Of a stretch of 64,000 bases of DNA, positions 1 through 64,000 are shown one piece after another. The stretch spans positions 1,105,658 to 1,169,657 of the forward strand of contig NZ_ACJN02000001.1 in the NCBI RefSeq assembly GCF_000174435.1, written 5' to 3'. The notes beneath the pieces were generated by a model, which was not told the DNA's origin, did no database searches, and worked only from the letters and a program-made list of their open reading frames with translations. The translations under genes were made by a program, and so were the position numbers. How positions within the stretch are numbered: the stretch's first letter is position 1; each line of letters opens with the position of its first letter. The DNA comes from Desulfonatronospira thiodismutans ASO3-1. Lineage in GTDB: Bacteria > Desulfobacterota > Desulfovibrionia > Desulfovibrionales > Desulfonatronovibrionaceae.

Positions 1-190
1 GCTGGTCCTGGACTGGCGCAAGCGTCAGCAGACCAGAGCTGAGGTGCGCATAACCATTGAAAAAATCCTGGACGAGGGGTTGCCCAGGGCCTTTACCCCG
101 GAGTTGTTTGAACAAAAAACAACTGCTGTATATCAGCATGTATACGAGTCATATTATGGGGTTGGGCAAAGTGTGTATGCGGCGGCTTAA
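1..190 (+). CDS. hsdR: Type I restriction endonuclease R subunit, C-terminal fragment (cut by window edge)
   Basis: The open frame starts at base 2 and ends with TAA at 188-190, giving about 62 residues. The tail reads LVLDWRKRQQTRAEVRI, then FTPELFEQK and YQHVYESYYG, ending SVYAAA. This is the characteristic C-terminal segment of HsdR subunits of type I restriction-modification systems, the region that contacts the HsdM/HsdS complex. HsdR itself is an ATP-driven DNA translocase and nuclease. The rest of the gene, and any hsdM/hsdS, lie to the left of the window. Identification is by pattern only, but the motif spacing is very typical. Confidence 0.82.
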   Translation, partial: LVLDWRKRQQTRAEVRITIEKILDEGLPRAFTPELFEQKTTAVYQHVYESYYGVGQSVYAAA

Positions 191-210
191 ATATAAGTAA
201 GGTTTTTCAA

Positions 211-480
211 TTAAGGCTCAGGTATAGTATACTGGCCATCCCTGATCTCCACCTTCCCCAGGGCCAGCAGCTTCCTGACAGAGGGCCTCATGGTCTTGCT
301 GGGGGCATCCAGCTGCATGCGCAGGAGCTTGTCATAGATCTGCAGGACGTTACGGGCCTGCTGCGCCTTATGGGGCTCCAGGAAGCGTATGCCATGGACT
401 GTGACTTGCCCTTTGGAATCGAGTTCTACGTTCAGACGCAGGGACTGTAAGAATTTAAGCGGATCGAAGGGGGTGCGCAT
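211..480 (-). CDS. Hypothetical protein, 89 aa
   Basis: Start chosen at the ATG giving MRTPFDPLKFLQSL, preceded by a short AGGA at suitable spacing. A longer frame reaches 507 but has no better ribosome site. The protein is small and soluble, with a central DSKGQVTVHGIRF strand segment followed by a helical, Lys/Arg-rich stretch. I do not recognise a family. It is the last gene of a leftward run (1992 to 211) and lies 36 bp downstream of the HU gene, so it is probably co-transcribed with it. Confidence 0.5.
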   Translation of the reverse strand: MRTPFDPLKFLQSLRLNVELDSKGQVTVHGIRFLEPHKAQQARNVLQIYDKLLRMQLDAPSKTMRPSVRKLLALGKVEIRDGQYTIPEP

Positions 481-516
481 AAGTAAAATCCTGAGAGCAG
501 GCCACAAGAAAAAGCA

Positions 517-789
517 TCAGGATACAGCTTCTTTCAACTTCTTCCCCGGCTTGAACTTGGGCACCCGGGCAGCAGGGATATTGATCTCAGCGCCGGTTTG
601 GGGATTGCGGCCGGTCCTTGGCTTTCTCTCTGCTACTGTGAATGTACCGAAGCCCGGCAGTGCTACCTGGTCGCCGTTCTTAAGCTGCTCGGAAATGATG
701 TCCTCCACTCCATCCAAGGCCTTCTGGGCATCTGCCTTGGTCATTCCAGATTTCTGGGCAAGACTATCCACCATCTGTTTCTTGTTCAT
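517..789 (-). CDS. hup: HU-family DNA-binding protein
   Basis: 90 aa, the normal HU length. It starts MNKKQMVDSLAQKSGMTKAD, has the GFGTF turn, then the RxGRNPQTG arm tip (PRTGRNPQTGAEINIPA) and a VPKFKPGKKLKEAV tail. HU dimers bind and bend DNA non-specifically and support replication, recombination and transposition. A clear AAAAAGGAG sits just upstream of the ATG. It lies in a leftward run of accessory genes rather than in a housekeeping context, so it may be an island-borne paralogue that serves the mobile DNA. Confidence 0.95.
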   Translation of the reverse strand: MNKKQMVDSLAQKSGMTKADAQKALDGVEDIISEQLKNGDQVALPGFGTFTVAERKPRTGRNPQTGAEINIPAARVPKFKPGKKLKEAVS

Positions 790-848
790 AAAAGGCTCCT
801 TTTTATCTTATTGGAATTGATGTGTAAAATAAGCAGGCTGGGAAAAAT

Positions 849-1355
849 CTATGCTTGCACCACTGGGTAGGACTTCCTGGCATGCTCCAGCAGCATAAAC
901 ATGACGGTCTTGACCAGAACCTGGGTGTTAGGATGCTTACTCTCCCTTGGTCCTGCTACATTAAGGACATAGACATCACTCTCCAGCCCCCATTCCCAGA
1001 TAAAGTCTATATCTTTATTTAAAGGATCGTCTTCAAGATCACATACATACAATGGCTTTTCATGCTTGATTGCCATATTAAAGGTCAAGTTGGTGCCTCC
1101 GGTGGGCTTGCCGTAGGTAAAGATCATAGTTCCATCAGAGTCAATGACATTCTGCTTGTTCCGGACACGATAGTCTGCTGAGTCAAGTTCCTGGACAGGA
1201 TATTTAGCGGGTATTGGCCCAGCCTCGGATTTGCGGCCCTTGGGACACCAACCGCCACATGGATGACCAAGCTCCAAGGCAGCGTCCAGGGCTCCCAAAG
1301 CAGCTCCTGTCTGGCCGCCGGTAATTATTTTTTCGAATATCTTACGTTTTGTCAT
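849..1355 (-). CDS. Putative molybdenum-cofactor-carrier / SLOG-superfamily (YpsA-like) protein
   Basis: 168 aa. The N-terminal motif IITGGQTGAALGALDAAL, followed by CGGWCPKGRKSEAGPIP, matches the family annotated as putative molybdenum carrier, a branch of the Rossmann-like SLOG/LOG superfamily. The later TGGTNLT and the C-terminal AGPRES segments also fit. Members bind nucleotides or nucleotide-like ligands, and a true cofactor-carrying role is unproven for most. The start ATG overlaps the stop of the upstream secreted-protein gene (TGATG), so translation is coupled. Similar genes often travel in islands and phages. The biological role here cannot be inferred. Confidence 0.75.
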   Translation of the reverse strand: MTKRKIFEKIITGGQTGAALGALDAALELGHPCGGWCPKGRKSEAGPIPAKYPVQELDSADYRVRNKQNVIDSDGTMIFTYGKPTGGTNLTFNMAIKHEKPLYVCDLEDDPLNKDIDFIWEWGLESDVYVLNVAGPRESKHPNTQVLVKTVMFMLLEHARKSYPVVQA

Positions 1356-1669
1356 CAAAGAGAATCTTCTCCCTGCTCCCTCATCTGCCTCTCGAACACC
1401 CGGCTTAAAACCGCCTGGCGCATGGATTCAAAGATGGCAATGCCGTCAGCTACTCCTATGTCTCCACGGTCTATCTTCTCACACAGGCCAATACGTAAGG
1501 CATGCAATGTTTGTACATTCAAGTCTCTGGGGTATTTTTGATTCATGGCCTCCCACTCAGCTAAAGCCTCTGGTTCATGGCAGAAGTTTTCAGGCTCCTC
1601 GGAGCCGGCTGGAGTGGCAAACAGGAAGATTGATAGGAACGGAAGAACAAAAAGGCTAAATGTCTTCAT
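1355..1669 (-). CDS. Small secreted protein, 104 aa
   Basis: Start chosen at the ATG giving MKTFSLFVLPFLSIF, with AAGGAG six bases upstream. A Sec signal peptide ends near ATPAGSEEP. The mature part is about 80 residues, helical and charged, with two cysteines that could form one disulfide in the periplasm. There is no recognisable family. It overlaps the upstream gene by 14 bp and the downstream SLOG-like gene by one base, so the three are translated as a unit. Confidence 0.6.
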   Translation of the reverse strand: MKTFSLFVLPFLSIFLFATPAGSEEPENFCHEPEALAEWEAMNQKYPRDLNVQTLHALRIGLCEKIDRGDIGVADGIAIFESMRQAVLSRVFERQMREQGEDSL

Positions 1670-1841
1670 CTGCATCTCCTTCCCTCACGTACTGATCCCA
1701 CAGATCCTCGAAGATCAACCTGGTGGCATCCCCCAGTTCTCCATTGAGCGCTGCTTGCAGGATAAGGTGGTGGTGCTTGTCCAGGATGGCTCCCTGGTTT
1801 GTGGCTTGGAGGATAGTCAAGGCTTTTTCAGAGTCTGTCAT
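1656..1841 (-). CDS. Hypothetical protein, 61 aa
   Basis: Small acidic protein starting MTDSEKALTILQATNQGAIL and ending DADEDI. It is probably helical and soluble. The ribosome site is weak, but the frame overlaps the start of the next gene, as in compact phage-like operons. I recognise no family. Confidence 0.4.
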   Translation of the reverse strand: MTDSEKALTILQATNQGAILDKHHHLILQAALNGELGDATRLIFEDLWDQYVREGDADEDI

Positions 1842-1872
1842 GGTGGTGGTTCCTGTGCATCTGCAGTGGATT

Positions 1873-1992
1873 TTATTTCGCCCGCCTTCCCTGGAGCTCC
1901 AGGGACACTCTCTTGACCTCCTCCAGGTATTCTTCCTTGGTGATTATACCCTTGGCAAAAAATAGGTTCAGCAAGGCCTCATGCTGGATCAT
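1873..1992 (-). CDS. 39-aa SHOCT-like peptide
   Basis: Short frame, MIQHEALLNLFFAKGI then ITKEEYLEEVKRV, ending RRAK. The hydrophobic-turn-KEEY pattern resembles the SHOCT helix motif often found at protein ends. There is no clear Shine-Dalgarno sequence. It is the first frame of the leftward run 1992-211. It may be a real micro-ORF or the remnant of a larger gene. Confidence 0.35.
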   Translation of the reverse strand: MIQHEALLNLFFAKGIITKEEYLEEVKRVSLELQGRRAK

Positions 1993-2073
1993 GCTTGAAT
2001 ACGTAATCTCAACATGAATTTTAAAAATAAACATGAATATTGCCGTGAAAATTTTTTAATGAAAGATTTGTTA

Positions 2074-3258
2074 TTATTTATTTTCCCAAGAAACAATATT
2101 GATATAAGGAGGTATCGCATTGTGCGCTGAATTTAAAATTGCTTCTGAGCTAAAACTTACATTTGCATTACCAAGATATCCAATCTCATCTTCAAAGTAT
2201 ATGTCATCCGACAACTCTTCTCCAGCCACAACAACAGAGCCAAATATATTAGGTGTCCCAGCAGAAAACATATCTATTGTATCACCTTCTTCAACCATGT
2301 AAACCACTATACCTTCAAAATGGAAGTTACCTGTTATGTCTGCACCATTTTTTAATATTAAAACGCCGGCTCCATCTATTGTCCCACCTAATTTCTTATT
2401 ATCAACGATAGTTATTTGAGGATTCTCACGATCACCCCAAACATCGTTTCCTGGAACATCTGTATCATGTTCAATCAAACGATCATAGTTGGGTAAAAGT
2501 CTATTTGCGTAGTCAATCCAGTAGTCATTTGCTATACCTGTCTCATCCAAAGCACTATCACCTATCTGGGTAGTCTCTACAGGTGAGTCTAAATGTTTAT
2601 CTTGATAATCTAAGTACTCAAATTCATTGTCAGAATATATGGCTGGCATACTGTCGTATTCACTATCAAAATTTTCTAGTCCTGTACAATTGCCTCCGCA
2701 TAAAAAGTCTTCTGGAACATCATGGTCATATCCTGAAATTAATGGATTTCCTTGCATCCTCATTTTGGGGTTAGGAGTATGAATACTGAAAGGAGCATCA
2801 GGGGTAGGTGTATCTGATTCATTTCTGTCTATCTGCAAAGTAAGAGTTGTCTGCACATTTTTGTCTTTTTTGTTGCCATTAGAAATAACCTGAAACGAAG
2901 AGTTATTGTTATCATCTTCCCATTGGAACCAAACTGAGTATTCTGAGTCGTTTTCAAACTTATGTGAAAGATACGGTTCCTCATCTTCAATGTTATCTAT
3001 CTCACTATCCAAAATGAAACTTTTACTGCTGTCTCCTCTAAGGCTTGACTCGCTAAGCCTTTCTTGCAGGTATGATTTGCCTGCTTCAATTCCACTCTCA
3101 GACACATAAAAGGCCGCTTCTCTCATAATTTCATCTCGTACAATACCAAGTTCCGAATTAGTCGCTCGTAAAGCGGCTGCACCGAGGATGCTCAACAACA
3201 TGAGCACTACTATAGATATAATAAGAGCACTGCCAGCTTGTTTTTTATAAATACTCAT
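2074..3258 (-). CDS. Type IV pilus minor-pilin-like assembly protein (PilX-like), 394 aa
   Basis: The N-terminus MSIYKKQAGSALIISIVVLM is followed by a single hydrophobic helix and NSELGIVRDEIMREAAFYVSE. This is the PilX N-terminal signature: short cytoplasmic leader, hydrophobic segment, then a helix with ExG-type residues. The remaining ~300 residues are acidic and Asn/Asp-rich, and probably form a surface-exposed beta domain. PilX-type proteins sit in the minor pseudopilin complex that primes pilus assembly. It is the last gene of a PilW-, PilV- and PilX-like operon. The DNA is distinctly more AT-rich than the flanks, suggesting horizontal acquisition. Confidence 0.7.
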   Translation of the reverse strand: MSIYKKQAGSALIISIVVLMLLSILGAAALRATNSELGIVRDEIMREAAFYVSESGIEAGKSYLQERLSESSLRGDSSKSFILDSEIDNIEDEEPYLSHKFENDSEYSVWFQWEDDNNNSSFQVISNGNKKDKNVQTTLTLQIDRNESDTPTPDAPFSIHTPNPKMRMQGNPLISGYDHDVPEDFLCGGNCTGLENFDSEYDSMPAIYSDNEFEYLDYQDKHLDSPVETTQIGDSALDETGIANDYWIDYANRLLPNYDRLIEHDTDVPGNDVWGDRENPQITIVDNKKLGGTIDGAGVLILKNGADITGNFHFEGIVVYMVEEGDTIDMFSAGTPNIFGSVVVAGEELSDDIYFEDEIGYLGNANVSFSSEAILNSAHNAIPPYINIVSWENK

Positions 3259-3275
3259 AGAATTTATTCCATGTC

Positions 3276-3710
3276 TTAGTTAATCGTGGGACTCATTCCA
3301 ACACTTGATTTTTTGAAAGGGAAGACTATTTCTCTTTCTTTGCCAAAAGAACGCCAGCTAACTATCAATTCAAAAGCAAATAAATAATCAATATCATCAA
3401 TGTCTAAGCTTGAAAACAAAATATTATTTAAATCTTTATCGTCCGCTTCAATATCAATTTCATATTTTATATTTGATATATTTGACTGTATTTGCTTAGG
3501 ATATATATTAGTGTCTAAATCTAAAAAGTCTTTAGCAATTATTATTTCAAGCTCTTTGTTGGCATGGTGCATAGCTTCTGTCATTTCTCTCGCAACTTTA
3601 TTGTTCTGAACGGATGTAGTATGCATGGTAAGCACCGCTAGTATACCGACCAGAAGTATTAAAAGCGAAATTAATACCTCTACGAGAGTTATGCCTGTTT
3701 CATCTTGCAT
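3276..3710 (-). CDS. Type IV pilus minor-pilin-like protein (PilV-like), 144 aa
   Basis: It begins MQDETGITLVEVLISLLILL, the prepilin type cleavage/methylation motif (G|ITLVEV, with E at +5), followed by a hydrophobic helix VGILAVLTMHTTSVQNN. PilD-type peptidase would cut after the Gly. The C-terminal ~100 residues are acidic. It lies 17 bp upstream of the PilX-like gene and follows a PilW-like gene, the usual pilW/pilV/pilX set. It is shorter than typical PilV, but the N-terminal motif is unambiguous. Confidence 0.75.
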   Translation of the reverse strand: MQDETGITLVEVLISLLILLVGILAVLTMHTTSVQNNKVAREMTEAMHHANKELEIIIAKDFLDLDTNIYPKQIQSNISNIKYEIDIEADDKDLNNILFSSLDIDDIDYLFAFELIVSWRSFGKEREIVFPFKKSSVGMSPTIN

Positions 3711-3722
3711 TTTAATTTACCT

Positions 3723-3815
3723 TTATGTAAATATGATGGCTATAAAGCCATAAATAGACCAGACTAACAATACTATTAGTACAGCAATCATGCAATGAAA
3801 TAATTTTTTGCTCAT
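3723..3815 (-). CDS. 30-aa single-pass membrane peptide between pilin genes
   Basis: The frame starts one base after the stop of the PilW-like gene and reads MSKKLFHCMIAVLIVLLVWS, then IYGFIAIIFT and stop. It is almost all hydrophobic after a short basic head, so it is one predicted membrane helix. No separate Shine-Dalgarno sequence is seen, so translation would depend on coupling. It fills the only gap in an otherwise gapless operon. No family is recognised and its reality is uncertain. Confidence 0.4.
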   Translation of the reverse strand: MSKKLFHCMIAVLIVLLVWSIYGFIAIIFT

Positions 3816-3816
3816 A

Positions 3817-4413
3817 TTACTGGTAATACATGTTTCTAAATATGATAGTATCTTCAGCACAGTGCTCAAACTGATCTGAAATGAATGGAGTTCTGCCCCA
3901 TGCTTTTCCGCATAGTGTAAATTGTACTTTTCTTATTTCAGATGGGTTATCTATGTTACCTGAATCGCCATTTTCATTTGAGTTTGGTTCAATTTCATTT
4001 CTATCTTTATCATAATATGTAAAATTTAACTTACTGCTCAAATTTGGCATCAATATACTGGTTACACCATTCGATGCCTCGTTTCTTTTTCTTACAAAGT
4101 CATATTCTTGACTTCCATCACCATTAGTATGTTCTTGGGTGGTATATGTAATATCCCCAATTTTAAATTCGTGGTTATCTGCTTGTATTTCACTTTCATC
4201 TAACTCAAATCCTACCATTTTGAGGTCATTATTCAAAACCGTCCGCACATGCCTTACATTTTGCTGAACTTCTAGTATAGCTTTATTGGTATGGTAAACT
4301 TTTATCGTGGAGATGAATAGGCTAACAACAGCAGTCATTACTACGCCCAGAATTGCTAAGGCAATTAATAGCTCCACTAAGGTAAGACCTGTTTGTTTAT
4401 TCTGAATATACAT
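3817..4413 (-). CDS. Type IV pilus minor-pilin-like protein (PilW-like), 198 aa
   Basis: Prepilin motif QTGLTLVELLIALAILGVVM, with cleavage after Gly and Glu at +5, then a long hydrophobic helix running into VYHTNKAILEVQQNVRHVRT. That last stretch matches PilW-type helices. The C-terminal domain contains two or more cysteines (FTLCGKAWG, FEHCAEDT) that may pair in the periplasm. It follows a small membrane protein by 12 bp. With the two downstream pilin-like genes it forms a minor-pilin set. No pilin major subunit, PilY1 or motor ATPase is visible nearby. Confidence 0.78.
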   Translation of the reverse strand: MYIQNKQTGLTLVELLIALAILGVVMTAVVSLFISTIKVYHTNKAILEVQQNVRHVRTVLNNDLKMVGFELDESEIQADNHEFKIGDITYTTQEHTNGDGSQEYDFVRKRNEASNGVTSILMPNLSSKLNFTYYDKDRNEIEPNSNENGDSGNIDNPSEIRKVQFTLCGKAWGRTPFISDQFEHCAEDTIIFRNMYYQ

Positions 4414-4425
4414 ATTTTTGTGTCG

Positions 4426-4893
4426 CTATAACAGCTTGTATGCTGTTCGGGAATAATGCCTCCAAGCATAACCCAGATACATAGTTACCGCCAACCCGCA
4501 TGCACCGAACCAGAAGGATAGAATTGAGGCCTCTTCTGTTCTACCTGCGACATAACCTCCCAAAACAGTTAAAAAGAATAGCATGCCCGGAACAAGAAGC
4601 CTGGCCAATGGTCTGTTATAAAGCTCAGGTTTTCTTATTAGCTTCACCCCATTGCTGAGGAATATTACTGAGGCAGCTACACCAGGAAGAAGGGAGAAAT
4701 AAAAAGTGGGGCCGAAGGGCATTATGAGGTTTGGCGCTACCATAAAAACAAGTACTGCCCAGATAAACAGAAAGAGCACCCCAAACTGAAGAAAATAGAA
4801 GCCCATAGTTTTTGAGGTGGCGGGTAGGGTAAATAATGGGGAAAGGAAATCACCGAGGGCTCTCTTCTTGATCAGTGATTTATCCTGAACCAT
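4426..4893 (-). CDS. Hypothetical multi-pass membrane protein, 155 aa
   Basis: About four hydrophobic segments are visible: around FYFLQFGVLFLFIWAVLVF, FYFSLLPGVAASVIFL, LLVPGMLFFLTVLGGYV, and ILSFWFGACGLAVTMYLG. It has a basic N-terminal cytosolic tail and ends AWRHYSRTAYKLL. No family is recognised. It is the first gene of the minor-pilin operon and is separated from the PilW-like gene by only 12 bp. Confidence 0.55.
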   Translation of the reverse strand: MVQDKSLIKKRALGDFLSPLFTLPATSKTMGFYFLQFGVLFLFIWAVLVFMVAPNLIMPFGPTFYFSLLPGVAASVIFLSNGVKLIRKPELYNRPLARLLVPGMLFFLTVLGGYVAGRTEEASILSFWFGACGLAVTMYLGYAWRHYSRTAYKLL

Positions 4894-5010
4894 TAGTTTT
4901 CCCCTTTTTCTGGCTTCAAGTGTTTTGGAGAGATATTGTCCTAATCCATTAGGTAATTCAGAGTCGATATAAAATCAATTCTTTTTTCAATCCGTTTCAG
5001 TCTGGTAGGT

Positions 5011-5260
5011 TCACCTTCTCCGCCACTCCCATGGCTTGACTGGATCATCCTCTGCCCACAGTCCAACCTCAGCCTCACGGGCATCCTGCTGCAGCTCATT
5101 CCATCTGGAGCACAGAGGTTCCTCATCACAGTATCTGGGGTACACCTAGGCCAGTCCCTCCCGGATAAGCTCCTCGTTCAGGTTGCTGCCATCATCAAGG
5201 ATAACCGTGGCTATTGTCCTGCGGTAAAAACAGCGTTATCGCAAATCAATTTCTGTTGTA
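5011..5260 (-). pseudogene. Remnant of a staphylococcal-nuclease-like (thermonuclease, SNase) gene
   Basis: The minus strand reads RRTIATVILDDGSNLNEEL, IREGLA, stop, VYPRYC, then REAEVGLWAEDDPVKPWEWR and a final stop at 5011. This is the C-terminal half of an SNase domain, including the usual GlAW-Y.rY and PWEWRR segments. The Trp codon after GLA has become TAG. Upstream, a fragment reading ADTTEID (cf. the D.PE motif) is followed by a stop and an apparent internal deletion. The gene is therefore dead. It sits between the pilin operon and the IS21 element, within island DNA. Confidence 0.72.
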
Positions 5261-5295
5261 TCTGCGCATATCAATAATATTACTTAAGCAACATT

Positions 5296-5655
5296 TTATT
5301 CTAATGCATTATTATATATATAGTAGTTATCTATACCGTTTTGAGCTAGGCGCTTTGATATTTCATCAGAAAAGGACTGTCTAACAAAATATAAATCATA
5401 CCCGTTTGGGGTTGAATCAACATACAAAGCCAGCAATCCAAGATCTTGATAGTTTTTTATTTCTTTTTTTGCGATCATCTCAGCGGCCTGCATCGCTTTA
5501 TCATAGTTGCGAGTGCCAGGCTGGCGTGCACTAAAGTCCATGTAATATGCTGAAATAACATGATTAAAATTGCCCAATGCATGGTGTTGTTTTGCTAAGC
5601 TTTTAGCAACCAACTCTACATTGCCACCACCAAAAATCCATGAAAAAATTCCCAT
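5296..5655 (-). CDS. Hypothetical protein, 119 aa
   Basis: Start chosen at the ATG giving MGIFSWIFGGGNVELVAKSL, with a GGAGGTGG immediately upstream. The N-terminus is amphipathic or weakly membrane-seeking and the rest is soluble and helical (YDKAMQAAEMIAKKEIKNYQ, FSDEISKRLAQNG), ending YYIYNNALE. No family is recognised. It stands alone about 150 bp from the IS21 left end, in AT-rich DNA. Confidence 0.5.
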   Translation of the reverse strand: MGIFSWIFGGGNVELVAKSLAKQHHALGNFNHVISAYYMDFSARQPGTRNYDKAMQAAEMIAKKEIKNYQDLGLLALYVDSTPNGYDLYFVRQSFSDEISKRLAQNGIDNYYIYNNALE

Positions 5656-5804
5656 GACCACCTCCATAAAATTAATGAGTTAGTCCATCACTATTAGCCA
5701 TTTTCACAATCGATACCATATCTGAGTCACTGGAAATTCATGCACGAAGCGACTTTCGTCAGTTATCGAATGAACATGTTAGGTTGATAAGTATGCTTGT
5801 AAAA

Positions 5805-5841
5805 CTAATAATATCTTTTAGTAAATTCACCCTGAGCTTCT
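5805..5841 (-). pseudogene. 3' end of a small gene interrupted by the IS21 element
   Basis: Read on the minus strand from the IS junction, this fragment encodes AQGEFTKRYY and a TAG stop at 5805-5807. It is in frame with the 5' part at 9236-9515 once the IS and one copy of the 5-bp duplication are removed (YEE joined to AQGEF). The original gene therefore encoded about 104 aa. Confidence 0.8.
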
Positions 5842-5884
5842 TGTGAGCGCCAACCTGAATATGTCTTAATTATGCCGGTTTGAA
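5842..5884 (+). repeat. IS21 left terminal inverted repeat
   Basis: Starts TGTGAGCGCCAACCTGAA. It matches the inverse of the right end (9193-9235) in TGT, AGCGCC, TGAA, ATG and GCCGGTTT blocks, with scattered mismatches. IstA would bind the repeated blocks. Confidence 0.88.
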
Positions 5885-6037
5885 ATTGTTTATATCTTAT
5901 TCTTGTATCTTCTTCTGAAAGAGAAAAGAAAAAATATTTTTTATTTTGTCTTCTTTTCTGTCCTTCTTTTTCTTCCTCTTCTTCTGTCTTGCCGTTACTG
6001 CCTTCTTTGCCTGTCTGAGGCAAAGGAGGGTAAGTTC

Positions 6038-6592
6038 TTGGGTCGCAAACAAAGCCAACAAGTTGTCTGCCTGCACTGTGGCGAAGCCTTTTGTCCTGAC
6101 TATCGAAACAGGGGCAAGCAAAAATACTGCTCCAAAGTGCCTTGTCGGGCAGCCAGTAAGAAAGCCAGTCAAAAGGCCTGGCTGGATAAGCCTGAAAACA
6201 GGGATTATTTCCGGGGACCGGCCCATGTGGACAGGGTCCGGAACTGGAGAAAGCAAAATCCCGGATATGCCAGGCGCAAGACCACTGCTCCCAAGCAAAC
6301 GTTACAAGATCACTGCCTCCCAAAAAGTGTTGAAAATCAACGTGTTGAGGAAACGTTACAAGATCACTGGATCACGCAACCATCTGTTATTATAGGACTA
6401 ATCTCCTCCTTATGCGGGAGTGCGTTACAAGATGACATCGTCAGGGCCGCCCGACAGATGTACACCCTGGGCTGTGACGTCATCAACAACCCCAAAGGAG
6501 GATTTCATGTACCAAAAGTATCCGATTCATCCCCAGAGACTGCGCAAGGTTCCCAGACAGTTCAGCTGGGTGGACCACAGGCTGGTTCGTGA
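6038..6592 (+). CDS. IS21-associated zinc-finger-like protein, 184 aa
   Basis: I place the start at TTG 6038 because AAAGGAGG lies eight bases upstream and the coding motif begins right after it (GRKQSQQVVCLHCGEAF). An in-frame ATG at 5903 would add an unlikely hydrophobic, low-complexity leader. Cysteines are arranged CxxC...C...C (CLHCGEAFCPDY, KYCSKVPC), suggesting a zinc-binding head. After that come basic segments and a tail rich in Gln, His and Ser. Its 3' end overlaps the next gene by 86 bp. It lies inside the IS ends, so it moves with the element. Its role in transposition is unknown. Confidence 0.6.
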   Translation: MGRKQSQQVVCLHCGEAFCPDYRNRGKQKYCSKVPCRAASKKASQKAWLDKPENRDYFRGPAHVDRVRNWRKQNPGYARRKTTAPKQTLQDHCLPKSVENQRVEETLQDHWITQPSVIIGLISSLCGSALQDDIVRAARQMYTLGCDVINNPKGGFHVPKVSDSSPETAQGSQTVQLGGPQAGS

Positions 6593-6896
6593 CGGTCATA
6601 TTGAGAGGTTAAGCCATGCTGCAGCAGCCTTGTACCTGTTCCTGGTGACCGTGGGCGATCAGCAGGGGCTTAGCTACTACTCCGACCCCATTGTCATGCA
6701 GCGCCTGGGAATGGATGAAGTCACTTTGCAGCAGGCGCGCTTCAATCTGATCCAGGCTGATCTCATTGCCTGGAAGAAACCGCTTTATCAGGTTCTATCC
6801 ATCCAGGTCCCACCCGTAAATCAGGCCAGGACAGCACAGGCCGGGCCTGTGCACTTCTCAGACGTTCTCAAAAAACTTGCCGGGGGTAACACATGA
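6507..6896 (+). CDS. IS21-associated small protein upstream of istA, 129 aa
   Basis: Starts MYQKYPIHPQRLRKVPRQFS with AAAGGAGG seven bases upstream. The middle part (HAAAALYLFLVTVGDQQGLS, MQRLGMDEVTLQQARFNLI) looks like a winged-helix or replication-initiator-type DNA-binding fold, though I cannot name the family. The stop overlaps the istA start (ATGA), so the two are coupled. Its presence inside the IS ends, with tight coupling, argues for a function in control or targeting of transposition. Confidence 0.6.
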   Translation: MYQKYPIHPQRLRKVPRQFSWVDHRLVRDGHIERLSHAAAALYLFLVTVGDQQGLSYYSDPIVMQRLGMDEVTLQQARFNLIQADLIAWKKPLYQVLSIQVPPVNQARTAQAGPVHFSDVLKKLAGGNT

Positions 6897-8368
6897 TTGA
6901 TTATGAGCTTTATGCCAGAATAAAGCACTACCATGAACAAAAAGGACTTACCCCGGCCCAGATAGCAAAAGAACTGCAGCTGGATCCGCGTACAGTGGGC
7001 AAATGGCTCGAAGCAAAGCAGTTTCATCAAAGAAAGTCAGTAACAAGACCAAGCAAGCTTGATCCCTTCAAGGATACCATCGTCAGGATGCTGGAGGAGC
7101 ACCCCTACACAGCCGTCCAGGTTTTGCGCAGCATCAAGGAGCAGGGCTATACAGGAGGCTCCTCCATTCTCAAGGAATACATAAGCAAAGTCAGGCCCAA
7201 AAGGTCCAGGGCCTTTTTAAGTCTGGCCTTTGCCCCAGGAGAGTGCGCCCAGGTTGACTGGGGAAATCACGGCTCCATCCAGGTGGGAGACAGCAGGCGC
7301 AATCTCAGCTTCTTTGTCATGGTCCTTTGCTACAGCAGGATGATGTATCTTGAGTTCACTGTCTCCCAAAGCATGGAGCACTTCCTGTCCTGTCATCAAA
7401 ACGCCTTTGACGCATTCGGGGCTGTTCCCAAAAAAATCATGGTGGACAACCTGAAATGTGCAGTGCTCAAGCACCCCTATGGCCAAAAACCGGTTCTAAA
7501 TCCCAAATATCTTGACTTTGCAAAGCACTGGGGTTTTGAGATCAGTGCCTGCGGAGTCAGAAAGCCCCATGAAAAAGGCCGGGTGGAGAATGCCATAGGT
7601 TATGTCAAAAAGAACTTGCTGGCCGGACTTGAACTGCCGGATTACCGGGCCATCAACCATTATGCCCGCCACTGGTGCAGGGCAACAGCCAATGTACGTA
7701 TCCATGCCCAGACCGGCAAGAAGCCGGTGGACATGCTTGAAGAAGAAAGAGAGCACCTTTTGCCCCTGCCTGTTAACACCTATGATATCGGAGTCGTAAC
7801 CCAGGTCCGGGCCTCGTCGCAGTTCCGGATCACCCTGGAGTCCAACCGCTATTCCGTGCCAGCCAGGTACGCAGGCAAACGCCTGACCTTGAAGACTTAT
7901 CCTGATCGCTTATGCATCTATGACGGCAACAATCTTGTGGCCAGGCATATCCGCAGCTTTGACAAAAAAAGGGACATTGAAGACCCCGATCATGTCCAGG
8001 AGCTTATTGCCCAGCGCCGGGCAGCCAGGGATCAGCAATTGTTTTCCCGGTTCCTGGCTTTGTCCCCAAGAGCAAAGGATTATTACTTTGAGTTGGAGAA
8101 AAAGCACTTGAACATCAAACACCATGTCCAGAAGATTGTAGCCTTAAGCGAAATCTATGGCTCTGAAGCCGTGTCCAGGGCCATGGACGACGCATTCACC
8201 TACAGTGCCTTCTCCTGTGAGTATGTAGCCAACATCCTGGAGCAAAGAGCCAGGACCATGCCCGCACCAGGAGCCCTGCATCTGACCAGGCGAGAGGATC
8301 TGCTGGATATTGAAGTCAAAGACCCTGATCTAAGTATTTACGACAAACCCAAGGAGAAAAACCCATGA
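6893..8368 (+). CDS. istA: IS21-family transposase IstA
   Basis: 491 aa. An N-terminal helix-turn-helix (GLTPAQIAKELQLDPRTVGK, residues ~19-38) is followed by an RNase H-fold DDE core: Asp122 (QVDWG), Asp185 (MVDNLK) and Glu232 (KGRVENAIGY). The C-terminal beta-barrel-like region contains NRYSVPARYAGK. IstA cuts and joins IS ends. Length and motifs fit intact members of the family. The stop overlaps the istB start by four bases, the standard IS21 arrangement. Confidence 0.96.
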   Translation: MIDYELYARIKHYHEQKGLTPAQIAKELQLDPRTVGKWLEAKQFHQRKSVTRPSKLDPFKDTIVRMLEEHPYTAVQVLRSIKEQGYTGGSSILKEYISKVRPKRSRAFLSLAFAPGECAQVDWGNHGSIQVGDSRRNLSFFVMVLCYSRMMYLEFTVSQSMEHFLSCHQNAFDAFGAVPKKIMVDNLKCAVLKHPYGQKPVLNPKYLDFAKHWGFEISACGVRKPHEKGRVENAIGYVKKNLLAGLELPDYRAINHYARHWCRATANVRIHAQTGKKPVDMLEEEREHLLPLPVNTYDIGVVTQVRASSQFRITLESNRYSVPARYAGKRLTLKTYPDRLCIYDGNNLVARHIRSFDKKRDIEDPDHVQELIAQRRAARDQQLFSRFLALSPRAKDYYFELEKKHLNIKHHVQKIVALSEIYGSEAVSRAMDDAFTYSAFSCEYVANILEQRARTMPAPGALHLTRREDLLDIEVKDPDLSIYDKPKEKNP

Positions 8369-9126
8369 CCAACAAACACCAAAGCGAGGTGCACAGGCTG
8401 GAAGAAAATCTCCAGCTGCTCAAGCTGACCTGTATAAAAGAGCAGTACAGGCCGGCGGCTGACAAGGCTGCCAGGCAGAACTGGGATCATCTGGGCTATC
8501 TGGCCAGGCTGGTCCAGGCAGAAGCAGATGCCAGGCATGATCGCTCCATCCAACGCCGTATCAGGATGGCCCGTTTCCCAGGCATAAAAACCATGGAGAA
8601 CTTCGACTGGACATGGCCGACCAAGATCAACCGCCCGGCCATCCAAAACCTCTTTCGCCTTGGATTTATGAAGGACAAGGCCAACATAATAATCCTCGGA
8701 GGAGTAGGCCTGGGCAAGTCACACATAGCCACAGCCCTGGGTTACAGTGCATGCCTGGAAAAGTATTCTGTACTGTTTGCCACCACCATAGATGTCATAA
8801 ACACCCTCTCGGCCGCACAGGCTGCACACAAGCTCAAAACAGAGCTCAAGAAATATGTAAGTCCTGAACTGCTCATTCTGGATGAGCTTGGCTACCTGCC
8901 CATAGACAAGCAAGGTGCAGACCTGCTCTTCCAGGTTATAAGCCAGCGCTACGAACAAAAATCAACCATCCTGACCACCAACAGAGCCTTCAAGAAATGG
9001 CCCGAGGTGTTCAACAACGACAGCACCCTGACCTCAGCCATGTTGGACAGACTTCTGCACCATGCCGAAACCGTCCTCATTGAAGGCAAAAGCTATCGGA
9101 TGAAAGACCAGGTTCAGGAACAATAG
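8365..9126 (+). CDS. istB: IS21-family helper ATPase IstB
   Basis: 253 aa AAA+ ATPase of the DnaC/IstB type. Walker A GGVGLGKS is at residues 112-119, Walker B is LLILDELGY, and a sensor-like TTNRAFKKW follows. IstB is the target-selection ATPase for IstA. It is full length and intact, and coupled to istA through an ATGA overlap. It ends 109 bp before the right IS end. Confidence 0.96.
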   Translation: MTNKHQSEVHRLEENLQLLKLTCIKEQYRPAADKAARQNWDHLGYLARLVQAEADARHDRSIQRRIRMARFPGIKTMENFDWTWPTKINRPAIQNLFRLGFMKDKANIIILGGVGLGKSHIATALGYSACLEKYSVLFATTIDVINTLSAAQAAHKLKTELKKYVSPELLILDELGYLPIDKQGADLLFQVISQRYEQKSTILTTNRAFKKWPEVFNNDSTLTSAMLDRLLHHAETVLIEGKSYRMKDQVQEQ

Positions 9127-9192
9127 CTCCGCATAGGCAACCGCCGGCATCAACCTTTATGTCTGGAGCTGGCGGTTGCTCCAAAACAACAT

Positions 9193-9235
9193 TTTTAAAC
9201 CGGCGTTTTATGGCATCTTCAAGCCGGCGCTAACA
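9193..9235 (-). repeat. IS21 right terminal inverted repeat
   Basis: Read inward on the minus strand it starts TGTTAGCGCCGGCTTGAA and contains GCCGGTTT about 30 bases in, mirroring the left end. Confidence 0.88.
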
Positions 9236-9515
9236 CTTCTTCGTATTCTGGGCTCCTACCATATACTGTGACAGTGGCATCTTTTGATGGAACTCTCAAT
9301 TTGAAGGGACCGTCCCAGTCTCCTGGAGGTAAACTTGATCTAAATCCTCCTGCTGGTTTGTGATCGAACACAATGAAATTGTTATTGTTCACAAAAAAAG
9401 AATAAGCTTCTTCAGGATGCTTTTGTGCTAATTTCCAAAAATCAATGTTCCCTGTTTTCATAATAAAAAACCAAAATATAACTCCTGCCAACGCGATCAA
9501 TAAAATAATTTCCAT
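9236..9515 (-). pseudogene. 5' part of a small membrane-anchored protein gene, truncated by IS21
   Basis: It starts MEIILLIALAGVIFWFFIMK with an AGAGG ribosome site, so one N-terminal membrane helix, followed by a soluble domain ending RSPEYEE at the IS junction. Translation would continue into the IS and stop after VLAPA. The lost native tail is the 11-codon segment at 5805-5841. About 93 of roughly 104 residues survive, so the truncated protein could still function. No family is recognised. Confidence 0.75.
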
Positions 9516-9623
9516 GTAGTATACCTCTTATGATTTTTAAAATTTATTTTTTAGAAAAAATCATAAAAAAATGCGTTTAATACAATGCTATTCTAATGAT
9601 AACATGTATTGTATAATATTTTT

Positions 9624-9773
9624 TTATTTGCTAAGTAGAAACAAAGGCCATAATAACATATGCCCAACAATGGTAGGTATAAAGCCAGCAGACCCCTCTC
9701 TTCCTTTGGATACATTGCTAAGTCCAATAAATAAGCCAATCACCAGATACGTAATTCCAATAAACGTAAACAT
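9624..9773 (-). CDS. Small membrane protein, 49 aa
   Basis: Starts MFTFIGITYLVIGLFIGLSN with AGAGGA upstream. It has two hydrophobic segments flanking SKGREGSAGFIP and ends LLWPLFLLSK. It fits the leftward run of small membrane or secreted genes 10434-9236. No family is recognised. Confidence 0.5.
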   Translation of the reverse strand: MFTFIGITYLVIGLFIGLSNVSKGREGSAGFIPTIVGHMLLWPLFLLSK

Positions 9774-9844
9774 TGACTTTTCCTCTCTGTATTTTAGTTG
9801 TATAATTTTTGTAGCTTTGTTGGTGATAATTTTTTGTTTATGGT

Positions 9845-10165
9845 TTAATCTCTTGGAAATATGCGCCTACATGAACTTCTAATATAATTTACTGCCCAAT
9901 CACTTTCATCGCCAGTTAGATGTTCTAGCATACATTCTTCATAATTTTTTGGTCCAAATATACCTAATCTTCTTTTTGGTTCTGCTGCTTTGGGATATTT
10001 ATTATGACAAGCTCTTCTTATTTCAGATGCTGCTCTATTGTTTTGTACGCCAGGCATTCTATCTAATATACATTCATCGTGTGTTTTTGAGCCAAAGAAT
10101 GCGTTTGTTGTTGAAGGGACTGTAAAAACAAGTAAAGATATTAATAAAAAAGATAATACTTTCAT
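9845..10165 (-). CDS. Secreted protein with two copies of a short Cys motif, 106 aa
   Basis: Start at the ATG giving MKVLSFLLISLLVFTVP, with GGAGGT upstream. A signal peptide ends near TTNAFFG. The mature part is an internal duplication. HDECILDRMPGV ... AASEIRRACHNKYP is followed by YEECMLEHLTGD ... AVNYIRSSCRRIFP. Each unit has two cysteines framing a short helix pair and is preceded by FG(S/P)K. Similar single units occur in many small uncharacterised proteins. The function is unknown. It is probably periplasmic with one disulfide per unit. Confidence 0.65.
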   Translation of the reverse strand: MKVLSFLLISLLVFTVPSTTNAFFGSKTHDECILDRMPGVQNNRAASEIRRACHNKYPKAAEPKRRLGIFGPKNYEECMLEHLTGDESDWAVNYIRSSCRRIFPRD

Positions 10166-10197
10166 TATACCTCCATTTTTATGGTTTGTTTTTGACA

Positions 10198-10434
10198 TTA
10201 TAAAGTAATAATTATCCATACCACCATAATTCCGGTAGCCAGATTCAATACATGATGCCAAGACCACTTACTTTTCATAAAAAAGAAGTAAACTAGAGTA
10301 GCTGGGACAAGCCCGACTATGAAAGCAGGAAAAACAGCTATTAAAGAGTCCAAGTAAGAAAATGTGTGGGTTTGATAATCTAAATAAGCACCAACAAGAT
10401 AAAGCAGTACCCATATGAATTTTAACAAAACCAT
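10198..10434 (-). CDS. Small membrane protein, 78 aa
   Basis: Starts MVLLKFIWVLLYLVGAYLDY with GGAGGT upstream. Three hydrophobic segments are visible (also SLIAVFPAFIVGLVPATLVY and NLATGIMVVWIIITL). No family is recognised. It is the first gene of the short leftward run of membrane and secreted proteins interrupted by IS21. Confidence 0.5.
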   Translation of the reverse strand: MVLLKFIWVLLYLVGAYLDYQTHTFSYLDSLIAVFPAFIVGLVPATLVYFFFMKSKWSWHHVLNLATGIMVVWIIITL

Positions 10435-10825
10435 ATTACCTCCAATTGCTAGATATGTACTATTTTCCCGATTTTATGATTATTTTCCAGAGTTGTTATG
10501 TATCAGTTTAGGTTGGGGCTGAAGGAAACAGCCTTTCACAGCACGAGGAGTTTTTCGTTGGGATGTTTGATTAGATAGCTGTATTGCCGAGATGGGAGAG
10601 GCATCCAAAGGAACCAGGTAATCTGCATAGAAACCGTCCTTTTGTCAGGCAGGTTAAAAAGGTACTGAAATAATTGAATTATTTTAAGTACTGTAAAAAT
10701 AGCAGTGTTCGCTTTCGATTTCAATACAAATTTTGCTTGATTAATGGTCACTTCTCAATAAATATCGAATTTTTGGGATCTTTTTTTTATAAAACAGCAA
10801 ATAATTGACCAGATTACTGTGAAAT
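10435..10825. other. Intergenic, AT-rich, no convincing gene
   Basis: A short open frame at 10536-10751 on the minus strand has no ribosome site and no recognisable motif. I see no tRNA, repeat or insertion end. The region separates the array of phage-type genes from the small membrane-protein run. Confidence 0.4.
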
Positions 10826-10827
10826 TG

Positions 10828-10860
10828 CCAGGAAGACCCTGGATAGCAGGGCCTTCCTGG
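10828..10860 (-). terminator. Hairpin after the phage-type gene array
   Basis: CCAGGAAG-a-CCCTG pairs with CAGGG-c-CTTCCTGG around a GATAG loop, 14 bp downstream of the leftward ATPase gene stop. The T-run is weak (AATTTCAC), so termination strength is uncertain. Confidence 0.6.
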
Positions 10861-10873
10861 TGTCTTTTGCGGC

Positions 10874-11962
10874 TTATGCAGCCTGTTTCGCCTTTAAACC
10901 GTCCAGAAACGTGACGAATCTCTGGAAGAGCTCCTGGTCGCGCTTGCAGCGGCACAGATTGTGGTACTGCTCATTTACCTGGTCCTTGGTCAGTTTGCGC
11001 AGATCATTGCCGTACTTGCCCAGAAGGTACGCCTCATAGAGATCAAGCTTGTCTGAAAGACCAAGCTCTCGCATCGTGTTTACAAGACTTGCGACAGTTA
11101 CTCCATTATCTTCCGGGGTAAGCGGCTGCGGGGGCCTGTCCTCCTGCCTCTGCTTTTTCTTGGTAAACACATCCTGGCTTTTCTTCCTGGATGCAGGGGC
11201 AGGGTCCGCTACCGGCTCAGCCTCAACTTCACTGTCTATCTTAGGCTCAGCAGGCTTATTCTCCTTGTTCCCATTGTCCGGGCGGCCACCTTGTAGCCAT
11301 TCTTTGAGAATCTGGCCGGTGTCTTTGCTGGGCAGAAAATACTGACCATCAAAGAGGCCGGTGCGATCCTTTGAGGCCGTTGCAATATGCCCATCCACAG
11401 AGAGTTCAAGTACGCAGGTGAATTCGTATTCCAGGCCGTCACGCTGCACAGGTGCCAGGCCAATTTTGACTGGGCGGGTCTTTCCGGTACGCTCGTCCTT
11501 GACTACGTCCCAGGCGGTTTTGCTGCGCATGGTTATAATGACGTGCAGGTTGGCACCCAGGATGGAGTCCACCAAGGCGTTGTGCTTGGGAGAGGCCTCC
11601 CTCCAGGCGGCAAAATTGTTCTTCTGCGCCTGCGAGGCCCTGTCCACAAACTCCAAGATGCCGCCTTCACCGGACCAGGCATGGGAAAGGGAGTCGATTA
11701 TGAGCACTTCATAACCGGTCCTTTCAGCCTCCTTGATGGCCTGGGTGTAGCGCTCCGGACTAAAAGGCGGGGTCAGTTCAGCTACATCGTATTCGCACAG
11801 GTCGGCATACAGAGAGCCTGAGCCCCTTTCCGTGTCCAGCAGGGCGATCCTGCCTCCAAGACCCTGGGCGATGAGTAAGCTGCTGTAGGTCTTGCCTGAA
11901 CCAGAGGGGCCGATGAGACCGAGGCGGAGCTTGGACTGTTTTCTTTCTGCTTTCTTAAACAT
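10874..11962 (-). CDS. Phage-type RecA-like ATPase (AAA_24-like)
   Basis: 362 aa. Walker A GPSGSGKT (residues 18-25) and a Walker B in VLIIDSLSHAWSGEGG. Phage ATPases of this type sit beside Gp157 and single-strand-annealing proteins and act in phage recombination or replication. After the ATPase core (about 220 residues) comes a Pro/Glu/Lys-rich linker, then a small helical C-terminal domain (LSDKLDLYEAYLLGKYG). GGAGG precedes the ATG. It lies downstream of the Gp157 gene, separated by a hairpin terminator. Confidence 0.8.
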   Translation of the reverse strand: MFKKAERKQSKLRLGLIGPSGSGKTYSSLLIAQGLGGRIALLDTERGSGSLYADLCEYDVAELTPPFSPERYTQAIKEAERTGYEVLIIDSLSHAWSGEGGILEFVDRASQAQKNNFAAWREASPKHNALVDSILGANLHVIITMRSKTAWDVVKDERTGKTRPVKIGLAPVQRDGLEYEFTCVLELSVDGHIATASKDRTGLFDGQYFLPSKDTGQILKEWLQGGRPDNGNKENKPAEPKIDSEVEAEPVADPAPASRKKSQDVFTKKKQRQEDRPPQPLTPEDNGVTVASLVNTMRELGLSDKLDLYEAYLLGKYGNDLRKLTKDQVNEQYHNLCRCKRDQELFQRFVTFLDGLKAKQAA

Positions 11963-11993
11963 ACTGATTTCCTCCCTTGAAAGTAGGTTTTTA

Positions 11994-12036
11994 GAAACAA
12001 AAACAGCCCGCCACTCACGATGAATGACGGGCTGTA
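11994..12036 (-). terminator. Intrinsic-terminator-like hairpin between Gp157 and ATPase genes
   Basis: On the minus strand ACAGCCCG pairs with CGGGCTGT, followed by TTTTTGTTTC. It is one of a series of such hairpins between co-directional genes in this array. Confidence 0.75.
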
Positions 12037-12062
12037 TGGCCGCTTGGGGTTTAGAGTTGTGG

Positions 12063-12554
12063 TCAGCTCAGGACCAGGGACTGTTTCTCCTGCATCCTGG
12101 CTCCGGGGATTTCCTGGCCCTGTTTGAGGGCGTCCCGGATCTGAGACTTCCTGGGGACAAAATCGATCCTGGTCTCAACGTAATCAGAGGGCAGCTGAGA
12201 GATGTCGGTCACCTCCACTGAGCTGCTGCGGCGCAGGTAGGCTGTGGTGCTGACTCCCTTAATCTTGTGGATCTCCTCACGCTGGAAGAGCTCCGCCAGG
12301 TAGGCCTTAAAATCAGAGAGTCGTTTCTCCATGGCCTGACGTTTGTTCCGGAGCCTGGTTTCCTCGGACTTGAGAAAATCAATTTCGGACTGGCGTTTAC
12401 GAACTGCATAACCCACAGCATCAATCTTCTCGATTTCGGCTATGGCCAGCTCCTCCAGGTACTCCAGAGCCACCTCCTGCTGTTCCTCGGGCAGTTCCTC
12501 AGCCGTGGCCAGGATATTGGCGATTTCCATTTCAATGTCTGCCAGACTTGCCAT
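12063..12554 (-). CDS. Siphovirus Gp157-family protein
   Basis: 163 aa from MASLADIEMEIANILATAEE, with TGGAGGT upstream. The central coiled-coil (AVRKRQSEIDFLKSEETRLR, NKRQAMEKRLSDFKAYL) and the C-terminal DYVETRIDFVPRKSQIRDAL followed by G-QEIPGARM match the Gp157 family. That family occurs in phage early regions, was linked to phage resistance in Streptococcus phages, and commonly neighbours recombination proteins. This context, next to a RecA-like ATPase, is typical. Confidence 0.85.
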   Translation of the reverse strand: MASLADIEMEIANILATAEELPEEQQEVALEYLEELAIAEIEKIDAVGYAVRKRQSEIDFLKSEETRLRNKRQAMEKRLSDFKAYLAELFQREEIHKIKGVSTTAYLRRSSSVEVTDISQLPSDYVETRIDFVPRKSQIRDALKQGQEIPGARMQEKQSLVLS

Positions 12555-12589
12555 GATAAATACCTCCATGGTTGAGTGTTGAAACAATA

Positions 12590-12620
12590 AGGCCCGGCAA
12601 CCACTGCGGCAGCCGGGCCT
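12590..12620 (-). terminator. Terminator-like hairpin upstream of Gp157 gene
   Basis: AGGCCCGGC pairs with GCCGGGCCT. On the minus strand it is followed by TTATTGTTTC, then the Gp157 leader and its Shine-Dalgarno sequence. Confidence 0.78.
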
Positions 12621-12646
12621 AAAAGACTTGGGGTTTGTTAATGAAG

Positions 12647-13078
12647 CTACAAAAGACCGTGCTCCTGGAAGGAGTAGTGACCAGTCCTGGAGACAATGAC
12701 GTGATCCAGGAGGCGTATACCCAGGAGTATTGCAGCTTTTTTGATCCTGGCGGTCATTTCCCGGTCCTGCACAGAAGGGTTGGGATCACCTCCTGGGTGG
12801 TTGTGGCTAAGGATTAGTCCAGAAGCCTGCTTGAGCAGGGCATAACGCAGAATCTCCCGGGGAAAGACCGGGGCCTGGTCCACTGTGCCTTTGCTGATGA
12901 GTTTCTTGCTTAAGAAGTGGTTCTTGTTGTCCACCAGGAAAGTGACGAAGTGCTCTGTCTTTCTGTCCCGGTAAGACAACATCTTTAAGGCCACAGCCTC
13001 TGGAGAGTTGAGCATGTCGGTATGCTTGGACTCTATGGCATACAATTCACTTAGCAGTTCCCTGACTCTTGGTTCCAT
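12647..13078 (-). CDS. RadC-like JAB-domain protein
   Basis: 143 aa from MEPRVRELLSELYAIE, with GGGAGGT upstream. It holds the RadC/JAMM signature: ASGLILSHNHPGGDPNPS with a following Asp (VQDREMT), and LLDHVIVSRTGHYSFQEHG at the end. The N-terminal UPF0758 helix-hairpin-helix part of chromosomal RadC is missing. This short form is usual for phage and plasmid copies. The biochemical role is unproven in the family, and a metal-dependent hydrolase fold is expected. Confidence 0.88.
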   Translation of the reverse strand: MEPRVRELLSELYAIESKHTDMLNSPEAVALKMLSYRDRKTEHFVTFLVDNKNHFLSKKLISKGTVDQAPVFPREILRYALLKQASGLILSHNHPGGDPNPSVQDREMTARIKKAAILLGIRLLDHVIVSRTGHYSFQEHGLL

Positions 13079-13105
13079 GATGACCTCCCTGGTTGAATGT
13101 GGAAA

Positions 13106-13137
13106 CAAAAAGGCCCGCCTCGTAGTGAGACGGGCCT
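13106..13137 (-). terminator. Terminator-like hairpin upstream of the RadC gene
   Basis: AGGCCCG pairs with CGGGCCT, and on the minus strand is followed by TTTTTGTTTCC. It lies between the divergent small-terminase-like gene and the RadC leader, so it would end leftward transcripts arriving from upstream genes. Confidence 0.75.
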
Positions 13138-13201
13138 GTGACCGCACTTGCATTGTTTTAATTGTTACTATAGAATGGCTGTAAACTTATGGAGCAAAGC
13201 C

Positions 13202-13741
13202 ATGAAAAGCGAAAAGAATTCTCCTCCAGTACCTCCCCAACACCAGGGCCGGATCTCCAACGTGGATGGGCTGCTGCGGGCCATAGAAGCCTACTTTGAC
13301 AGCTGCGACGATCAGGGCATGTCCTATACCCTGGCCGGTCTGCAGTACTATCTCGGGGTAATAGACAAGCAGCTCTTGTGGGGTGAACAGGTGAGTAAAA
13401 GCAGTGAGCCGCAGAAGACGGTCAAGCTGTACAACAGTCCAGACGTCCGCAGGGCCTTGCAGGTAGCCAGGTTAAGGATTCAAGCCCAGAGGGCCACACA
13501 GCTCCTGGATGATGAGAAGAATACTCAAGCTCAGATATTCGACTTGAAAGCCAACTTCGCATGGGTCGATAAACAAGGCCTGGAAGTCACCAGCCCTGAC
13601 AACTCTGTGGGCAGTAAAGTGGCCGTGGTCCTGCCAGCTGCTCCGGGATCTGTCAGCATGGATGAGTGGCAGAAAATGTATCAAGAGGTGATGTCCCGCC
13701 GGAAGAGCGTTCACGAGCTTAAGGTCGGAGGTGAGGAGTAA
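13202..13741 (+). CDS. Small-terminase-subunit-like DNA-packaging protein, 179 aa
   Basis: Start at ATG 13202, with GGAG seven bases upstream. A longer frame from 13148 overlaps the RadC hairpin and leader. The pattern AIEAYFDSCDDQGMSYTLAG, GLQYYLGV, a helical middle, and AQIFDLKANFAWVDKQG resembles small terminase subunits of the gp3-package type, which bind phage DNA and recruit the large subunit. It runs opposite to all neighbours. No large terminase or structural gene is near. A plain DNA-binding regulator is the alternative. Confidence 0.6.
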   Translation: MKSEKNSPPVPPQHQGRISNVDGLLRAIEAYFDSCDDQGMSYTLAGLQYYLGVIDKQLLWGEQVSKSSEPQKTVKLYNSPDVRRALQVARLRIQAQRATQLLDDEKNTQAQIFDLKANFAWVDKQGLEVTSPDNSVGSKVAVVLPAAPGSVSMDEWQKMYQEVMSRRKSVHELKVGGEE

Positions 13742-13780
13742 GGATTAAAAGTGGTTACCTGGAATTCGAGGAAGTGGAGA

Positions 13781-13996
13781 TTACCACTTGACCAGACCTT
13801 GCCGGCAGTCCGGGCAGTTGCATGGCTGCACAAAGTCTTGCAGTGTCTGGACTGCCTGGGCGATACTGTCTTCACCGAAAATGTGCAGTCCCGGCTCAAA
13901 AACGCACCAGCCGTTTTGCAGGCAGACAATGACACTCTCCGGGTCGTCAAAATCTACAGCTGCCACCCGCTTATCCCTGAAAAGAATCGTGTCCAT
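13781..13996 (-). CDS. Hypothetical phage-type protein, 71 aa
   Basis: Start at MDTILFRDKRVAAVDFDDPE, with AAGGAGG upstream. It is compact, probably beta-rich, and ends with a CNCPDC cluster that could bind zinc. The 3' end is convergent with the terminase-like gene. No family is named. Confidence 0.55.
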   Translation of the reverse strand: MDTILFRDKRVAAVDFDDPESVIVCLQNGWCVFEPGLHIFGEDSIAQAVQTLQDFVQPCNCPDCRQGLVKW

Positions 13997-13997
13997 A

Positions 13998-14195
13998 CTA
14001 AACCTCCTTGTTAAAAGGGCATTCATTGCAAAATTCTCTGTCCCTGCAATGGGAACAGACCTTTACCTCGTCCATTCTGTCTGGCAGCCAGTCAAAGATC
14101 AGCTCCAGAGTCCTGGTCATGGGCTTACCTGTGGCCCAGGCGATGCGCTTTAGGGTCCTACTGTGGATTCTGGACAATTCAGGGGTATAGGCCAT
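13998..14195 (-). CDS. Small Cys-rich phage-type protein, 65 aa
   Basis: Start at MAYTPELSRIHSRTLKRIAW, with AAGGAGGTG upstream. A helical N-terminal part is followed by VCSHCRDREFCNECPFN, a four-Cys zinc-knuckle-like arrangement. It overlaps or abuts its neighbours on both sides, so it belongs to one transcript. The function is unknown and a nucleic-acid-binding role is plausible. Confidence 0.58.
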   Translation of the reverse strand: MAYTPELSRIHSRTLKRIAWATGKPMTRTLELIFDWLPDRMDEVKVCSHCRDREFCNECPFNKEV

Positions 14196-14197
14196 GA

Positions 14198-14386
14198 TCA
14201 CCTCCTTTGCTTATTGGCCTTCCTGGCCTGTTTGAACAATTCTTTGCCCTTTGCCGTACCATCCAGGATGTTTTCCTGGGACATAGCGTGAGTGATCTCT
14301 CTTTTGGTTTCGAGAGGGAGCTCGCTTTTCATGATGTCCATAAGGAGTTTGTTGTAGGCATTATATTTGGATATGAAGCCGGGCAT
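14198..14386 (-). CDS. Hypothetical phage-type protein, 62 aa
   Basis: Start at MPGFISKYNAYNKLLMDIMK, with AAGGAGGTG upstream. It is entirely helical and basic at the C-terminus (FKQARKANKQRR). No family is recognised. It sits immediately upstream of the four-Cys protein gene in the leftward array. Confidence 0.5.
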   Translation of the reverse strand: MPGFISKYNAYNKLLMDIMKSELPLETKREITHAMSQENILDGTAKGKELFKQARKANKQRR

Positions 14387-14402
14387 AATCACACCTCCTT
14401 AA

Positions 14403-14612
14403 CTATTCATTTTCGTCCGCATCTTCCCAGTACGGGCAGTCTGTGGGCTCATCCACATCCCGGTCATCCAGCACCGGGACTACCGCATTGCCGATCCTGG
14501 GCAGCATCTCGTCCGCCCTCTGGCAGTACTGCGGGTCCCTGAGCAGGACGCCATTGACCAGCACGTCAGAGAATTCCTGGTTGTTCAGGCAATTTCTGCA
14601 GGTCTTAATCAT
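14403..14612 (-). CDS. Small Cys-containing phage-type protein, 69 aa
   Basis: Start at MIKTCRNCLNNQEFSDVLVN, preceded by GGGGG. A CxxC near the start and later single Cys residues (YCQRADE, DCPYWED) suggest a zinc site. The C-terminus is acidic. No family is recognised. Confidence 0.5.
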   Translation of the reverse strand: MIKTCRNCLNNQEFSDVLVNGVLLRDPQYCQRADEMLPRIGNAVVPVLDDRDVDEPTDCPYWEDADENE

Positions 14613-14614
14613 AC

Positions 14615-14824
14615 TTACCCCCTTGGTTCTCCGGCCAGGCCGCACCAGCCTACCGGGTGAATGTTCCTGCCTTCAAACTCTCTTGTTTCCCGCCACATCA
14701 TGCAGTCTTCTGCTGAGCACATCTTGGCTTCTGGACCAAGCTCAGCTTCACTTGGAGCTGCCAGAAACCCATTTTTTGCGAATGGACATTCTGTACGCCT
14801 GGCTTGCTCTCTGTCTCTGTACAT
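14615..14824 (-). CDS. Small Cys-containing phage-type protein, 69 aa
   Basis: Starts MYRDREQARRTECPFAKNGF, with GAGGAGGT upstream. Cysteines occur in ECPF, MCSAEDCMMW and GWCGLAG, giving four potential metal ligands. It is closely packed with its neighbours in the leftward array. The function is unknown. Confidence 0.55.
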   Translation of the reverse strand: MYRDREQARRTECPFAKNGFLAAPSEAELGPEAKMCSAEDCMMWRETREFEGRNIHPVGWCGLAGEPRG

Positions 14825-14874
14825 ACTCTACCTCCTCTAATGTATTTCCCTGGCCCCGAAGGACGCAGGGATGT

Positions 14875-15114
14875 TTAGAAGCCATTTGCCGCCCAGTCCA
14901 AACACCAGTCAGCTACAAAGGCTTTCGAACCCTTTTTGATTCTGGTGGTGGACGGCTGGCGTGTGAAGCCCTTCCACACTCGGCCGTCGGTCCTGACCAT
15001 CCAGGACATCACCTGGTCTTTAGAATTCACAAACCGGATAAAGCCTCTGTGGTCTGGACCAGTTACAGTGACCTTGTACTGTCCAGCTTCTGTTACAACG
15101 TCTGAGAATTTCAT
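14875..15114 (-). CDS. Hypothetical phage-type protein, 79 aa
   Basis: Start at MKFSDVVTEAGQYKVTVTGP, with GAGGTG just upstream. The body looks like a small beta fold (GFIRFVNSKDQVMSWMV) and ends VADWCLDWAANGF. No family is recognised. Confidence 0.5.
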   Translation of the reverse strand: MKFSDVVTEAGQYKVTVTGPDHRGFIRFVNSKDQVMSWMVRTDGRVWKGFTRQPSTTRIKKGSKAFVADWCLDWAANGF

Positions 15115-15162
15115 CTTCACCTCTGAGTGGTTTTGCCCCGGCATGACCACCGGGGCGTTAGA

Positions 15163-15456
15163 CTATGCTGCTTTCAGCTTCTTGGCCTCTATCCAGGTCT
15201 TCATCTTTTCAGGGGAGCCCCAGCAGACACCTGGAGCCTCGTTATGCAGATACGCAATGTAAGCAGGCAGATTGACCTGGTTGTGATCATCCGCCCGGGC
15301 TATAGCCTTGGTCAGATCATTGCTGATCACTGCGCTTAAGAAGTCTCCAGGGGGCTGGCCTTGATGGATATAGCGCTCAAGGGCATCCAGCATGTAAGCT
15401 GGGATGTAAAAGCCCCTGAAACTGTAGCCGGTGTCCATGGGGTTGATGGTCTGCAT
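15163..15456 (-). CDS. Conserved phage-type hypothetical protein, 97 aa
   Basis: AAGGAGGT upstream of the ATG. The pattern FRGFYIPAYMLDALERYI, GDFLSAVISNDLTKAIARAD, and AYIAYLHNEAPGVCWGSPEK matches a widespread uncharacterised small protein of phages and prophages (a helical core, then HNEAP-x-CWGSP). The function is unknown. It supports the phage origin of the array. Confidence 0.65.
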   Translation of the reverse strand: MQTINPMDTGYSFRGFYIPAYMLDALERYIHQGQPPGDFLSAVISNDLTKAIARADDHNQVNLPAYIAYLHNEAPGVCWGSPEKMKTWIEAKKLKAA

Positions 15457-15473
15457 GGTTTACCTCCTTGTAG

Positions 15474-15977
15474 TTAGGCATTTAGTCCCTGAAGGGACTG
15501 GGTTTTGATGGTGCGGGAGCCGTGCACAGTTCTGATCTTGTCCAGGTCCCACTGTCCTCTGCTGCTGGTCTTGGATTCAGGGGGCCTCCAGAACCAGGCT
15601 TTCTTTTTGGGTGCGAAAAAGAGCCCTGCGTCTTTGAGTGCCTGGCGGTGCAAGTAAGTATTGCCGGTGACCCAGAGCCAGGTGCCGCAGATCTCGAACA
15701 AGAGGCCCGGCAGATGTCCGATCTTGCTGAGAATGCCGGACATCTCTTCGTCCAGGGACATCTCGCCCGGACCTTCTGCTGCGTTTTCATGTATGGCCCA
15801 CTCACCAAGGCTGGATACAAGCAGGTCATAGGCAGCGTTGACGAGCTTCATGAGCTCTTCGCCGTAGGGATTGATGTCTGGGTGATACTTGCGGGCTGCT
15901 GCACGGTAGGCTTGCTTCAGTGCCTCCAGAGTGGCTTCCTCGGGCTTTAGAACCTGCAGCGCTTCCTGAGTGTTCAT
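15474..15977 (-). CDS. J-domain (DnaJ-like) protein, 167 aa
   Basis: N-terminal J domain: LEALKQAYRAAARKYHPDIN with the invariant HPD, and MKLVNAAYDLLVSSLG as the last helix. J domains stimulate Hsp70 ATPase. The C-terminal 80 residues (LFEICGTWLWVTGNTYLHRQ, LFFAPKKKAWFWRP) are conserved in phage J proteins and are not the zinc or client domains of DnaJ. AAAGGAGG is upstream. It may recruit host DnaK for replication or assembly. Confidence 0.85.
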   Translation of the reverse strand: MNTQEALQVLKPEEATLEALKQAYRAAARKYHPDINPYGEELMKLVNAAYDLLVSSLGEWAIHENAAEGPGEMSLDEEMSGILSKIGHLPGLLFEICGTWLWVTGNTYLHRQALKDAGLFFAPKKKAWFWRPPESKTSSRGQWDLDKIRTVHGSRTIKTQSLQGLNA

Positions 15978-16006
15978 CTTTTACCTCCTTTGTTGGTGGT
16001 TAAACG

Positions 16007-16039
16007 CAAAAAGGGCCGGGACATTTCCGCCCCGGCCCT
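16007..16039 (-). terminator. Terminator-like hairpin upstream of the J-protein gene
   Basis: AGGGCCGGG pairs perfectly with CCCGGCCCT, and on the minus strand is followed by TTTTTGCGTTTAAC. The same tail follows the hairpin at 17674-17710. Confidence 0.82.
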
Positions 16040-16050
16040 GGAACCTGGTT

Positions 16051-16365
16051 TTAAGTGTGCGTGCACCAGCAGTCCTCGAAGTCATGAAAGACCATCACTC
16101 CGATCATGAAAGGACCCTCCTGCCTCTCCAAAGGGTGCAGGTCCGGGTTGCCGTTTTGCCTGTACCAGGCCAGAGTGAACTCAGGATGGGAGAAGCTCTC
16201 GTTGTAGCCAGTGACGACCACATCTGTGCTGGGGAGGGCTGCAAGGTTGTGCAGCTTCTCCTGGAACCTGCGCCTGGAATTGGGGCTGTGCTCGCAGATA
16301 ACCCTGGTGATCCCCTTTATAATTTCCTGCTGGGCATAGGGCTGGGTGGTGATCAGTAATGCCAT
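16051..16365 (-). CDS. Hypothetical phage-type protein, 104 aa
   Basis: Starts MALLITTQPYAQQEIIKGIT, with AAAGGAGG upstream. It is mixed alpha/beta and ends HDFEDCWCTHT, with two adjacent Cys and a His. No family is recognised. Hairpins flank it on both sides. Confidence 0.52.
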   Translation of the reverse strand: MALLITTQPYAQQEIIKGITRVICEHSPNSRRRFQEKLHNLAALPSTDVVVTGYNESFSHPEFTLAWYRQNGNPDLHPLERQEGPFMIGVMVFHDFEDCWCTHT

Positions 16366-16400
16366 GGTAACCTCCTTTATGGGTATGGAATTTGGACATA

Positions 16401-16437
16401 AAAAAGCCCGGGCTATGACCGGGAAAAGGGAAGGGCT
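16401..16437 (-). terminator. Possible terminator upstream of the 104-aa protein gene
   Basis: On the minus strand AGCCC pairs with GGGCT, with an inner CCGGG pairing, followed by TTTTTTATG. It is less regular than the other hairpins. Confidence 0.5.
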
Positions 16438-17146
16438 AGCTATTTGTGGATAGCCAGTGCTGGTAATCCTGTACGAGCTGATTAAGGACTTCTGAGCGGG
16501 TGGATATCCGGCTCAGGGACTGATCCCGGATGGTTCTGGTGATGCTGTGATAAAATGAATACAGAGTCAGGCCGTTGAGGGCGATTTCCTCTCTGTAGGC
16601 CTCCAGGAACCGGTGGAACCTGCTGGCAGGAAAGGCTTGCTTGCGCATGGCCTCGAAGCTCAAGATGCGCATGTGGCGCTGGGACAGAGGGATGTTCTTC
16701 AGGTCTAATTGCCATGCCTCCAGACTTTCCAGACGGTTGACTGTTGTCTCTATGGCCCTGCCGGACATGGAGAAGAGCTCATCTGTGTCCAGGCCCTTGG
16801 TGTGCTTCCGGAATTCCACGAAGTCACCGGCAAAGACCAGGTTGGAGCAGACCATTGTATATGTCCCGGCGGTTATTCCTACGGCAAAGCGCTTAGCAAT
16901 TGAGTTGCGAAATCCAATCTGCCAGTTTACTCCATCCCGGCCCTGGTCCAGGCGGTATGAGGCGAAGAGGTTACCTCCTCCGGTGGTGAGCTCGAAACGT
17001 TTGTCCTGGATGCCCAGGCCCTTGTCCCGGACAGCATTCTCTACAGCATCGATTACCAGGCTGTGATGGACAGGATTCCATGTTTCGGTGCCCTGAACTT
17101 CGGGAACTGCACGGACTTCTTGCTCGGAAACGAAATGTGCTTTCAT
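16436..17146 (-). CDS. DUF932-like protein, 236 aa
   Basis: TAGGAGGT precedes the ATG. The core LTTGGGNLFASYRLDQ, QIGFRNSIAKRFAVGITAGT, and MVCSNLVFAGDFVEFRKHT matches DUF932 (phage/plasmid-related protein TIGR03299-type), in which N-S-x-D/K-R and CxN motifs are typical. The family is common on phages, plasmids and integrative elements. Its function is unproven, with suggested roles in DNA metabolism or mimicry. The C-terminal third is helical. Confidence 0.7.
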   Translation of the reverse strand: MKAHFVSEQEVRAVPEVQGTETWNPVHHSLVIDAVENAVRDKGLGIQDKRFELTTGGGNLFASYRLDQGRDGVNWQIGFRNSIAKRFAVGITAGTYTMVCSNLVFAGDFVEFRKHTKGLDTDELFSMSGRAIETTVNRLESLEAWQLDLKNIPLSQRHMRILSFEAMRKQAFPASRFHRFLEAYREEIALNGLTLYSFYHSITRTIRDQSLSRISTRSEVLNQLVQDYQHWLSTNS

Positions 17147-17174
17147 GGTTTACCTCCTATTTGAGATTACTGGG

Positions 17175-17408
17175 TTAGATGATGGAGTTGACGATCTGAC
17201 TTATTTCCTCATCCAACATGTAGGCATACTCGATGCCGCCAGTGGGTCCGACGTGAGGCAGGACATTGCGCCTGAGACGCCCGATGGCCCTGTCTGTGGC
17301 GTTGAACTGGTTGCAGACAGGCCACTTGTGTGACTCGTCATACTGGCGAAACAGTTTGTTGATTTCGTGGATGTTCATGTCGGAAACATCCCGGCCAAAC
17401 ATCTGCAT
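17175..17408 (-). CDS. Hypothetical phage-type protein, 77 aa
   Basis: Starts MQMFGRDVSDMNIHEINKLF, with AAGGAGGT upstream. It is largely helical, with a basic middle (RAIGRLRRNVLPHVGP). No family is recognised. It is immediately upstream of the DUF932 gene. Confidence 0.5.
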   Translation of the reverse strand: MQMFGRDVSDMNIHEINKLFRQYDESHKWPVCNQFNATDRAIGRLRRNVLPHVGPTGGIEYAYMLDEEISQIVNSII

Positions 17409-17477
17409 AGAAACCTCCTTATGTTTTGACGTTATAAATCCCGAGGACTTGTGTTCAGCCTTGGGATCATGCGCCGG

Positions 17478-17639
17478 TTATTGGGCCTGGTTCTGGGCGG
17501 GACGAGTGGTTTTGCTGCCCTTGAGACGAACAACCACCCTGGGAGCCTTAGTGTTGATGGAGCCTTGGTTGGGCATGTTGTATCCACCTCTGGGCCTGCG
17601 ATAAAAACCTCGATTGAACTCAAGAGACACTCTGTTCAT
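17478..17639 (-). CDS. Small basic protein, 53 aa
   Basis: The minus strand reads MNRVSLEFNRGFYRRPRGGY, NMPNQGSINTKAPRVVVRLK and an RPAQNQAQ end. It is Arg/Lys/Gln-rich with no acidic cluster, and has an excellent AAAAAGGAGG before the ATG. That ribosome site is as strong as those of the flanking genes, which is why I call it. It is probably nucleic-acid-binding. No family is recognised. Confidence 0.55.
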   Translation of the reverse strand: MNRVSLEFNRGFYRRPRGGYNMPNQGSINTKAPRVVVRLKGSKTTRPAQNQAQ

Positions 17640-17669
17640 TGGGAACCTCCTTTTTATGGTGTTAAACGC

Positions 17670-17710
17670 AAAAAGGCCGGGACAGTGTTTGGAGGCACTG
17701 TGCCCGGCCT
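17670..17710 (-). terminator. Strong terminator-like hairpin upstream of the basic-protein gene
   Basis: AGGCCGGG-a-CAGTG pairs with CACTG-tg-CCCGGCCT, followed on the minus strand by TTTTTGCGTTTAAC, the same tail as at 16007-16039. Confidence 0.82.
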
Positions 17711-17750
17711 TACAAAGTTGACCTTATTAGTAGGTTATTTGGTTACAGTT

Positions 17751-18182
17751 TTAGATGAGGGGCTCGCAGAAGTCCCGCTGGTCTTCATGCTGCCTTTGCA
17801 ACTTGTTCAGGACAGCTTCAAAACCAAGGCCGTCATCCACCCAGGGTTTACGCTCCAGCAGCTTGACCTGCTCCCGGTCATTGACATTGACGGAGTAGCG
17901 CTTCTTTCCGGTGTACCTGCAGGTATAGTCGCTGACAGTCCCGTTAATGATCTTTAGGTGGGCCTTGTGCGGCTCATCCATGAGTAGCTGCTTGGCCTTG
18001 AGCGCCTGTGCTGCCCAGAAGTTGACCCGTGCCTTGATGTACTGGCCACTGCCATTTTTGGGGATGAGCAGATGCAGGGTATACCTATGCTCGACAGGTT
18101 TGCCGTCTTCCCTGATCCGGCCTGGTACGAATTCGTGCTCTACGGGTGCAGTTGTCCAGCCTTCGATGTTGATCTCTTGCAT
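17751..18182 (-). CDS. Hypothetical phage-type protein, 143 aa
   Basis: Starts MQEINIEGWTTAPVEHEFVP, with GGAGGTT upstream. A beta-rich first half (HRYTLHLLIPKNGSGQYIKA) and KIINGTVSDYTCRYTGKKRY could be an OB-like fold, and a single-strand-binding role is conceivable but unsupported. The C-terminal part is helical. No family is recognised. Confidence 0.52.
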   Translation of the reverse strand: MQEINIEGWTTAPVEHEFVPGRIREDGKPVEHRYTLHLLIPKNGSGQYIKARVNFWAAQALKAKQLLMDEPHKAHLKIINGTVSDYTCRYTGKKRYSVNVNDREQVKLLERKPWVDDGLGFEAVLNKLQRQHEDQRDFCEPLI

Positions 18183-18228
18183 GATAGAACCTCCATTTTG
18201 TTTCGCCCTATGCCGGGCATTAGACGTA

Positions 18229-18261
18229 AAAAAACCGCTTCCAGCACCATGCTGACAGCGG
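18229..18261 (-). terminator. Terminator-like hairpin
   Basis: On the minus strand CCGCT-gt-CAGCA pairs with TGCTG-ga-AGCGG, followed by TTTTTTTACG. It lies upstream of the 143-aa protein gene at 17751. Confidence 0.78.
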
Positions 18262-18289
18262 CTAAACAGCGGATATTCAGGTTGAGTGG

Positions 18290-18721
18290 TTAGTTTACAG
18301 GGGCCTGCCCGGTGCGGAACAGTTGATCGAGCTCCTGCATGAGTTCAAGATGGGAAGTTCTTGCGGGATTAAAGGCTGCCCTACAAAGCTCCTGAATGTC
18401 TTTTGCCTTGGATACAGACAGGGTAATGCCGGTTCTTGAATGCTTAGAGGGCTTTGTCCTGGCTTTGCGGATCTCGAGAAGTGCCACCCGGCATGCAAGG
18501 CGTTCTTTCATGTGCCAAGCGGCCCCTCCGAAGAGGTGTAGTGGGTACCCCTCAAACTTGCCCGTCTTTGTCCTGACCCAGAAGGTGGTTGCCAGCATGT
18601 CGCATTCATAAACGTACTTGTCGCATTTGAACCTGGCTTGACGTGGATCACCGGTAAAACCAGTGCCCCAGGCAAGCCACCTTTTTTCACCTTCTGGGGT
18701 GAGGTATTCTTCAAACTTCAT
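18290..18721 (-). CDS. Hypothetical phage-type protein, 143 aa
   Basis: Start at MKFEEYLTPEGEKRWLAWGT, with AGGAGGT upstream. The longer in-frame extension has no ribosome site. Contains FKCDKYVYECDMLATTFWVR, KFEGYPLHLFGGAAWHMKER, and a helical C-terminus. No family is recognised. The mixed Cys/Trp content suggests a compact globular protein. Confidence 0.52.
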   Translation of the reverse strand: MKFEEYLTPEGEKRWLAWGTGFTGDPRQARFKCDKYVYECDMLATTFWVRTKTGKFEGYPLHLFGGAAWHMKERLACRVALLEIRKARTKPSKHSRTGITLSVSKAKDIQELCRAAFNPARTSHLELMQELDQLFRTGQAPVN

Positions 18722-18737
18722 GGTTACCTCCTGATTT

Positions 18738-18929
18738 TTAATGGACGACTGTTGCCAGGTGGTATGCCCTGGCACCATCATCAAAGCATGGAGAACACAC
18801 CATGCCGCCATACAAGACCTCTATCTTGATGAACCAAGAGAGCTCAGAGGTCTCAACTCGTACCGAATGTTCCGCGCCGCAGTGAGGGCATTCGGTGTCG
18901 ATCTTGCGCCCTTGTCCGCTGATCTGCAT
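18738..18929 (-). CDS. Small zinc-ribbon-like protein, 63 aa
   Basis: Start at MQISGQGRKIDTECPHCGAE, with GGGAGGTG upstream. Two CxxC pairs (CPHC and CSPC) 30 residues apart form a typical zinc-ribbon spacing. It is one of at least six small Cys-rich genes in the array. Confidence 0.6.
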   Translation of the reverse strand: MQISGQGRKIDTECPHCGAEHSVRVETSELSWFIKIEVLYGGMVCSPCFDDGARAYHLATVVH

Positions 18930-18958
18930 ATTATTCACCTCCCTAGTCTTAGATTTGA

Positions 18959-19017
18959 GCTAAACGCTCTTGGCCTACCGCCAGGTGTGGCCACTGACGG
19001 CAGGGTGGAGTGTTTAA
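18959..19017 (-). terminator. Structured intergenic hairpin (first of a related pair)
   Basis: An outer stem TAAACGCTC / GAGTGTTTA and an inner stem CTACCGCCAG / CTGACGGCAGG. The same two-stem design recurs at 19417-19477 with nearly the same inner stem. It lies between co-directional genes, so attenuation or RNA processing are alternatives to termination. Confidence 0.6.
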
Positions 19018-19202
19018 CGTAAACCTTTTTGACTTTCCTCGATGTCGATGTTGGCAGCATTGGCCTGTTCAGCTAATGCCTCCAAGGCATCTTCGTAGAC
19101 GTAAAGAGCACAGGTCTCACAGGCAGCGGAATGGGTAAGTGCAGACTCTATAAGGGTCTGTACTTGAACCTCATTCTTTCCGCAGAATGAACAAGAGCGC
19201 AC
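19014..19202 (-). CDS. ClpX-type zinc-finger-like small protein, 62 aa
   Basis: Probable GTG start at 19202, with AGGAG upstream. It reads RSCSFCGKNEVQVQTLIESA, then AACETCALYVYEDAL. The pattern CxFCGK...LI...CxxC is that of the N-terminal zinc-binding domain of ClpX, here as a stand-alone protein with a helical tail. In ClpX this domain dimerises and binds adaptors, so a role in steering host ClpXP is a reasonable but untested idea. Confidence 0.6.
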   Translation of the reverse strand: MRSCSFCGKNEVQVQTLIESALTHSAACETCALYVYEDALEALAEQANAANIDIEESQKGLR

Positions 19203-19225
19203 AGCTTTTTTGCTCCTGTTGTGTT

Positions 19226-19387
19226 CTACGGTTTGAAGCAGGTTATAATTGCCAGCTCCAGCCCCTTGGCTACGCCTGAGTCATACGTAGACCATTTACC
19301 GTGGACCTCGTAGTGCCTCATTTTGGGCACCAAAGTGTCCATAACAAATTCCATGTCTTGCCCTGTTAAACCTTGTTTTACGTGCAT
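19226..19387 (-). CDS. Hypothetical small protein, 53 aa
   Basis: Reads MHVKQGLTGQDMEFVMDTLV, then PKMRHYEVHGKWSTYD and LELAIITCFKP. AAGGAGGT lies six bases before the ATG. No family is recognised. Called because the ribosome site and position match the pattern of the array. Confidence 0.5.
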   Translation of the reverse strand: MHVKQGLTGQDMEFVMDTLVPKMRHYEVHGKWSTYDSGVAKGLELAIITCFKP

Positions 19388-19416
19388 ATTAACCTCCTTA
19401 GTTAAATTATTATCTG

Positions 19417-19477
19417 AGCTAAGCGCTCATGCCCTACCGCCAGTCGCAAGCACTGACGGCAGGTGGTGAGAGCTTAG
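19417..19477 (-). terminator. Structured intergenic hairpin (second of a related pair)
   Basis: Outer stem CTAAGCGCTC / GAGAGCTTAG and inner stem CCTACCGCCAG / CTGACGGCAGG. Compare 18959-19017. Confidence 0.6.
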
Positions 19478-19686
19478 AAGGGATGGTGGAGCTCCCGGCT
19501 CCTCTCCATCTGAGCATGAAGTATGCGCTGCTGCCAGTATTCATGCTCCAGCTCCTCTGACAGCACCATCATCTCGCTGCACTCGCACAATCCCATAACC
19601 AGGCTGTCGTGGGGATCAGACTCGTTCTCTTCGAGGAGGACGAAGTCCTGGAGCCTTAACTGTCGGTTGCACCTCACGCACTGCAT
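19474..19686 (-). CDS. Small Cys-containing protein, first gene of the leftward array, 70 aa
   Basis: Starts MQCVRCNRQLRLQDFVLLEE, with AGGAGGT upstream. CxxC near the start and CEC in the middle could form a zinc ribbon, and the C-terminal half is helical. Nothing leftward lies upstream for about 2 kb, so the promoter of the array should be in 19687-20000. Confidence 0.58.
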   Translation of the reverse strand: MQCVRCNRQLRLQDFVLLEENESDPHDSLVMGLCECSEMMVLSEELEHEYWQQRILHAQMERSRELHHPF

Positions 19687-20164
19687 ACGGACCTCCTGTG
19701 GTTGAGTGTTACGGTACCTGGACCCCGGGTACCCCGAATGATGGGTAAGGGACTCCTAAGTACCTATAATATTGAGGTCCCACCCCCACACACATGGGCA
19801 TAATTTCCAGCTCACAGGAGAAGCCGAATCTGACAGAAAATAATCAATTATTTCGAATATATATTATTTTTTTGGAAAAATTATATTTAATTTAGTTAAT
19901 ACTAAATTAGCAATAATATGGGTTTTGGTGAGGGAAAGGTGTTATGATTTTAATAGGATATAAAAAGTGGACAAAAAGAAGGGAGTGAAGGCAAAAAGGT
20001 CATGAGGATCAACAGTGGTAGTCTACAAAATCGCTCTGAAAAGACTATGGCACGTTATGTTTTTAAGTATGAAAAAAATATTATTAATATTATGTTCGTT
20101 ATCGTGATATTCAAAAAATTGATAATCCTTGGCTAAAATCGAGAGTAATGAAGGAGGAACTTAC
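19687..20164. other. AT-rich divergent control region
   Basis: It separates the leftward array from a rightward secreted-protein gene. The base composition shifts abruptly to AT-rich between about 19830 and 20130. It contains the TAATTTAGT palindrome and candidate -10-like boxes (e.g. TATTAT at about 19767 on the minus strand), but no -35 that I can place with confidence. Confidence 0.5.
19888..19909. promoter_or_regulatory. Operator-like palindrome
   Basis: TAATTTAGT and ACTAAATTA are perfect 9-bp arms around a TAAT centre, the size of a repressor or RHH/HTH dimer site. It sits upstream of the leftward array, where an element repressor would act. Confidence 0.5.
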
Positions 20165-20791
20165 ATGAAGGCAGTTGTTTATCTGATCTTGATTTTGGCC
20201 TTTCTGCTAGTGACAGATGTAGTAGGCGGACAATCAACAATTTACTGCTACAAGACGTCCGTTGGAACGACTATTTTTTCTGATTCACCATGTACTGATG
20301 AATCACCTGAAGCAAAAACCCAAGGTCAATTGACGATACCTGACTCACAAAATATCCTGGAATCTAGACCTATATTGGAGCAAAGATCGCGAACCCAGGG
20401 ACATACCGGTAAGTTAACGAGCGAAGACACCACTTCTCGTCCATATCAGCTTGTTTTTTCAGAACCTTCATTTTCCGATCTATTGGACGGTTATATCGTA
20501 GCGCAGGATGGCACTTTCCTAGGAAAAATTTCAACTAGCACTATGGACTCGCAATCTATTCTCAATTCTGTAGGAGCGCATGGTAGTACAGTCCGTAGAG
20601 ATTCGATCTTTAACTCCGTTGGGAAGTTTGGTAGTAGCGTATCCAGATACTCTGCATTTAATGACATGGCATCATCTCCGCCAAAGGTATATGCCAGAGA
20701 TGGAAATTTTATTGGCTATCTAACGACAAACACAATGCGTTCTCCAAGTATTGACCCATATTCTTTAATTGGCTGGCTACGATCTCAATAG
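20165..20791 (+). CDS. Secreted DUF4124-like protein with repeated Ser/Asn motifs, 208 aa
   Basis: Start at MKAVVYLILILAFLLVTDVV, with GAAGGAGGA upstream. The signal peptide is followed by IYCYKTSVGTTIFSDSPC, the DUF4124 signature. The C-terminal part has DGTFLGKIS ... SILNSVGAHGSTV, SIFNSVGKFGSSV, and DGNFIGYLTTN. Repeats of this type (S-x-x-N-x-x-G-x-x-GS) recur in secreted proteins of unknown function. It stands alone and rightward in AT-rich DNA within the island. Confidence 0.68.
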   Translation: MKAVVYLILILAFLLVTDVVGGQSTIYCYKTSVGTTIFSDSPCTDESPEAKTQGQLTIPDSQNILESRPILEQRSRTQGHTGKLTSEDTTSRPYQLVFSEPSFSDLLDGYIVAQDGTFLGKISTSTMDSQSILNSVGAHGSTVRRDSIFNSVGKFGSSVSRYSAFNDMASSPPKVYARDGNFIGYLTTNTMRSPSIDPYSLIGWLRSQ

Positions 20792-21136
20792 TTAATTAAT
20801 TTGGTCTATTTAAATGCAGCGAATCAGCAGTACACTTTCTGAAAAGTCATAAAGTCTGGTATTAATATAGTTTGTGCTCGAATGTCACTAGTTATATTCT
20901 AACAAATGTCTCAACACGGACAGGCTTTTTCGCTGGAGCTACAAAGCCGGCCGGGTACGCTTGTCGTTATAAAGACCGGTAATTCCTTGAGATAGTTCAC
21001 CCACCAGAAAAGTTCAGACTACCATATCCCGGACCTGCAGCTGCGACTTCCGGGGGCTGGGAGCGAGCATGGGTCACAGTATCTGGACCAGCAGCTGTCT
21101 GCAGCCCCAGTCCGAATCAACATCCCCCGCTACAAT
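20792..21136. other. Intergenic, no gene recognised
   Basis: The first 150 bases are AT-rich, followed by a GC-rich stretch (about 20935-21130) with many stops in all frames. It may hold decayed coding sequence, but I cannot identify any. Confidence 0.4.
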
Positions 21137-21165
21137 TTGACAATTTTGTAAAAAGTCGTTAATCT
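21137..21165 (+). promoter_or_regulatory. Sigma-70-like promoter for the second terminase-like gene
   Basis: TTGACA (21137-21142), a 17-bp spacer, then TAATCT (21160-21165). The gene starts 69 bp after the -10. Confidence 0.6.
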
Positions 21166-21233
21166 ACCATCATGCAGTATGGTTGATATGGTCAACCTGT
21201 GCAATACAGTGATACGATCTGGGGGAATGTGTT

Positions 21234-21692
21234 ATGGCGTCCAGGAAAAAAGGACGACCACGAAAGTACCGCAACGCTGACCAGCTCCAGGAAAAGATTG
21301 CAGAGTATTTTCATTCATGCTCTGAGCGGGGCAAAATTCCAACAAAGGCGGGCCTATGCTATTATCTGGGTTTTGCAGATCCTGCTGCACTTTCATACTA
21401 TGCAGATAGATGCAAGGCGCGTAACCATTTTTCCAAAGCGATACGCAAGGCCTTGGTGAAGATTGAAGCTTGGAAAGCTCAAGCCTTGGTGGACGGGGAG
21501 CTGGAGCCGGGGCGGCTGCGGGGGTTGTGTTTTGATTTGAGGTGTAATCATGGTTGGAGGGAGAAGACGGCAGTCAAGACGGAGGAGCCGGATGTTGGTG
21601 GTTCTGGTGTGGCTGTGATTGGGTGGCATCGGTGGGAAAATTATTGCCGGAGACGACTTGCACAATCATCTCCGGCTAGTGATAGCTCTTGA
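21234..21692 (+). CDS. Small-terminase-subunit-like protein, 152 aa
   Basis: Starts MASRKKGRPRKYRNADQLQE, with an AT-hook-like RKKGRPRK head. It continues KIAEYFHSCSERGKIPTKAG, LCYYLGFADPAALSYY, a helical middle, and FDLRCNHGWREKT. The architecture parallels the gene at 13202 (EYFxSC, xLxYYLG, FxLxxNxxW) and the small terminase subunits of several tailed phages. The C-terminal 30 residues look poorly conserved. It has its own promoter and no large terminase partner. A role in redirecting a helper phage's packaging is possible. Confidence 0.62.
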   Translation: MASRKKGRPRKYRNADQLQEKIAEYFHSCSERGKIPTKAGLCYYLGFADPAALSYYADRCKARNHFSKAIRKALVKIEAWKAQALVDGELEPGRLRGLCFDLRCNHGWREKTAVKTEEPDVGGSGVAVIGWHRWENYCRRRLAQSSPASDSS

Positions 21693-21728
21693 CCTGTAGG
21701 CTGGGCCTTTCGTGTTACTTGAACAATA

Positions 21729-22304
21729 TTAATGTTGCCTAGCAAAGATACTCGAACGTAAACGTTTTTGGAAATCAGAGGATGTTTCAATTTCTTCAAT
21801 CCGCTTAAGGCTATAAAGCTTCATGGGTCTCCACTGGGGGTTAATGGGATTTGGCTTGGTCATATCCGGGATTGCTGCAAACTCTTCAATCAAATCCCCT
21901 GGCCACCGTTCATACAGTTTGGTGATGTTAATGTATCCAGGTGGCACATTGGATTTCGGCTTGCTCCTATATTGTGGTTTTCCCTTGCTGTTGCGCATCC
22001 TCTTGGTCAACTCGCTATCCTTGCCAGGCCACCAGCAGGTGGTGGCGCAGCCTTTTTCTGTAGGCCAGGTGAAGAAAATTCGTCCATCTCTATCAGGCTT
22101 CACCTTTAACCCTGGCTGTGACCAACAGTGCATCCACGCTGGCGACCATTCACGAAAACTACTCCGGTCCAGGCCTGCTCTGAAAAAGAGCTTCTTGGTC
22201 CATCCGATGCCGTTCAGCAATGAAAAATATTGCTTGAACCAGATACGTGCAGCCTTCCAGTTTTTTACCATCTGTTTTGTGGGTTTTAAGTTCTGCTTGT
22301 TCAT
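21729..22304 (-). CDS. Hypothetical protein, 191 aa
   Basis: Starts MNKQNLKPTKQMVKNWKAAR, preceded by GAAGGG. It is basic and Trp-rich (IWFKQYFSLLNGIGW, WMHCWSQPGLKVKP, GCATTCWWPGKDSELTKRMR), with a helical C-terminus (LYSLKRIEEIETSSDFQKRL). The composition suggests nucleic-acid binding. No family is recognised. It lies downstream of the helicase gene and may be part of that replication transcript. Confidence 0.5.
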   Translation of the reverse strand: MNKQNLKPTKQMVKNWKAARIWFKQYFSLLNGIGWTKKLFFRAGLDRSSFREWSPAWMHCWSQPGLKVKPDRDGRIFFTWPTEKGCATTCWWPGKDSELTKRMRNSKGKPQYRSKPKSNVPPGYINITKLYERWPGDLIEEFAAIPDMTKPNPINPQWRPMKLYSLKRIEEIETSSDFQKRLRSSIFARQH

Positions 22305-22398
22305 AATCCCTTCTTTACGGTTTTATTGGAAAATATCCGCCCAGGCTTGAAGGCCTGGCGCTTCTGTATTGTAAGTCCCTTCATTTTGTCTTAAACCA

Positions 22399-24543
22399 TT
22401 AATAATAATGGACTAATCTTCTTTGGACTGCTTCAAGAGCAGCAAGTTTTTTCGATTTATAAGATGCTTGAACATTTACGGGCTTGTTGAACTTAAAAGG
22501 CCAAACATTATTTTTTATTTTGGCCAGATATGACTGTATTTTGGCCTCATAAAACTCGCTGGGCATCGCCTCTACCCCTGACCAGGACTCAGCATCGAAT
22601 TCCAAACCGACTTGGTGGTAAAACTTTCTGGCTGCTGAGATAGTGCCAACACCTCGAGAAGGCTTTCCCGGGCTATCCTTATAGTAACACTTTATTTCAG
22701 GCAGGCCGGTTTCCAGCATTAAGGTATTGATTAGATCAGACCAGGCTGAATTTTTGGTTAGCTTCACTGGTACAAAATCCCCTTTTGAATTTGTCCCTTT
22801 TCCAATAAGAGTATCTCTTATATGAAAGGGGACAAATTCAATCAGGGTTTCTCTTACTCTCTTCCAGTCGTGGATATGCTCAGAATCCTGACGACAGAAT
22901 ACTCCTGCCAGACATGCTATTTCTCTGGTAACTATGCCTGCCTTTTCCAGAATGGGGCGCAGCCTTTGTAAAGCTACATCTAAGCTGCCTCCTCTGTTGT
23001 ACTGGACAGCTTGAAAATCCGGCTTGCCGAGGCTCTCTGGCCAGTGCTGACCCATGACAATTATGGACTTCGGCCTATAGATAGGTCGAATTCTATGAAT
23101 GGACTGGACGAGCTCGCGTATGCCCAGATCGGCAACCCAGGCATCTTCCTTTTCAACGTCATTAAAAAGGCATGAGGCCATGTCTTTCAGACCTTCTGGG
23201 TTGGCAGTGGGGGTGCCGAAGCATATTACAGCATCGCAGGTTTCAAAGCGGTTTATTCCTCTGTTTCCCCAGAAATGCGTGACTTGATATTCCCTGTCAG
23301 GATCGATTTCTTTTACAAGCTGCAGTACCCGTTCTTCAGCTGCCATATGTGTGATTATAAGGACGTGCTGCTCATCCTTGCTAAGGCATTCAATTCCTTT
23401 TTTTAGTTTTGACCTTATGTGTTGGTCCTTCATGGGTGTACATTTATTACCATCTCCTACAACAGCTGTTTTGCCGAGCGCATATTTCAGGTGATACTTT
23501 CGACCTGGCAAATCAACTGCTGCATCAACTAATTTGAATGATCTTCTGGGGAGTAAAGCTTGTAATTCCTCAATAATCCCCGTTGCATCCTGGCAAATGA
23601 TGTTTTTGGCTTTTTCAAAATCAGGGGCGCAAAGCTTATTATATACAAATGATATGCCCTGCTCTTTTCTGTGATCTGCTCGTATATATGCAATTCCATC
23701 CATATAGCCTGATGCTATTTTCATCCACTCTAATTCTAAAGGAGTGATATTTTCTTCTATAAGTCTTCTTTGATGCTGTATTGGTTTTTCATTTTCAAAT
23801 TTTTCGAAGACAGATAAATGATCATCTAATAAGTCCCATTCTTCTTTAGGTATATTTGCAATCGATGACAGTCCTTCAGTATGACTCCAGTTTGATCTAG
23901 GATCTGCGTATATCCTTCCTTCTCCTTGTTTACACTTTACTGCTTGATGTAGAAGTTCTTGCGAAGATTTTATCATTTTATTGATTGTTTCTGCAGATTT
24001 AAGAGGTATCTTTGGAAGAAGGTTTTGTATAGATTCTAGAGAAACGACGTGCTCTTCATAGTACGCTTTCACTGGATTTTCATCTATTATGACTATATGA
24101 GAAACCAGTTCAAGATACTTTGCAACCTCATGTGTTGCTATAATTATTCTTTGTAAAGGCATGTCTTCAAATTGTTTTTTATATGGACACACCTTGTCAT
24201 GCGGGCATTCAGGGCATACATTCAGACCAGGAGCATAACCTTTTCTTGCTATTTCCCTGACTTCTTCCATTCTGTAACATGTGGCGTCTGGACGATGGTT
24301 CCATCCAGGTTTGAGAGGCTCTTTTCCTTCTGTTCGACCACGTATTTTTCGAATATGCTTTGGGTTTATACCTAAGTTTATAGCTGTTTGCCTGGCCTTC
24401 TCATATGCCTCATTAACGACATCACCAGTGGGTACTAGAAAGAGAATCTTCTTTTTGTCAGCATAAGGGACCAAGATTGAGAGTGCTCCATGGGTCTTCC
24501 CAACACCTGGAGAAATCTTTATGAGGGTATCACTTGTTTGCAT
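22399..24543 (-). CDS. Superfamily-2-type helicase of the island replication module, 714 aa
   Basis: Start chosen at MQTSDTLIKISPGVGKTHGA, with GGGAGG upstream. The in-frame ATG at 24567 is possible. Walker A is SPGVGKTHG and Walker B HIVIIDENP. A Cys cluster LNVCPECPHDKVCPYKKQF lies between them, reminiscent of the Fe-S insert of XPD-like helicases (one earlier Cys at DATCYRM). The C-terminal half has WGNRGINRFETCDAVICFGT and QSIHRIRP, a motif VI-like arginine finger. The overlap with the upstream primase-like gene (14 bp) implies coupled translation. It probably unwinds the island's origin. Fe-S binding is inference. Confidence 0.65.
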   Translation of the reverse strand: MQTSDTLIKISPGVGKTHGALSILVPYADKKKILFLVPTGDVVNEAYEKARQTAINLGINPKHIRKIRGRTEGKEPLKPGWNHRPDATCYRMEEVREIARKGYAPGLNVCPECPHDKVCPYKKQFEDMPLQRIIIATHEVAKYLELVSHIVIIDENPVKAYYEEHVVSLESIQNLLPKIPLKSAETINKMIKSSQELLHQAVKCKQGEGRIYADPRSNWSHTEGLSSIANIPKEEWDLLDDHLSVFEKFENEKPIQHQRRLIEENITPLELEWMKIASGYMDGIAYIRADHRKEQGISFVYNKLCAPDFEKAKNIICQDATGIIEELQALLPRRSFKLVDAAVDLPGRKYHLKYALGKTAVVGDGNKCTPMKDQHIRSKLKKGIECLSKDEQHVLIITHMAAEERVLQLVKEIDPDREYQVTHFWGNRGINRFETCDAVICFGTPTANPEGLKDMASCLFNDVEKEDAWVADLGIRELVQSIHRIRPIYRPKSIIVMGQHWPESLGKPDFQAVQYNRGGSLDVALQRLRPILEKAGIVTREIACLAGVFCRQDSEHIHDWKRVRETLIEFVPFHIRDTLIGKGTNSKGDFVPVKLTKNSAWSDLINTLMLETGLPEIKCYYKDSPGKPSRGVGTISAARKFYHQVGLEFDAESWSGVEAMPSEFYEAKIQSYLAKIKNNVWPFKFNKPVNVQASYKSKKLAALEAVQRRLVHYY

Positions 24544-25666
24544 TGCAACCTGCCTCCCTGAACACATCAGCTATTCTCTTGCGGGCCTCATCGATTGTGA
24601 CAACTCCTCGTGCCTCTGTGGTATGCGATTCGGCTTCTATCTCTTCAAAATGATACCCTTCAATCCATTCTTGTGGATAAAGACCTGTGAAGTATAATCC
24701 GCTTTTCTGGTTATACCTGTCCTGACCAGCTGGGCAATTGTTTGCTCGCCAGCATTTTAAAATTCCACTTTCAGTCAGCCATGGATTGCCCTCGGTCTGC
24801 CCGCATGCAGGACATGAGCTCAGTTGAAATATGGTAGTCTCATAAACCGTCCTTTCTCTAAGGACCTTGATCCCTAGATTATTCAGTGCCGCATGTATCT
24901 GCTCCCAGTCAGTTTTCACGGCACTCTTCTGAGGTCTGGGAAAGCCGATTTTGATGATATGCGTCCTCAACCTGGCCATCAGGTCATACTGTTGCAGGAT
25001 TGCCTTCCAAGGGGCCGGAAGCTCGTATTCTACAGGCAGAATCTGATCGGCCCATTGCATACAAATTTCATAATCAGGCTTGCCTTTGACCAATTCAAGA
25101 TATTGCTGTTCTGTCAGGTCTAAAAGTTCTCTGGGGTGGCTTAATAGATGAATATGGCAATTGGAAATGTTCTTATCTTCCTGCTTCTGGTTCCCGCGGT
25201 AACCCAAAAACCTGAACCACATATTTGCCCATGTCAGAGGAGAATGGTCTATGCCTGGAAAGCTGGACGAATCCTTAATGAGTGTAATGAAGCCCCGTCC
25301 CCATTCAGGAGCAACAATGAATCCCCAGATGAAGCGAAGCCCATTACCTGAGAGGAGAATATGCAAGCCATTAGCCAGCCCCATGCTGTCAAGCTTGAGG
25401 TATAAACTTTTGCCGGTATCTATGTTGGCCTGGATTGAGGTATGGTGCTTTTCCGGATGTTCAACGTCCAGCCATGGGAGATAATGTATATTCCCCTGGT
25501 TATCGTAGACCCGAGGAGTCAGCCAGACCGCTTCATAGCCATCAGTAAAGGCAACCGGGTTAATCCTTGAGCGCAACTCACTTGGAAGATTTTGCAGGGT
25601 CAGTGGAATCCAACTGCCCTTCTTATCCCAGAGAGTGCGCTTGAACTGAATAGTATGTTCAAGCAT
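24530..25666 (-). CDS. Probable archaeo-eukaryotic-type (AEP) primase, 378 aa
   Basis: AEP-like motifs: PWLDVEHP (Asp67 and Glu69 as metal ligands), then LLSGNGLRFIWGF (residues 105-117, compare SGxGxHxW, with the His position changed) and SFPGIDHSP as a possible third acidic motif. Near residues 280-305 a zinc module CPACG ... LKCWRANNCPAG resembles PriCT or zinc-finger parts of plasmid and phage primases. It is followed by the coupled helicase gene, the arrangement expected of primase-helicase replication modules. The assignment rests on motif pattern only. Confidence 0.55.
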   Translation of the reverse strand: MLEHTIQFKRTLWDKKGSWIPLTLQNLPSELRSRINPVAFTDGYEAVWLTPRVYDNQGNIHYLPWLDVEHPEKHHTSIQANIDTGKSLYLKLDSMGLANGLHILLSGNGLRFIWGFIVAPEWGRGFITLIKDSSSFPGIDHSPLTWANMWFRFLGYRGNQKQEDKNISNCHIHLLSHPRELLDLTEQQYLELVKGKPDYEICMQWADQILPVEYELPAPWKAILQQYDLMARLRTHIIKIGFPRPQKSAVKTDWEQIHAALNNLGIKVLRERTVYETTIFQLSSCPACGQTEGNPWLTESGILKCWRANNCPAGQDRYNQKSGLYFTGLYPQEWIEGYHFEEIEAESHTTEARGVVTIDEARKRIADVFREAGCNANK

Positions 25667-25678
25667 TTAAAGAACCAC

Positions 25679-25903
25679 CTACTTAAGTTCTGGATATCTT
25701 GCTGACAGCAAGGTGCTTTGCAATGATTTGATATCCTGATGCTCAGCGGATATCTTTGCAACATCCTGTATTTCCTGGATATGTGCTTGACAATGTAGCC
25801 TGGCAGGTATATAAGAAAGGAAATACGTGAGGCCTGCCTGCTGAACGTTTTTCTTGATGCCCCGGGGGATCAGGCCCGGGGCATCCTTTATGATACTACT
25901 CAT
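25679..25903 (-). CDS. Hypothetical protein, 74 aa
   Basis: Starts MSSIIKDAPGLIPRGIKKNV and ends LLSARYPELK. The ATG overlaps the stop of the upstream small gene, and the primase-like gene starts 13 bp downstream. It is helical and basic. No family is recognised. Confidence 0.5.
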   Translation of the reverse strand: MSSIIKDAPGLIPRGIKKNVQQAGLTYFLSYIPARLHCQAHIQEIQDVAKISAEHQDIKSLQSTLLSARYPELK

Positions 25904-26142
25904 TTCGTATCACCCCCTTTTGACTGCTGGATACTTCCAGGACCCCTTCCTTCACAGTCTAAGTTCTGGATATATTTTCTGGTGTAGGGCAGCCCGCATC
26001 GGTCAGCCAATGTATCCCAGCGTGATCTCCAGATGATCGGGGGTAACTCTGCTTTAACCTCATCCCAATCAATGTCTGGAAAGGTTTTCCTGAGCCAACA
26101 ATCAACCTGATATCTGGTGTAGTGCACTTTAGTTTTTTGCAT
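25900..26142 (-). CDS. Small DNA-binding-like protein, 80 aa
   Basis: Starts MQKTKVHYTRYQVDCWLRKT, with AAGGAGC upstream. The middle (RWDTLADRCGLPYTRKYIQN, then LDCEGRGP) looks like a short helix-turn-helix followed by a wing, as in excisionase or plasmid-copy regulators. It is the first gene of the replication transcript, so a regulatory role is plausible. Confidence 0.5.
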   Translation of the reverse strand: MQKTKVHYTRYQVDCWLRKTFPDIDWDEVKAELPPIIWRSRWDTLADRCGLPYTRKYIQNLDCEGRGPGSIQQSKGGDTK

Positions 26143-26413
26143 ACAGAATGCTCCTTAAGGTTTTACTCTGAATAATTGACCCGGACCTTAAGGTATGAAT
26201 GCACGAGGCATCTGGAATTGATTTTATGAAAATCAATTCCAATAGATTGGCAGAGGTAGGTCGCCAGCAGGATATGGCTTAACACTAGTAGCGCAGGATA
26301 TTGTTGATAGACAGGAAGTTAACGGTTAATCACAAGTTTTTTTGTAAAAGAAAGGATAGGTCAGGATGGTTGTTAATGTGGAGCTGTTAAAGTAGGGTGC
26401 ATGAAAACATATT
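26143..26413. other. Control region of the replication operon
   Basis: No coding frame. It contains a perfect 12-bp-arm palindrome (26214-26240). I looked for iterons and did not find any. An origin of replication here is possible but not shown. Confidence 0.4.
26214..26240. promoter_or_regulatory. Perfect palindrome GGAATTGATTTT / AAAATCAATTCC
   Basis: Two perfect 12-bp arms around ATG, 72 bp upstream of the replication operon's first gene. It could be a repressor operator or a hairpin ending transcripts from the integrase side. There is no T-run typical of an intrinsic terminator. Confidence 0.6.
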
Positions 26414-27154
26414 TTATATGTTTATCACCTCTATTTTTTTTATACATTTATCAGTTGTATAGTATCGCTTGTACCATTTTGATTCTAGGTGCCAAGCATC
26501 CGGTTTCCCCTCGTCAATTTCGACAATATCCGGAAAGAGATCAGCCAGCTCATCCATGAGTTGTGATATGGACTTGTCCGGTGACTTGTCCGGTGACTTA
26601 TTCTTTTGATCCCAGATCCACAGTCCAACTGCCCTGGCAAGGAAATCCAGTCTTAGATCTTTTACCTCTTTTAATGCTGCTCCTCGCCAGTAATGTTCAT
26701 GGCCAATGCACAGAATTCTTTCAGGAACTATACCGTCGCCGTTTTGTTCGTCCTCAATGAGCTGAAATATACCGTCTAATTCATTGGTAATGTTTTTCTT
26801 AATTTTTTTGATGTCAAAATTTGAGGTATCAATAGATATGGACAAGCTGAGTACATTGTCTTTATAATAGGACTCGACAAAATGATATCCTGAACGATAA
26901 AATCTTGGTACACATGTCAATAAGCTATCCAGCCTGATATCTCCATTAAGCCATGAGCGAATAATCTCTTCTGATTTTTTCACGTAAGACTTGTCTTGAT
27001 CAACTATATCTAGATATGAATTGATGTCAATTGCTTGTTCTGTTTCGTTATCATTATGCAAGTAGTCATTTCTAAGTTGATATTGCCACTTCCAGTAAAA
27101 GTAGAATCCTACCTTAAGATCCTTTGTTGCAGGCATATTTTGAGGGTCATTCAT
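26414..27154 (-). CDS. Hypothetical protein in the integrase operon, 246 aa
   Basis: Its ATG overlaps the integrase stop (TAATG), so it is translated with the integrase. It starts MNDPQNMPATKDLKVGFYFY and has WQYQLRNDYLHND, FLARAVGLWIWDQ, a small KSPDKSPDKS repeat, and a C-terminal WYKRYYTTDKCIKKIEVINI. Proteins with such a pattern accompany integrases in islands, but I cannot name the family. It is AT-richer than neighbouring genes. Confidence 0.6.
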   Translation of the reverse strand: MNDPQNMPATKDLKVGFYFYWKWQYQLRNDYLHNDNETEQAIDINSYLDIVDQDKSYVKKSEEIIRSWLNGDIRLDSLLTCVPRFYRSGYHFVESYYKDNVLSLSISIDTSNFDIKKIKKNITNELDGIFQLIEDEQNGDGIVPERILCIGHEHYWRGAALKEVKDLRLDFLARAVGLWIWDQKNKSPDKSPDKSISQLMDELADLFPDIVEIDEGKPDAWHLESKWYKRYYTTDKCIKKIEVINI

Positions 27155-28398
27155 TAAACCTCTCCTTTCTTTAAGCCCACTACTGTTTTGGCTTTGCCCG
27201 ATATTCCAGGTTCTGACTTATGGCTATTGATTTTGTTTAAGGCCTCAGTTGCCTGTTTCAGGCTGTCAGGGGCAAGATGGGCATAGCGTTCTGTTTGGCT
27301 GATCTGCTTATGCCCCAGGTATTCCTTCACTGTGTAAAGGGGTACTCCGGCCATAACCAGCCAGGACGCGCAGGTATGGCGTAAAGTGTGGAAGACAACC
27401 TTTTGGCGCGGGTCATCAATACCCTTGTTCCATCCAAGTTCTTTGATGGTTCGTTCGAAAGCTTTACTAACTTTCTTCCTTCTTCCTCCATTACGGTCTG
27501 GGAATACGAGCGCTGAGGATCTGTCGTCACTCCGCCTCTCAAGCATTTTGCGTACTCGCTTTGTTATAGGTATGTGACGCACATACTTGTTTTTGGTGTC
27601 TCTAAAAGTCACTAACCCTTGTGAAAAATCAATGTCTTGCCAGGTCAAGCTAAATATTTCCCCAGCTCTAGGTCCGCAATGCAGTGCAATCAGGGCTATG
27701 TCATGAGTGTTTTGACTGCTAAAGCAAAGAACATCCAGCAAGATTTCAGCCTCTGAATGTGTCAAAAAACGAATACGTCGATTATCATAGTGTGGCATTT
27801 TAACTAAACTGACAGGATCAACACCTTCAAAAATCCCATGGTCGCTGGCGTAGCAAAATACTTGTCGTACCACTGAAAGTGCGTATCCTATGGATCTGGG
27901 GGACAGGCTTGCATCTCGCATTTCTTTTTTTATTTTTTCCAGATGGAAGGCCGTTACCTTGGTAAAAAAAACTTCGCCGATAAATGGCTGTATCCATTTT
28001 TTGTAGAGGTGTCTTTCCGTGTCCCAAGATTTGTAAGCCTTTTCATGCTGCGAGTTAAGAAAATATTTCTCCCAGATTATGTTAAACGTTGTGCTTGCAA
28101 TCTCTTGCTCTTTCTTTAATTTTATATCTTCTGCACGACGCACATTTTCCATCTCTCTACGTTCGGCAAGAGTAAGCGCTCCCTCTCCAGTTCGTTGCGC
28201 CTTTTTTAATCTAGCAAGCTCCTCAGCTGCACTTTGAGGGGACCAACCTTCGCTTGCCCAGCCCAGAGCTTCTTCATGCCGTTTCCCATCCAGGGTATAT
28301 CTGATGGAAAAGTATTTATCGAACTGAACACCATGTTTGCGGGTTGGATGCTCTCTATATCTAACGCCTGGATATTTGGTATATTTCCATTTAGCCAT
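27154..28398 (-). CDS. int: Tyrosine-recombinase integrase, 414 aa
   Basis: Full catalytic set: Arg244 (CGPRAGEIFSL), His337 and Arg340 (FHTLRH), His363 (LGHKQIS) and nucleophile Tyr372 (TERYAHL). The N-terminal arm-binding and core-binding parts are present (VRYREHPTRKHGVQFDKYFS, a coiled stretch around 70-100, SAM-like region 105-200). The length fits full-size island/phage integrases. The gene starts 185 bp from a 50-bp tRNA-Pro 3' fragment, so it almost certainly integrates at that tRNA gene. It is the integrase of the larger island to its left. Confidence 0.95.
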   Translation of the reverse strand: MAKWKYTKYPGVRYREHPTRKHGVQFDKYFSIRYTLDGKRHEEALGWASEGWSPQSAAEELARLKKAQRTGEGALTLAERREMENVRRAEDIKLKKEQEIASTTFNIIWEKYFLNSQHEKAYKSWDTERHLYKKWIQPFIGEVFFTKVTAFHLEKIKKEMRDASLSPRSIGYALSVVRQVFCYASDHGIFEGVDPVSLVKMPHYDNRRIRFLTHSEAEILLDVLCFSSQNTHDIALIALHCGPRAGEIFSLTWQDIDFSQGLVTFRDTKNKYVRHIPITKRVRKMLERRSDDRSSALVFPDRNGGRRKKVSKAFERTIKELGWNKGIDDPRQKVVFHTLRHTCASWLVMAGVPLYTVKEYLGHKQISQTERYAHLAPDSLKQATEALNKINSHKSEPGISGKAKTVVGLKKGEV

Positions 28399-28583
28399 TG
28401 TTTAGACCCCCAAAAGCTGATTTTTCTTGAATCAAGGGTTATGTCTTGTCCCCAATTTGTCCCCAAAAAATTAGGGAAACGAGATGATTCAATGTGTCTT
28501 GAAGTGAAACTAATATGCTTCAAATGTGTTGATATGTCAAGCTTTTTGGGCTATAAAATGATGTCTTGTGAAAGGTAGGCTAA
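28399..28583. other. Integrase-att spacer with short direct repeats
   Basis: Contains repeated TGTCTTG and TTGTCCCCAA-type words (e.g. 28442-28468 and 28561-28569), the kind of spacing expected of arm-type integrase sites. No coding frame is seen. The arm-site reading is inference. Confidence 0.45.
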
Positions 28584-28633
28584 CTGAATGGGGTTCAGGG
28601 GGTCGCAGGTTCAAATCCTGCCATCCCGACCAT
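28584..28633 (+). repeat. Attachment site copy 1: 3' half of tRNA-Pro(GGG)
   Basis: It matches the anticodon arm (loop ATGGGGT, anticodon GGG), variable loop, T arm (GCAGG-TTCAAAT-CCTGC), acceptor strand CATCCCG, discriminator A and CCA of a proline tRNA. The 5' half is absent, so this is not a functional tRNA. It is identical over 50 bp to 32614-32663. Confidence 0.9.
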
Positions 28634-28641
28634 GATTTCAA

Positions 28642-28673
28642 GGGGTTAGGCTTTAGGTCTAGCCCTTTTTTTT
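28642..28673 (+). terminator. Terminator carried with att copy 1
   Basis: GGGGTTAGGC and GTCTAGCCC form a short stem (with G-U pairs) followed by TTTTTTTT. It is the natural tRNA terminator position, although its sequence differs from the one after copy 2. Confidence 0.6.
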
Positions 28674-28690
28674 GGTCCAAATGGCCTTGA

Positions 28691-28707
28691 TATACCAATA
28701 ATATACC
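28691..28707 (+). repeat. 17-bp end repeat of the 4-kb element (left copy)
   Basis: TATACCAATAATATACC, with a further ATATACCA following it. The identical 17-mer stands near the right end at 32458-32474. They are possible arm-type integrase-binding sites. Confidence 0.6.
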
Positions 28708-28729
28708 ACGATATACCAAACCCTGCACA

Positions 28730-28873
28730 TCAGCTGCTTACCTGAGAGTCATAGTATTTTTGCAGCTGTGCCTGAATAAGGAATTTGTGTTGGGCTGTAA
28801 GGTGGGAGTACCTGTCGGTCATGGCGATGTCGGCATGACCGCTCATTTCCTTGGCATCCACCGTCTCCATGGC
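28730..28873 (-). pseudogene. C-terminal remnant of a tyrosine integrase
   Basis: The minus strand reads AMETVDAKEMSGHADIAMTD, RYSHLTAQHKFLIQAQLQKY, YDSQVSS and stop. GHADIAMTDRYSH is the H/W...Y box of tyrosine recombinases, including the catalytic Tyr. The upstream Arg and HxLR boxes are gone, and sequence to the right of 28873 is unrelated. It differs from the intact neighbour (LGHKQISQTERYAH), so it is the relic of a second integrase, probably that of the 4-kb element. Confidence 0.82.
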
Positions 28874-28911
28874 TGGGACCTATTTGATTGTCGTTCATGT
28901 TGGGATGGATC

Positions 28912-29519
28912 ATGAAGGAGCACAGGGAATACGCGCAGCGGCTGATAAATTCCCTGGACAGTCTGACCCGGGAAAATGAACCGGACCGCATTGTTTCCCA
29001 GCCGCCTGATGTTCAAAAAAAGCGCTGGACTTGTACCATGAGTTTGAGAAGTCCGTTGAAAGGGATCAAAAGCGACGTATGGTGCTGCAAAACACACGAG
29101 AGATTCTTTCAGAGTTAGGGTACAGGGTTCTGGACCTGGAAGAAAAGAGTAATGAAGAAAGCGACGGGACCGGGGCCAAACCTCTGTCGCTTTATTTTCG
29201 CACACCGGAAAAAGGTGTGGTAAGGCTGGCTTGCGGCCTGGTCAACTCCCTTTTTTCTGAATTTATCCAGCTAAAGAAAAAAGGAAGGGATTATCCCGCG
29301 AGCGAGGCCGAGGGACACAGGTGTGAACAGTGGTGCCGGGACTATGATTTTTTGCTGCATGAACTGTCCAGCCAAAATATCCGGATAGAGGAAAACTGGA
29401 GAGAGTCTCCTGCTCTTGAGCAATGCAGGGTTATGGAAGTTTCCGAGGAATACCTGAAAGTTGGAAAAAGGGTTGCCCCCATTGTGAGGACCAAAAGAGA
29501 GAATATTCAAAATTCATAG
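28912..29519 (+). CDS. Unknown protein split by an A AAA AAG frameshift site
   Basis: Frame 1 starts MKEHREYAQRLINSLDSLTR and runs into PPDVQKK. The -1 frame then continues ALDLYHEFEKSVERDQ and goes on to the stop at 29517-29519. The crossing point is a run of seven A (29015-29021) followed by G, exactly the slippery heptamer A AAA AAG in the correct phase for -1 slippage. The joined product is about 200 aa and mostly helical, with a CEQWCRDYDFLLHEL segment. It may be programmed frameshifting or a simple one-base deletion in a decaying gene. No family is recognised. Confidence 0.5.
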
Positions 29520-29527
29520 GGGAGCTG

Positions 29528-30610
29528 TTACCTATAGATTTGTCCCAATGGCAAGGCTGGTGGTGAAAGTTCTGTTGACCAGTTGAAGCCATTACTGGCA
29601 TCTCCTCTTAAACGGATATGCCCTGTTTTAGGCTGTGCTGCACGAAATTTTATTCCCAGTTCTCTAAATTCCTTTCTGACCGCTGGCTCATACTTTTGAG
29701 TGCCTCCTGCAACCGGGGGAGCTGTGGCATAGGCCTGGTTTGCAAGGCGACAAATCCGTTTGCAATCTTCCAGGGTTGGAAGCTTTGTGAGGCCACGGAC
29801 AAAAGGAGATAGCACTGCATTAACGCTTGAATTACATATCTCAGACCAAATCCTATCATGATGGGCATTGCTTGACCCATGATGGGGAACCTTGAAGACA
29901 CTTGCCCGTGTACGGATGCAGGTCTGTTCTTCAAATATCAGTGACCACCCATGACCATTTTTTTCTTCAACGTCAGAACCCAGCAAGATCCCATCGTCAG
30001 GTAAGTCTATCCATACTGCTGCTGACAAATGATTAGGCTCAAGAACACGGGCACGTTTCTGTACAGATTTAACTTTCGGCATTTCAACAGCCAAGTTTTG
30101 CAAAAAATCATCGTATCGGTCAGAACTCGGAGAAAGTGAATAAGCCGAACAAACTTGATTCTGATGAATCAGCACATTTGGCGTAATTCTATTACGTCGT
30201 CTTTTTTTCTCCTGCAACAATTTGAATACCCTGCTGATCTCAGTGGTTCCTCCAGTTGCTTGCTTGCTGAGAGTTTCTGCATGCAATTCGACATAACGAA
30301 AGAATTCCTGGTTTGTCATGGCTGCAGGGCACCAAAACCGAGCGCCCGAACACGCCTCAACTAATTGAGATAAACCACGTGTATGATCATCATGCCAATG
30401 GGATGCAATAATATGCTTGACTTTTCTTTCGACCTCAACACCAAGTTTATGCAGATAACGCAGGGGAACTACCTCCCCCGAACGGGAGTCAATACAAGAA
30501 TCGATAATGATCCAATCTCCTGCTCCAGCATGAACAACAACACATTCTCCATACCCAGGCCCAAACAAAGAAACTTCTATCTCATCAGGATTAGGCGGGT
30601 GGAAAATCAT
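29528..30610 (-). CDS. ComEC-like metallo-beta-lactamase-fold hydrolase, last gene of a three-gene cargo operon
   Basis: 360 aa from the second codon ATG, which overlaps the upstream stop (TGATG). HIIASHWHDDHTRGL is the HxHxDH metal motif. The later LLGSDVEE provides the bridging Asp and VFKVPHHGSSN the His of the ComEC/Rec2-type family. Insertions of about 60 residues lie between the motifs. There is no signal peptide or membrane helix, so it is cytosolic. Such proteins are nucleases or phosphoesterases, and the substrate here is unknown. The operon position between two tRNA-Pro att copies suggests cargo of the small element, possibly defence-related. Confidence 0.8.
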   Translation of the reverse strand: MIFHPPNPDEIEVSLFGPGYGECVVVHAGAGDWIIIDSCIDSRSGEVVPLRYLHKLGVEVERKVKHIIASHWHDDHTRGLSQLVEACSGARFWCPAAMTNQEFFRYVELHAETLSKQATGGTTEISRVFKLLQEKKRRRNRITPNVLIHQNQVCSAYSLSPSSDRYDDFLQNLAVEMPKVKSVQKRARVLEPNHLSAAVWIDLPDDGILLGSDVEEKNGHGWSLIFEEQTCIRTRASVFKVPHHGSSNAHHDRIWSEICNSSVNAVLSPFVRGLTKLPTLEDCKRICRLANQAYATAPPVAGGTQKYEPAVRKEFRELGIKFRAAQPKTGHIRLRGDASNGFNWSTELSPPALPLGQIYR

Positions 30611-31188
30611 CAATCCTCACTAAAATATGCAGCTAGTTCTGCGGCTCGCTGCTTCGCACTTTCAAAATGCCTTTCATTCCAGCAAGGCAATCGCCGAAAA
30701 ACAAGCTCTGTAAAACGCTGGCGCATCCCCCCGCGCTTAATCCGATACGCAACACGGACACGAAATAATGCCCCTTCTTCAAGGAGCGGCAAATCATCAG
30801 GTCTGAGGTCATCTATAGGAAACTCACCTTCTTCCTGTTCAAAGGTCTTACCTGCGGTTAAATCGATCATTCTTGCCAGAAATATTCCGTTTTCTTTGTC
30901 TACCTCGTCTACTATTCCTTCGAATTCCCGAACAACCTTGATCCGCTCAACCTTTTTTTTTAGAGTTTTATAAGCTGGTGGAAATTGTCTAATGTTCGGC
31001 TGGCGATATGGTTCGGCAGAAGTCGTACCGCTGTATTGTCCATTGAGGGCTTCCTCACTATCCACAGGTTCTTGCAAAGGAGCCACATGTTTACCTGGAT
31101 CCACCGGCCTGATCTCAGATACATAATCATCAGGTACTTCAGGCGTATCTAATTCTGGATAGCTTGTGGGTAATGGGACTGCCGTCAC
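30610..31188 (-). CDS. Unknown protein, middle gene of the cargo operon, 192 aa
   Basis: GTG start inside the stop of the upstream gene (GTGA), with its own stop overlapping the metallo-hydrolase ATG. The first ~70 residues are Pro/Glu-rich and probably disordered (PTSYPELDTPEVPDDYV). The C-terminal 110 residues form a predicted beta-barrel-like domain (VVREFEGIVDEVDKENGIFL, GALFRVRVAYRIKRGGMR) ending in a helix FESAKQRAAELAAYF. I do not recognise a family. The tight coupling implies fixed stoichiometry with the hydrolase, perhaps as an adaptor or inhibitor. Confidence 0.65.
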   Translation of the reverse strand: MTAVPLPTSYPELDTPEVPDDYVSEIRPVDPGKHVAPLQEPVDSEEALNGQYSGTTSAEPYRQPNIRQFPPAYKTLKKKVERIKVVREFEGIVDEVDKENGIFLARMIDLTAGKTFEQEEGEFPIDDLRPDDLPLLEEGALFRVRVAYRIKRGGMRQRFTELVFRRLPCWNERHFESAKQRAAELAAYFSED

Positions 31189-31958
31189 TTTAATACCTCG
31201 ATCTCTTTCATGATTTGATTGATAATGAATTCAGCATGGCCCATGGCCGTGCTCCATTGATGCTCCAAGACGTGCATGACTTTAGAGCACCCAACCGCCT
31301 CCTCTATCCCAACCACATCGTAGTGATTGTTGATATCCATAAACACACCACTATTCCCAGATAATTCAGAGGAAGGCTGAATCTTGGCCCGGACATACCC
31401 CTTGAGCCCTTCCTTTTTTGAACGATTCTCCCGCATGGTCAAATTGAGCATACCGCCCTGTTCTTCAGTATCCTCTCCTTCAAAAGATCTTGCCCACTCA
31501 CCCCACGGCTCCCAGGGTGCAAGTTTTTTCCCTAAAACAATTCTGGCCTCATTACTCCCTGCATCAAAATGAACTGATCTATTTATTCCCAGGATTCCAA
31601 TTGGCGTATAGGTTAAAAAATCGGTAAATGTTTTGAGCGCAAAATCCTTTATCAGTTCCAAAGGACCAGAATTACTCCTGACCATAAATCGGTTACGTTC
31701 TGCTTGGACAAAAAAATATTCAGTCTGGAATTTACATAGTTCGGGATGGATTATTTCGATCTCGGCCTCAAATGTTTCCTGCTCTCCAATTATACCGTTT
31801 TTGGCAAACCACCACGGTTGAAAAATCGCTGGGTTGAAACGACCAAGAAGTACAATAGAAGCATTGTCAATTTCTGGGGTAATCTTCATTGCTGGTGCTG
31901 CTAAGCTGAGCTTTGGCTTTGTTTCTTTTGGTATTTGTTCATCACAGTAGAGGAACAT
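31185..31958 (-). CDS. Unknown protein, first gene of the cargo operon, 257 aa
   Basis: Starts MFLYCDEQIPKETKPKLSLA, with GGAGGG just upstream. An internal start at MKITPEIDNASIVLLGRFNP is possible. The remainder is alpha/beta, with EQETFEAEIEIIHPELCKFQ, LTYTPIGILGINRSVHFD, and NNHYDVVGIEEAVGCSKVMH, ending in a helix. The organisation (beta strands, then a Trp/His-containing tail) loosely recalls the TIGR04255-type family, but I cannot confirm it. It is the operon leader, and its stop overlaps the next start. Confidence 0.62.
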   Translation of the reverse strand: MFLYCDEQIPKETKPKLSLAAPAMKITPEIDNASIVLLGRFNPAIFQPWWFAKNGIIGEQETFEAEIEIIHPELCKFQTEYFFVQAERNRFMVRSNSGPLELIKDFALKTFTDFLTYTPIGILGINRSVHFDAGSNEARIVLGKKLAPWEPWGEWARSFEGEDTEEQGGMLNLTMRENRSKKEGLKGYVRAKIQPSSELSGNSGVFMDINNHYDVVGIEEAVGCSKVMHVLEHQWSTAMGHAEFIINQIMKEIEVLK

Positions 31959-32457
31959 GACCCTCCGGTCAGAGGGCTCGTCAAGCCGAGACGCAAATCT
32001 TACTCGAAACCTTGGCTCCGGCCAAGGAAGGTATTTTATGCTGAATAGATACTTTTAATTTAAAAAATGAAGCTGGAAGCCTTAATTATACGATATCTTC
32101 AAGAAAATAATTTATATCCGGGACCATACCTTGATGTCAAGTTGACTAAAAAACTCAAGTTAATGCTAAAAAATAGCATCACAAAAAATGCTGATTATTC
32201 CCAAAGTAAGGTGAAAAGCTTAGCCTGCGTAAACACTTGTCAAGATCAGGATCACCCAAGCGAAAAGCCAAGGAAATTAAGGCCGCGTTGGCTTATCTAT
32301 CTCTCACTATTGCTGTTGTTAAGTCAAAAATCAAAGATGATATGATTTTTAGTGGATAAGAGTTTGAAGAGGTTAAGCTTCAGCTGGAACAGCAAGCTTA
32401 GAAAAGCCGGGATTTTGCCTGGCTTTTCTCATTCCTGGCCCATGCCTTTGATTTTGG
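31959..32457. other. Right part of the 4-kb element: promoter side and decayed sequence
   Basis: The operon promoter must lie near 31960-32060. Rightward frames at 32067-32440 are broken by several stops. Fragments such as KAKEIKAALAYLSLTIAVVK, then FEEVKLQLEQQA, look like remains of a helical protein. A GAAAAGCC / GGCTTTTC hairpin stands at 32401-32428. No intact gene. Confidence 0.45.
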
Positions 32458-32474
32458 TATACCAATAATATACC
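32458..32474 (+). repeat. 17-bp end repeat of the 4-kb element (right copy)
   Basis: TATACCAATAATATACC, identical and in the same orientation to 28691-28707. Confidence 0.6.
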
Positions 32475-32613
32475 CTTTTCTGATGACACTATACAAAAAC
32501 AGAATAATTATGCACCGTTAGCACGGTATGTTTCAAGGATAAGAAATCAAGTGTGATCAAGAGAAACGGTATTATTTTAGATGGTTACACGTTAAAAGCC
32601 CCCACCGCCACGT

Positions 32614-32663
32614 CTGAATGGGGTTCAGGGGGTCGCAGGTTCAAATCCTGCCATCCCGACCAT
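32614..32663 (+). repeat. Attachment site copy 2: 3' half of tRNA-Pro(GGG)
   Basis: Identical over 50 bp to 28584-28633 and again lacking the 5' tRNA half (upstream sequence does not pair). It marks the outer right border of the integrated DNA, after which chromosomal genes begin. Confidence 0.9.
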
Positions 32664-32671
32664 AAAAGCAA

Positions 32672-32703
32672 GGGGTTACCTTTCGGGGTAACCCCATTTT
32701 TTT
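32672..32703 (+). terminator. Intrinsic terminator after att copy 2
   Basis: GGGGTTACC / GGGTAACCCC stem with a TTTC-G loop, then ATTTTTTT. Probably the original terminator of the tRNA-Pro gene, before integrations separated it from the intact tRNA. Confidence 0.78.
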
Positions 32704-32831
32704 GTGCTGTTTCCCCGGGGGAGCACTCGGGGGGTAAACTATCTGTTTAATGATTCTACAGGCCTGCCCTGGGAAGTGTCCAGCTGAACCAGCTCAGCGG
32801 AAGCGACAACTTGCTTGAAATTTATTGCGCC

Positions 32832-33254
32832 TTATCGGTTTCGTGAGTTCGCAAAAACAGGGTTGAGCTTCAAGCCGGGGATCCGATTGAAATGGCGAAG
32901 GTTCCCGGTAACAAGCTTGAGGTTATGACCAATGGCTGTAGCCGCAATCTGAATGTCCGCGTCAGGAAGGATCATACCTGTGTCTTCGAGATGAGCGCGG
33001 ATGCTGCCGAAAACCTTCGCAATGCCGATGTCATAAGGCAGAACGGTGACGGCGGGCACAACTCTCTGCTCGATATTAGATATGTGTCGTTCGCGGTCAT
33101 GGGAACGATAGGCACCTTTGTATAATTCACCTATTACAACAGCACTCGTGAATTGGGCCTCGCGAGAAACGTGCATTATCCATTTTGCGTAGGCTTTTGC
33201 AGGGCGTGGGCGGAGTAATTCTGAAATTGCATCAGTGTCAAAGAGGAATGCCAT
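32832..33254 (-). CDS. vapC: VapC-like PIN-domain toxin, 140 aa
   Basis: MAFLFDTDAISELLRPRPA carries the first PIN acidic residues (FDTD, with the usual E at SE), VVIGELYKGAY the second Glu, and ILPDADIQIAATAIGHNLKL the last Asp pair. LVTGNLRHFNRIPGL matches the PIN C-terminal box. These are Mg-dependent RNases that cleave tRNA or rRNA. It is preceded by a Phd/YefM-type antitoxin with a 2-bp gap, the usual order. The toxin looks intact. Confidence 0.93.
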   Translation of the reverse strand: MAFLFDTDAISELLRPRPAKAYAKWIMHVSREAQFTSAVVIGELYKGAYRSHDRERHISNIEQRVVPAVTVLPYDIGIAKVFGSIRAHLEDTGMILPDADIQIAATAIGHNLKLVTGNLRHFNRIPGLKLNPVFANSRNR

Positions 33255-33256
33255 AG

Positions 33257-33538
33257 TCAGTGTTCGGGATCAGGGGTGTTTCGTTGTCCATGCCGAGGGG
33301 AAGCGTCAAGTATTGAGGCCAATTCTTCGCTGTTCTCCCAACCGCCTACAATACTTGCGAGCCCACACTCCGGACCCGCTTTCCTCAAGCGTTCAAGCTG
33401 TTCGAGATCGTTGGGACTGACAAGAGCGGCGATTGGCTTCCCATGCCTTGTGATAAGAACTGAATTACCTGCTTCAACTGTGCGGATGCATTCTGAGAAG
33501 GTGGCCTTGGCCTTGGCTACGGAAATATTGTTTTTCAT
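33257..33538 (-). CDS. vapB: Phd/YefM-family antitoxin, 93 aa
   Basis: MKNNISVAKAKATFSECIRT, then LITRHGKPIAALVSPNDLEQ is the Phd/YefM DNA-binding fold. The C-terminal tail (ILDASPRHGQRNTPDPEH) would wrap around the PIN toxin. The gene directly precedes vapC and should autoregulate the pair. Confidence 0.92.
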   Translation of the reverse strand: MKNNISVAKAKATFSECIRTVEAGNSVLITRHGKPIAALVSPNDLEQLERLRKAGPECGLASIVGGWENSEELASILDASPRHGQRNTPDPEH

Positions 33539-33721
33539 ATTCAGCCTCCATTCTGGACATTATGGTCATTATGACCAGAAAGTCAAGTGTTGAATTGAAA
33601 AGTCGCACTACTTCGGCTGGACAGAAATGGGGGGAGGAGAGACAACGGCGTAAAAAACAAGCTTCAAGTTCAGACCTGGAACTGAGTCAGCTTTCATGGA
33701 TATGCTGAAAGGCGGGTACTG

Positions 33722-34309
33722 TTACTGCCACATGTTCAGGTCTGTATCACTGACGATATAGTTGTGGGAGCAGCGGATGATATTGCCGGTATCCACATAG
33801 CGCAGGGAGACAAAAACTTCCGTATTCGCGAACTGACGTGTTTCTCCCTTGGCATAGGTTCCGACAATAAACCCCTGCACATCATGTTTTTCGCCTATCT
33901 CATGCAGTTCTCTGGATAGAATAAACTCTCCTTCTGCTTCGCTGACGAAAATATTGCGGCCCATCTTTATCTCCCTCACGCTGTAGCCATGCTGGGCCAG
34001 GCGGTTGGCAATCATCTCCGAACTCATACGTCCAAGGGTGGAGGATCTGTGCATATCATCGATATTGACTATACTGGTGACTATAACTGTCTCATTTTGA
34101 TCAATGGGCACATTACACGATCCTAACAGCTCGTCTGCTGCCTCCTCATTGATAGTGATCAGATTTTCTTCGTATAGCTCAGCCTTGATTTGTTCATCCA
34201 TATAACGTCTCTCTAACTTGGCTGATGTATCGCACGCTGAAAGAGCATAAAGCAGAGTCAATAATACTAAGATGCAAAGGCAAGTCTTCTTATCAAATGT
34301 ATTGGGCAT
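33722..34309 (-). CDS. FlgO-domain lipoprotein, 195 aa
   Basis: The N-terminal hydrophobic segment ends in the lipobox-like LYALSAC (Cys as lipid anchor). The core (VTSIVNIDDMHRSSTLGRMS, SEMIANRLAQHGYSVREI, VQGFIVGTYA, VSLRYVDTGNIIRC) matches the FlgO domain, known in Vibrio as an outer-membrane flagella-associated protein. It is separated by 2 bp from an upstream lipoprotein gene, so the pair is co-transcribed. A flagellar role here is not established. Confidence 0.75.
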   Translation of the reverse strand: MPNTFDKKTCLCILVLLTLLYALSACDTSAKLERRYMDEQIKAELYEENLITINEEAADELLGSCNVPIDQNETVIVTSIVNIDDMHRSSTLGRMSSEMIANRLAQHGYSVREIKMGRNIFVSEAEGEFILSRELHEIGEKHDVQGFIVGTYAKGETRQFANTEVFVSLRYVDTGNIIRCSHNYIVSDTDLNMWQ

Positions 34310-34311
34310 TG

Positions 34312-35016
34312 TTATCTACTCTTTACATTGAAGGTTCTGGTCTCGACATCCGCGTCTGCCTGGTACAGATCCCTGGAGAAATGATAGTGATCGGTATCCA
34401 GATCCCGGATATAATAGGTATTACTGAGTCTATAATATATATCCTTGTCCTTCTGGACGGTGGCATTAATGATTATTTCGTTGTGGGGGATACGATTTTG
34501 GAATATAGAATCTGCAACAAACACTGTTTCTAGTCCAGCACCTGCACCTATAGATTGAGCAAAAGCATTGCCGTCTTTAATCAATTTATACGTTCCATAA
34601 CCCAAGGCCCCCATGAGCAGCCCCGTACCAGGCGGAACACGATTAAAGTTCCTTGAAGCCTTGTGAGTGACGGATTGAACCGACCAGTACAACTGGTAGG
34701 CATCCTCTGTATCGCTGGTTATTCTGATCCCTGACCGGGTCAGGTCGGTAACCAGATAGGATTCCAGTGCCTGGGAAAACGGGGAAATATCGTTGGAAGC
34801 TACGTTTACGCGCGGGTCCTGCAAATTCCCCTCCTGGAGCATTTCAGAAATATCCCGCCCCAGATCCTGAGCCACTATCTCCCAGTGCTTGGCTGCCTGC
34901 ATCTGTTTCTGCAGGCTGTAGGGATGGGAAACCGGCACCGGAGACTGGCTGCATCCGGAAAGGAGCAAGGGGAGAAACAAAAGTATAAAGACAGTGATCC
35001 AGGTTCTTAAAGGCAT
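34312..35016 (-). CDS. Lipoprotein paired with the FlgO-like gene, 234 aa
   Basis: Signal peptide ILLFLPLLLSGC (lipobox LSGC). The mature domain contains HWEIVAQDLGRDISEMLQEG, FSQALESYLVTDLTRSGIRI, YQLYWSVQSVTHKA, then a glycine-rich hydrophobic hairpin GTGLLMGALGYGTYKLI and a DSIFQNRIPHNEIIINATVQ strand. It resembles outer-membrane-anchored assembly lipoproteins, but no family is named. It is the first gene of the two-gene operon. Confidence 0.62.
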   Translation of the reverse strand: MPLRTWITVFILLFLPLLLSGCSQSPVPVSHPYSLQKQMQAAKHWEIVAQDLGRDISEMLQEGNLQDPRVNVASNDISPFSQALESYLVTDLTRSGIRITSDTEDAYQLYWSVQSVTHKASRNFNRVPPGTGLLMGALGYGTYKLIKDGNAFAQSIGAGAGLETVFVADSIFQNRIPHNEIIINATVQKDKDIYYRLSNTYYIRDLDTDHYHFSRDLYQADADVETRTFNVKSR

Positions 35017-35350
35017 GTCAAACGCTCCTGGAAAAGGTTGGTTGTATTAATGCTCTTTTAACAATCTGATATAAATCGTGATTACAGTCAATGTTTTTTT
35101 ATTGCAAATTCACCCCTGCTAAACTGGACAATCTAAGCGCCCAGGTTTTTTCCGCGAACCTGAGAGGGAAAAGAGGCCCCGTCGGTACCATGCCCCATTC
35201 AAAATTGTAGATGTATGGCATTCACAGCTTCTGTGATCAGATAAACAGGCTATCTTTCAGGTTTATGGCCATCTCTTGCTCAGTAACAACCAATGTAGTC
35301 TTACGAACCTGTTACCTGGGTATTATCAGAAAAACCTTTGAAAAAAGCAG
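35017..35350. other. Intergenic, promoter side of the lipoprotein operon
   Basis: No gene seen. A TTGACT is present on the minus strand near 35085, but the spacing to a TATA-like box is short, so I do not call the promoter. Confidence 0.35.
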
Positions 35351-35569
35351 CTATTGATTCACTACCGGACGCAGTTCGTAAATTCGCCCATATTTCGCCG
35401 CTGACTGCAAATCCCTCTGGCGAAGGGCTTCTCTCACGTCATCCAGTTTATTGGCATCTTCAATGCTTAGATAAGGGGACCAACCGGTATCGTCTTCCAG
35501 CAGAGCAACCTCTACCTCAGCAACATATCGGCCTTCATGAACATATTTTGTTTTTTTTCTCTGATTCAT
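35351..35569 (-). CDS. Small partner of the DUF4258 gene, 72 aa
   Basis: Starts MNQRKKTKYVHEGRYVAEVE; AAAGGA upstream. Contains VALLEDDTGWSPYLSIEDAN and KLDDVREALRQRDLQSAAKY. The start overlaps the stop of the DUF4258 gene (TAATG), the common pairing of DUF4258 proteins with a small downstream partner, suggestive of a toxin-antitoxin unit. With the partner broken, this would be an orphan antitoxin. Confidence 0.6.
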   Translation of the reverse strand: MNQRKKTKYVHEGRYVAEVEVALLEDDTGWSPYLSIEDANKLDDVREALRQRDLQSAAKYGRIYELRPVVNQ

Positions 35570-36099
35570 TATTTTTTCCTTTTCGTAAATGTTTCATCCC
35601 AGCGCCCGGGGTCCGGGCGATAGGCCGTAACCAATACCGCAGGCTTATCGCAACCTTTTGGGATGCCCCATACAACATGAATTGGCATTCCCATTCGATC
35701 CTTCTGTAAAAACGTATCTGTTTAGCTCTTTTAAGGAAAGCAGGGGACAGGCACTCCGGGACCCACTTGAGCATCATTTTGTGCTTAAAACATCTCATTT
35801 TTTGGGACAAGTGGGTCCCGGAAGAGCCAGTCCCCATGCCACATGCAAAGCGCTGAACAGATACGTAAAAACAGAACGTATGGCCCTTTTGCAAAGTCTG
35901 GATACTCCTCGACAAGCATCGCTTCCAGAACGCCACCGAGTACTTCTCTGGCACTCAGACCATCTTCTACCAATTCATCGTACCCATGTTCCGATATTCT
36001 TACATCGCCAGCACTTATCAATGCGCGTACTTTCTTAACTATCGTAATCAATCCCAGTCTTCCAGGCTTCTTTAGTGGATTTTCCTGAGACCATGTCAC
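35569..36099 (-). pseudogene. DUF4258 gene broken by a MITE
   Basis: The 5' part encodes VRISEHGYDELVEDGLSARE ... EEYPDFAKGPYVLF, then the reading enters the MITE. The 3' part resumes LQKDRMGMPIHVVWG ... VTAYRPDPGRWDETF, ending KRKK. Removing the 151-bp insertion and one 8-bp duplication restores YVLFLQKDRMGMP in frame. DUF4258 proteins are RelE-fold-like and often toxins. The start is GTG at 36099 or TTG near 36051. Confidence 0.85.
35714..35864. mobile_element. 151-bp MITE-like insertion with 8-bp target duplication
   Basis: Ends GTATCTGTTTAGC and, inverted, GTATCTGTTCAGC (12 of 13 match). The flanking duplication GTAAAAAC is at 35706-35713 and 35865-35872. The interior is a long imperfect palindrome (CCGGGACCCACTTG / CAAGTGGGTCCCGG, outer GGGGAC / GTCCCC). 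It has no coding capacity, so it must be moved by an external transposase. Confidence 0.88.
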
Positions 36100-36173
36100 A
36101 AAACAGCTCTTTTCTTTATTGGGTTGCAGGCAATGCCCGCCTTATTCAAGTACGTTATACACATTCTTACTGA

Positions 36174-36917
36174 TCACTTAATTTCTTTCAGATGAAAGTC
36201 TCCAAGGTTGTTCATCTGCAACATAATCTCGCTGGATCGTTGCTGAACGTATGTCGAAGGAGCTGAAACAGCATATATTTTTGGATTGGGAAGAACAGAA
36301 GCCATCAGTGCAGCCTCCCTTCTGGTAAGATTTGAAGGTGAATTCTGAAAAAAATGCATCGAAGCTGAATAGACTCCATATATACCGTCACCAAACTCTG
36401 CAACATTCAGATAAACTTCCAGTATCCTCTGTTTAGACCAGAATGTCTCTATCAAAACAGTAAACCATGCCTCAACGCCTTTACGCAAGTAGCTTCTGCC
36501 TTCCCATAAAAAAAGATTTTTTGCGGTCTGCTGTGTTATGGTGCTTGCGCCACGAACCCTGCCCTGGGTTATTCGCTCTTCAATAGCTTCCCGTATTGAT
36601 TGAAAATCGAATCCCCAGTGATTCAAAAATTTCTGATCCTCGGAGGCTACCACAGATAGTGCCATATGTGGAGATATGTTGTCCCAGTCGACCCATTGGT
36701 AATCGATTTTCCAGGATCTGTCTTCATGTACCAGACCTTCCAGCTGCCTTTTGACCATGAACATGCTGGTTGGAGGATTAATATGTTTCAGGGCCGCTAC
36801 CAGGATGATTGAGCACAGCACAAAGCAAAAAGCCGCAAAAAGCGTAACTCTTAAAATATAACTCACAAGCCTGAAACGTCTTTTCCCGGCCGTTCTACTG
36901 CTTTTCCTTCGACTCAT
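36174..36917 (-). CDS. mtgA: Monofunctional biosynthetic peptidoglycan transglycosylase
   Basis: 247 aa from MSRRKSSRTAGKRRFRLVSY. One N-terminal membrane helix is followed by a GT51 domain: MALSVVASEDQKFLNHWGFD with the catalytic Glu, RVRGASTITQQTAKNLFLWE with the second motif, KQRILEVYLNVAEFGDGIYG, and RREAALMASVLPNPKIY. There is no transpeptidase domain, which defines MtgA. It polymerises lipid II at the cytoplasmic membrane. It stands alone. Confidence 0.95.
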   Translation of the reverse strand: MSRRKSSRTAGKRRFRLVSYILRVTLFAAFCFVLCSIILVAALKHINPPTSMFMVKRQLEGLVHEDRSWKIDYQWVDWDNISPHMALSVVASEDQKFLNHWGFDFQSIREAIEERITQGRVRGASTITQQTAKNLFLWEGRSYLRKGVEAWFTVLIETFWSKQRILEVYLNVAEFGDGIYGVYSASMHFFQNSPSNLTRREAALMASVLPNPKIYAVSAPSTYVQQRSSEIMLQMNNLGDFHLKEIK

Positions 36918-37016
36918 TTTTTTAAAGCAAAGCAACACTTAATTACGGTTACACCTGGTGTAGTCAGTCCCAGGAAGATATATCAGGGAACCTCCTTGAC
37001 ACCAGCACGTCACTCA

Positions 37017-37214
37017 TCATGGATCTACTTTAACGTTGAATACCCAGGCTGGATTTTTATACCCACCATCCCAGTGCTGGCCGTAAATCATTTTGATCTC
37101 GGTTTTACCTTCCTGCAACGCACGATAGCGGTAATACTCCATCCCGCCAGACCCAACCATCTCTTCAGCCTCCTGGATCTGTTCGAAGCTATGCTCAGTA
37201 TAGATTACGGGCAC
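37017..37214 (-). CDS. Hypothetical protein, 65 aa
   Basis: Reads MPVIYTEHSFEQIQEAEEMV ... YRYRALQEGKTEIKMIYGQH, ending WVFNVKVDP. The composition looks coding, but the ribosome site is weak and the start lies at the edge of a dispersed hairpin repeat. No family is recognised. Confidence 0.4.
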   Translation of the reverse strand: MPVIYTEHSFEQIQEAEEMVGSGGMEYYRYRALQEGKTEIKMIYGQHWDGGYKNPAWVFNVKVDP

Positions 37215-37272
37215 GGTGTAAACTCCCCTCCTTAGCCAAGGAGGGGCCGGGGGTGGTTGTATGAGATCCCTT
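37211..37272. repeat. Dispersed hairpin repeat, single copy
   Basis: CACGGTGTAAACTCCCCTCC, then TTAGCCAAGGAGGGGCCGGG and GGTGGTTGTATGAGATCCCT. The same unit forms arrays at 50.6-51.3, 61.5-61.7 and 63.0-63.2 kb. Core palindrome: CCCCTCCTT-AGCC-AAGGAGGGG. Confidence 0.9.
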
Positions 37273-37380
37273 CCTTTTTGTATCCTTTACGCTCCCGCGC
37301 TTGGCCTGCTACGTTTTTTATGACAGGGTCTCAGGAGTAAGTCTGGTCACATAAATTCTGTAACTGCCGAACGCCGGACG

Positions 37381-37740
37381 CTAACCGGCCGACCGCTTAC
37401 GGGCGGTCCGAGTTGAGGGTTTTGTTGGGCGGGCATCCGGCACCAGTTTGATTTCCAGGTGGCATCCGACAGCATGGGCGTACTTTTTCAGAGTTGCCAC
37501 GGAAGGGGCGTGTTTCCCGGCTGCTTCCAGGCGGGACACAGCACTTTTCGTCGTCCCCATCAACTCCGCAACCTCCTCCTGGGTCAAGCCGACCCTGACG
37601 CGCGCTGCAAGCAATTCGCGAACTAAGACATACTCATCCTCGAGCTCTTCATAAGCCTCCTTGAACCCCTTACGTTTCATAGCTTTTTCGAGAAACGCCT
37701 TCTGGTCGTGGAGAACTGGTTGATATTCAGGTTCAGCCAT
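37381..37740 (-). CDS. HigA-like XRE-family antitoxin, 119 aa
   Basis: Helix-turn-helix GLTQEEVAELMGTTKSAVSR (about residues 53-72), then LEAAGKHAPSVATLKKYAHA. An N-terminal coiled segment precedes it. It overlaps the end of a HigB/Gp49-like gene upstream, so it is the second gene of a toxin-antitoxin pair that should repress its own promoter. An ATG at 37749 is also possible. The C-terminus is basic. Confidence 0.85.
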   Translation of the reverse strand: MAEPEYQPVLHDQKAFLEKAMKRKGFKEAYEELEDEYVLVRELLAARVRVGLTQEEVAELMGTTKSAVSRLEAAGKHAPSVATLKKYAHAVGCHLEIKLVPDARPTKPSTRTARKRSAG

Positions 37741-38047
37741 TTTGCACATCTTTCATCCTTTTCCGGGCAATCTTCAGCTCATGCTCGGGGGTCTGTTGGG
37801 CCTTTTTCACGAAAGCGAGAAAAATGATCACTTTCTGCCCGACGACAAAGCAATAAAGTGCACGTCCAATGCCTTCGCGTCCCCGCGGCCGCAATTCGAA
37901 AAGTCCGCCTCCCATGCCGCGCGAGTGCGGCATGCGCAGGCTCGGCCCAAACTCGATCAAAAGTTCAACCAGTCGCGCGTAGTCGGCAAGGATGCCAACA
38001 GGCCAGTTTTCAATCTCATCTCTGACCTTGGGGTGGAAATACTCAAT
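37733..38047 (-). CDS. HigB/Gp49-like (RelE-superfamily) toxin, about 104 aa, unusual start
   Basis: The family core is clear: EYFHPKVRDEIENWPVGILA, LRMPHSRGMGGGLFELRPRG, then IGRALYCFVVGQKVIIFLAF and VKKAQQTPEHELKIARKRM. The frame is open from just after a TAA at about 38066, but contains no ATG, GTG or TTG before the conserved IEYFHPKV segment. The best candidate is ATT at 38045-38047, otherwise translation would start internally near 37960 and lose the first strand. These toxins cleave ribosome-bound mRNA. It may be poorly expressed. Confidence 0.72.
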   Translation of the reverse strand: MEYFHPKVRDEIENWPVGILADYARLVELLIEFGPSLRMPHSRGMGGGLFELRPRGREGIGRALYCFVVGQKVIIFLAFVKKAQQTPEHELKIARKRMKDVQNG

Positions 38048-38141
38048 CGAGCAGAGTATTGCTAAAAGTTAGCAAATTTGATAACAATGGTCAAGCTGGG
38101 AAATGGCGGGTAAGCGTTCACCCCTCCTAAGGGGTTACCGG

Positions 38142-38427
38142 TAACCATTCAGGGGGTGCCAGCAATCGCCACCCTGAATAGACTTGAGGCGTACTCCCCA
38201 ACAGTGAGCGGCAAAGCCGCCCGCTCGCCCCGTGAAACACCCAGCACTCACTTTAATAATTTCGGTTTCATCACAAGCAAACAAATGGAAAAGTGAGTGC
38301 TGGGTCAGCGTAGCTGGTTTCACTGGGATGTGCAACGAAGTTGCCCGTGCCAAAAAAATCTTCTCTGGCACGGGAAGCCTTCAGGCTTCACACGGGTGCT
38401 CCGCACACACGGTTTTGAAGAATAAAA
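38142..38427. repeat. 286-bp structured repeat, copy A
   Basis: Aligns without gaps to 39699-39984 with a few percent differences. Stems: GTGAAAC / GTTTCAC enclosing ACCCAGCACTCACTTT / AAAGTGAGTGCTGGGT, and CCCGTGCC / GGCACGGG, and AAGCCT / AGGCTT. Frames inside are not conserved as proteins, so it is a DNA or RNA element. Confidence 0.9.
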
Positions 38428-38728
38428 GCTCCCCAGAAGCATGCCCCGCCCATATCTTTAAACGCAGCCTTGAGGTATTTGTTAGAGTTTCTTCAAGCTT
38501 TGTGTGCGCAGGTAGCAAATAGTTTTAAGGATATGTGCGGGGGCATTACCCGCCTGGCAGACAGGCAAATTGGCATATCTCCCCCCTGAAGGGTTACGGT
38601 TACCGTATCTGAAGAAATTGTCTAACTGAAGCAATTTAGCGGAAGCAACAACTTTTTTTGAAATTTACCGTGCTGTCTTCTACAGTGAAATGTCGCAAGG
38701 CGATCCTCCGCCGCAGCAGACACAAAAA
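38428..38728. other. Intergenic, no gene recognised
   Basis: No convincing frame. It lies between the structured repeat and the terminator of the acidic secreted-protein gene. Confidence 0.4.
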
Positions 38729-38758
38729 AGGCCCTCCAGATGGAGGGCCTTTTTTTGT
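38729..38758. terminator. Strong bidirectional intrinsic terminator
   Basis: AAGGCCCTCC-aga-TGGAGGGCCTT with A-run before and T-run after, so it works on both strands. It ends the leftward secreted-protein gene. Confidence 0.9.
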
Positions 38759-38797
38759 GTCCGGCTTTACGCCGGTCCTGAATGTGGATGCAGGTTT

Positions 38798-39052
38798 TTA
38801 GAAGTCAGGTTCTTCGTATTCTTCGGGTTCATGTTCTTCATAGCCTTCAGGGGCTTCGTACTCTTCGTATTCTTCGGGTTCATATTCTTCATAACCTTCA
38901 GGGGCTTCATGGCCTTCGGCTCCACCGTACTCTTCAGCGGCCGGCTCTTCTGCATCAAAGCCATCCGCTGCATGCAGGTTCATTCCAAAACCCATTACCA
39001 GCATGAAAGCAAAAAGCAGACTCAAAAGCTTGATACCCATTTTTTCGAACAT
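38798..39052 (-). CDS. Secreted Glu/Tyr-rich repeat protein, 84 aa
   Basis: Signal peptide MFEKMGIKLLSLLFAFMLVM ending near LHAADG. The mature ~55 residues are made of repeats such as EAPEGYEEYEPEEYEEYEAP, so it is extremely acidic. It may bind cations or act as a surface polyanion. The encoding DNA is a GAA/CTTC-type repeat, so copy number may vary. AGGAGG lies upstream. No family is recognised. Confidence 0.6.
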   Translation of the reverse strand: MFEKMGIKLLSLLFAFMLVMGFGMNLHAADGFDAEEPAAEEYGGAEGHEAPEGYEEYEPEEYEEYEAPEGYEEHEPEEYEEPDF

Positions 39053-39140
39053 AAATCCTCCTTGGTTTTAATTTAAGTTACACATATATGACTACCTTTA
39101 TGCAGTGAAAACTTTTTATCAATATTGATCCGGGATGTTA

Positions 39141-39440
39141 TTAATGCTCACCCGAAGACTGCAGCCTTTTGTTTAAAGACCTGCGCAGTTCATCATCGGT
39201 TTTCACTGCTTCCATTGCTTCGTTGTAAGTTTCAAAATCCAGTCCCTGCTGCTCTACTGCTCTGACCATATCCTCCCCTGCCTTTTCCAGCTTCTGCAGG
39301 GTTTCATCAGAGTCATTCAAAGCAGTCATTTCTTTGTGTACGTTTTCTTTGATGGACTTGATGGATTTGTAGGCTTCGGCCACTTTATCCATTTCAGATT
39401 CGCCTATATCTGAGCCCATGAAATTTTTGCTGTCCTGCAT
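39141..39440 (-). CDS. DUF4168-like helical protein, 99 aa
   Basis: Start at MQDSKNFMGSDIGESEMDKV, with TGGAGG upstream. The body EAYKSIKSIKENVHKEMTAL, LQKLEKAGEDMVRAVEQQGL, and FETYNEAMEAVKTDDELRRS matches the DUF4168 arrangement (helical, with a semi-conserved D-x-L-R tail). It lacks the signal peptide usual in that family. The function is unknown. Confidence 0.55.
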   Translation of the reverse strand: MQDSKNFMGSDIGESEMDKVAEAYKSIKSIKENVHKEMTALNDSDETLQKLEKAGEDMVRAVEQQGLDFETYNEAMEAVKTDDELRRSLNKRLQSSGEH

Positions 39441-39698
39441 GGATGCCTCCATAATAAACAAAATAAAGATTAAAAAATAAAACCGTTTTTTGCGTCTGTT
39501 GTTTTCTTTAGATAGCAACCAGCGTGCCAAAAAATAGAATATAGTAACTCGAGGGTGCAGTGAGGCGGAGATTGAGAAGTATACCTCTCCTTGCCGGGGA
39601 GGGAAGTGTGCGGACTGGACATGCAAAAAACTGTGCAGGAATTGCATGCTGTGCCATTTTTGCAGATCCAGGCAACCATTGGATACGCCGGCAGAAAT
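39441..39698. other. Intergenic, promoter side of the helical protein gene
   Basis: AT-rich at 39455-39545, then a GC-rich part (39580-39620) with a CTCTCC / GGGGAGGG hairpin. No gene. Confidence 0.4.
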
Positions 39699-39984
39699 TA
39701 ACCATTCAGGGGGAGCCAGCAATCACCACCGAGAATAGACTTGAGGCGTACTCCCCAGCCGTGAGCGGCAGAGCCGCCCGCTCGCCCCGTGAAACACCCA
39801 GCACTCACTTTAATAATTTCGGTTTCATCACAAGCAAACAAATGGAAAAGTGAGTGCTGGGTCCGCGTAGCTGGTTTCACCGGGGTGTGCAGCGAAGTTG
39901 CCCGTGCCAAAAAAATCTTCTTAGGCACGGGAAGCCTTCAGGCTTCACACGGGTGCTCCGCACACACGGTTTTGAAGAATAAAA
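39699..39984. repeat. 286-bp structured repeat, copy B
   Basis: See copy A (38142-38427). Differences cluster outside the stems or keep pairing in several places (for example cagcgtagctg against cgcgtagctg), which would suit an element selected for structure, though I did not count them rigorously. Confidence 0.9.
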
Positions 39985-40049
39985 AGGGGTTACGCGGGAA
40001 CAGTCCCCTGGCCCTGTGCCATTGGTCACTACCGTGCCCTCCTGAATGG

Positions 40050-43000
40050 TTACAGGCGCTCAAGCAGGTTCTCCACCGCCTTTTCCAGCTGAGGATCGCG
40101 TCCTGCAGCCTCGTCTTCCGGTGTCTGCTCTACGCGCAGGTCGGGAACGGCACCGTTTTGTTCCATATCCGTACCATCCGGGAGGTACCAGCCCCGGGAA
40201 GGAACCCGGACCTGCGCCCCGTCAATCAGTCTGTAGCCCGAAGTGGAAATAACCCCGCCGTAGGTCTGCTCCCCCACCAGTACTCCCCGGTCCAGGGTCT
40301 TGAAGGCATGGGCCAGAATTTCCGAGTTGGAATAGCTCTTTTCATTGGCCAGCATGTTTATGGGCAGGGTATAGCGCGGCACAGGCAGACGGTCCTGGGG
40401 ATAATGCCCGGTCTTCTGCGGATCAGCCCCGGCAGGTACGGTATAGGCATGCTCCCTGGTCATTATGGAGGCCAGGATAAGGTCTGTTGTGTAACCCCCG
40501 GCATTGTTGCGCACATCTATTATCAACCCCTCCTTGCCTTTTGCTGCAGCATAGAGGTGGCCCTGGAAGTCCTCCAGAGATGCCTGGTTCATGGTCTGAA
40601 TATGTATATATCCCAGACGCCCGTCTGAGAGATTTGAAACCTTTTTGCTGCTTTCATCCCGGAAGGCTTCGTAACGAAGAGCTGCCAGGTCCTCATAGGA
40701 AACAGGTATTGCCAGGGTGTTGTGGTTTAAAAAACCATCATCTGAAGGACGCTTGAAGCCCACAACCACCTCCCGGCCCGCTGTCCCCCGCAGTCTTTGC
40801 AGCAGGGTCTCGGGCTCTTCAAACCGGTGCATGTCAATATGTGTGATTATGTCCCCGGGCTGCAAAGAAACAGCTGAGCGATGTGCCGGCCCCCCGGGCA
40901 CAACATCTTTGACCCTGAACCCATAACCTCCGTCCTCCAGGGAAACCTGCTGGTAATCAATGCCCAGACGGCCCGAGGGTTCGCGAGTCCCTGCCTCCGG
41001 ACCCGGATTGAAAACCCCGGTGTGCGAGGCCCCGAGTTCTCCCATAAAGCGGTTGGAGATGTCGCTGAATTCGCTGGCCGTCCTGGTGCGCTTTACAAGT
41101 TCTTCGTATTCCCGGGTCAACGAAGGCCAGTCAAGACCCTTCATGTCAGACAGGTAAAAGTGCTCCTGCATTACCCTGGCCGCCTCCCGGAATTTCTGCA
41201 GGGACTGCTCCTTTTTATCTATGCGGATATTCTCTGAAATCCCGGGGCGTCTGTGCTCTCCACCGTCCAGAGGTGCAATACCTGCTTCTCCGCGCAGTGT
41301 GTACACTGCACTCTTGCCGGTAATATCCAGCCCCTGAACATTCACGGCGGAACTTAGTCGCTTGCGCTCGCTGCCGTCCCACTTGAGACTGACGAGATCA
41401 TCTCCTCCGGAATTAAACAGGAAGCGATCCCCTCCAGGGGTCATTTCGTTTGAGGTCTTGTTCAGGGATGAGTTTGTCACTGGCTCTATCCTGCGCCAGG
41501 CGTTTTCCAGGTCCATCTCCCATGGTTCGAGACTCAAGGGAGTCGGAACGGGAGGGCTGCCTGGAAGCCGCACCGGCAGGGGACGAATTTTTTCCGCTTC
41601 TTTGCCGGCCTCACGGTAATAATTATGCAGTTCCCTGGTGGTCATATTTTCCATGTCCGGATCCAGGTAGACCCTGTATACATCATAGTTGTCACCCGAT
41701 CGGTTGGAAATAAAGCTCAGTATCCGTCCGTCGGCCGACCAGCGGGGATTGAGATCGTTTCGCGGATGCCTGGTTATATTGACAGGTTCTTCAGAACCGT
41801 CTGCAGGGACTATGAAGATATTGGAACTGAAATTGAGATCGTTCTGGGAATAGGCGATATATTGTCCGTCATGAGACCAGCGCCAGTGCATACTGAAGTC
41901 CCAGCCCTCCACCAGCGTCTGCTTCTTTCCTGAAGTCAGGTCTTTCACCATCAGGTCTCCAGGACCGCGAAGAAAAGCCAGGCGTTTGCCATCCGGGGAC
42001 GGAGAGGGCCGACGGTCGTTTAGGCCGCTGTCCACAACCGGGACAACCTCGAAATGAACAGCATCCTGCCACCGTGCAGGGTCCATTTTTCCGGGCAGAC
42101 CTTCAGCCTGTTCCAGGCCAAGGTCCTCTTCAGGCTCCTCTTGCGGCTCAGGGTCGGGATCATGGGCCGGGTCCGTTCCAGGTTCCGGTGCAGGGTCCGG
42201 TCCGCGGGGGGCACCCGGGTCCACGGGATCCAGAGGTGCAAAGGGATCATCTGCTTCATCCTCCACCTCCCGCAAGTCCTTCTCAGGCTGCCCCTGCAGG
42301 CGTTGCTCTTCCCTGTCAGGCTTAACTTCAGACTCTTCAGGCGGGGTCTTTTGCGGGCTTTTTTCAGGCTGGCCGTCAACAGTTATGTCGTGTACCCCCA
42401 GCCTGATTTCCTCCCTGGTCAGGGCTACTCTGGCCTTGTATATGGAATCCGTGCCATGGGCATCGCTGGTGAAATATAGCCGCAAACCGTCCGGAGACCA
42501 GGCCGGGTGACGGTGACGGGCATGGGTACCGGGTGTTACCGGCCTGGTGGGACTGTACTCATCCACGTGGCGCACAAAAACCCGGCCATAAGCCACCTGG
42601 GCCAGGACCTGATTGTCCGGGCTCAGGGCCGCTTCAGTCACCTCCCTGTCAACACTTCGCAACTCATACCTGTCCGGGCCGTCATCTCCAGCTCGCAGAT
42701 TTATGGGCTCGGACTCAGCCTCGGCATCTTCCAGGTCCAGGGAGTAGAGGCGGTCCCAGCCCTGCAGGACCACGGTGCTGCCGTCGGCGGAAACATCAAA
42801 GTGCTTAACATCCCTCTCCTGGAAATCCGTAAGCCTGACAGGTTCCGGTTCTTCATCACCCAGGTCCAGCCTGAACAGGTTTACCGTACCCAGGTCCCGG
42901 TCGGACATGAATATCAAGGTGTCTTCATCTGCCCAGCGGGCCATTCCGTCGTCTCCATCCCGGGTGGTTATGGCCTCAAACCTGTCTTCCTCCCGGTGAT

Positions 43001-43730
43001 GCACCCATATATTCATGGCATCGGGCCCCAGGTAGTGACGCTTGTTCCAGTCGTGATAAAATCCTCCCCTGGTGAATACGGTTTTACTGCCGCATGGTGA
43101 AAGCCTGGGTTCGGAGCCGAAGGCCTGGTGCAGCCTCTCGTGCTGCCCGCCTTCGGGGGGCAGTCTGTAGGGACGGTGCTCCCGGTACACGTCCGCCTCC
43201 AGCAGACCGGAAAGGGTAATCACCTCCCGACCCTCTTCATCCATGGACCAGTCCGGATTGCGCATGAACCGGTCGCTGTGGGTCAACTGCCTTACCTGAG
43301 TACCATCCTCCCGGATACGCCACAGATTCATGTATCCGTCGCGCATGGAAGTAAACACCAGAGACTCCCCGTCCGGACTCCAGTTGGAATGCAGATCGTC
43401 ATGCCTGTGGCGGGTGAGACGTCTGGCTTCTCCACCCTGGATACCGGCCAGCCAGAGATCCCCGCCTGAACTGAAAGCTATCCTGGAACCGTCCGGGCTT
43501 ATGGAAGGAAAACGCGGCAGGTCCACAGCCCCGGACCCTGCCCAGGCAGTCCCTGCAAAAAGCAAAAACACAAGGAGCATGCCTGCTGCTGATAACGCCC
43601 CTAAAACTTTTGATTCCCCTGACCCTGTCCTGCAAAGCATCCTGATGATGCACGAAAATACACAATTTTTCATAAATACCCTGACCATCTTCCGGCCTTT
43701 TTTATCAATTTTTCGAACCTGGACTCTCAT
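40050..43730 (-). CDS. Tricorn-type S41 protease with beta-propellers and an acidic Pro-rich linker, up to 1226 aa
   Basis: Secreted: the hydrophobic signal near residues 45-65 (GMLLVFLLFAGTAWA). N-terminal propeller repeats (FPSISPDGSRIAFSSGGDLW, NWSPDGESLVFTS), a second propeller set later (PSPDGKRLAFLRGPGDL), and then a C-terminal part with a Ser-His pair (GELGASHTGVF), a PDZ domain (VVPGGPAHRSAV), and an S41 core (LIIDVRNNAGGYTTD, NEKSYSNSEIL with nucleophile Ser, and DMEQNGAVPDL with the catalytic Glu). A ~95-residue Pro/Glu/Asp-rich insert links the propellers. Tricorn removes small peptides from proteasome products. Here it would act in the periplasm. Where Tricorn has Asp after the nucleophile, this has Asn. 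Confidence 0.9.
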   Translation of the reverse strand: MRVQVRKIDKKGRKMVRVFMKNCVFSCIIRMLCRTGSGESKVLGALSAAGMLLVFLLFAGTAWAGSGAVDLPRFPSISPDGSRIAFSSGGDLWLAGIQGGEARRLTRHRHDDLHSNWSPDGESLVFTSMRDGYMNLWRIREDGTQVRQLTHSDRFMRNPDWSMDEEGREVITLSGLLEADVYREHRPYRLPPEGGQHERLHQAFGSEPRLSPCGSKTVFTRGGFYHDWNKRHYLGPDAMNIWVHHREEDRFEAITTRDGDDGMARWADEDTLIFMSDRDLGTVNLFRLDLGDEEPEPVRLTDFQERDVKHFDVSADGSTVVLQGWDRLYSLDLEDAEAESEPINLRAGDDGPDRYELRSVDREVTEAALSPDNQVLAQVAYGRVFVRHVDEYSPTRPVTPGTHARHRHPAWSPDGLRLYFTSDAHGTDSIYKARVALTREEIRLGVHDITVDGQPEKSPQKTPPEESEVKPDREEQRLQGQPEKDLREVEDEADDPFAPLDPVDPGAPRGPDPAPEPGTDPAHDPDPEPQEEPEEDLGLEQAEGLPGKMDPARWQDAVHFEVVPVVDSGLNDRRPSPSPDGKRLAFLRGPGDLMVKDLTSGKKQTLVEGWDFSMHWRWSHDGQYIAYSQNDLNFSSNIFIVPADGSEEPVNITRHPRNDLNPRWSADGRILSFISNRSGDNYDVYRVYLDPDMENMTTRELHNYYREAGKEAEKIRPLPVRLPGSPPVPTPLSLEPWEMDLENAWRRIEPVTNSSLNKTSNEMTPGGDRFLFNSGGDDLVSLKWDGSERKRLSSAVNVQGLDITGKSAVYTLRGEAGIAPLDGGEHRRPGISENIRIDKKEQSLQKFREAARVMQEHFYLSDMKGLDWPSLTREYEELVKRTRTASEFSDISNRFMGELGASHTGVFNPGPEAGTREPSGRLGIDYQQVSLEDGGYGFRVKDVVPGGPAHRSAVSLQPGDIITHIDMHRFEEPETLLQRLRGTAGREVVVGFKRPSDDGFLNHNTLAIPVSYEDLAALRYEAFRDESSKKVSNLSDGRLGYIHIQTMNQASLEDFQGHLYAAAKGKEGLIIDVRNNAGGYTTDLILASIMTREHAYTVPAGADPQKTGHYPQDRLPVPRYTLPINMLANEKSYSNSEILAHAFKTLDRGVLVGEQTYGGVISTSGYRLIDGAQVRVPSRGWYLPDGTDMEQNGAVPDLRVEQTPEDEAAGRDPQLEKAVENLLERL

Positions 43731-44129
43731 TCCCTGGCTGATTCCTCGCTATGCAACCACACAGCCTGCCAGAGGTTCTCAGAAAAAGGTAACTATTCAC
43801 CATCTGATAAAATTGGTCAATCTATGCGCACCGCTGATATCCAGGGTCCGGGGGCTTTGCAAACCGGGCGTAAACTGTCTGAACGACGTAGGAAGCGTTG
43901 ATCAAAACCGTAACACACCGAATTTGATTCAAAGCATCTTATAGGAAATATCCTGGCTATCAAACCCGTGTATAGGTTTTGATTTACGCTTCCTTGGAGT
44001 GAGTTTTTACGTCCTGTTTGCAAAGTCCACGGACCCTGGTGAATAGTTACAGAAAAAGCTTCAATCATGCACTGCCTTAAGCCAATGATTATATATTCAA
44101 CCAACTGATAAGACAACGAAAAAATAGCA
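43731..44129. other. Intergenic, no gene recognised
   Basis: A pair of dyads (CCAGGGTCCGGGGGCTTTGCA against TGCAAAGTCCACGGACCCTGG, 43840-44038) suggests a foldback structure of about 200 bp. No coding frame supported. Confidence 0.45.
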
Positions 44130-44228
44130 ACAATCCCCCAATCCCCCACCTGAATTCCCAATTCCCCAATTCCCCAATTCTTCAATCCCTAAATCCCCCA
44201 ATTCCTAAATTCCCAATCCCCCAATCCC
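44130..44228. repeat. Short tandem C/A/T repeat
   Basis: Irregular copies of CCCCAATTC(C) cover this stretch. It is of the same kind as the arrays at 50514-50591, 47415-47565 and 56835-56995, each with its own unit. Confidence 0.85.
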
Positions 44229-44273
44229 CATAGCTTATTTACATCCCGGGCTTATTGCCTTATCAGTCAGGTC

Positions 44274-44942
44274 ATGCGATATTTTCCGGTATTTCTGGAC
44301 CTTGAGTCCAAAACCTGCCTGGTGGTAGGGGCCGGTCCCGTGGGCCGAAGAAAGATATCCACCCTGATAAAAAGCTGTGCCGGCACAATTATTGTCATAG
44401 ATCCCGGGGCAAAAAACCACCCCCTCCTGGAAGACGAATCAATACAGCTTGTAAACAGGCCCTTCAAGCCCGGTGATGTTGACGGCTGCCACCTGGTATT
44501 CGCCTGCACCTCGGACCATGAAATAAACCAGCAGGTGACCCGGGCCTGCCGCCGGAAAAATATCTGGTGCAACACTGCCACGGACCCGGATCAGGGGGAC
44601 CTTGTCCTGCCGGCGGTGCTGGAGCGCGGGGACCTGATTCTGGCTGTTTCCACCTGCGGGGCCAGCCCGGCCCTGAGCGCCAGGATCAAAAAGGAACTGG
44701 CCTCAAGGTATGGACCGGAATACGCTTCCTTGACCACTCTCATGTCCCGGGTTAGAAAACATGTTTTGCCCATGGGACTTCCCCAGGAGAAAAACCAGAG
44801 GATCTTCCATGCAATACTGGATTCTAATGCAGCTGAACTACTCAAAAAAGGCGACCGGCAGGGATTGCACAGGCTCCTGCAGAGTCTTCTGCCCTCCGGT
44901 GCCCACAACCATATCCAGGAGATGATCCATGCTCTCTTTTAG
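44274..44942 (+). CDS. Precorrin-2 dehydrogenase / sirohydrochlorin ferrochelatase-like (Met8/CysG-N)
   Basis: 222 aa. N-terminal NAD-binding motif VVGAGPVGRRKISTLI, then FACTSDHEINQQVTRACR and GDLVLPAVLERGDLILAVST, CGASPALSARIKKELASRYG as in CysG N-terminal and Met8 proteins. It oxidises precorrin-2 to sirohydrochlorin, and some members also insert iron. It is the first gene of a tight operon with ccsA and hemA (14-bp overlap with ccsA). Desulfovibrio-type bacteria use this siroheme branch for heme. Confidence 0.9.
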   Translation: MRYFPVFLDLESKTCLVVGAGPVGRRKISTLIKSCAGTIIVIDPGAKNHPLLEDESIQLVNRPFKPGDVDGCHLVFACTSDHEINQQVTRACRRKNIWCNTATDPDQGDLVLPAVLERGDLILAVSTCGASPALSARIKKELASRYGPEYASLTTLMSRVRKHVLPMGLPQEKNQRIFHAILDSNAAELLKKGDRQGLHRLLQSLLPSGAHNHIQEMIHALF

Positions 44943-45756
44943 AATACTGGATCTTACAATTGCCCTTTTATACCTGTCCGGGGCCATCACATTTGTCCTG
45001 GGGCTTATCTATACCCGCAAGAAAGTTCAAAACGTATCTATATGGATGACCATGTGCGGGTTTGTACTGCACACTGCCGACCTGGGACTAAAATATGCCC
45101 TGGGCCTGGGGGAAGTGCTTACCCAGTCCCAGTTTTACGTAAGCCTTATGGCCTGGACTTTACTGCTCATCTTCTTTCTGCTCTGGTGGAGGCTGAAGCT
45201 CAATTTTCTGTCCTTGATAGCCGCTCCCCTGGCCCTGGTGACCTTTTCCTGGTCCCTGGCCATCTCCCCGGCTACCCTGCCCATCCCCGGGATTTTGCAG
45301 GGCCTGTGGTTCGGGCTGCACATTGGGTCGCTCTTTATAAGCATAGCCCTTCTGGCCATGGCTTTCGGGGCCGGGCTGGCCTACCTGCACCTGGACAGCA
45401 AAATCAAGACCAAGTCCAGAATGGGCAACGTAACTAAAGAACTGCCCTCCCTGACCACCTTTGACCGGGTCAACCACTGGGCGGTTCTTGCGGGCTTTCC
45501 ACTTTTTACAATAGGCACTTTTTCAGGGTTTATCTGGGCCGCATTTACCTGGCGAACCATATTCACCTGGGACCCCAAGGAAATCTTCACCATAGGAGTG
45601 TGGCTGATTTTCGCCTGGCTCTTCCACAAGCGGGCCACCGGGGGCTGGAAAGGCAGAAAGCCGGCCAAGCTGGCCATCCTGATTTTTATTTTATCCCTGA
45701 TATCATTCGTGGGCATCAACTTTTTCACTGAAACACATCACAGCCTAAGACCCTGA
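44929..45756 (+). CDS. ccsA: Cytochrome c assembly protein of the CcsA/ResC (HemX-like) family, 275 aa
   Basis: Eight or so membrane helices. It contains GLHIGSLFISIALLAMAFGA, the WWRLKL segment, a conserved His region around GLHIG and FDRVNHWAVLAGF, and WAAFTWRTIFTWDPKE, the WxD/WxWDPKE box of heme-handling proteins. It helps deliver heme for cytochrome c maturation. It overlaps both neighbours in an operon with precorrin-2 dehydrogenase and hemA (stop TGA overlaps hemA ATG). Confidence 0.88.
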   Translation: MLSFRILDLTIALLYLSGAITFVLGLIYTRKKVQNVSIWMTMCGFVLHTADLGLKYALGLGEVLTQSQFYVSLMAWTLLLIFFLLWWRLKLNFLSLIAAPLALVTFSWSLAISPATLPIPGILQGLWFGLHIGSLFISIALLAMAFGAGLAYLHLDSKIKTKSRMGNVTKELPSLTTFDRVNHWAVLAGFPLFTIGTFSGFIWAAFTWRTIFTWDPKEIFTIGVWLIFAWLFHKRATGGWKGRKPAKLAILIFILSLISFVGINFFTETHHSLRP

Positions 45757-47075
45757 TGGAACAAAAAATTCACCTTTTCGGCCTCAGCCACAAAACAGCT
45801 GAAGTTGAAATCCGGGAGAAGTTCGCCCTTACCGGATTCAATCCTGTATCCCTGGAACTGATTTCCAAGGACGGCCCTGTATACGAAGCCCTGGTTCTCT
45901 CCACCTGCAACCGGGTGGAAATCCTGTGTGTGGGGAACCAGGATCAGGAACAGGTCAAAGGTAAAGTGCTTGAATCCTGGGCCGGATTCTGCGGTGCGGA
46001 AAAAGACCTGCTCAGCCGGCACATTTATCACTATACCGACCGTGAGGCCGTACGCCACCTGTTTACAGTGGCAGCCAGCCTGGATTCCATGGTCCTGGGC
46101 GAGCCCCAGATCCTGGGACAGCTCAAGGACGCCTACCGCAAAGCTGTGGAGGAGCGAAGCACCGGGGTGATCATCAACCGCATGATGCACAAGTCCTTTT
46201 CCTCGGCCAAAAGGACCCGCTCGGAGACCGCAGTCTCTTCCAGTGCAGTCTCCATAAGCTACGCAGCCGTAGAACTGGCCAAAAAAATCTTCGGCGAACT
46301 GGATACGCACAAGGCCATGCTCATCGGCGCCGGAGAAATGGCTGAACTGGCCGCCCTGCACCTGCTGAACCAGGGGCTCAAGGAGATCATGGTGGCCAAC
46401 CGCACCCTGGAAAGGGCTCAGGAGCTTGCCCGGAGATTCGGTGGACAGGCCATGTGCCTGGAGGATATTTTTGATTATCTGCACCATATAGATATTATAA
46501 TCAGTTCCACGGGCTCCACTTCAGCCATCATCAGGGCCAGGGATATCCGGGAGGTGCTGAAAAAAAGAAAAAACAGGCCAATGTTTTTCATCGACATCGC
46601 CGTGCCCAGGGATATCGATCCGGACGTGAACCAGCTGGACAATGTCTATATATACGATATCGACGACCTGCAGGAAGTGGTAGAGGAGAACCTGGCCGGT
46701 CGCAAGGAAGAGGCCCAAAAGGCCGGAGAAATTGTCGAGCAGGAAGTGGACAAATTTGAAAAGTGGCTCAATTCCCTGGACTTGAGCCCGACAATAGTTG
46801 ATCTGTTGAACAAGGGAGAAAGCATAGCCCGCAAGGAAGTCAGAAAATCCCTGCGCAATCTTCCGCCGGACACGGACGAAAGAACAGTCCAGACCATGGA
46901 ACACCTGGCTGAATCCCTGGTGGGCAAACTCTATCATGAACCCATAGTCTTTCTCAAACGGCGCGCCAGGGAGGAGGGCTCCTCGGAAAAATACATCGAT
47001 CTGGCCCGCAAAATCTTCAACCTTGATGAGGAACAGATCCCGGACAACCCCCATGCCGAGAAAAAAAGGAAATAG
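45756..47075 (+). CDS. hemA: Glutamyl-tRNA reductase
   Basis: 439 aa, normal length. LFGLSHKTAEVEIREKFAL and LVLSTCNRVEILCV carry the catalytic Cys. MVLGEPQILGQLKDAYRKA, the Rossmann LIGAGEMAELAALHLLNQG, and a C-terminal dimerisation helix also fit. It reduces Glu-tRNA to glutamate-1-semialdehyde, the first committed step of tetrapyrrole synthesis. Coupled to ccsA through TGATG. Confidence 0.97.
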   Translation: MEQKIHLFGLSHKTAEVEIREKFALTGFNPVSLELISKDGPVYEALVLSTCNRVEILCVGNQDQEQVKGKVLESWAGFCGAEKDLLSRHIYHYTDREAVRHLFTVAASLDSMVLGEPQILGQLKDAYRKAVEERSTGVIINRMMHKSFSSAKRTRSETAVSSSAVSISYAAVELAKKIFGELDTHKAMLIGAGEMAELAALHLLNQGLKEIMVANRTLERAQELARRFGGQAMCLEDIFDYLHHIDIIISSTGSTSAIIRARDIREVLKKRKNRPMFFIDIAVPRDIDPDVNQLDNVYIYDIDDLQEVVEENLAGRKEEAQKAGEIVEQEVDKFEKWLNSLDLSPTIVDLLNKGESIARKEVRKSLRNLPPDTDERTVQTMEHLAESLVGKLYHEPIVFLKRRAREEGSSEKYIDLARKIFNLDEEQIPDNPHAEKKRK

Positions 47076-47076
47076 C

Positions 47077-47412
47077 ATGCGCTCTTATATGATACAGGAC
47101 ATAAGACCCCAGGATATGGACACCTTTACTGCCCATCTCAAGGAGACCGGGTATAAATCCCCCATGGACGGGATATTCTGGATTCCCCTGCCCGAAAGCC
47201 TGCAGGGAAAAGCCCAGCAGGAGCACAACAGCCAGTGCGGGCCATATTACCTTGCCTTAGAGGTGGGGCAGGACTGGCTGAGGCTGGAACTTCTGGTGCG
47301 CAGCGAGCAAAGACTCAGGTGCGATTGCATCATGTATGCCGATCCCGGTCAGCGCGAGGCCATGATAGAATTTCTTGATGACCTGATAAAAAACAGGGAT
47401 ATTGCTGTTTAG
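47077..47412 (+). CDS. Hypothetical protein downstream of hemA, 111 aa
   Basis: Starts MRSYMIQDIRPQDMDTFTAH 1 bp after hemA. Contains KSPMDGIFWIPLPESLQ, HNSQCGPYYLALEVGQDWLR, and RCDCIMYADPGQREAMIEFL. It is a small alpha/beta protein conserved with hemA clusters in related bacteria as far as the context suggests. The function is unknown. Confidence 0.65.
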   Translation: MRSYMIQDIRPQDMDTFTAHLKETGYKSPMDGIFWIPLPESLQGKAQQEHNSQCGPYYLALEVGQDWLRLELLVRSEQRLRCDCIMYADPGQREAMIEFLDDLIKNRDIAV

Positions 47413-47414
47413 AA

Positions 47415-47565
47415 GGCATAGCGCATGGGGCGTGGGGCATGGGGCATGGGGCCCCAGTGAAACTCCTGTCTGCGACAGGAAGCCCTCCGGGCTGTTTCAC
47501 GGGGTAAACATAGGGCATGGGGCATGGGGCATAGGGCGTGGGGCATGGCGCATGGGGCGTGGCGC
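47415..47565. repeat. GGGGCATGGGGCATGG-type short tandem repeat with an internal hairpin
   Basis: Repeat units frame a block GTGAAAC ... GTTTCAC (47458-47501) with inner stems CTGTC / GACAG and AGCCC / GGGCT. The outer GTGAAAC / GTTTCAC pairs recur in the 286-bp structured repeats. Confidence 0.75.
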
Positions 47566-47814
47566 TCCTGTAAAAATACTGTCCAGTTAATCTGTTTCGA
47601 CTTTTTGCAGGTCTCTCTCAGAATTTGCTTGACCCTGGCCCTTGCTCATACTATTTTTAACAGCTGATATAAACAATCTTTACGGACAGAATCACCCATG
47701 CAAAAAAATACCCACTGCACAGAAAGAAAACAGCCTCCCCAATAGGGCTTAATATTTTTACCCCAGGGGCGGAAGTGTTTTTTGGATAATTTTTTAATGA
47801 GTGAGGTATTTAGA

Positions 47815-48888
47815 ATGCAGGAGTGGATTAAAGAACTGCAGCAGATGGTCAATACCAGGGAAAAACTGGCTGACTATGTGGATATAACCCCGGACGAGGA
47901 CGCGGCCATTACCACCATGCGCACCAGGTGGGGCACGACACCCTACTTTGCATCTCTTATGGACCCCCAGGACCCGGCCTGTCCCATCCGCAGGCAGGTT
48001 GTGCCTTCCCTGAAGGAAAAGGAAAACAAATACGGCATCCAGGACTACCTGATACACAAGGAAAACCGGGCTGTAGGTGAAAAGCGCCCGGACTGCATAG
48101 CCAGGCAGTACCAGGACCGTATCGCCTTTACCGTAACCGATGTCTGTGCCAACTATTGCCGGCACTGCTTCCGCAAAGAACTGGTGGTGGACCAGGGCCT
48201 GAGCCTGCGCTTCGATGTTGATGAAGGACTGGGCTGGATCAGGGAACATCCCGAAGTGCGCGACGTACTCATAACCGGCGGGGATCCCTTCATACTTTCC
48301 GATGAAAAGCTGGGCCGCATAATTACAGAACTAAGACGCATCCCCCATGTGCAGATGATCCGCTTCGGGACGCGAACCCCCATAGTTCTGCCCAGCAGGA
48401 TAAACAAAGAACTTTGCGAAATTCTGGGAGATTTTCACCGGGTACCGGTATGGATCAACACCCAGTGCAACCATGCCAGGGAAATCACCGAGGAAACCGC
48501 CAGAGGGGTATACGACCTCATGCGCTGCGGAGTAAATGTGGGCAACCAGGCCGTACTGTTGAAAGGCATAAACGACGACCCTCAGTCCTTCAGAGAACTG
48601 CACCAGAAGCTGCTTACAGTACGCATCCGCCCCTATTACGTCTTTTACTGCGAGCCGGCACCGGGGATAGATCATTTCCGGACCCCTGTGGAAAAAGGGG
48701 CCGAACTTATCCGGGATGCCATCCGGGGGCACACTACCGGGCTGTGTCAGCCCATGTACGTAATCGCCACCAATATCGGCAAGGTGCCCCTGATGCCCGA
48801 TTATTACCTCAAGGAAAAGACAGACGAGGAATACGTTCTGAGAAACTACCTCGACCAGAACACTTCCCTGCCTGTTATTCCGGAATGA
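47815..48888 (+). CDS. KamA-family radical SAM aminomutase-like enzyme, 357 aa
   Basis: Start at MQEWIKELQQMVNTREKLAD, with GTGAGG eight bases upstream. An ATG at 47797 is also open. The radical SAM motif is CANYCRHCFR. PLP-enzyme features (DVLITGGDPFILSDEKL, FGTRTPIVLPSRI, NTQCNHAREITEETA) match lysine 2,3-aminomutase-type enzymes. In lysine 2,3-aminomutase two Asp bind the lysine side chain. The corresponding positions here read YCEPAPGIDHFRTPV and VIATNIGKVP, with Glu and Ala in place of Asp, so lysine is unlikely. Glutamate or another amino acid is possible. Confidence 0.82.
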   Translation: MQEWIKELQQMVNTREKLADYVDITPDEDAAITTMRTRWGTTPYFASLMDPQDPACPIRRQVVPSLKEKENKYGIQDYLIHKENRAVGEKRPDCIARQYQDRIAFTVTDVCANYCRHCFRKELVVDQGLSLRFDVDEGLGWIREHPEVRDVLITGGDPFILSDEKLGRIITELRRIPHVQMIRFGTRTPIVLPSRINKELCEILGDFHRVPVWINTQCNHAREITEETARGVYDLMRCGVNVGNQAVLLKGINDDPQSFRELHQKLLTVRIRPYYVFYCEPAPGIDHFRTPVEKGAELIRDAIRGHTTGLCQPMYVIATNIGKVPLMPDYYLKEKTDEEYVLRNYLDQNTSLPVIPE

Positions 48889-48889
48889 A

Positions 48890-48925
48890 GATGTGCCTGC
48901 AAAAACAACTTTTTGCAGGCACATC
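48890..48925. terminator. Perfect hairpin after kamA
   Basis: GATGTGCCTGCAAAAA pairs exactly with TTTTTGCAGGCACATC around CAAC. It probably terminates kamA. A similar hairpin is at 51825-51856. Confidence 0.75.
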
Positions 48926-48943
48926 AATAAAACAGTCAATCTT

Positions 48944-48981
48944 GTTTCTGCCGGGACCACCTGTAACCTCCCGGCAGAAAC
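48944..48981. terminator. Second hairpin between kamA and the glutamine synthetase gene
   Basis: GTTTCTGCCGGGA pairs perfectly with TCCCGGCAGAAAC. No long T-run, so it may be a regulatory structure. Confidence 0.6.
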
Positions 48982-49207
48982 CTTAATTTAAAAACATGAC
49001 GCTCAGCCAGACAGACACTAACTTTTCCAGATCCCATTCCCCAGGCAACCCCTTGCAGATTCCCATTGCCTCGCATATTTCATGCCCTGGCACCAACCGG
49101 CTTCAGGTCCAATCATTGCATACAGATGTAAATCAACCTTGTATTCATACAACAAACGGCTTGTGTATCAAGTCTTACTCTCCAGCCTGCGCTGAAAGGA
49201 GTTCAAG
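48982..49207. other. Leader of the glutamine synthetase gene
   Basis: No coding frame. A TTGCAT and TTGTAT pair at about 49117-49145 could be a weak promoter. TGGCAC at 49088 lacks a matching GC box, so sigma-54 control is not supported. Confidence 0.35.
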
Positions 49208-50512
49208 ATGTCAAACACAGATATTGAAGACATGATGGAACCCACCGACTCAACAGAAATCATTTTCACGGACCTTAATGGGCGTATCAGACGCCTTCCG
49301 GTCAATCCCAGAAACATCAGGCAGATTTCAGTTGAAGGCATAGGCTTTGACGGCAGTTCCGTAGCCGGTATTGCTACCGTGGAACACAGCGACCGCCTGC
49401 TCATGCCTGTTCTGGACAGCCTGAAAGTACTGCCCTTCAAGGAGAAAAAGACCTCTCTTTTCGTGGGCACCATACACAACGAGCATGGAGAAAGGGCCAG
49501 CACCGACCCCAGGTATGTCCTGGAAAAAGTCGTGGAAGAGGCCGAGGAAATGGGTTTCAGGTTCCAGGCCAGCCCGGAGTATGAGTTTTTTCTGTTTCAC
49601 CAGGATCAATATTCAAGGGATCTCAATACTGACAACGCCGGCTACTGCGAGGCCGACCCCAGGGACCAGGGGGAAAGAGTCCGCAACCGCATCATAGATG
49701 TCCTGACCAGTTGCGGGGTGCCTTTTGAAAAGGCCCATCACGAAGTAAGCCCCTCCCAGCACGAGATAAATTTTGAATGCGCCGACCCCCTGAATGCCGC
49801 GGACAGAACCCTGGTTTTCAACTACGTAGCTCACATGATAGCTTCTGAACACGACCTGCATGCCAGTTTCATGCCCAAGCCCTTCAACAACAAAAACCGC
49901 AACGCCCTGCATATTCACCTGTCCATGCAGGACCTTGACGGGCAGAATATATTCTACCAGCAGGGGGACGAGCACAACCTCAGCCATGTGGCCAGGCAGT
50001 TCATTGCCGGCATACTCAAGTACGCCAGACAGACCTCCATCCTAATGGCTTCCACCTTCAACTCCTACAAGGCATACGTTATTGAACGTGAAGCCCCGGT
50101 GGTCGTAGGCTGGGGACCGCGCAACCGTACTTCCATGGTGCGCATCCCCTATGCCACCAATGCCCAGGCCACAAGGCTGGAGCTTAGAAGCCCGGACCCG
50201 GCCGGAAATATCTACCTGCAGATGGCTGCCTTTATCAAAATGGGCCTGCAGGGCATCAGGGAAGAGCTTGACTGCAACAGCCCCGACCGGGGCAAGGCGT
50301 ATTTTCAGTCCATGAAGAAAAAGCTCTGGGATACCCGGCTCTTGCCCAAGACCATGTTCGAAGCCCTGGTTGAGGCCGAAGACAGCCCTTTCCTCAAGGA
50401 CCTCCTGGGAGAACAGCAGTATCAGAACCTCATGAACATCAAGACCGCGGAATGGGAAGATCACCGTACCAGCGTTACCGCAATGGAGTTTGACAGATAT
50501 CTGCCTTATTGA
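49208..50512 (+). CDS. Glutamine synthetase-family protein, 434 aa
   Basis: Type I-like. GIGFDGSSVAGIATVEHSDR (N-terminal beta-grasp and start of the active-site funnel), PEYEFFLF (Glu metal ligands), HHEVSPSQHEINFE (His and Glu ligands), FMPKPFNNKNRNALHIH, and NRTSMVRIPYATNAQATRLE (Arg ligands). No adenylylation Tyr is assigned. Length fits. GGAG precedes the ATG. It forms an amide from glutamate or a related acid, ATP and ammonia. It may be the main GlnA, or a paralogue that uses the product of the neighbouring aminomutase. The latter is hypothesis only. Confidence 0.88.
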   Translation: MSNTDIEDMMEPTDSTEIIFTDLNGRIRRLPVNPRNIRQISVEGIGFDGSSVAGIATVEHSDRLLMPVLDSLKVLPFKEKKTSLFVGTIHNEHGERASTDPRYVLEKVVEEAEEMGFRFQASPEYEFFLFHQDQYSRDLNTDNAGYCEADPRDQGERVRNRIIDVLTSCGVPFEKAHHEVSPSQHEINFECADPLNAADRTLVFNYVAHMIASEHDLHASFMPKPFNNKNRNALHIHLSMQDLDGQNIFYQQGDEHNLSHVARQFIAGILKYARQTSILMASTFNSYKAYVIEREAPVVVGWGPRNRTSMVRIPYATNAQATRLELRSPDPAGNIYLQMAAFIKMGLQGIREELDCNSPDRGKAYFQSMKKKLWDTRLLPKTMFEALVEAEDSPFLKDLLGEQQYQNLMNIKTAEWEDHRTSVTAMEFDRYLPY

Positions 50513-50513
50513 G

Positions 50514-50591
50514 ATTGTGGATTCAGGGATTAAGGGATTGAAGGAAATTGAGGGATTAAGGGATTAAGGGATTGAAGGATTGGGGGATTGG
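50514..50591. repeat. GGGATTAA-type short tandem repeat
   Basis: Irregular copies of GGGATTAA/GGGATTGAA right after the glutamine synthetase stop. Confidence 0.85.
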
Positions 50592-50609
50592 GCTCTTGTC
50601 TTCTTATTG

Positions 50610-51293
50610 TGCACATTGACCACGCGAAGCACGTGGCAGGCTCAGCCAAAAGGAAAAAAACCGTTTCCGGATGAAAACTAAATTACTACACTTATCCACA
50701 GAAGTAAATCCATGGCACGGTGTAGCTCCCCTCCTTAGCCAAGGAGGGGCCGGGGGTGGTTGTATGAGATCCCTTCCTTGTACAGATTGACCACTCGAAG
50801 CACGTGGCAGGCTCAGCCAAAAGAAAAAAGAACTGTTTCCGGATGAAAAATAAATCAATGCACTTTTCCCAGCAGTAAATCCAGGGCACGGTGTAGCTCC
50901 CCTCCTTAGCCAAGGAGGGGCCGGGGGTGGTTGTATGAGATCCCTTCCTTGTACAGATTGACCACTCGAAGCACGTGGCAGGCTCAGCCAAAAGAAAAAA
51001 GAACTGTTTCCGGATGAAAAATAAATCAATGCACTTTTCCCAGCAGTAAATCCAGGGCACGGTGTAGCTCCCCTCCTTAGCCAAGGAGGGGCCGGGGGTG
51101 GTTGTATGAGATCCCTTCCTTGTACAGATTGACCACTCGAAGCACGTGGCAGGCTCAGCCAAAAGAAAAAAGAACTGTTTCCGGATGAAAAATAAATCAA
51201 TGCACTTTTCCCAGCAGTAAATCCAGGGCACGGTGTAGCTCCCCTCCTTAGCCAAGGAGGGGCCGGGGGTGGTTGTATGAGATCCCTTCCTTT
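50610..51293. repeat. Four tandem 171-bp repeats containing the dispersed hairpin
   Basis: TGTAGCTCCCCTCC recurs at 50721, 50892, 51063 and 51234, a constant 171-bp period. The last three periods are essentially identical, the first diverged. 171 is a multiple of three, so the leftward frames stay open through the array and mimic proteins of 246 and 187 aa, which are not real. Each unit carries CCCCTCCTT-AGCC-AAGGAGGGG and a TTGACCACTCGAAGCACGTG-type segment. Confidence 0.95.
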
Positions 51294-51382
51294 TTCTGAA
51301 TTTATCCCAAAGAAACCTCTTTTCCTCCCAGGATCACAAAACAATCCCAGCCGCTATATGCCGGTTTGTTTACGAAAACCCC

Positions 51383-51700
51383 CTATTTCAAGTGCCCGTA
51401 ACCTTCCAGGGCGTGGTCGGGGTTCACCTCTGTGCACTGCCAGTGGCCCGGGCTTAGCTGGTAGCGCCACACCACCCACTCGTCGTTGTCTATGTAATCC
51501 ACATAACCAGATCCTTTTTCCCCCAGGGCTGTGGCAATGGCCTCCACCGCTGGCTCAATATCCATGGGCTCTCCTTCATGCTCCACCTCGACCCGGCCGT
51601 CTCTCACCTCGAAAGGATACAGATCGGTTTTCTGCAGCTCTTCGAGCTTTTCCGGTGTAAAACCTTCAACTTCACCATATATGCGTACCGCAAATTTCAT
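51383..51700 (-). CDS. Hypothetical protein, 105 aa
   Basis: Starts MKFAVRIYGEVEGFTPEKLE, with AAAGGAGG upstream. An alpha/beta body (LYPFEVRDGRVEVEHEGEPM) and WVVWRYQLSPGHWQCTEVNP. No family is recognised. It looks complete and expressed. Confidence 0.55.
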   Translation of the reverse strand: MKFAVRIYGEVEGFTPEKLEELQKTDLYPFEVRDGRVEVEHEGEPMDIEPAVEAIATALGEKGSGYVDYIDNDEWVVWRYQLSPGHWQCTEVNPDHALEGYGHLK

Positions 51701-51824
51701 GATCGACCTCCTTTATAATATTTACAGATGCACCTGCAAAAAATCAGAAAATAACTGGCAACCATAAATATGGATCATCTAACTCTTTGGTTTTACAGAC
51801 CCCTGACGTCTGATGTCTGACGCC

Positions 51825-51856
51825 TGTGACTGCAAAAATGACTTTTTTCAGTCACA
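51825..51856. terminator. Hairpin related to the one after kamA
   Basis: TGTGACTG-c-AAAAA / TTTTTT-CAGTCACA around TGAC. Same design as 48890-48925: T/A-rich inner stem under a GTG-A/C-CTG outer stem. Confidence 0.65.
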
Positions 51857-51911
51857 TCTTTACAGGAGTAACCATAAAAAGCTGCAGCTGCCTGTCAACT
51901 CTACACCAGCA

Positions 51912-51940
51912 TTGACACAAGCCATTTCTGAGCATATTTT
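51912..51940 (+). promoter_or_regulatory. Sigma-70-like promoter
   Basis: TTGACA (51912-51917), a 17-bp spacer, TATTTT (51935-51940). It is 92 bp before the metallo-hydrolase start. Confidence 0.65.
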
Positions 51941-52032
51941 CAGTCTGAATTTCAAGGCTGCCTGAAAACCGGTATCAGTTTGCATCAGAAACCCTGGGCA
52001 CAGAGCCCCGGCTTTTCAAGGAGGACAAAACC

Positions 52033-52779
52033 ATGGCCACATACAGGATACATCCCCTGGTTATGGGCACCAAGCGTTTCGACAAGTCCATGATGACCTA
52101 CCAGCACGGCGCTGGAACTCCTTATATTATACCCATCTATGCCTGGTATCTGGAAGGCGGGGATCGTAACATTCTGGTCGACACCGGGGAGATGAGCCCC
52201 ATCATATCTGAAGACCGCCGGCAGGACCTGGGTGGAACCATATACACCTTTGAGGAAGGACTGGCCAGAGTAGGTCTCCAACCAAATGACATTGATGCGG
52301 TGATCCACACCCACCTGCACAACGATCACTGCGAAAACGATGCCGAATGTGTCAATGCCGAGATATTCGTTCGTCCAGAGGAAATTGAAAGCGCCCACAA
52401 CCCGCACCCGCTGGACTACAGGTACCTGGATGACTACATCCTGGACGCAGAGGAAAACGGACAGATAAGAACCGTGGAAAAGGACATGGAGCTCTTTCCG
52501 GGAATATACGTCATGCATACCCCGGCCCACACCCCGGGAGGCATGAGCGTTTTTGTTCAGACCAGCCAGGGCAGAGCCGCAATCACCGGATTTTGCGTTA
52601 TTGAAGAAAACTTTGATCCCCCGAAAGAGATCAGGGCCATGGAGATGGAAGTCATTCCTCCCGGCACCCTGATCAATTCTTATCAGGCCTACGACATCAT
52701 GCTCCGGGTCCGGGACAGCGCGGATATAATTCTGCCCCTGCACGAACCGCGCTTTGCAGATGGAAAAGCAGTAGGCTGA
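52033..52779 (+). CDS. Metallo-beta-lactamase-fold hydrolase of the AHL-lactonase-like type, 248 aa
   Basis: HTHLHNDHC (residues 92-100, metal ligands His94, His96, Asp98, His99) and the later HTPAHTPGGMSV with the bridging residues of the AiiA/AttM-like branch. AAGGAGG upstream. It has no signal peptide. It might open a lactone or hydrolyse a thioester. The exact substrate cannot be assigned. Its stop is one base from the stop of the opposing diguanylate cyclase gene. Confidence 0.88.
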   Translation: MATYRIHPLVMGTKRFDKSMMTYQHGAGTPYIIPIYAWYLEGGDRNILVDTGEMSPIISEDRRQDLGGTIYTFEEGLARVGLQPNDIDAVIHTHLHNDHCENDAECVNAEIFVRPEEIESAHNPHPLDYRYLDDYILDAEENGQIRTVEKDMELFPGIYVMHTPAHTPGGMSVFVQTSQGRAAITGFCVIEENFDPPKEIRAMEMEVIPPGTLINSYQAYDIMLRVRDSADIILPLHEPRFADGKAVG

Positions 52780-52780
52780 T

Positions 52781-53698
52781 TCACATAAAGTTGCAGACGT
52801 TTTTGCCCTGGCTTTTGGATAGATACATGGCCTTGTCCGCCCTGGCTATCATGCTGTCCTGGGTATCCTCAGGCCTGACCGTAGCTGCGCCCAGGCTGAT
52901 GGTGATCCTGCTCCCGCACTCGAACTCGTGCCCGGCCACCATTTGCCTGAGGTTTTCAGCCAGTGGCCTGACACCGGAAGAATCGGTTTCCGGGCAGACC
53001 AGCAGAAACTCTTCTCCGCCCCATCTGCACAACAGGTCGGTAGCCCTGGTATTGGCAGTCAACAGGTTGGACATTTCGTAAAGCACCCTGTCCCCGGCCA
53101 GATGTCCCAGGGTATCGTTTATGTCTTTAAAATCGTCGATATCCATAAGTATGATAGAAAACAGCCTGCCGTATCTCTCGTACCTGCCAAGCTCCTTGTC
53201 CATAATTTCGTCAAGTTTGACCCTGTTGTACGCACCTGTAAGTACATCCCGGGCATAGAGCGTTTCCAGTTCCTCGTTTTTTATGGCCAGCCTGGCATGG
53301 GCCTCGGCCAGAGAATTCTGGGCCGCCTTGAGTTCGCTTATATCCACTGCAAAGGTGCATTTTACCAGACGACCGTCTGTCCAGGGCACCATGAGCTCAT
53401 GGAACTGGTACCACCTGTCGTTGTATTCGTTAAAAAACTCGAAAGTCAGGTGATCCCCTGACTGCTCCTCTCCGTCTGAACGTAGCTCCTTTATCCTGCA
53501 ATGCATACAGGGGCTCTCGAAATTGAATATCTCCCGGTAACAGATGCCTCCCTCCCGGACGTTTCCGCCTACCATTTCAGACAGATGCCGGTTGGCGAAT
53601 AACAGCTGATGGCTCTGAACATCCACTATATACACCCCGAAAGGCAGGGCCTGGAAAAGGGAATTGAATATGATGCTGTTGTTGTTCTGGCGGGTCAT
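52781..53698 (-). CDS. Diguanylate cyclase with a PAS domain, 305 aa
   Basis: The PAS-like N-terminal half contains FGVYIVDVQSHQLLFANRHL and a YREIFNFESPCMHCRIKEL cluster with two Cys. A linker helix leads into GGDEF: RYGRLFSIILMDIDDFKDIN and CRWGGEEFLLVCPETD, the active A-site motif GGEEF. It makes cyclic di-GMP. No clear RxxD inhibitory site is seen. It overlaps the upstream response regulator gene (ATGA), so the regulator is probably its input. Confidence 0.92.
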   Translation of the reverse strand: MTRQNNNSIIFNSLFQALPFGVYIVDVQSHQLLFANRHLSEMVGGNVREGGICYREIFNFESPCMHCRIKELRSDGEEQSGDHLTFEFFNEYNDRWYQFHELMVPWTDGRLVKCTFAVDISELKAAQNSLAEAHARLAIKNEELETLYARDVLTGAYNRVKLDEIMDKELGRYERYGRLFSIILMDIDDFKDINDTLGHLAGDRVLYEMSNLLTANTRATDLLCRWGGEEFLLVCPETDSSGVRPLAENLRQMVAGHEFECGSRITISLGAATVRPEDTQDSMIARADKAMYLSKSQGKNVCNFM

Positions 53699-54078
53699 TC
53701 TTTGTTCAGGTACTTGTTTATGACCTTGTTCAGGGTCTGGGCCACATTGTCCCTGTAAAAGGGCTTGAGGATATAACCCTTGGCCCCCGCGCCGATGGCG
53801 TCTATCACCGTCTGCTTCTGGCCGTGGGAGGTGACCATGACGACAACCGCCTCCGGATCCGACTCTATTATCTTTTTGGTGGCCTCAATACCGTCCATAA
53901 CCGGCATTGTTATATCCATGGTCACCAGGTCGGGCTTTAATTGAATATACTTTTCACAGGCCTGTTGTCCGTTGACACAGGTACCTGCCACACTGTGTCC
54001 CAGTTCTTCCAGCAACTGTGAAAGTTTGCGCTGGGTAATGAGCGAATCGTCCACTACCATGAAAGAAAACTTGCTCAT
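53695..54078 (-). CDS. CheY-like single-domain response regulator, 127 aa
   Basis: FMVVDDSLITQRKLSQLLEE, then DLVTMDITMPVMDG with the phospho-acceptor Asp55, VVMVTSHGQ, and GAKGYILKPF. No output domain. It is coupled to the CheX-like gene above it and the diguanylate cyclase below it. It is likely phosphorylated by the CheA-like kinase and dephosphorylated by the CheX-like protein, and may control the cyclase. Confidence 0.93.
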   Translation of the reverse strand: MSKFSFMVVDDSLITQRKLSQLLEELGHSVAGTCVNGQQACEKYIQLKPDLVTMDITMPVMDGIEATKKIIESDPEAVVVMVTSHGQKQTVIDAIGAGAKGYILKPFYRDNVAQTLNKVINKYLNKE

Positions 54079-54605
54079 GAACCTGCCTCCAGATTATTTA
54101 ACTGCTCATCAAACAACTGCCTGGGACCTATAAGGTGGATATAAAGATTGCCCTTGCTTGTCTGGACGACAGATGAATAAAAGGTGGTGCCTTGAGTTCT
54201 GATCATATTCCTGGCCTCCTGGATTACAATGGGAGGGGAAAAAGTGACCCGTTCACCCCCCGGGGCGAAAAATTCAGCAGTATTGCCCACTACGATATTA
54301 AGCATCTCAGTGGCTGCCGACTCCAGGTAGTCGGGCGTTTCTTCCTCCGGGTAATCCAGACCCTGGGTCATTTGACGCAGAATAGAGAAAATAAGATCTT
54401 TTTCAAAGGAAAATGCAAAAAACATATTGATGGAACTGTTCACGCTTATAAGGGATGTCAGGTAAGACAGCTTGAGAGTGTTTACAGGTTCATACCGGCA
54501 GTCTATCCCTGTGACTGACACCCCGGCCTCGGACTGTAGAAAAGACTGCGTACCCTGTGCCAGGCTCTGCATCAGGTCCTTGATATTTACGCTTTGTTCC
54601 TGCAA
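54075..54605 (-). CDS. CheX/CheC-like chemotaxis phosphatase, 176 aa
   Basis: TTG start, supported by GGGAGGT and no nearby ATG. Contains DYLESAATEMLNIVVGNTAE, the E..N...G signature of CheC/CheX/FliY phosphatases. This copy has one such motif, as CheX does. It would speed CheY-P dephosphorylation. The stop overlaps the regulator start by four bases. Confidence 0.85.
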   Translation of the reverse strand: MQEQSVNIKDLMQSLAQGTQSFLQSEAGVSVTGIDCRYEPVNTLKLSYLTSLISVNSSINMFFAFSFEKDLIFSILRQMTQGLDYPEEETPDYLESAATEMLNIVVGNTAEFFAPGGERVTFSPPIVIQEARNMIRTQGTTFYSSVVQTSKGNLYIHLIGPRQLFDEQLNNLEAGS

Positions 54606-54629
54606 AAAATACCTCCCTTACGAAATCCC

Positions 54630-56762
54630 TCAAATTTTCAAGAACCCCTGCCCCGGCAGGTAAAAAACCACTTCCGTACCCAGGTCTGCAGCACTTTTCA
54701 CCTCTATACTGCCGCCAAGCGCCTCTACCGCTGCAGACACTGCATCCATGCCCACACCCCGGCCCCGGCATTTATCAGCTTCGGCCGCTGTGGACACCCC
54801 GGGGGTAAAAATCTGCATCAAAAGCTCTTTTTCATCCATCAGCCCCAGCTCTTCCAGGCTGTATGCACCACTTTCCCGCAGCTTTTCCCTGAGCCCTTCC
54901 AGGTCCACGCCGCTTCCGTCATCACTAATACTCAGCACGAAACCTTCCGGGGTATTTTCAATCCGGCACTGGATCTGTCCGGATTCCGGCTTGCCCTTTT
55001 CCAGACGCTCTTCCGGATCTTCTATACCGTGAGCAACGGCATTTCTAAAAACATGCACCAGGGATTTGATGAATGGATTAAATACCCGGGGATCGAAATA
55101 AATATCATCACCCTGAATATGCAGGGGGTGCAGGAGTTTTCCAGACCTGTCAGCCATCTGCTGCACAAACCTGGCATACTTGCCCAGGGACAGCTGCAGG
55201 CTCTTATAGCGAAGTTTTTTCAGGCTGTACAGGAGTTGGCTCAGGCCCTGCTGCACCTGCTCCGGAACAGCATGAGATTCCAGCAGTTCCTGTGCCTTTG
55301 ACTCCATGCCGGCCAGACTGTCCTCGGATACGCTCACCTCTCTGGCAGAATCCAGAAACCCTTTGCCCAGTGAATCCACAAGCACCTGCTTGTCCCTGCT
55401 CAACACCTGCAGCAACCACTGCCCGGGAAGCAGTTCCCCTGAACCAGGTGTTGAACAGGCCTCAACCCGGCCCCTGGCAGCCTCTGCCAGGCCCTGTTCC
55501 ACCGAGTGCAGAGCTTCCGGAGTATAGGGCATCTCGTACTGCATGAACACACCTTTGAAAGTGTGCACCTTGCGGAATAACTGGTCAATTTCAGGACCTG
55601 TTGAGGGCTTATCCCCTTTTTGCTGTTTCCTGGATTCTTCAAGAAAGTTTTCGTATTCGCGAAGAGTTTCCAGCAGGTCGTTTTTGTTCTCCAGGGCACT
55701 GACTACAAAAGAAAGTCTTTTATGCTCCTCCTGAATTTCCTTTTCCAGCAGGACCTTTTCGGTTATGTCGGTAATTATGAGCATGATCTGGGTGCTGGAA
55801 ATGAGCCTGTATTGCAGCTTGAGATACTTATGATTTACATACAGCTGTTCAGGCAGCAAAGAAATTATATTATCCTGGATAAAATCATCCTCCTCCTGCA
55901 TCAGCATCCGCAGAGATCCAGCAAAATGCTCCCTGTCATACCCGCCTTCCGGGTATAAAAGATCCGGCAGGCTGTTGCCGGCAACCCTGGGTCCGAATAT
56001 GTTTTCACACTCCAGGCTGTAGTTGGGATCAACAAGCAGGTTTTCGTCCGCCAGCATGAAACCCTGTCCGGAATTATTCAGAAGAAGGGATATATTCTCC
56101 TCTGCTTCCTGTTTCTTTCTTACCTGCATCCGCCAGATTCTCAAAGTAACAACCCAGGACAGGACCAGCACGCCCAGACCTCCCAGGACCAGCAGCACTG
56201 CCAGCCTGGTGGTATCATAGGCGGTCCTTTCCTGCAGTCGCTTTTGAATCAGTTCAGTCAAATCCCGCGTCCTGTCGGAGAAATCCATACGATTTTTGGT
56301 ATATTCCCATCCTGAAAGCAGGTTGTAGGCCTCCCTCTTTTCGCCCCTTTTCAACAGGGAAAAAACCTCTTCTTCCAGTTCATTGATTACCGTCAGGTGC
56401 TCATTGATCTCCTCTACGATTTTCTCCACCTCCTGGCTGGGCATAAGCTCCTGGATTTTTTGCAGAACGTTCTCTAATTGGGGTCTTGTTTCCAGGTAGT
56501 TTCTTTCCCAGTTGATATCCCCGCTGGTGGTGGCCACTAAGGCATACATCTGCATGGATTCGGCATACAGAAGGAGCTGCCAGGATGAACGCTCTATGAC
56601 AAACTCCCTTTCTCTAAAAGAAACCATGAGCTGATAGGAATAAACCAGATGCCAGAGCAAAAAACCCACCAGAAGTACGGTAATGGCAATGGAAACCGCA
56701 AACCAGCTCCTGGTGGAAGTATCCGGCCTGCCCTGGACGTTATCTTTTGCGTTACTGCTCAT
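54630..56762 (-). CDS. CheA-type hybrid sensor kinase with periplasmic sensor, 710 aa
   Basis: Two membrane helices (WFAVSIAITVLLVGFLLWHL and LAVLLVLGGLGVLVLSWVVT) flank a helical sensor of about 150 residues. Then a PAS-like segment (SGQGFMLADENLLVDPNYSL), a coiled-coil, an HPt-like helix (FRKVHTFKGVFMQYE with the phospho-accepting His), and an HATPase of CheA kind (FRNAVAHGIEDPEERLEKGK, SISDDGSGVDLEGLREKL, GRGVGMDAVSAAVEALGGSI). It lacks CheW-like and P2 domains. It starts the operon with CheX, CheY and the cyclase, so an external signal probably sets cyclic di-GMP. Confidence 0.88.
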   Translation of the reverse strand: MSSNAKDNVQGRPDTSTRSWFAVSIAITVLLVGFLLWHLVYSYQLMVSFREREFVIERSSWQLLLYAESMQMYALVATTSGDINWERNYLETRPQLENVLQKIQELMPSQEVEKIVEEINEHLTVINELEEEVFSLLKRGEKREAYNLLSGWEYTKNRMDFSDRTRDLTELIQKRLQERTAYDTTRLAVLLVLGGLGVLVLSWVVTLRIWRMQVRKKQEAEENISLLLNNSGQGFMLADENLLVDPNYSLECENIFGPRVAGNSLPDLLYPEGGYDREHFAGSLRMLMQEEDDFIQDNIISLLPEQLYVNHKYLKLQYRLISSTQIMLIITDITEKVLLEKEIQEEHKRLSFVVSALENKNDLLETLREYENFLEESRKQQKGDKPSTGPEIDQLFRKVHTFKGVFMQYEMPYTPEALHSVEQGLAEAARGRVEACSTPGSGELLPGQWLLQVLSRDKQVLVDSLGKGFLDSAREVSVSEDSLAGMESKAQELLESHAVPEQVQQGLSQLLYSLKKLRYKSLQLSLGKYARFVQQMADRSGKLLHPLHIQGDDIYFDPRVFNPFIKSLVHVFRNAVAHGIEDPEERLEKGKPESGQIQCRIENTPEGFVLSISDDGSGVDLEGLREKLRESGAYSLEELGLMDEKELLMQIFTPGVSTAAEADKCRGRGVGMDAVSAAVEALGGSIEVKSAADLGTEVVFYLPGQGFLKI

Positions 56763-56834
56763 TTAAGTCTTTAACCTTTGGCTTAAGCGGGCCATGCCCG
56801 CCACCCCATTGAAAGAGTTGTCCCTTCTTTTAAC

Positions 56835-56988
<154 letters not shown>

Positions 56989-56995
<7 letters not shown>

Positions 56996-59900
56996 GCAGG
57001 ATCCCGCAGAAGCTGCATCAGTTCTTCCGCCGAGACCCTGCTGCCGCTGTCGGTTCCCTCCAGCAGGCTGTCGGCCAGGTCGCGTTTTTCAGCGTGAAGC
57101 CGGACAATCTTTTCCTCTATGGTGTTTTCGGCCACCAGCCGGTACACGGTCACCGGGTTTTCCTGTCCTATGCGGTGACTGCGGTCCGTGGCCTGATCCT
57201 CCACCGCTGGATTCCACCAGGGATCAAGATGGATGACGTAGTCTGCAGCCGTGAGGTTCAGGCCGAGCCCGCCTGCCTTGAGGCTTATGAGAAACAGGTC
57301 CCCCCGGCCCTCCTGGAAGGCCTGGATCTCCTGCTCCCGGACATGGCCCGGCGTGCTGCCGTCCAGGTAGCGGTACTCGATGCCCATGGCCTCCAGGCGC
57401 TCACGTACCAGGGCCAGGTGCTTGACGAACTGGCTGAACACCAGGGCCTTATGCTTGTTGGCCAGAAGCTCTGTAATTATCTCCTGCAACAGGTCCAGTT
57501 TGGAGCCGGGCACCCGGCTTTCAGGAACCACCATCCGGGGATGGCAGCAAAACTGCCTGAGCCGGGTCAGCTCGGTCAAAATCCGCAGGTTCCTGGCTCC
57601 GCCCTGCTCGCTTACCTGCTCCAGGTTTTCCAGGGCCTGCATACGCATGGCCTCGTACATGGCCGTTTCCTCCGGGCTCAGGCTGACCTTCAGGGTCACC
57701 TCGGTGCGCGATGGCAGTTCTTCCAGCACCTGCGACTTCACCCGCCTGAGGATAAAAGGCTGAATGATCCTCTTGAGGGTCTTTTTGCGCTCACTGTTTT
57801 CCTGTTTCTGGATGGGCAGGACAAACTTTTCATTAAACTTTTTCCTGGCCCCCAGCAGGCCTGGATTCAAAAACCTGAACAGGGTCCAGAGTTCGGTCAG
57901 GTTGTTTTCAATGGGAGTGCCGGTGGTGGCCATCCTGAAGCCGGCACTGAGATTCATGGCCGCCTGGGTACGCTTGGCGCTCCAGTTTTTGATGGCCTGG
58001 GCCTCGTCCAGGACCACGCTTTGCCAGTCCACCCGGCTCAGGTGCTGTGCGTCCTGCATGAGCAGGGCATAACTGCAGACAATCAGGTCAAAGGGTCCGG
58101 CCTGGGCCAGCTGCCCCTGGCGGTCCTTGCCGTAGTAGAGCAGAGGCTTGAGAGTCGGGGCAAAACGGGCTGACTCAGAAAGCCAGTTGGGGCAGACCGA
58201 GGTGGGTGCCACCACTAAGGTGGGACCCTTAGAAGCCCGTTCCAGGATCACAGCCAGGGCCTGCAAGGTCTTGCCCAGGCCCATGTCGTCGGCCAGGCAG
58301 GCCCCCAGGCCCATACTGGCCATCCTGGAAAGCCACTGGTAGCCTTCCTCCTGGTAGGGCCGAAGATCCGCCCTGAGGGTGGAGGGCGGCGCAGGACTGG
58401 CTGAAAGGGCCTGGCGTATTTCCTGTTTGCGACTGGACCAGGCCTTGTCCCCTTTGAAGCTCCCCGCCTCCCGGTCCAGGTCTTCCAGGGCCAGGATGCT
58501 GTGCGCCGGAAGCCTTATGCCGTCCTTGCCCACTTCAGCCAGTTGACCCATTTCGCCAAGTCTTCTGCGCAACTTTCCCGTCAGGGCCACATAGCTTTTA
58601 TCATCCAGGGAAACAAAACGCACATCCTGCTCTTCAAAAGATTTGAGCAGGTCTTTTAATTTTAAAACAGTCTCCTGATCCACGGATATCTGTCCGTCCA
58701 CCTCAAACCATTCCTGCCGGCTGGTGAGCTCCAGCTCCAGGTCGTCCAGGTTCACCTTGCGGGCGATACGCATCTTTTCGCCTTCAGGCCAGAGTACACG
58801 CACCATGTCCTGTTCCTGGAGATCTTTAAGCTCAGATAAAAGATCCAGGCATCCGGCCGGATCTTCTATAATCCACAGATTATCCCGGCCCTCAAATTCC
58901 TCCAGGCTGGGACAAGCGGCTTCCACTGCGGCAGCCTTAGAAGCCTCCAGCTCCAGATCGCGCCTGGCCAGCATCCTCTTGTTCCTGACTTCGGCCATAA
59001 GAGCAGCCCTGCCCTGGCCCGGCCGGACAAAGGGGCCGGCGTCCCCGAAGGGCCGCACCACCATATCCGCCTTGAACCCGGAACCAGCCGGATAGATCCT
59101 GAAACAGGGCACAGCATCTCCGGCAACTTCGGGAATATCCCCGGTTTGCTCCGGCAGGTCCGAATGTATGGTGACCATCCCGGAAATGGCGGATATGGTC
59201 TTTAAAAGTTCGCCCCGACCCTGGCCGGGCACCTTGACCCCTTTGCTCCCCAGGACACCGGCCAGACGCCTGTGGGCATCCGAGGCCTGCACCACCCGGT
59301 ACCTGTAAGGAGTTTCCTGTACAGCCACCTGGGCATGCTGCCTGAGATCCGGAGTCATGGAAAGCTTATAGCCCTGGCCTGATTTGACCACGCTGATTTC
59401 CGGTTCGCCCCGGACAAACTCCACAGGCGTATTCAGGTCATTTTCCAGAAACACCCTGGGATGACCCACCAGCATGGGCAGGGCCTGGTCCAGTTTAAAC
59501 TCGAACCAGTTGGATCTGTATCCATCAAAATATTTATTCAGCGAGGTAATAAGCCTCTGGTCATGACTGCTCAGATAATCCAGGCCCCCTGACTGATAAA
59601 AAAGGACTTTCAGGGCCACGTTTCGCCCCTTGGTCCAGGCCCCTTTGGCAGTCTGATTCTGCAGTTTGGGCTGAAGGCGTTGCAGCTGACCGTGTTCTAT
59701 AGATACAAGCCATACCAGACGCTGCTTTTTGCCCGTGTCACCCTGCTCATCTGCTGCTTTTTGCAGGGCCTGCAGGGCCATTTTCCATTTTTCAACAGGC
59801 TGCACAAGGTCCGACATGGGCCTGATTCCGGTCTGTCTGACAATGTCCTGTATATAATCGCGCTCCTTCTGCTCCAGCACCTTGGGATGGGTGGCCATGA

Positions 59901-61152
59901 GCAGGCTGCCTGCTTCTATGCTCATCCAGTGAAAACCGCAGTCCATAGCCCGATCCAGAATGGAGCGGACCTCTTTTTGCTGGGTGGGGGTCAGTTTGTT
60001 TTTAATCCAGTACCTGGCCAGGTTGCAGGTAAACCCTGTAATCAGGTCGGGATGAGAAGGCATGTTCCCCAGCTTTTCCAGGGCCGCTTCCTCTTTCATG
60101 TCTATATAGTGCAAAATGGCCTGCAGGCCGTATAAGGCGGGTTTTAAGACATCGCGGCTATTCTGGTTGACCTGGTTGTCCAGGTCGCCCAGCAGGGTAC
60201 GAAGTTGCTTCAGGCTTTTGGGGCTTTGTTTTCTAAGCAGACTCAGCAGGTAAACCTGCCCCGAACTATCCGAAAAGAAAATCTTTTTGGATCTGTATCC
60301 CTGGCGCAGATCCTTCAAGGCCTTGGCAAAAAGGTCCGTAGCCCGGTCGTCCTCCCCCTTTAAAAAAGATATCCAGCCCTTGCCCATGGACTCCAGACGT
60401 TCAAAACCCAGGCCGGAGATCTGTTTCCGGGCCTGGGCCAGGTCTGCGGACATCAAACTGACAGTGCACAGAATGAATTTTTGTTTCAGGGCTGAAAAGG
60501 AGGAAACTATTTTTTGGGTTACATATTCAGAAGCGTAATCCACCACCTCGCTGCCGGGATTGATGCCCCTGACGGAAAACAGGAACAGCAGTTCTTCTAA
60601 CATCGCGTCCTGAATGACTGCCGGCAGGGTCTTCATCCACAGGGGATCAAAAGGGTTGGCGCATATGGAAAACAAAGGGCTTGGCCGCGTGGTGTCATCG
60701 TAAAATACGTGCTGGTAATAATACCTCAAGTCCGCCATGAATGCATCTGTATCTCCGGACAGGACATCCAGGCGCAGATCCCTTGCAGCCAGGTCGTAGC
60801 GGACACCTTTTGGTGAGTAGAAGCTGGAATGAAACCTGGGCCATTTATCCTTTATGGCCTTGGATATCTTTTTAAAATCCGGCTCTCTGGCGGCCTGCCT
60901 GGACACAACCTCCCGGATGCCTGGACTTAATTCCAGGTCCGCATCCAGAAAACCGCCTTTTTGCAGTTTGACCAGGTAAGGCTGCAGCGCCAAGGGATCT
61001 TTTTTCAGATGCCCGGGCAAAAGAGCGTGAGACAGCTGCAGCAGAAAATGAATGGCATCAGAGCTGGAAACCGGCGCAGCCAGTGCGCAGATATGCAGGA
61101 TTTTGCTCTCGACAGGGCTTAATTCTTCAATCTTTGAAAGTAACTTGTCCAT
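56989..61152 (-). CDS. Very large SNF2/RapA-like helicase with unusual N-terminal region, 1387 aa
   Basis: Start at MDKLLSKIEELSPVESKI. The upstream extension to 61269 has no ribosome site. The last ~480 residues form the SNF2 ATPase: GLGACLADDMGLGKTLQALA (Walker A), SVVLDEAQAIKNWSAKRTQA (DEAQ box), GTPIENNLTELWTLFRFLNP, and a C-terminal helicase half with FLISLKAGGLGLNLTAADYV, DRSHRIGQENPVTVYRLVAE. The first ~900 residues are mostly helical with some beta regions (e.g. LSPGIREVVSRQAA, FVRGEPEISVVKSG) and resemble the SWIM-type / HepA-like bacterial SNF2 group. It is an ATP-driven DNA translocase. No zinc SWIM motif was found. Confidence 0.88.
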
Positions 61153-61440
61153 AATTGTATACACATTTTTATTGTTGCCTGGTTTTTTACTATTCAGCAC
61201 GCCTTGCAGTCCACCCTCATTATTAACATCGCAACCATTTAAAGGGCACTCAGTTGTAGTTCCTGGCACAGGATCTGGGGCACCCTGAATGGTTACTTAA
61301 CATCGAATCTCCTTGAACATGATCTATTTTAACCTGATTCTTCTCCGGCATCAAATGCCAAATTGCCAGGTCAATATTCAAGGAAGCAGCCGACCCCGGA
61401 CATTCCCGCAAATAACTTGCTCTCCAGCTCACCAGCATAC
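61153..61440. other. Upstream of the SNF2 gene, no other gene
   Basis: Contains the TGAATGGTTAC word at about 61286, which also occurs near 38145, 39700 and 40044. Otherwise nothing recognised. Confidence 0.4.
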
Positions 61441-61750
61441 GCGCTTAGCACAAATTTCAAACAAACATGCAGGTAACTTTATCTGACGCCCCGCCCAGCT
61501 GGATTACGAGCACGGTGTAAACTCCCCTCCTTAGCCAAGGAGGGGTCGGGGGTGGTTGTATGAGCTCCCTTCATTATCTCTCCCCTCCTTAGCCAAGGAG
61601 GGGTCGGGGGTGGTTGTATGAGCTCCCTTCATTATCTCTCCCCTCCTTAGCCAAGGAGGGGCCGGGGGTGGTTGTATGAGCTCCCTTCATTATCTCTCCC
61701 CTCCTTAGCCAAGGAGGGGTCGGGGGTGGTTGTATGAGCTCCCTTCATTA
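61440..61750. repeat. 58-bp tandem array of the dispersed hairpin, with a shared flank
   Basis: TCCCCTCC recurs at 61523, 61581, 61639 and 61697, an exact 58-bp period of four units. The flank (GCTTAGCACAAATTTCAAAC ... CACGGTGTAA, 61440-61522) has a close relative at 62842-62930 before the next array. Confidence 0.93.
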
Positions 61751-61945
61751 TTCGGATGTTGCCCCGCAGGGACCTCTTTTTCCGCGCAGGATCGAGGAAA
61801 AAGCCTGATATCAATTTATCAGCGCAACAAGCCTGCAACCACTCCTCCACTCCTCAAAAGCATTGAAAGAACAATTTTTTTTGATTATCTTGCAACCCAA
61901 CAGCGAATTAAATAAGTAAGTTATTATCGGAGGTCAGGCTATAAA

Positions 61946-62611
61946 ATGATATGGACGGTTTGGGAAAAAGTCAGAGGAGCCTGCCTGACAAGGTACGTTT
62001 TCGGCCTGATCCTGACTGTGGCTTTGCTGGCCGGTTGCGCCAGCAGATACCCCCTGGACATACCGGAAGAACAGTGGGAAGCCATGACCCCGCAGGAGCA
62101 GCTTGAGGCCAGACAGGAGCAGGCAAAGCTGGACAGGGCCGCTGAAGAACGCAGGGCTGCCGAGGCCAGGGCCAGAGAAGCCGAAGCAAAAAAATGGCTC
62201 AAAGACCTGGAAGCCAGCAGAGAAGATGCCCGCTACGGAGAAAGGCTGCAGTGCGTATTGTCCCCGGCCCAGGCCTATATCGGACGCAGCTGGAGAGAAA
62301 TCGAGCCCCTGGCCCTGGATGTGGTCAAGGGCATGGTTTTAAAACTTGATCTAAAAGAGGCTGACGACGGCGTCTTTCGTTACAGCACTGAGGCTTATGC
62401 CGGATTTGACGGACAGACCCTGAGCATTTGCCCTGAAGAGGATTATGTGCAGAAAAATGACCCAAAGTGCGCCAGAGTACTCGCAACCTTTGAGCAGTAC
62501 AGGAAAGGCGTTGAAACCACCATCAAGGCATCGGATTTTCTAAGGGGCAAAATAGTTTGCGACCTCGTACCCGGCGAAGGTATGCCCAAACGCCTTATCC
62601 TGGAAAAATAA
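61946..62611 (+). CDS. Outer-membrane-type lipoprotein, 221 aa
   Basis: Signal region GLILTVALLAGCASRYPLDI with the lipobox LLAGC. An Ala/Glu-rich coiled segment (LEARQEQAKLDRAAEERRAA) is followed by a folded domain with four Cys (GERLQCVLSPAQAYIG, ICPEEDYVQKNDPKCARVLA, VCDLVPGEGMPKRL). GGAGGT lies upstream. The periplasmic coiled-coil then Cys-paired domain has no name I can give. Possibly envelope stress- or surface-related. Confidence 0.62.
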   Translation: MIWTVWEKVRGACLTRYVFGLILTVALLAGCASRYPLDIPEEQWEAMTPQEQLEARQEQAKLDRAAEERRAAEARAREAEAKKWLKDLEASREDARYGERLQCVLSPAQAYIGRSWREIEPLALDVVKGMVLKLDLKEADDGVFRYSTEAYAGFDGQTLSICPEEDYVQKNDPKCARVLATFEQYRKGVETTIKASDFLRGKIVCDLVPGEGMPKRLILEK

Positions 62612-62841
62612 CTCCAGGGCCTTTTTTTGCTAAGCCACAATAAAACCAGCAGGCTTGAGCATTGAGACTGGCCTGTCCATGAATAAAATTACCGCCCTAA
62701 ATGTGGTTTTTTACTCCAAAAAGGTTTGACGCAAAATGGGTAAAAAATCACATCCGCCTCTGGTGGGGGCTGAGGCTCGGTGGCTGGAGAAGGATTTTGG
62801 AATCGGTGTCTGCAGTTCTGCTGAAGATGTGACTTTGCATA
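62612..62841. other. Intergenic, no gene recognised
   Basis: No supported frame and no strong terminator. It leads into the second flank-plus-array. Confidence 0.4.
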
Positions 62842-63226
62842 GGCGCTTGGCCGAAATTTCAAACCAACATGTTGGTAACTTTATCTGACATCCTGACCCG
62901 CTGGATAAGTGCACGGTGTCAATTCCCCTCCCATGGAAGAAAGTATGGGGTATGAGGGTATCCATGTGTGGGTGTAAAGATGTTTTGACTACCATACGCC
63001 CTTACTCCCATACTTCTTAAGGCCGGGGGTGGTTGTAACCGATCCTTTCATTATCTCTACCCTCCTTAGCCAAGGAGGGGCCGGGGGTGGTTATAACCGA
63101 TCCCTTCATTATCTCACCCCGCCTTAGCCAAGGAGGGGCCGGGGGTGGTTGTAACCGATCCCTTCATTATCTCTCCCCTCCTTAGCCAAGGAGGGGCCGG
63201 GGGTGGTTGTAACCGATCCCTTCATT
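62842..63226. repeat. Second 58-bp array of the dispersed hairpin with shared flank
   Basis: The flank GCTTGGCCGAAATTTCAAAC ... GTAACTTTATCTGACATCCT resembles 61440-61522. The units follow with a 58-bp period (positions about 63061, 63119, 63177) after a degenerate first copy. Two units read TTATAACC or TTGTAACC, unlike the TTGTATGAG of the other arrays. Confidence 0.9.
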
Positions 63227-63324
63227 TTTCTGATGGTGCCCCGCAGAAGCCTCTTTTCCCGCGCAGGGACGCGGAAAATGCCTAAAATGCTTAAAAATAA
63301 CTTCAAAACAACAAGATCAGCACT

Positions 63325-63897
63325 ATGAAAAAATATCTCTGGTTAACATTCATTCCGGTCATTTTATTCATGGCCGGTTTGTCCCAGGCCAGCTACCGTA
63401 TCGAGCTTGAAAGCGGAAAAAGTGTCATTACCCGCCATTACTGGGAAGAGGACGACTGGGTCATGTTCTACCAGTATGACGGGGTGGTGGGGTATCCTGC
63501 TCATCTGGTGCGTGACATTAGAGAGTCGGACCGACTTCCGCCAGATGAGGCTATGGAAAAGGCTGTAGGGGGAGAGCAAAGAGAGGATCTGGAAACGACT
63601 GATGTTGATCTTATCGAAGAAGCAGATGAAGCTAAAACCGATATGGATCCGGAAGAATTTGAAAGGAAGGTGGAGCAGTATCAGGAGGAGTTGAGAGATA
63701 TATATCGTAGGCTTGTAGTAAAATCACAAGAATATTATTCTGCAATGCGTGAAAACCGTCCCAACCTTAAAAAAGAAGCTCGTAACAGCCATCAAAAGTT
63801 GATGGACCAAAAAAAACAATTAAAACAAAAAGTAATAGAGGCTTATAAAGGAGAAAAACCTGACTGGTGGGATAAAATAATCAGCCAAGAAAACTAA
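63325..63897 (+). CDS. Secreted protein with long coiled-coil, 190 aa
   Basis: Signal peptide MKKYLWLTFIPVILFMAGLS ending near SQAS. The N-terminal domain (YRIELESGKSVITRHYWEED, then DWVMFYQYDGVVGYPAHLVR) resembles small beta domains. The C-terminal 100 residues are a coiled-coil rich in Glu and Lys (FERKVEQYQEELRDIYRRLV, LMDQKKQLKQKVIEAYKGEK). No family is named. The ribosome site is weak. Confidence 0.6.
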   Translation: MKKYLWLTFIPVILFMAGLSQASYRIELESGKSVITRHYWEEDDWVMFYQYDGVVGYPAHLVRDIRESDRLPPDEAMEKAVGGEQREDLETTDVDLIEEADEAKTDMDPEEFERKVEQYQEELRDIYRRLVVKSQEYYSAMRENRPNLKKEARNSHQKLMDQKKQLKQKVIEAYKGEKPDWWDKIISQEN

Positions 63898-64000
63898 GAC
63901 ACGATTGCAAAAATCAGCTTTGCAAACGAAGAAGTCAGATAAAATAAGAAAAAAGTTACAAATATTATTTATCAAATTAATCCATCTTGATGTGACTACA
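63898..64000. other. 3' flank at window end
   Basis: A GATTGCAAAAATCAGCTTTGCAA hairpin-like sequence (63904-63926) may terminate the preceding gene. No other feature. Confidence 0.4.

Follow-up and report, generated by a model that had tools for sequence, protein, structure and literature searches.

A conserved and mobile three-gene operon with a ComEC-like metallo-hydrolase, a likely prophage-borne anti-phage system

Three overlapping genes of Desulfonatronospira thiodismutans ASO3-1, here called g1, g2 and g3, form a conserved, co-inherited and mobile unit. Our preferred reading, to which we give a probability of about 0.6, is that they constitute a mobile and mainly prophage-borne anti-phage system in which g1 is the sensor, g2 a DNA-binding adaptor and g3 a nuclease. 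The operon lies in a 64,000-nucleotide stretch of the genome, the whole of which is called the window below. The relevant features, in window coordinates, are as follows.

31185-31958, minus strand: g1, an ORF of 257 aa, the first gene of the operon.
30610-31188, minus strand: g2, an ORF of 192 aa.
29528-30613, minus strand: g3, an ORF of 361 aa, with its likely start at the ATG at 30610.
30383-30400, minus strand: HWHDDH metal-binding motif of g3 (H72, H74, D76, H77), read from the sequence.
28584-28674: left att-like copy, the 3' half of tRNA-Pro with a terminator-like tail.
32614-32704: right att-like copy, the first 50 nt of which match the left copy exactly.
27154-28398, minus strand: intact tyrosine integrase of a neighboring ~41-kb element (Phage_integrase, E 1.1e-33).
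~28735-28870, minus strand: remnant of a tyrosine integrase C-terminus (GHADIAMTDRYSHL...), recognized in translation.
29031-29519, plus strand: ORF of 146-162 aa beside the operon, with no family and outside the conserved trio.
32067-32345, plus strand: open ORF of 92 aa.

A preliminary description of this DNA had reported three leftward genes overlapping by a few bases, and the ORFs bear this out. g1 and g2 share 4 nt (GTGA, 31185-31188), and g2 and g3 overlap by 1 nt if the ATG within TGATG (30610) is taken as the start of g3; in the mechanical ORF the start is a TTG, one codon upstream of this ATG. The same description placed the trio, as the only intact genes, in a small integrase-borne element between att copies, which was right in part. 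The att copies share 50 identical nt (28584-28633 and 32614-32663), representing the 3' half of a tRNA-Pro(GGG) gene, but of an integrase the 4.03-kb segment that carries the operon between them has only a remnant, the intact integrase lying outside it. The trio may also not be the only intact genes, the ORFs at 29031-29519 and 32067-32345 being open as well, the former also in the near-identical contig L009.

An intact tRNA-Pro(GGG) gene lies ~12.3 kb to the left of the window (G000:C1:1093345-1093421). Based on this gene and the two att copies, we delimit a ~41-kb neighboring element from the tRNA gene to the left att copy, with the intact integrase at its right end, and the 4.03-kb segment from the left to the right att copy. 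The whole region (G000:C1:1093345-1138319) has the appearance of tandem accretion at tRNA-Pro(GGG), with the intact tRNA followed by the ~41-kb element and then by the 4-kb att-bounded remnant. A near-identical copy of the island makes up a 4.4-kb contig (L009 1-4440) deposited under a Thermoplasmata MAG (B1Sed10), which is probably misbinned bacterial DNA. The window also holds a VapC-like PIN gene with a VapB/Phd-like gene just beyond the right att copy (32832-33538, minus strand) and a gene pair resembling an IS21-type transposase and its ATPase (6893-9126, plus strand).

Linkage of the three genes is far above chance. In a g3 profile scan, all 33 viral-contig loci with full-length g3 relatives carried g1-g2-g3 in the same order, and profile searches confined strong matches of g1, g2 and g3 to the same 7 of ~390 genomes of the phylum. 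A search for g1 in 395 phylum genomes had identified six other genomes, each with adjoining g2 and g3 in this order; in one of them a contig end cuts g3, a matching remainder being present on another contig of that genome. Both plasmid matches, from Adhaeribacter (Bacteroidota) and Pantoea, carry the trio. Intergenic distances are mostly overlaps or a few bases, and the protein trees of g1, g2 and g3 agree (Mantel r 0.83-0.90 over 35 loci; 0 of 2000 permutations reached the observed correlation). Scattered, unlinked homologues were sought with all three profiles and not found: in ~390 genomes the only unlinked g3 relatives at E <= 1e-8 were ComEC-sized proteins scoring at most ~36 bits, and the only unlinked g1 relatives were four distant proteins in other short operons. 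MBL matches in loci L051-L059 were weak and were discarded as other MBL proteins without g1 or g2. These results strongly support the earlier proposal that the three genes, one of them for a ComEC-like hydrolase, form a cargo system, and a housekeeping role was rejected because of the patchy spread and mobile contexts. The prophage versions of g1, g2 and g3 are contained in PHROG 36401, 29493 and 28593, for which the PHROGs function label is "unknown"; g1 and g2 of the window are too distant to match these families.

By its sequence, g3 is a member of the MBL-fold metallo-hydrolase superfamily with an intact metal site. Lactamase_B is the only Pfam domain within the 361-aa protein (E 9e-9, 36 bits, cut-off 22.7). 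H72, D76, H77, D214, H244 and H245 do not vary among 35 homologues, 34 of which also have H74, and because of this near-invariance selection appears to keep the enzyme active. The closest solved relatives of g3 are ComEC/competence proteins and its weak NCBIfam relatives are led by ComEC, in accord with the ComEC-like fold and HxHxDH motif first assigned to it. Nevertheless, g3 is not ComEC/Rec2 proper, scoring 29.1 bits against a cut-off of 190.05 for TIGR00361 and lacking a membrane competence domain. MBL hydrolases act on many substrates. We regard g3 as a likely DNA-cutting nuclease, a role that fits it better than that of a nucleotide hydrolase because g3 is ComEC-like, g2 has a predicted OB-like barrel, and HamM is a demonstrated MBL DNase. 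Assignment to the NCBI "anti-phage 6A-MBL system" was rejected (NF058524 cut-off 220 bits; 13.8 for g3 of the window and 28.4 for its E. coli relative); this model had no match above cut-off in 118 genomes, most of its matches being ComEC-like by size. AVAST type 1 (Avs1a) was likewise rejected, g3 scoring 10.9 bits against the NF041809 cut-off of 420.

g1 and g2 had originally been said to match no family, and neither has a credible match in Pfam, NCBIfam or PADLOC. Their homologues gave no credible family either in the libraries tried, and matches of single homologues to Pfam and NCBIfam models (CT584, CyoA, Rep_Org_C and others), each involving one member, were attributed to chance. Solved structures for g1, g2 and the TIGR04255 family considered below were sought by sequence and none was found. 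Structure prediction yielded folds for both proteins, but the fold matches are weak.

The g2 model comprises a low-confidence region (residues 1-80), a five-stranded barrel (82-165) and a C-terminal helix (172-191), predicting a disordered tail followed by an OB-like barrel. Weak matches to the barrel were obtained with the IF5A C-terminal domain (best Z 7.8, rmsd 2.4 over 63 residues) and with cold-shock domains (Z 5-6), and Foldseek alone gave no significant match for g2. We propose that this protein is a DNA-binding adaptor. The AlphaFold2 model of g1 (pLDDT 89.7, pTM 0.83) consists of two repeats of strand-helices-strands-helix, and the protein is predicted to adopt a duplicated beta-alpha-beta saddle fold like that of guanido kinases, AdoMetDC and TBP. 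Foldseek found no convincing match to this model in the PDB and one fair match in BFVD, the unnamed A0A515MGR4 (TM 0.51/0.61), together with weak giant-virus proteins. A second-look structural alignment ranked ATP:guanido kinases best (Z 8-9.4), above AdoMetDC (Z ~7) and TBP (Z 6.1-6.5, rmsd 5-6, ~155-163 residues), all of them weak matches at a level where, according to the aligner's own note, Z values may reflect a mere common arrangement. The role that we propose for g1 is that of a sensor or regulator.

The four distant g1 relatives detected with the g1 profile (E 1e-15 to 8e-5) each head a short operon in which two different unnamed partners replace g2 and g3. These partners belong to the W, D and T families that also occur in operons headed by TIGR04255, an NCBIfam family with no assigned function described as "sporadically distributed", with bit scores against models from TIGR04255 operons that are weaker outside L099.

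L099 1690-3417, plus strand: operon of a distant g1 relative with W (90.7 bits) and D (56.9 bits) partners.
L100 9353-11158, plus strand: operon of a distant g1 relative with a T partner (24.5 bits; blastp 2e-12 to a TIGR04255 partner in a small custom set).
L101 6880-8626, minus strand: operon of a distant g1 relative with a T partner (18.9 bits).
L102 1023-2774, plus strand: operon of a distant g1 relative with a W partner (19.4 bits).
L104, L110 and L113-L133: loci of TIGR04255 operons, centered at ~1490-2280 in most.

TIGR04255 heads short operons with interchangeable partners, which include W (NWDGYGA) with D, T (TQDCD/TNSCD), YNCIxWAA proteins, a MazF-like gene, and HEPN-like and HicA-like proteins, the last two labels being readings of motifs that PDB sequence searches did not confirm. 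On a Methylocystis plasmid (L109 2527-5529, plus strand) an abortive infection family gene is located just upstream of such an operon on the same strand. The resemblance to g1 lies in a protein of ~250 aa that comes first in a short operon with varying partners. Sequence searches gave no support for membership of g1 in the family, 0 of 29 g1 members matching the TIGR04255 model, and an hhalign comparison of the two was suggestive but not significant (E 0.012 over 114 columns, probability 3.7%; controls 0.39-0.49). No MBL partner was found with TIGR04255 in 27 loci examined, and g2 and g3, the partners in the window, were not seen alongside it. No paper on TIGR04255 was found in the literature searched. 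On these grounds g1 could be a remote protein of the TIGR04255 type. We tentatively suggest, at somewhat less than even odds, that a single sensor superfamily, with g1 and TIGR04255 as its two branches, heads a large and as yet unnamed set of modular immune operons, whose interchangeable effectors would be HEPN-like, HicA-like and MazF-like proteins, W/D, T, and a ComEC-like nuclease assisted by an OB-fold adaptor.

A family that shares partners with distant g1 relatives and heads operons with toxin-type HEPN-like, HicA-like and MazF-like proteins also speaks, together with mobile-element carriage and tight gene overlap, for a toxin-antitoxin or addiction module, with g3 as the toxin and g1 and/or g2 as its neutralizer. 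Such a module would stabilize prophages, plasmids and islands, and protection against phages would be secondary. We consider this unlikely, although it deserves some weight: a DNase-type MBL toxin would be unusual for toxin-antitoxin pairs, addiction has no need of a third, conserved gene whose product has an OB-like barrel, and the E. coli member of the group bears an anti-phage label.

The E. coli operons place the trio in prophages. The MBL gene related to g3 was detected in 15 of 5426 complete E. coli genomes, 14 of which share an operon that is at least 99% identical. In the regions read, the operon is located in lambdoid prophages, flanked by antiterminator Q and the holin gene and antisense to the late genes, and neighbors in the wider set of loci match Q-like antiterminators, integrases, and holin and endolysin families. 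The E. coli g1 relative, WP_000143147.1, has the NCBI product name "anti-phage protein" in two recently annotated genomes and is still a "hypothetical protein" in other E. coli annotations. None of the NCBIfam models checked accounts for the name, which thus rests on other evidence; a 2025 study of E. coli prophage defense, reportedly by Brenes and Laub, is our guess at a possible source. The preliminary description of the operon as unrecognized holds for the family models searched with g1 and g2 but has to be softened for E. coli because of this name, an anti-phage function apparently being suspected there already by NCBI. Vassallo 2022, Rousset 2022 and DefensePredictor make no mention of an MBL system in their main texts.

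Because of prophage carriage, the cargo slot between Q and holin and the NCBI name, we consider anti-phage defense to be the likely function of the trio, and other phages its likely targets. Two observations count against a defense role: no INPHARED phage record has a g3 relative, and most bacterial chromosomal copies are solitary amid housekeeping genes. The kind of position favored by anti-phage systems, as first envisaged for the trio, was found to the extent that its copies occupy islands and mobile elements (prophages, plasmids and the tRNA-Pro island), but not as regards defense islands, outside which most chromosomal copies lie; one copy, in L016, adjoins a large DUF1156/DUF499 cluster with a possible DNA methylase (L016 2002-15000). 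A PADLOC scan of all neighbors pooled gave mixed matches, many of them to methyltransferases, that are not assignable to single loci. Methyltransferases are also carried by phages.

The recurrent slot from antiterminator Q to the lysis genes, in which the operon runs against the direction of late transcription, would also suit a superinfection or lysogeny-control cassette acting on its own prophage or close relatives instead of in general defense, for instance by degrading incoming DNA of related phages or by modulating late transcription. This is improbable in our view, as the trio also occurs on plasmids and at non-prophage chromosomal sites in several bacterial families, carriage that a lysogeny-specific function would leave unexplained. 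Some MBL proteins, such as Apyc1, hydrolyze cyclic nucleotides. That g3 degrades a nucleotide signal or metabolite bound by g1 is nonetheless very improbable, for while the best second-look matches of g1 are small-molecule enzymes and Apyc1 is among the weak PDB matches of g3, the latter is nearest to ComEC nucleases rather than Apyc1, and g2 has a predicted OB/cold-shock-like barrel.

As an anti-phage system, the trio would be self-contained and horizontally mobile, carried here by a small tRNA-Pro island. g3 would be a soluble MBL nuclease of ComEC type, inactive in the resting cell, perhaps by means of its inserts and its partners. The disordered tail of g2 would bind g3 and the OB-like barrel would bind DNA, the two proteins together doing the work of the DNA-processing part of ComEC, its OB fold and MBL domain, with no membrane channel. 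ComEC joins an OB fold, a predicted DNA binder, to an MBL domain with predicted nuclease activity (PMC5031224), and by analogy g2 and g3 resemble a soluble split ComEC pair. In HamM, the accessory MBL protein of Hachiman, inserts block the active site, and cleavage by a protease partner turns the protein into a DNase (PMC12799240). g3 has inserts but no protease nearby, and g1 and g2 would therefore have to bring about its release. g1 would sense an infection cue and then license g2-g3 for DNA cutting, by which the invading DNA would be destroyed or the infected cell killed. During lysogeny, a promoter of its own would drive the operon, and antisense late transcription would overrun it upon prophage induction.

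New in this account are the wide spread and close linkage of the trio, the fold predictions for g1 and g2, the interpretation as a soluble ComEC-like system, and the sharing of partners with TIGR04255. If correct, it would add a widely spread, prophage-carried defense system missing from the catalogues searched, place a soluble ComEC-type nuclease under a new, protease-free kind of control, and provide a testable role for the common TIGR04255, the first gene in operons with toxin-like partners.

Pairs of an MBL nuclease and a trypsin-like protease occur in Hachiman, AVAST, Lamassu and DRT systems (PMC12799240). Like the role proposed for g3, these pairs, including that of HamM, have a ComEC-like MBL effector with inserts that is controlled by its partner; they differ from the trio, which lacks a trypsin-like protease as well as any HamA/HamB, Avs, Lmu or RT partner. 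An MBL-trypsin pair of the HamM type, defined by a neighboring trypsin-like protease that is fused to a defense enzyme, was rejected for the trio, as g1 and g2 match no Pfam protease and are themselves the conserved neighbors of g3. Lamassu LmuA and the DRT-associated RTasMBL are MBL effectors distantly related to g3 (E 3e-5 to 4e-12; PADLOC), but neither an SMC-like LmuB nor a reverse transcriptase is found beside g3. Lamassu itself was rejected, the LmuA match of g3 being weak (5e-7) and its partners in all loci being g1 and g2 and not the SMC-like ATPase LmuB. ComEC/Rec2, which includes the closest solved relatives of g3, combines an MBL nuclease domain with an OB fold as do g3 and g2 together, whereas the trio has no transmembrane channel, divides the OB-like and MBL parts between separate soluble proteins and adds a third protein. 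The modularity proposed for the g1/TIGR04255 superfamily would be comparable to that of CBASS and NLR-like systems.
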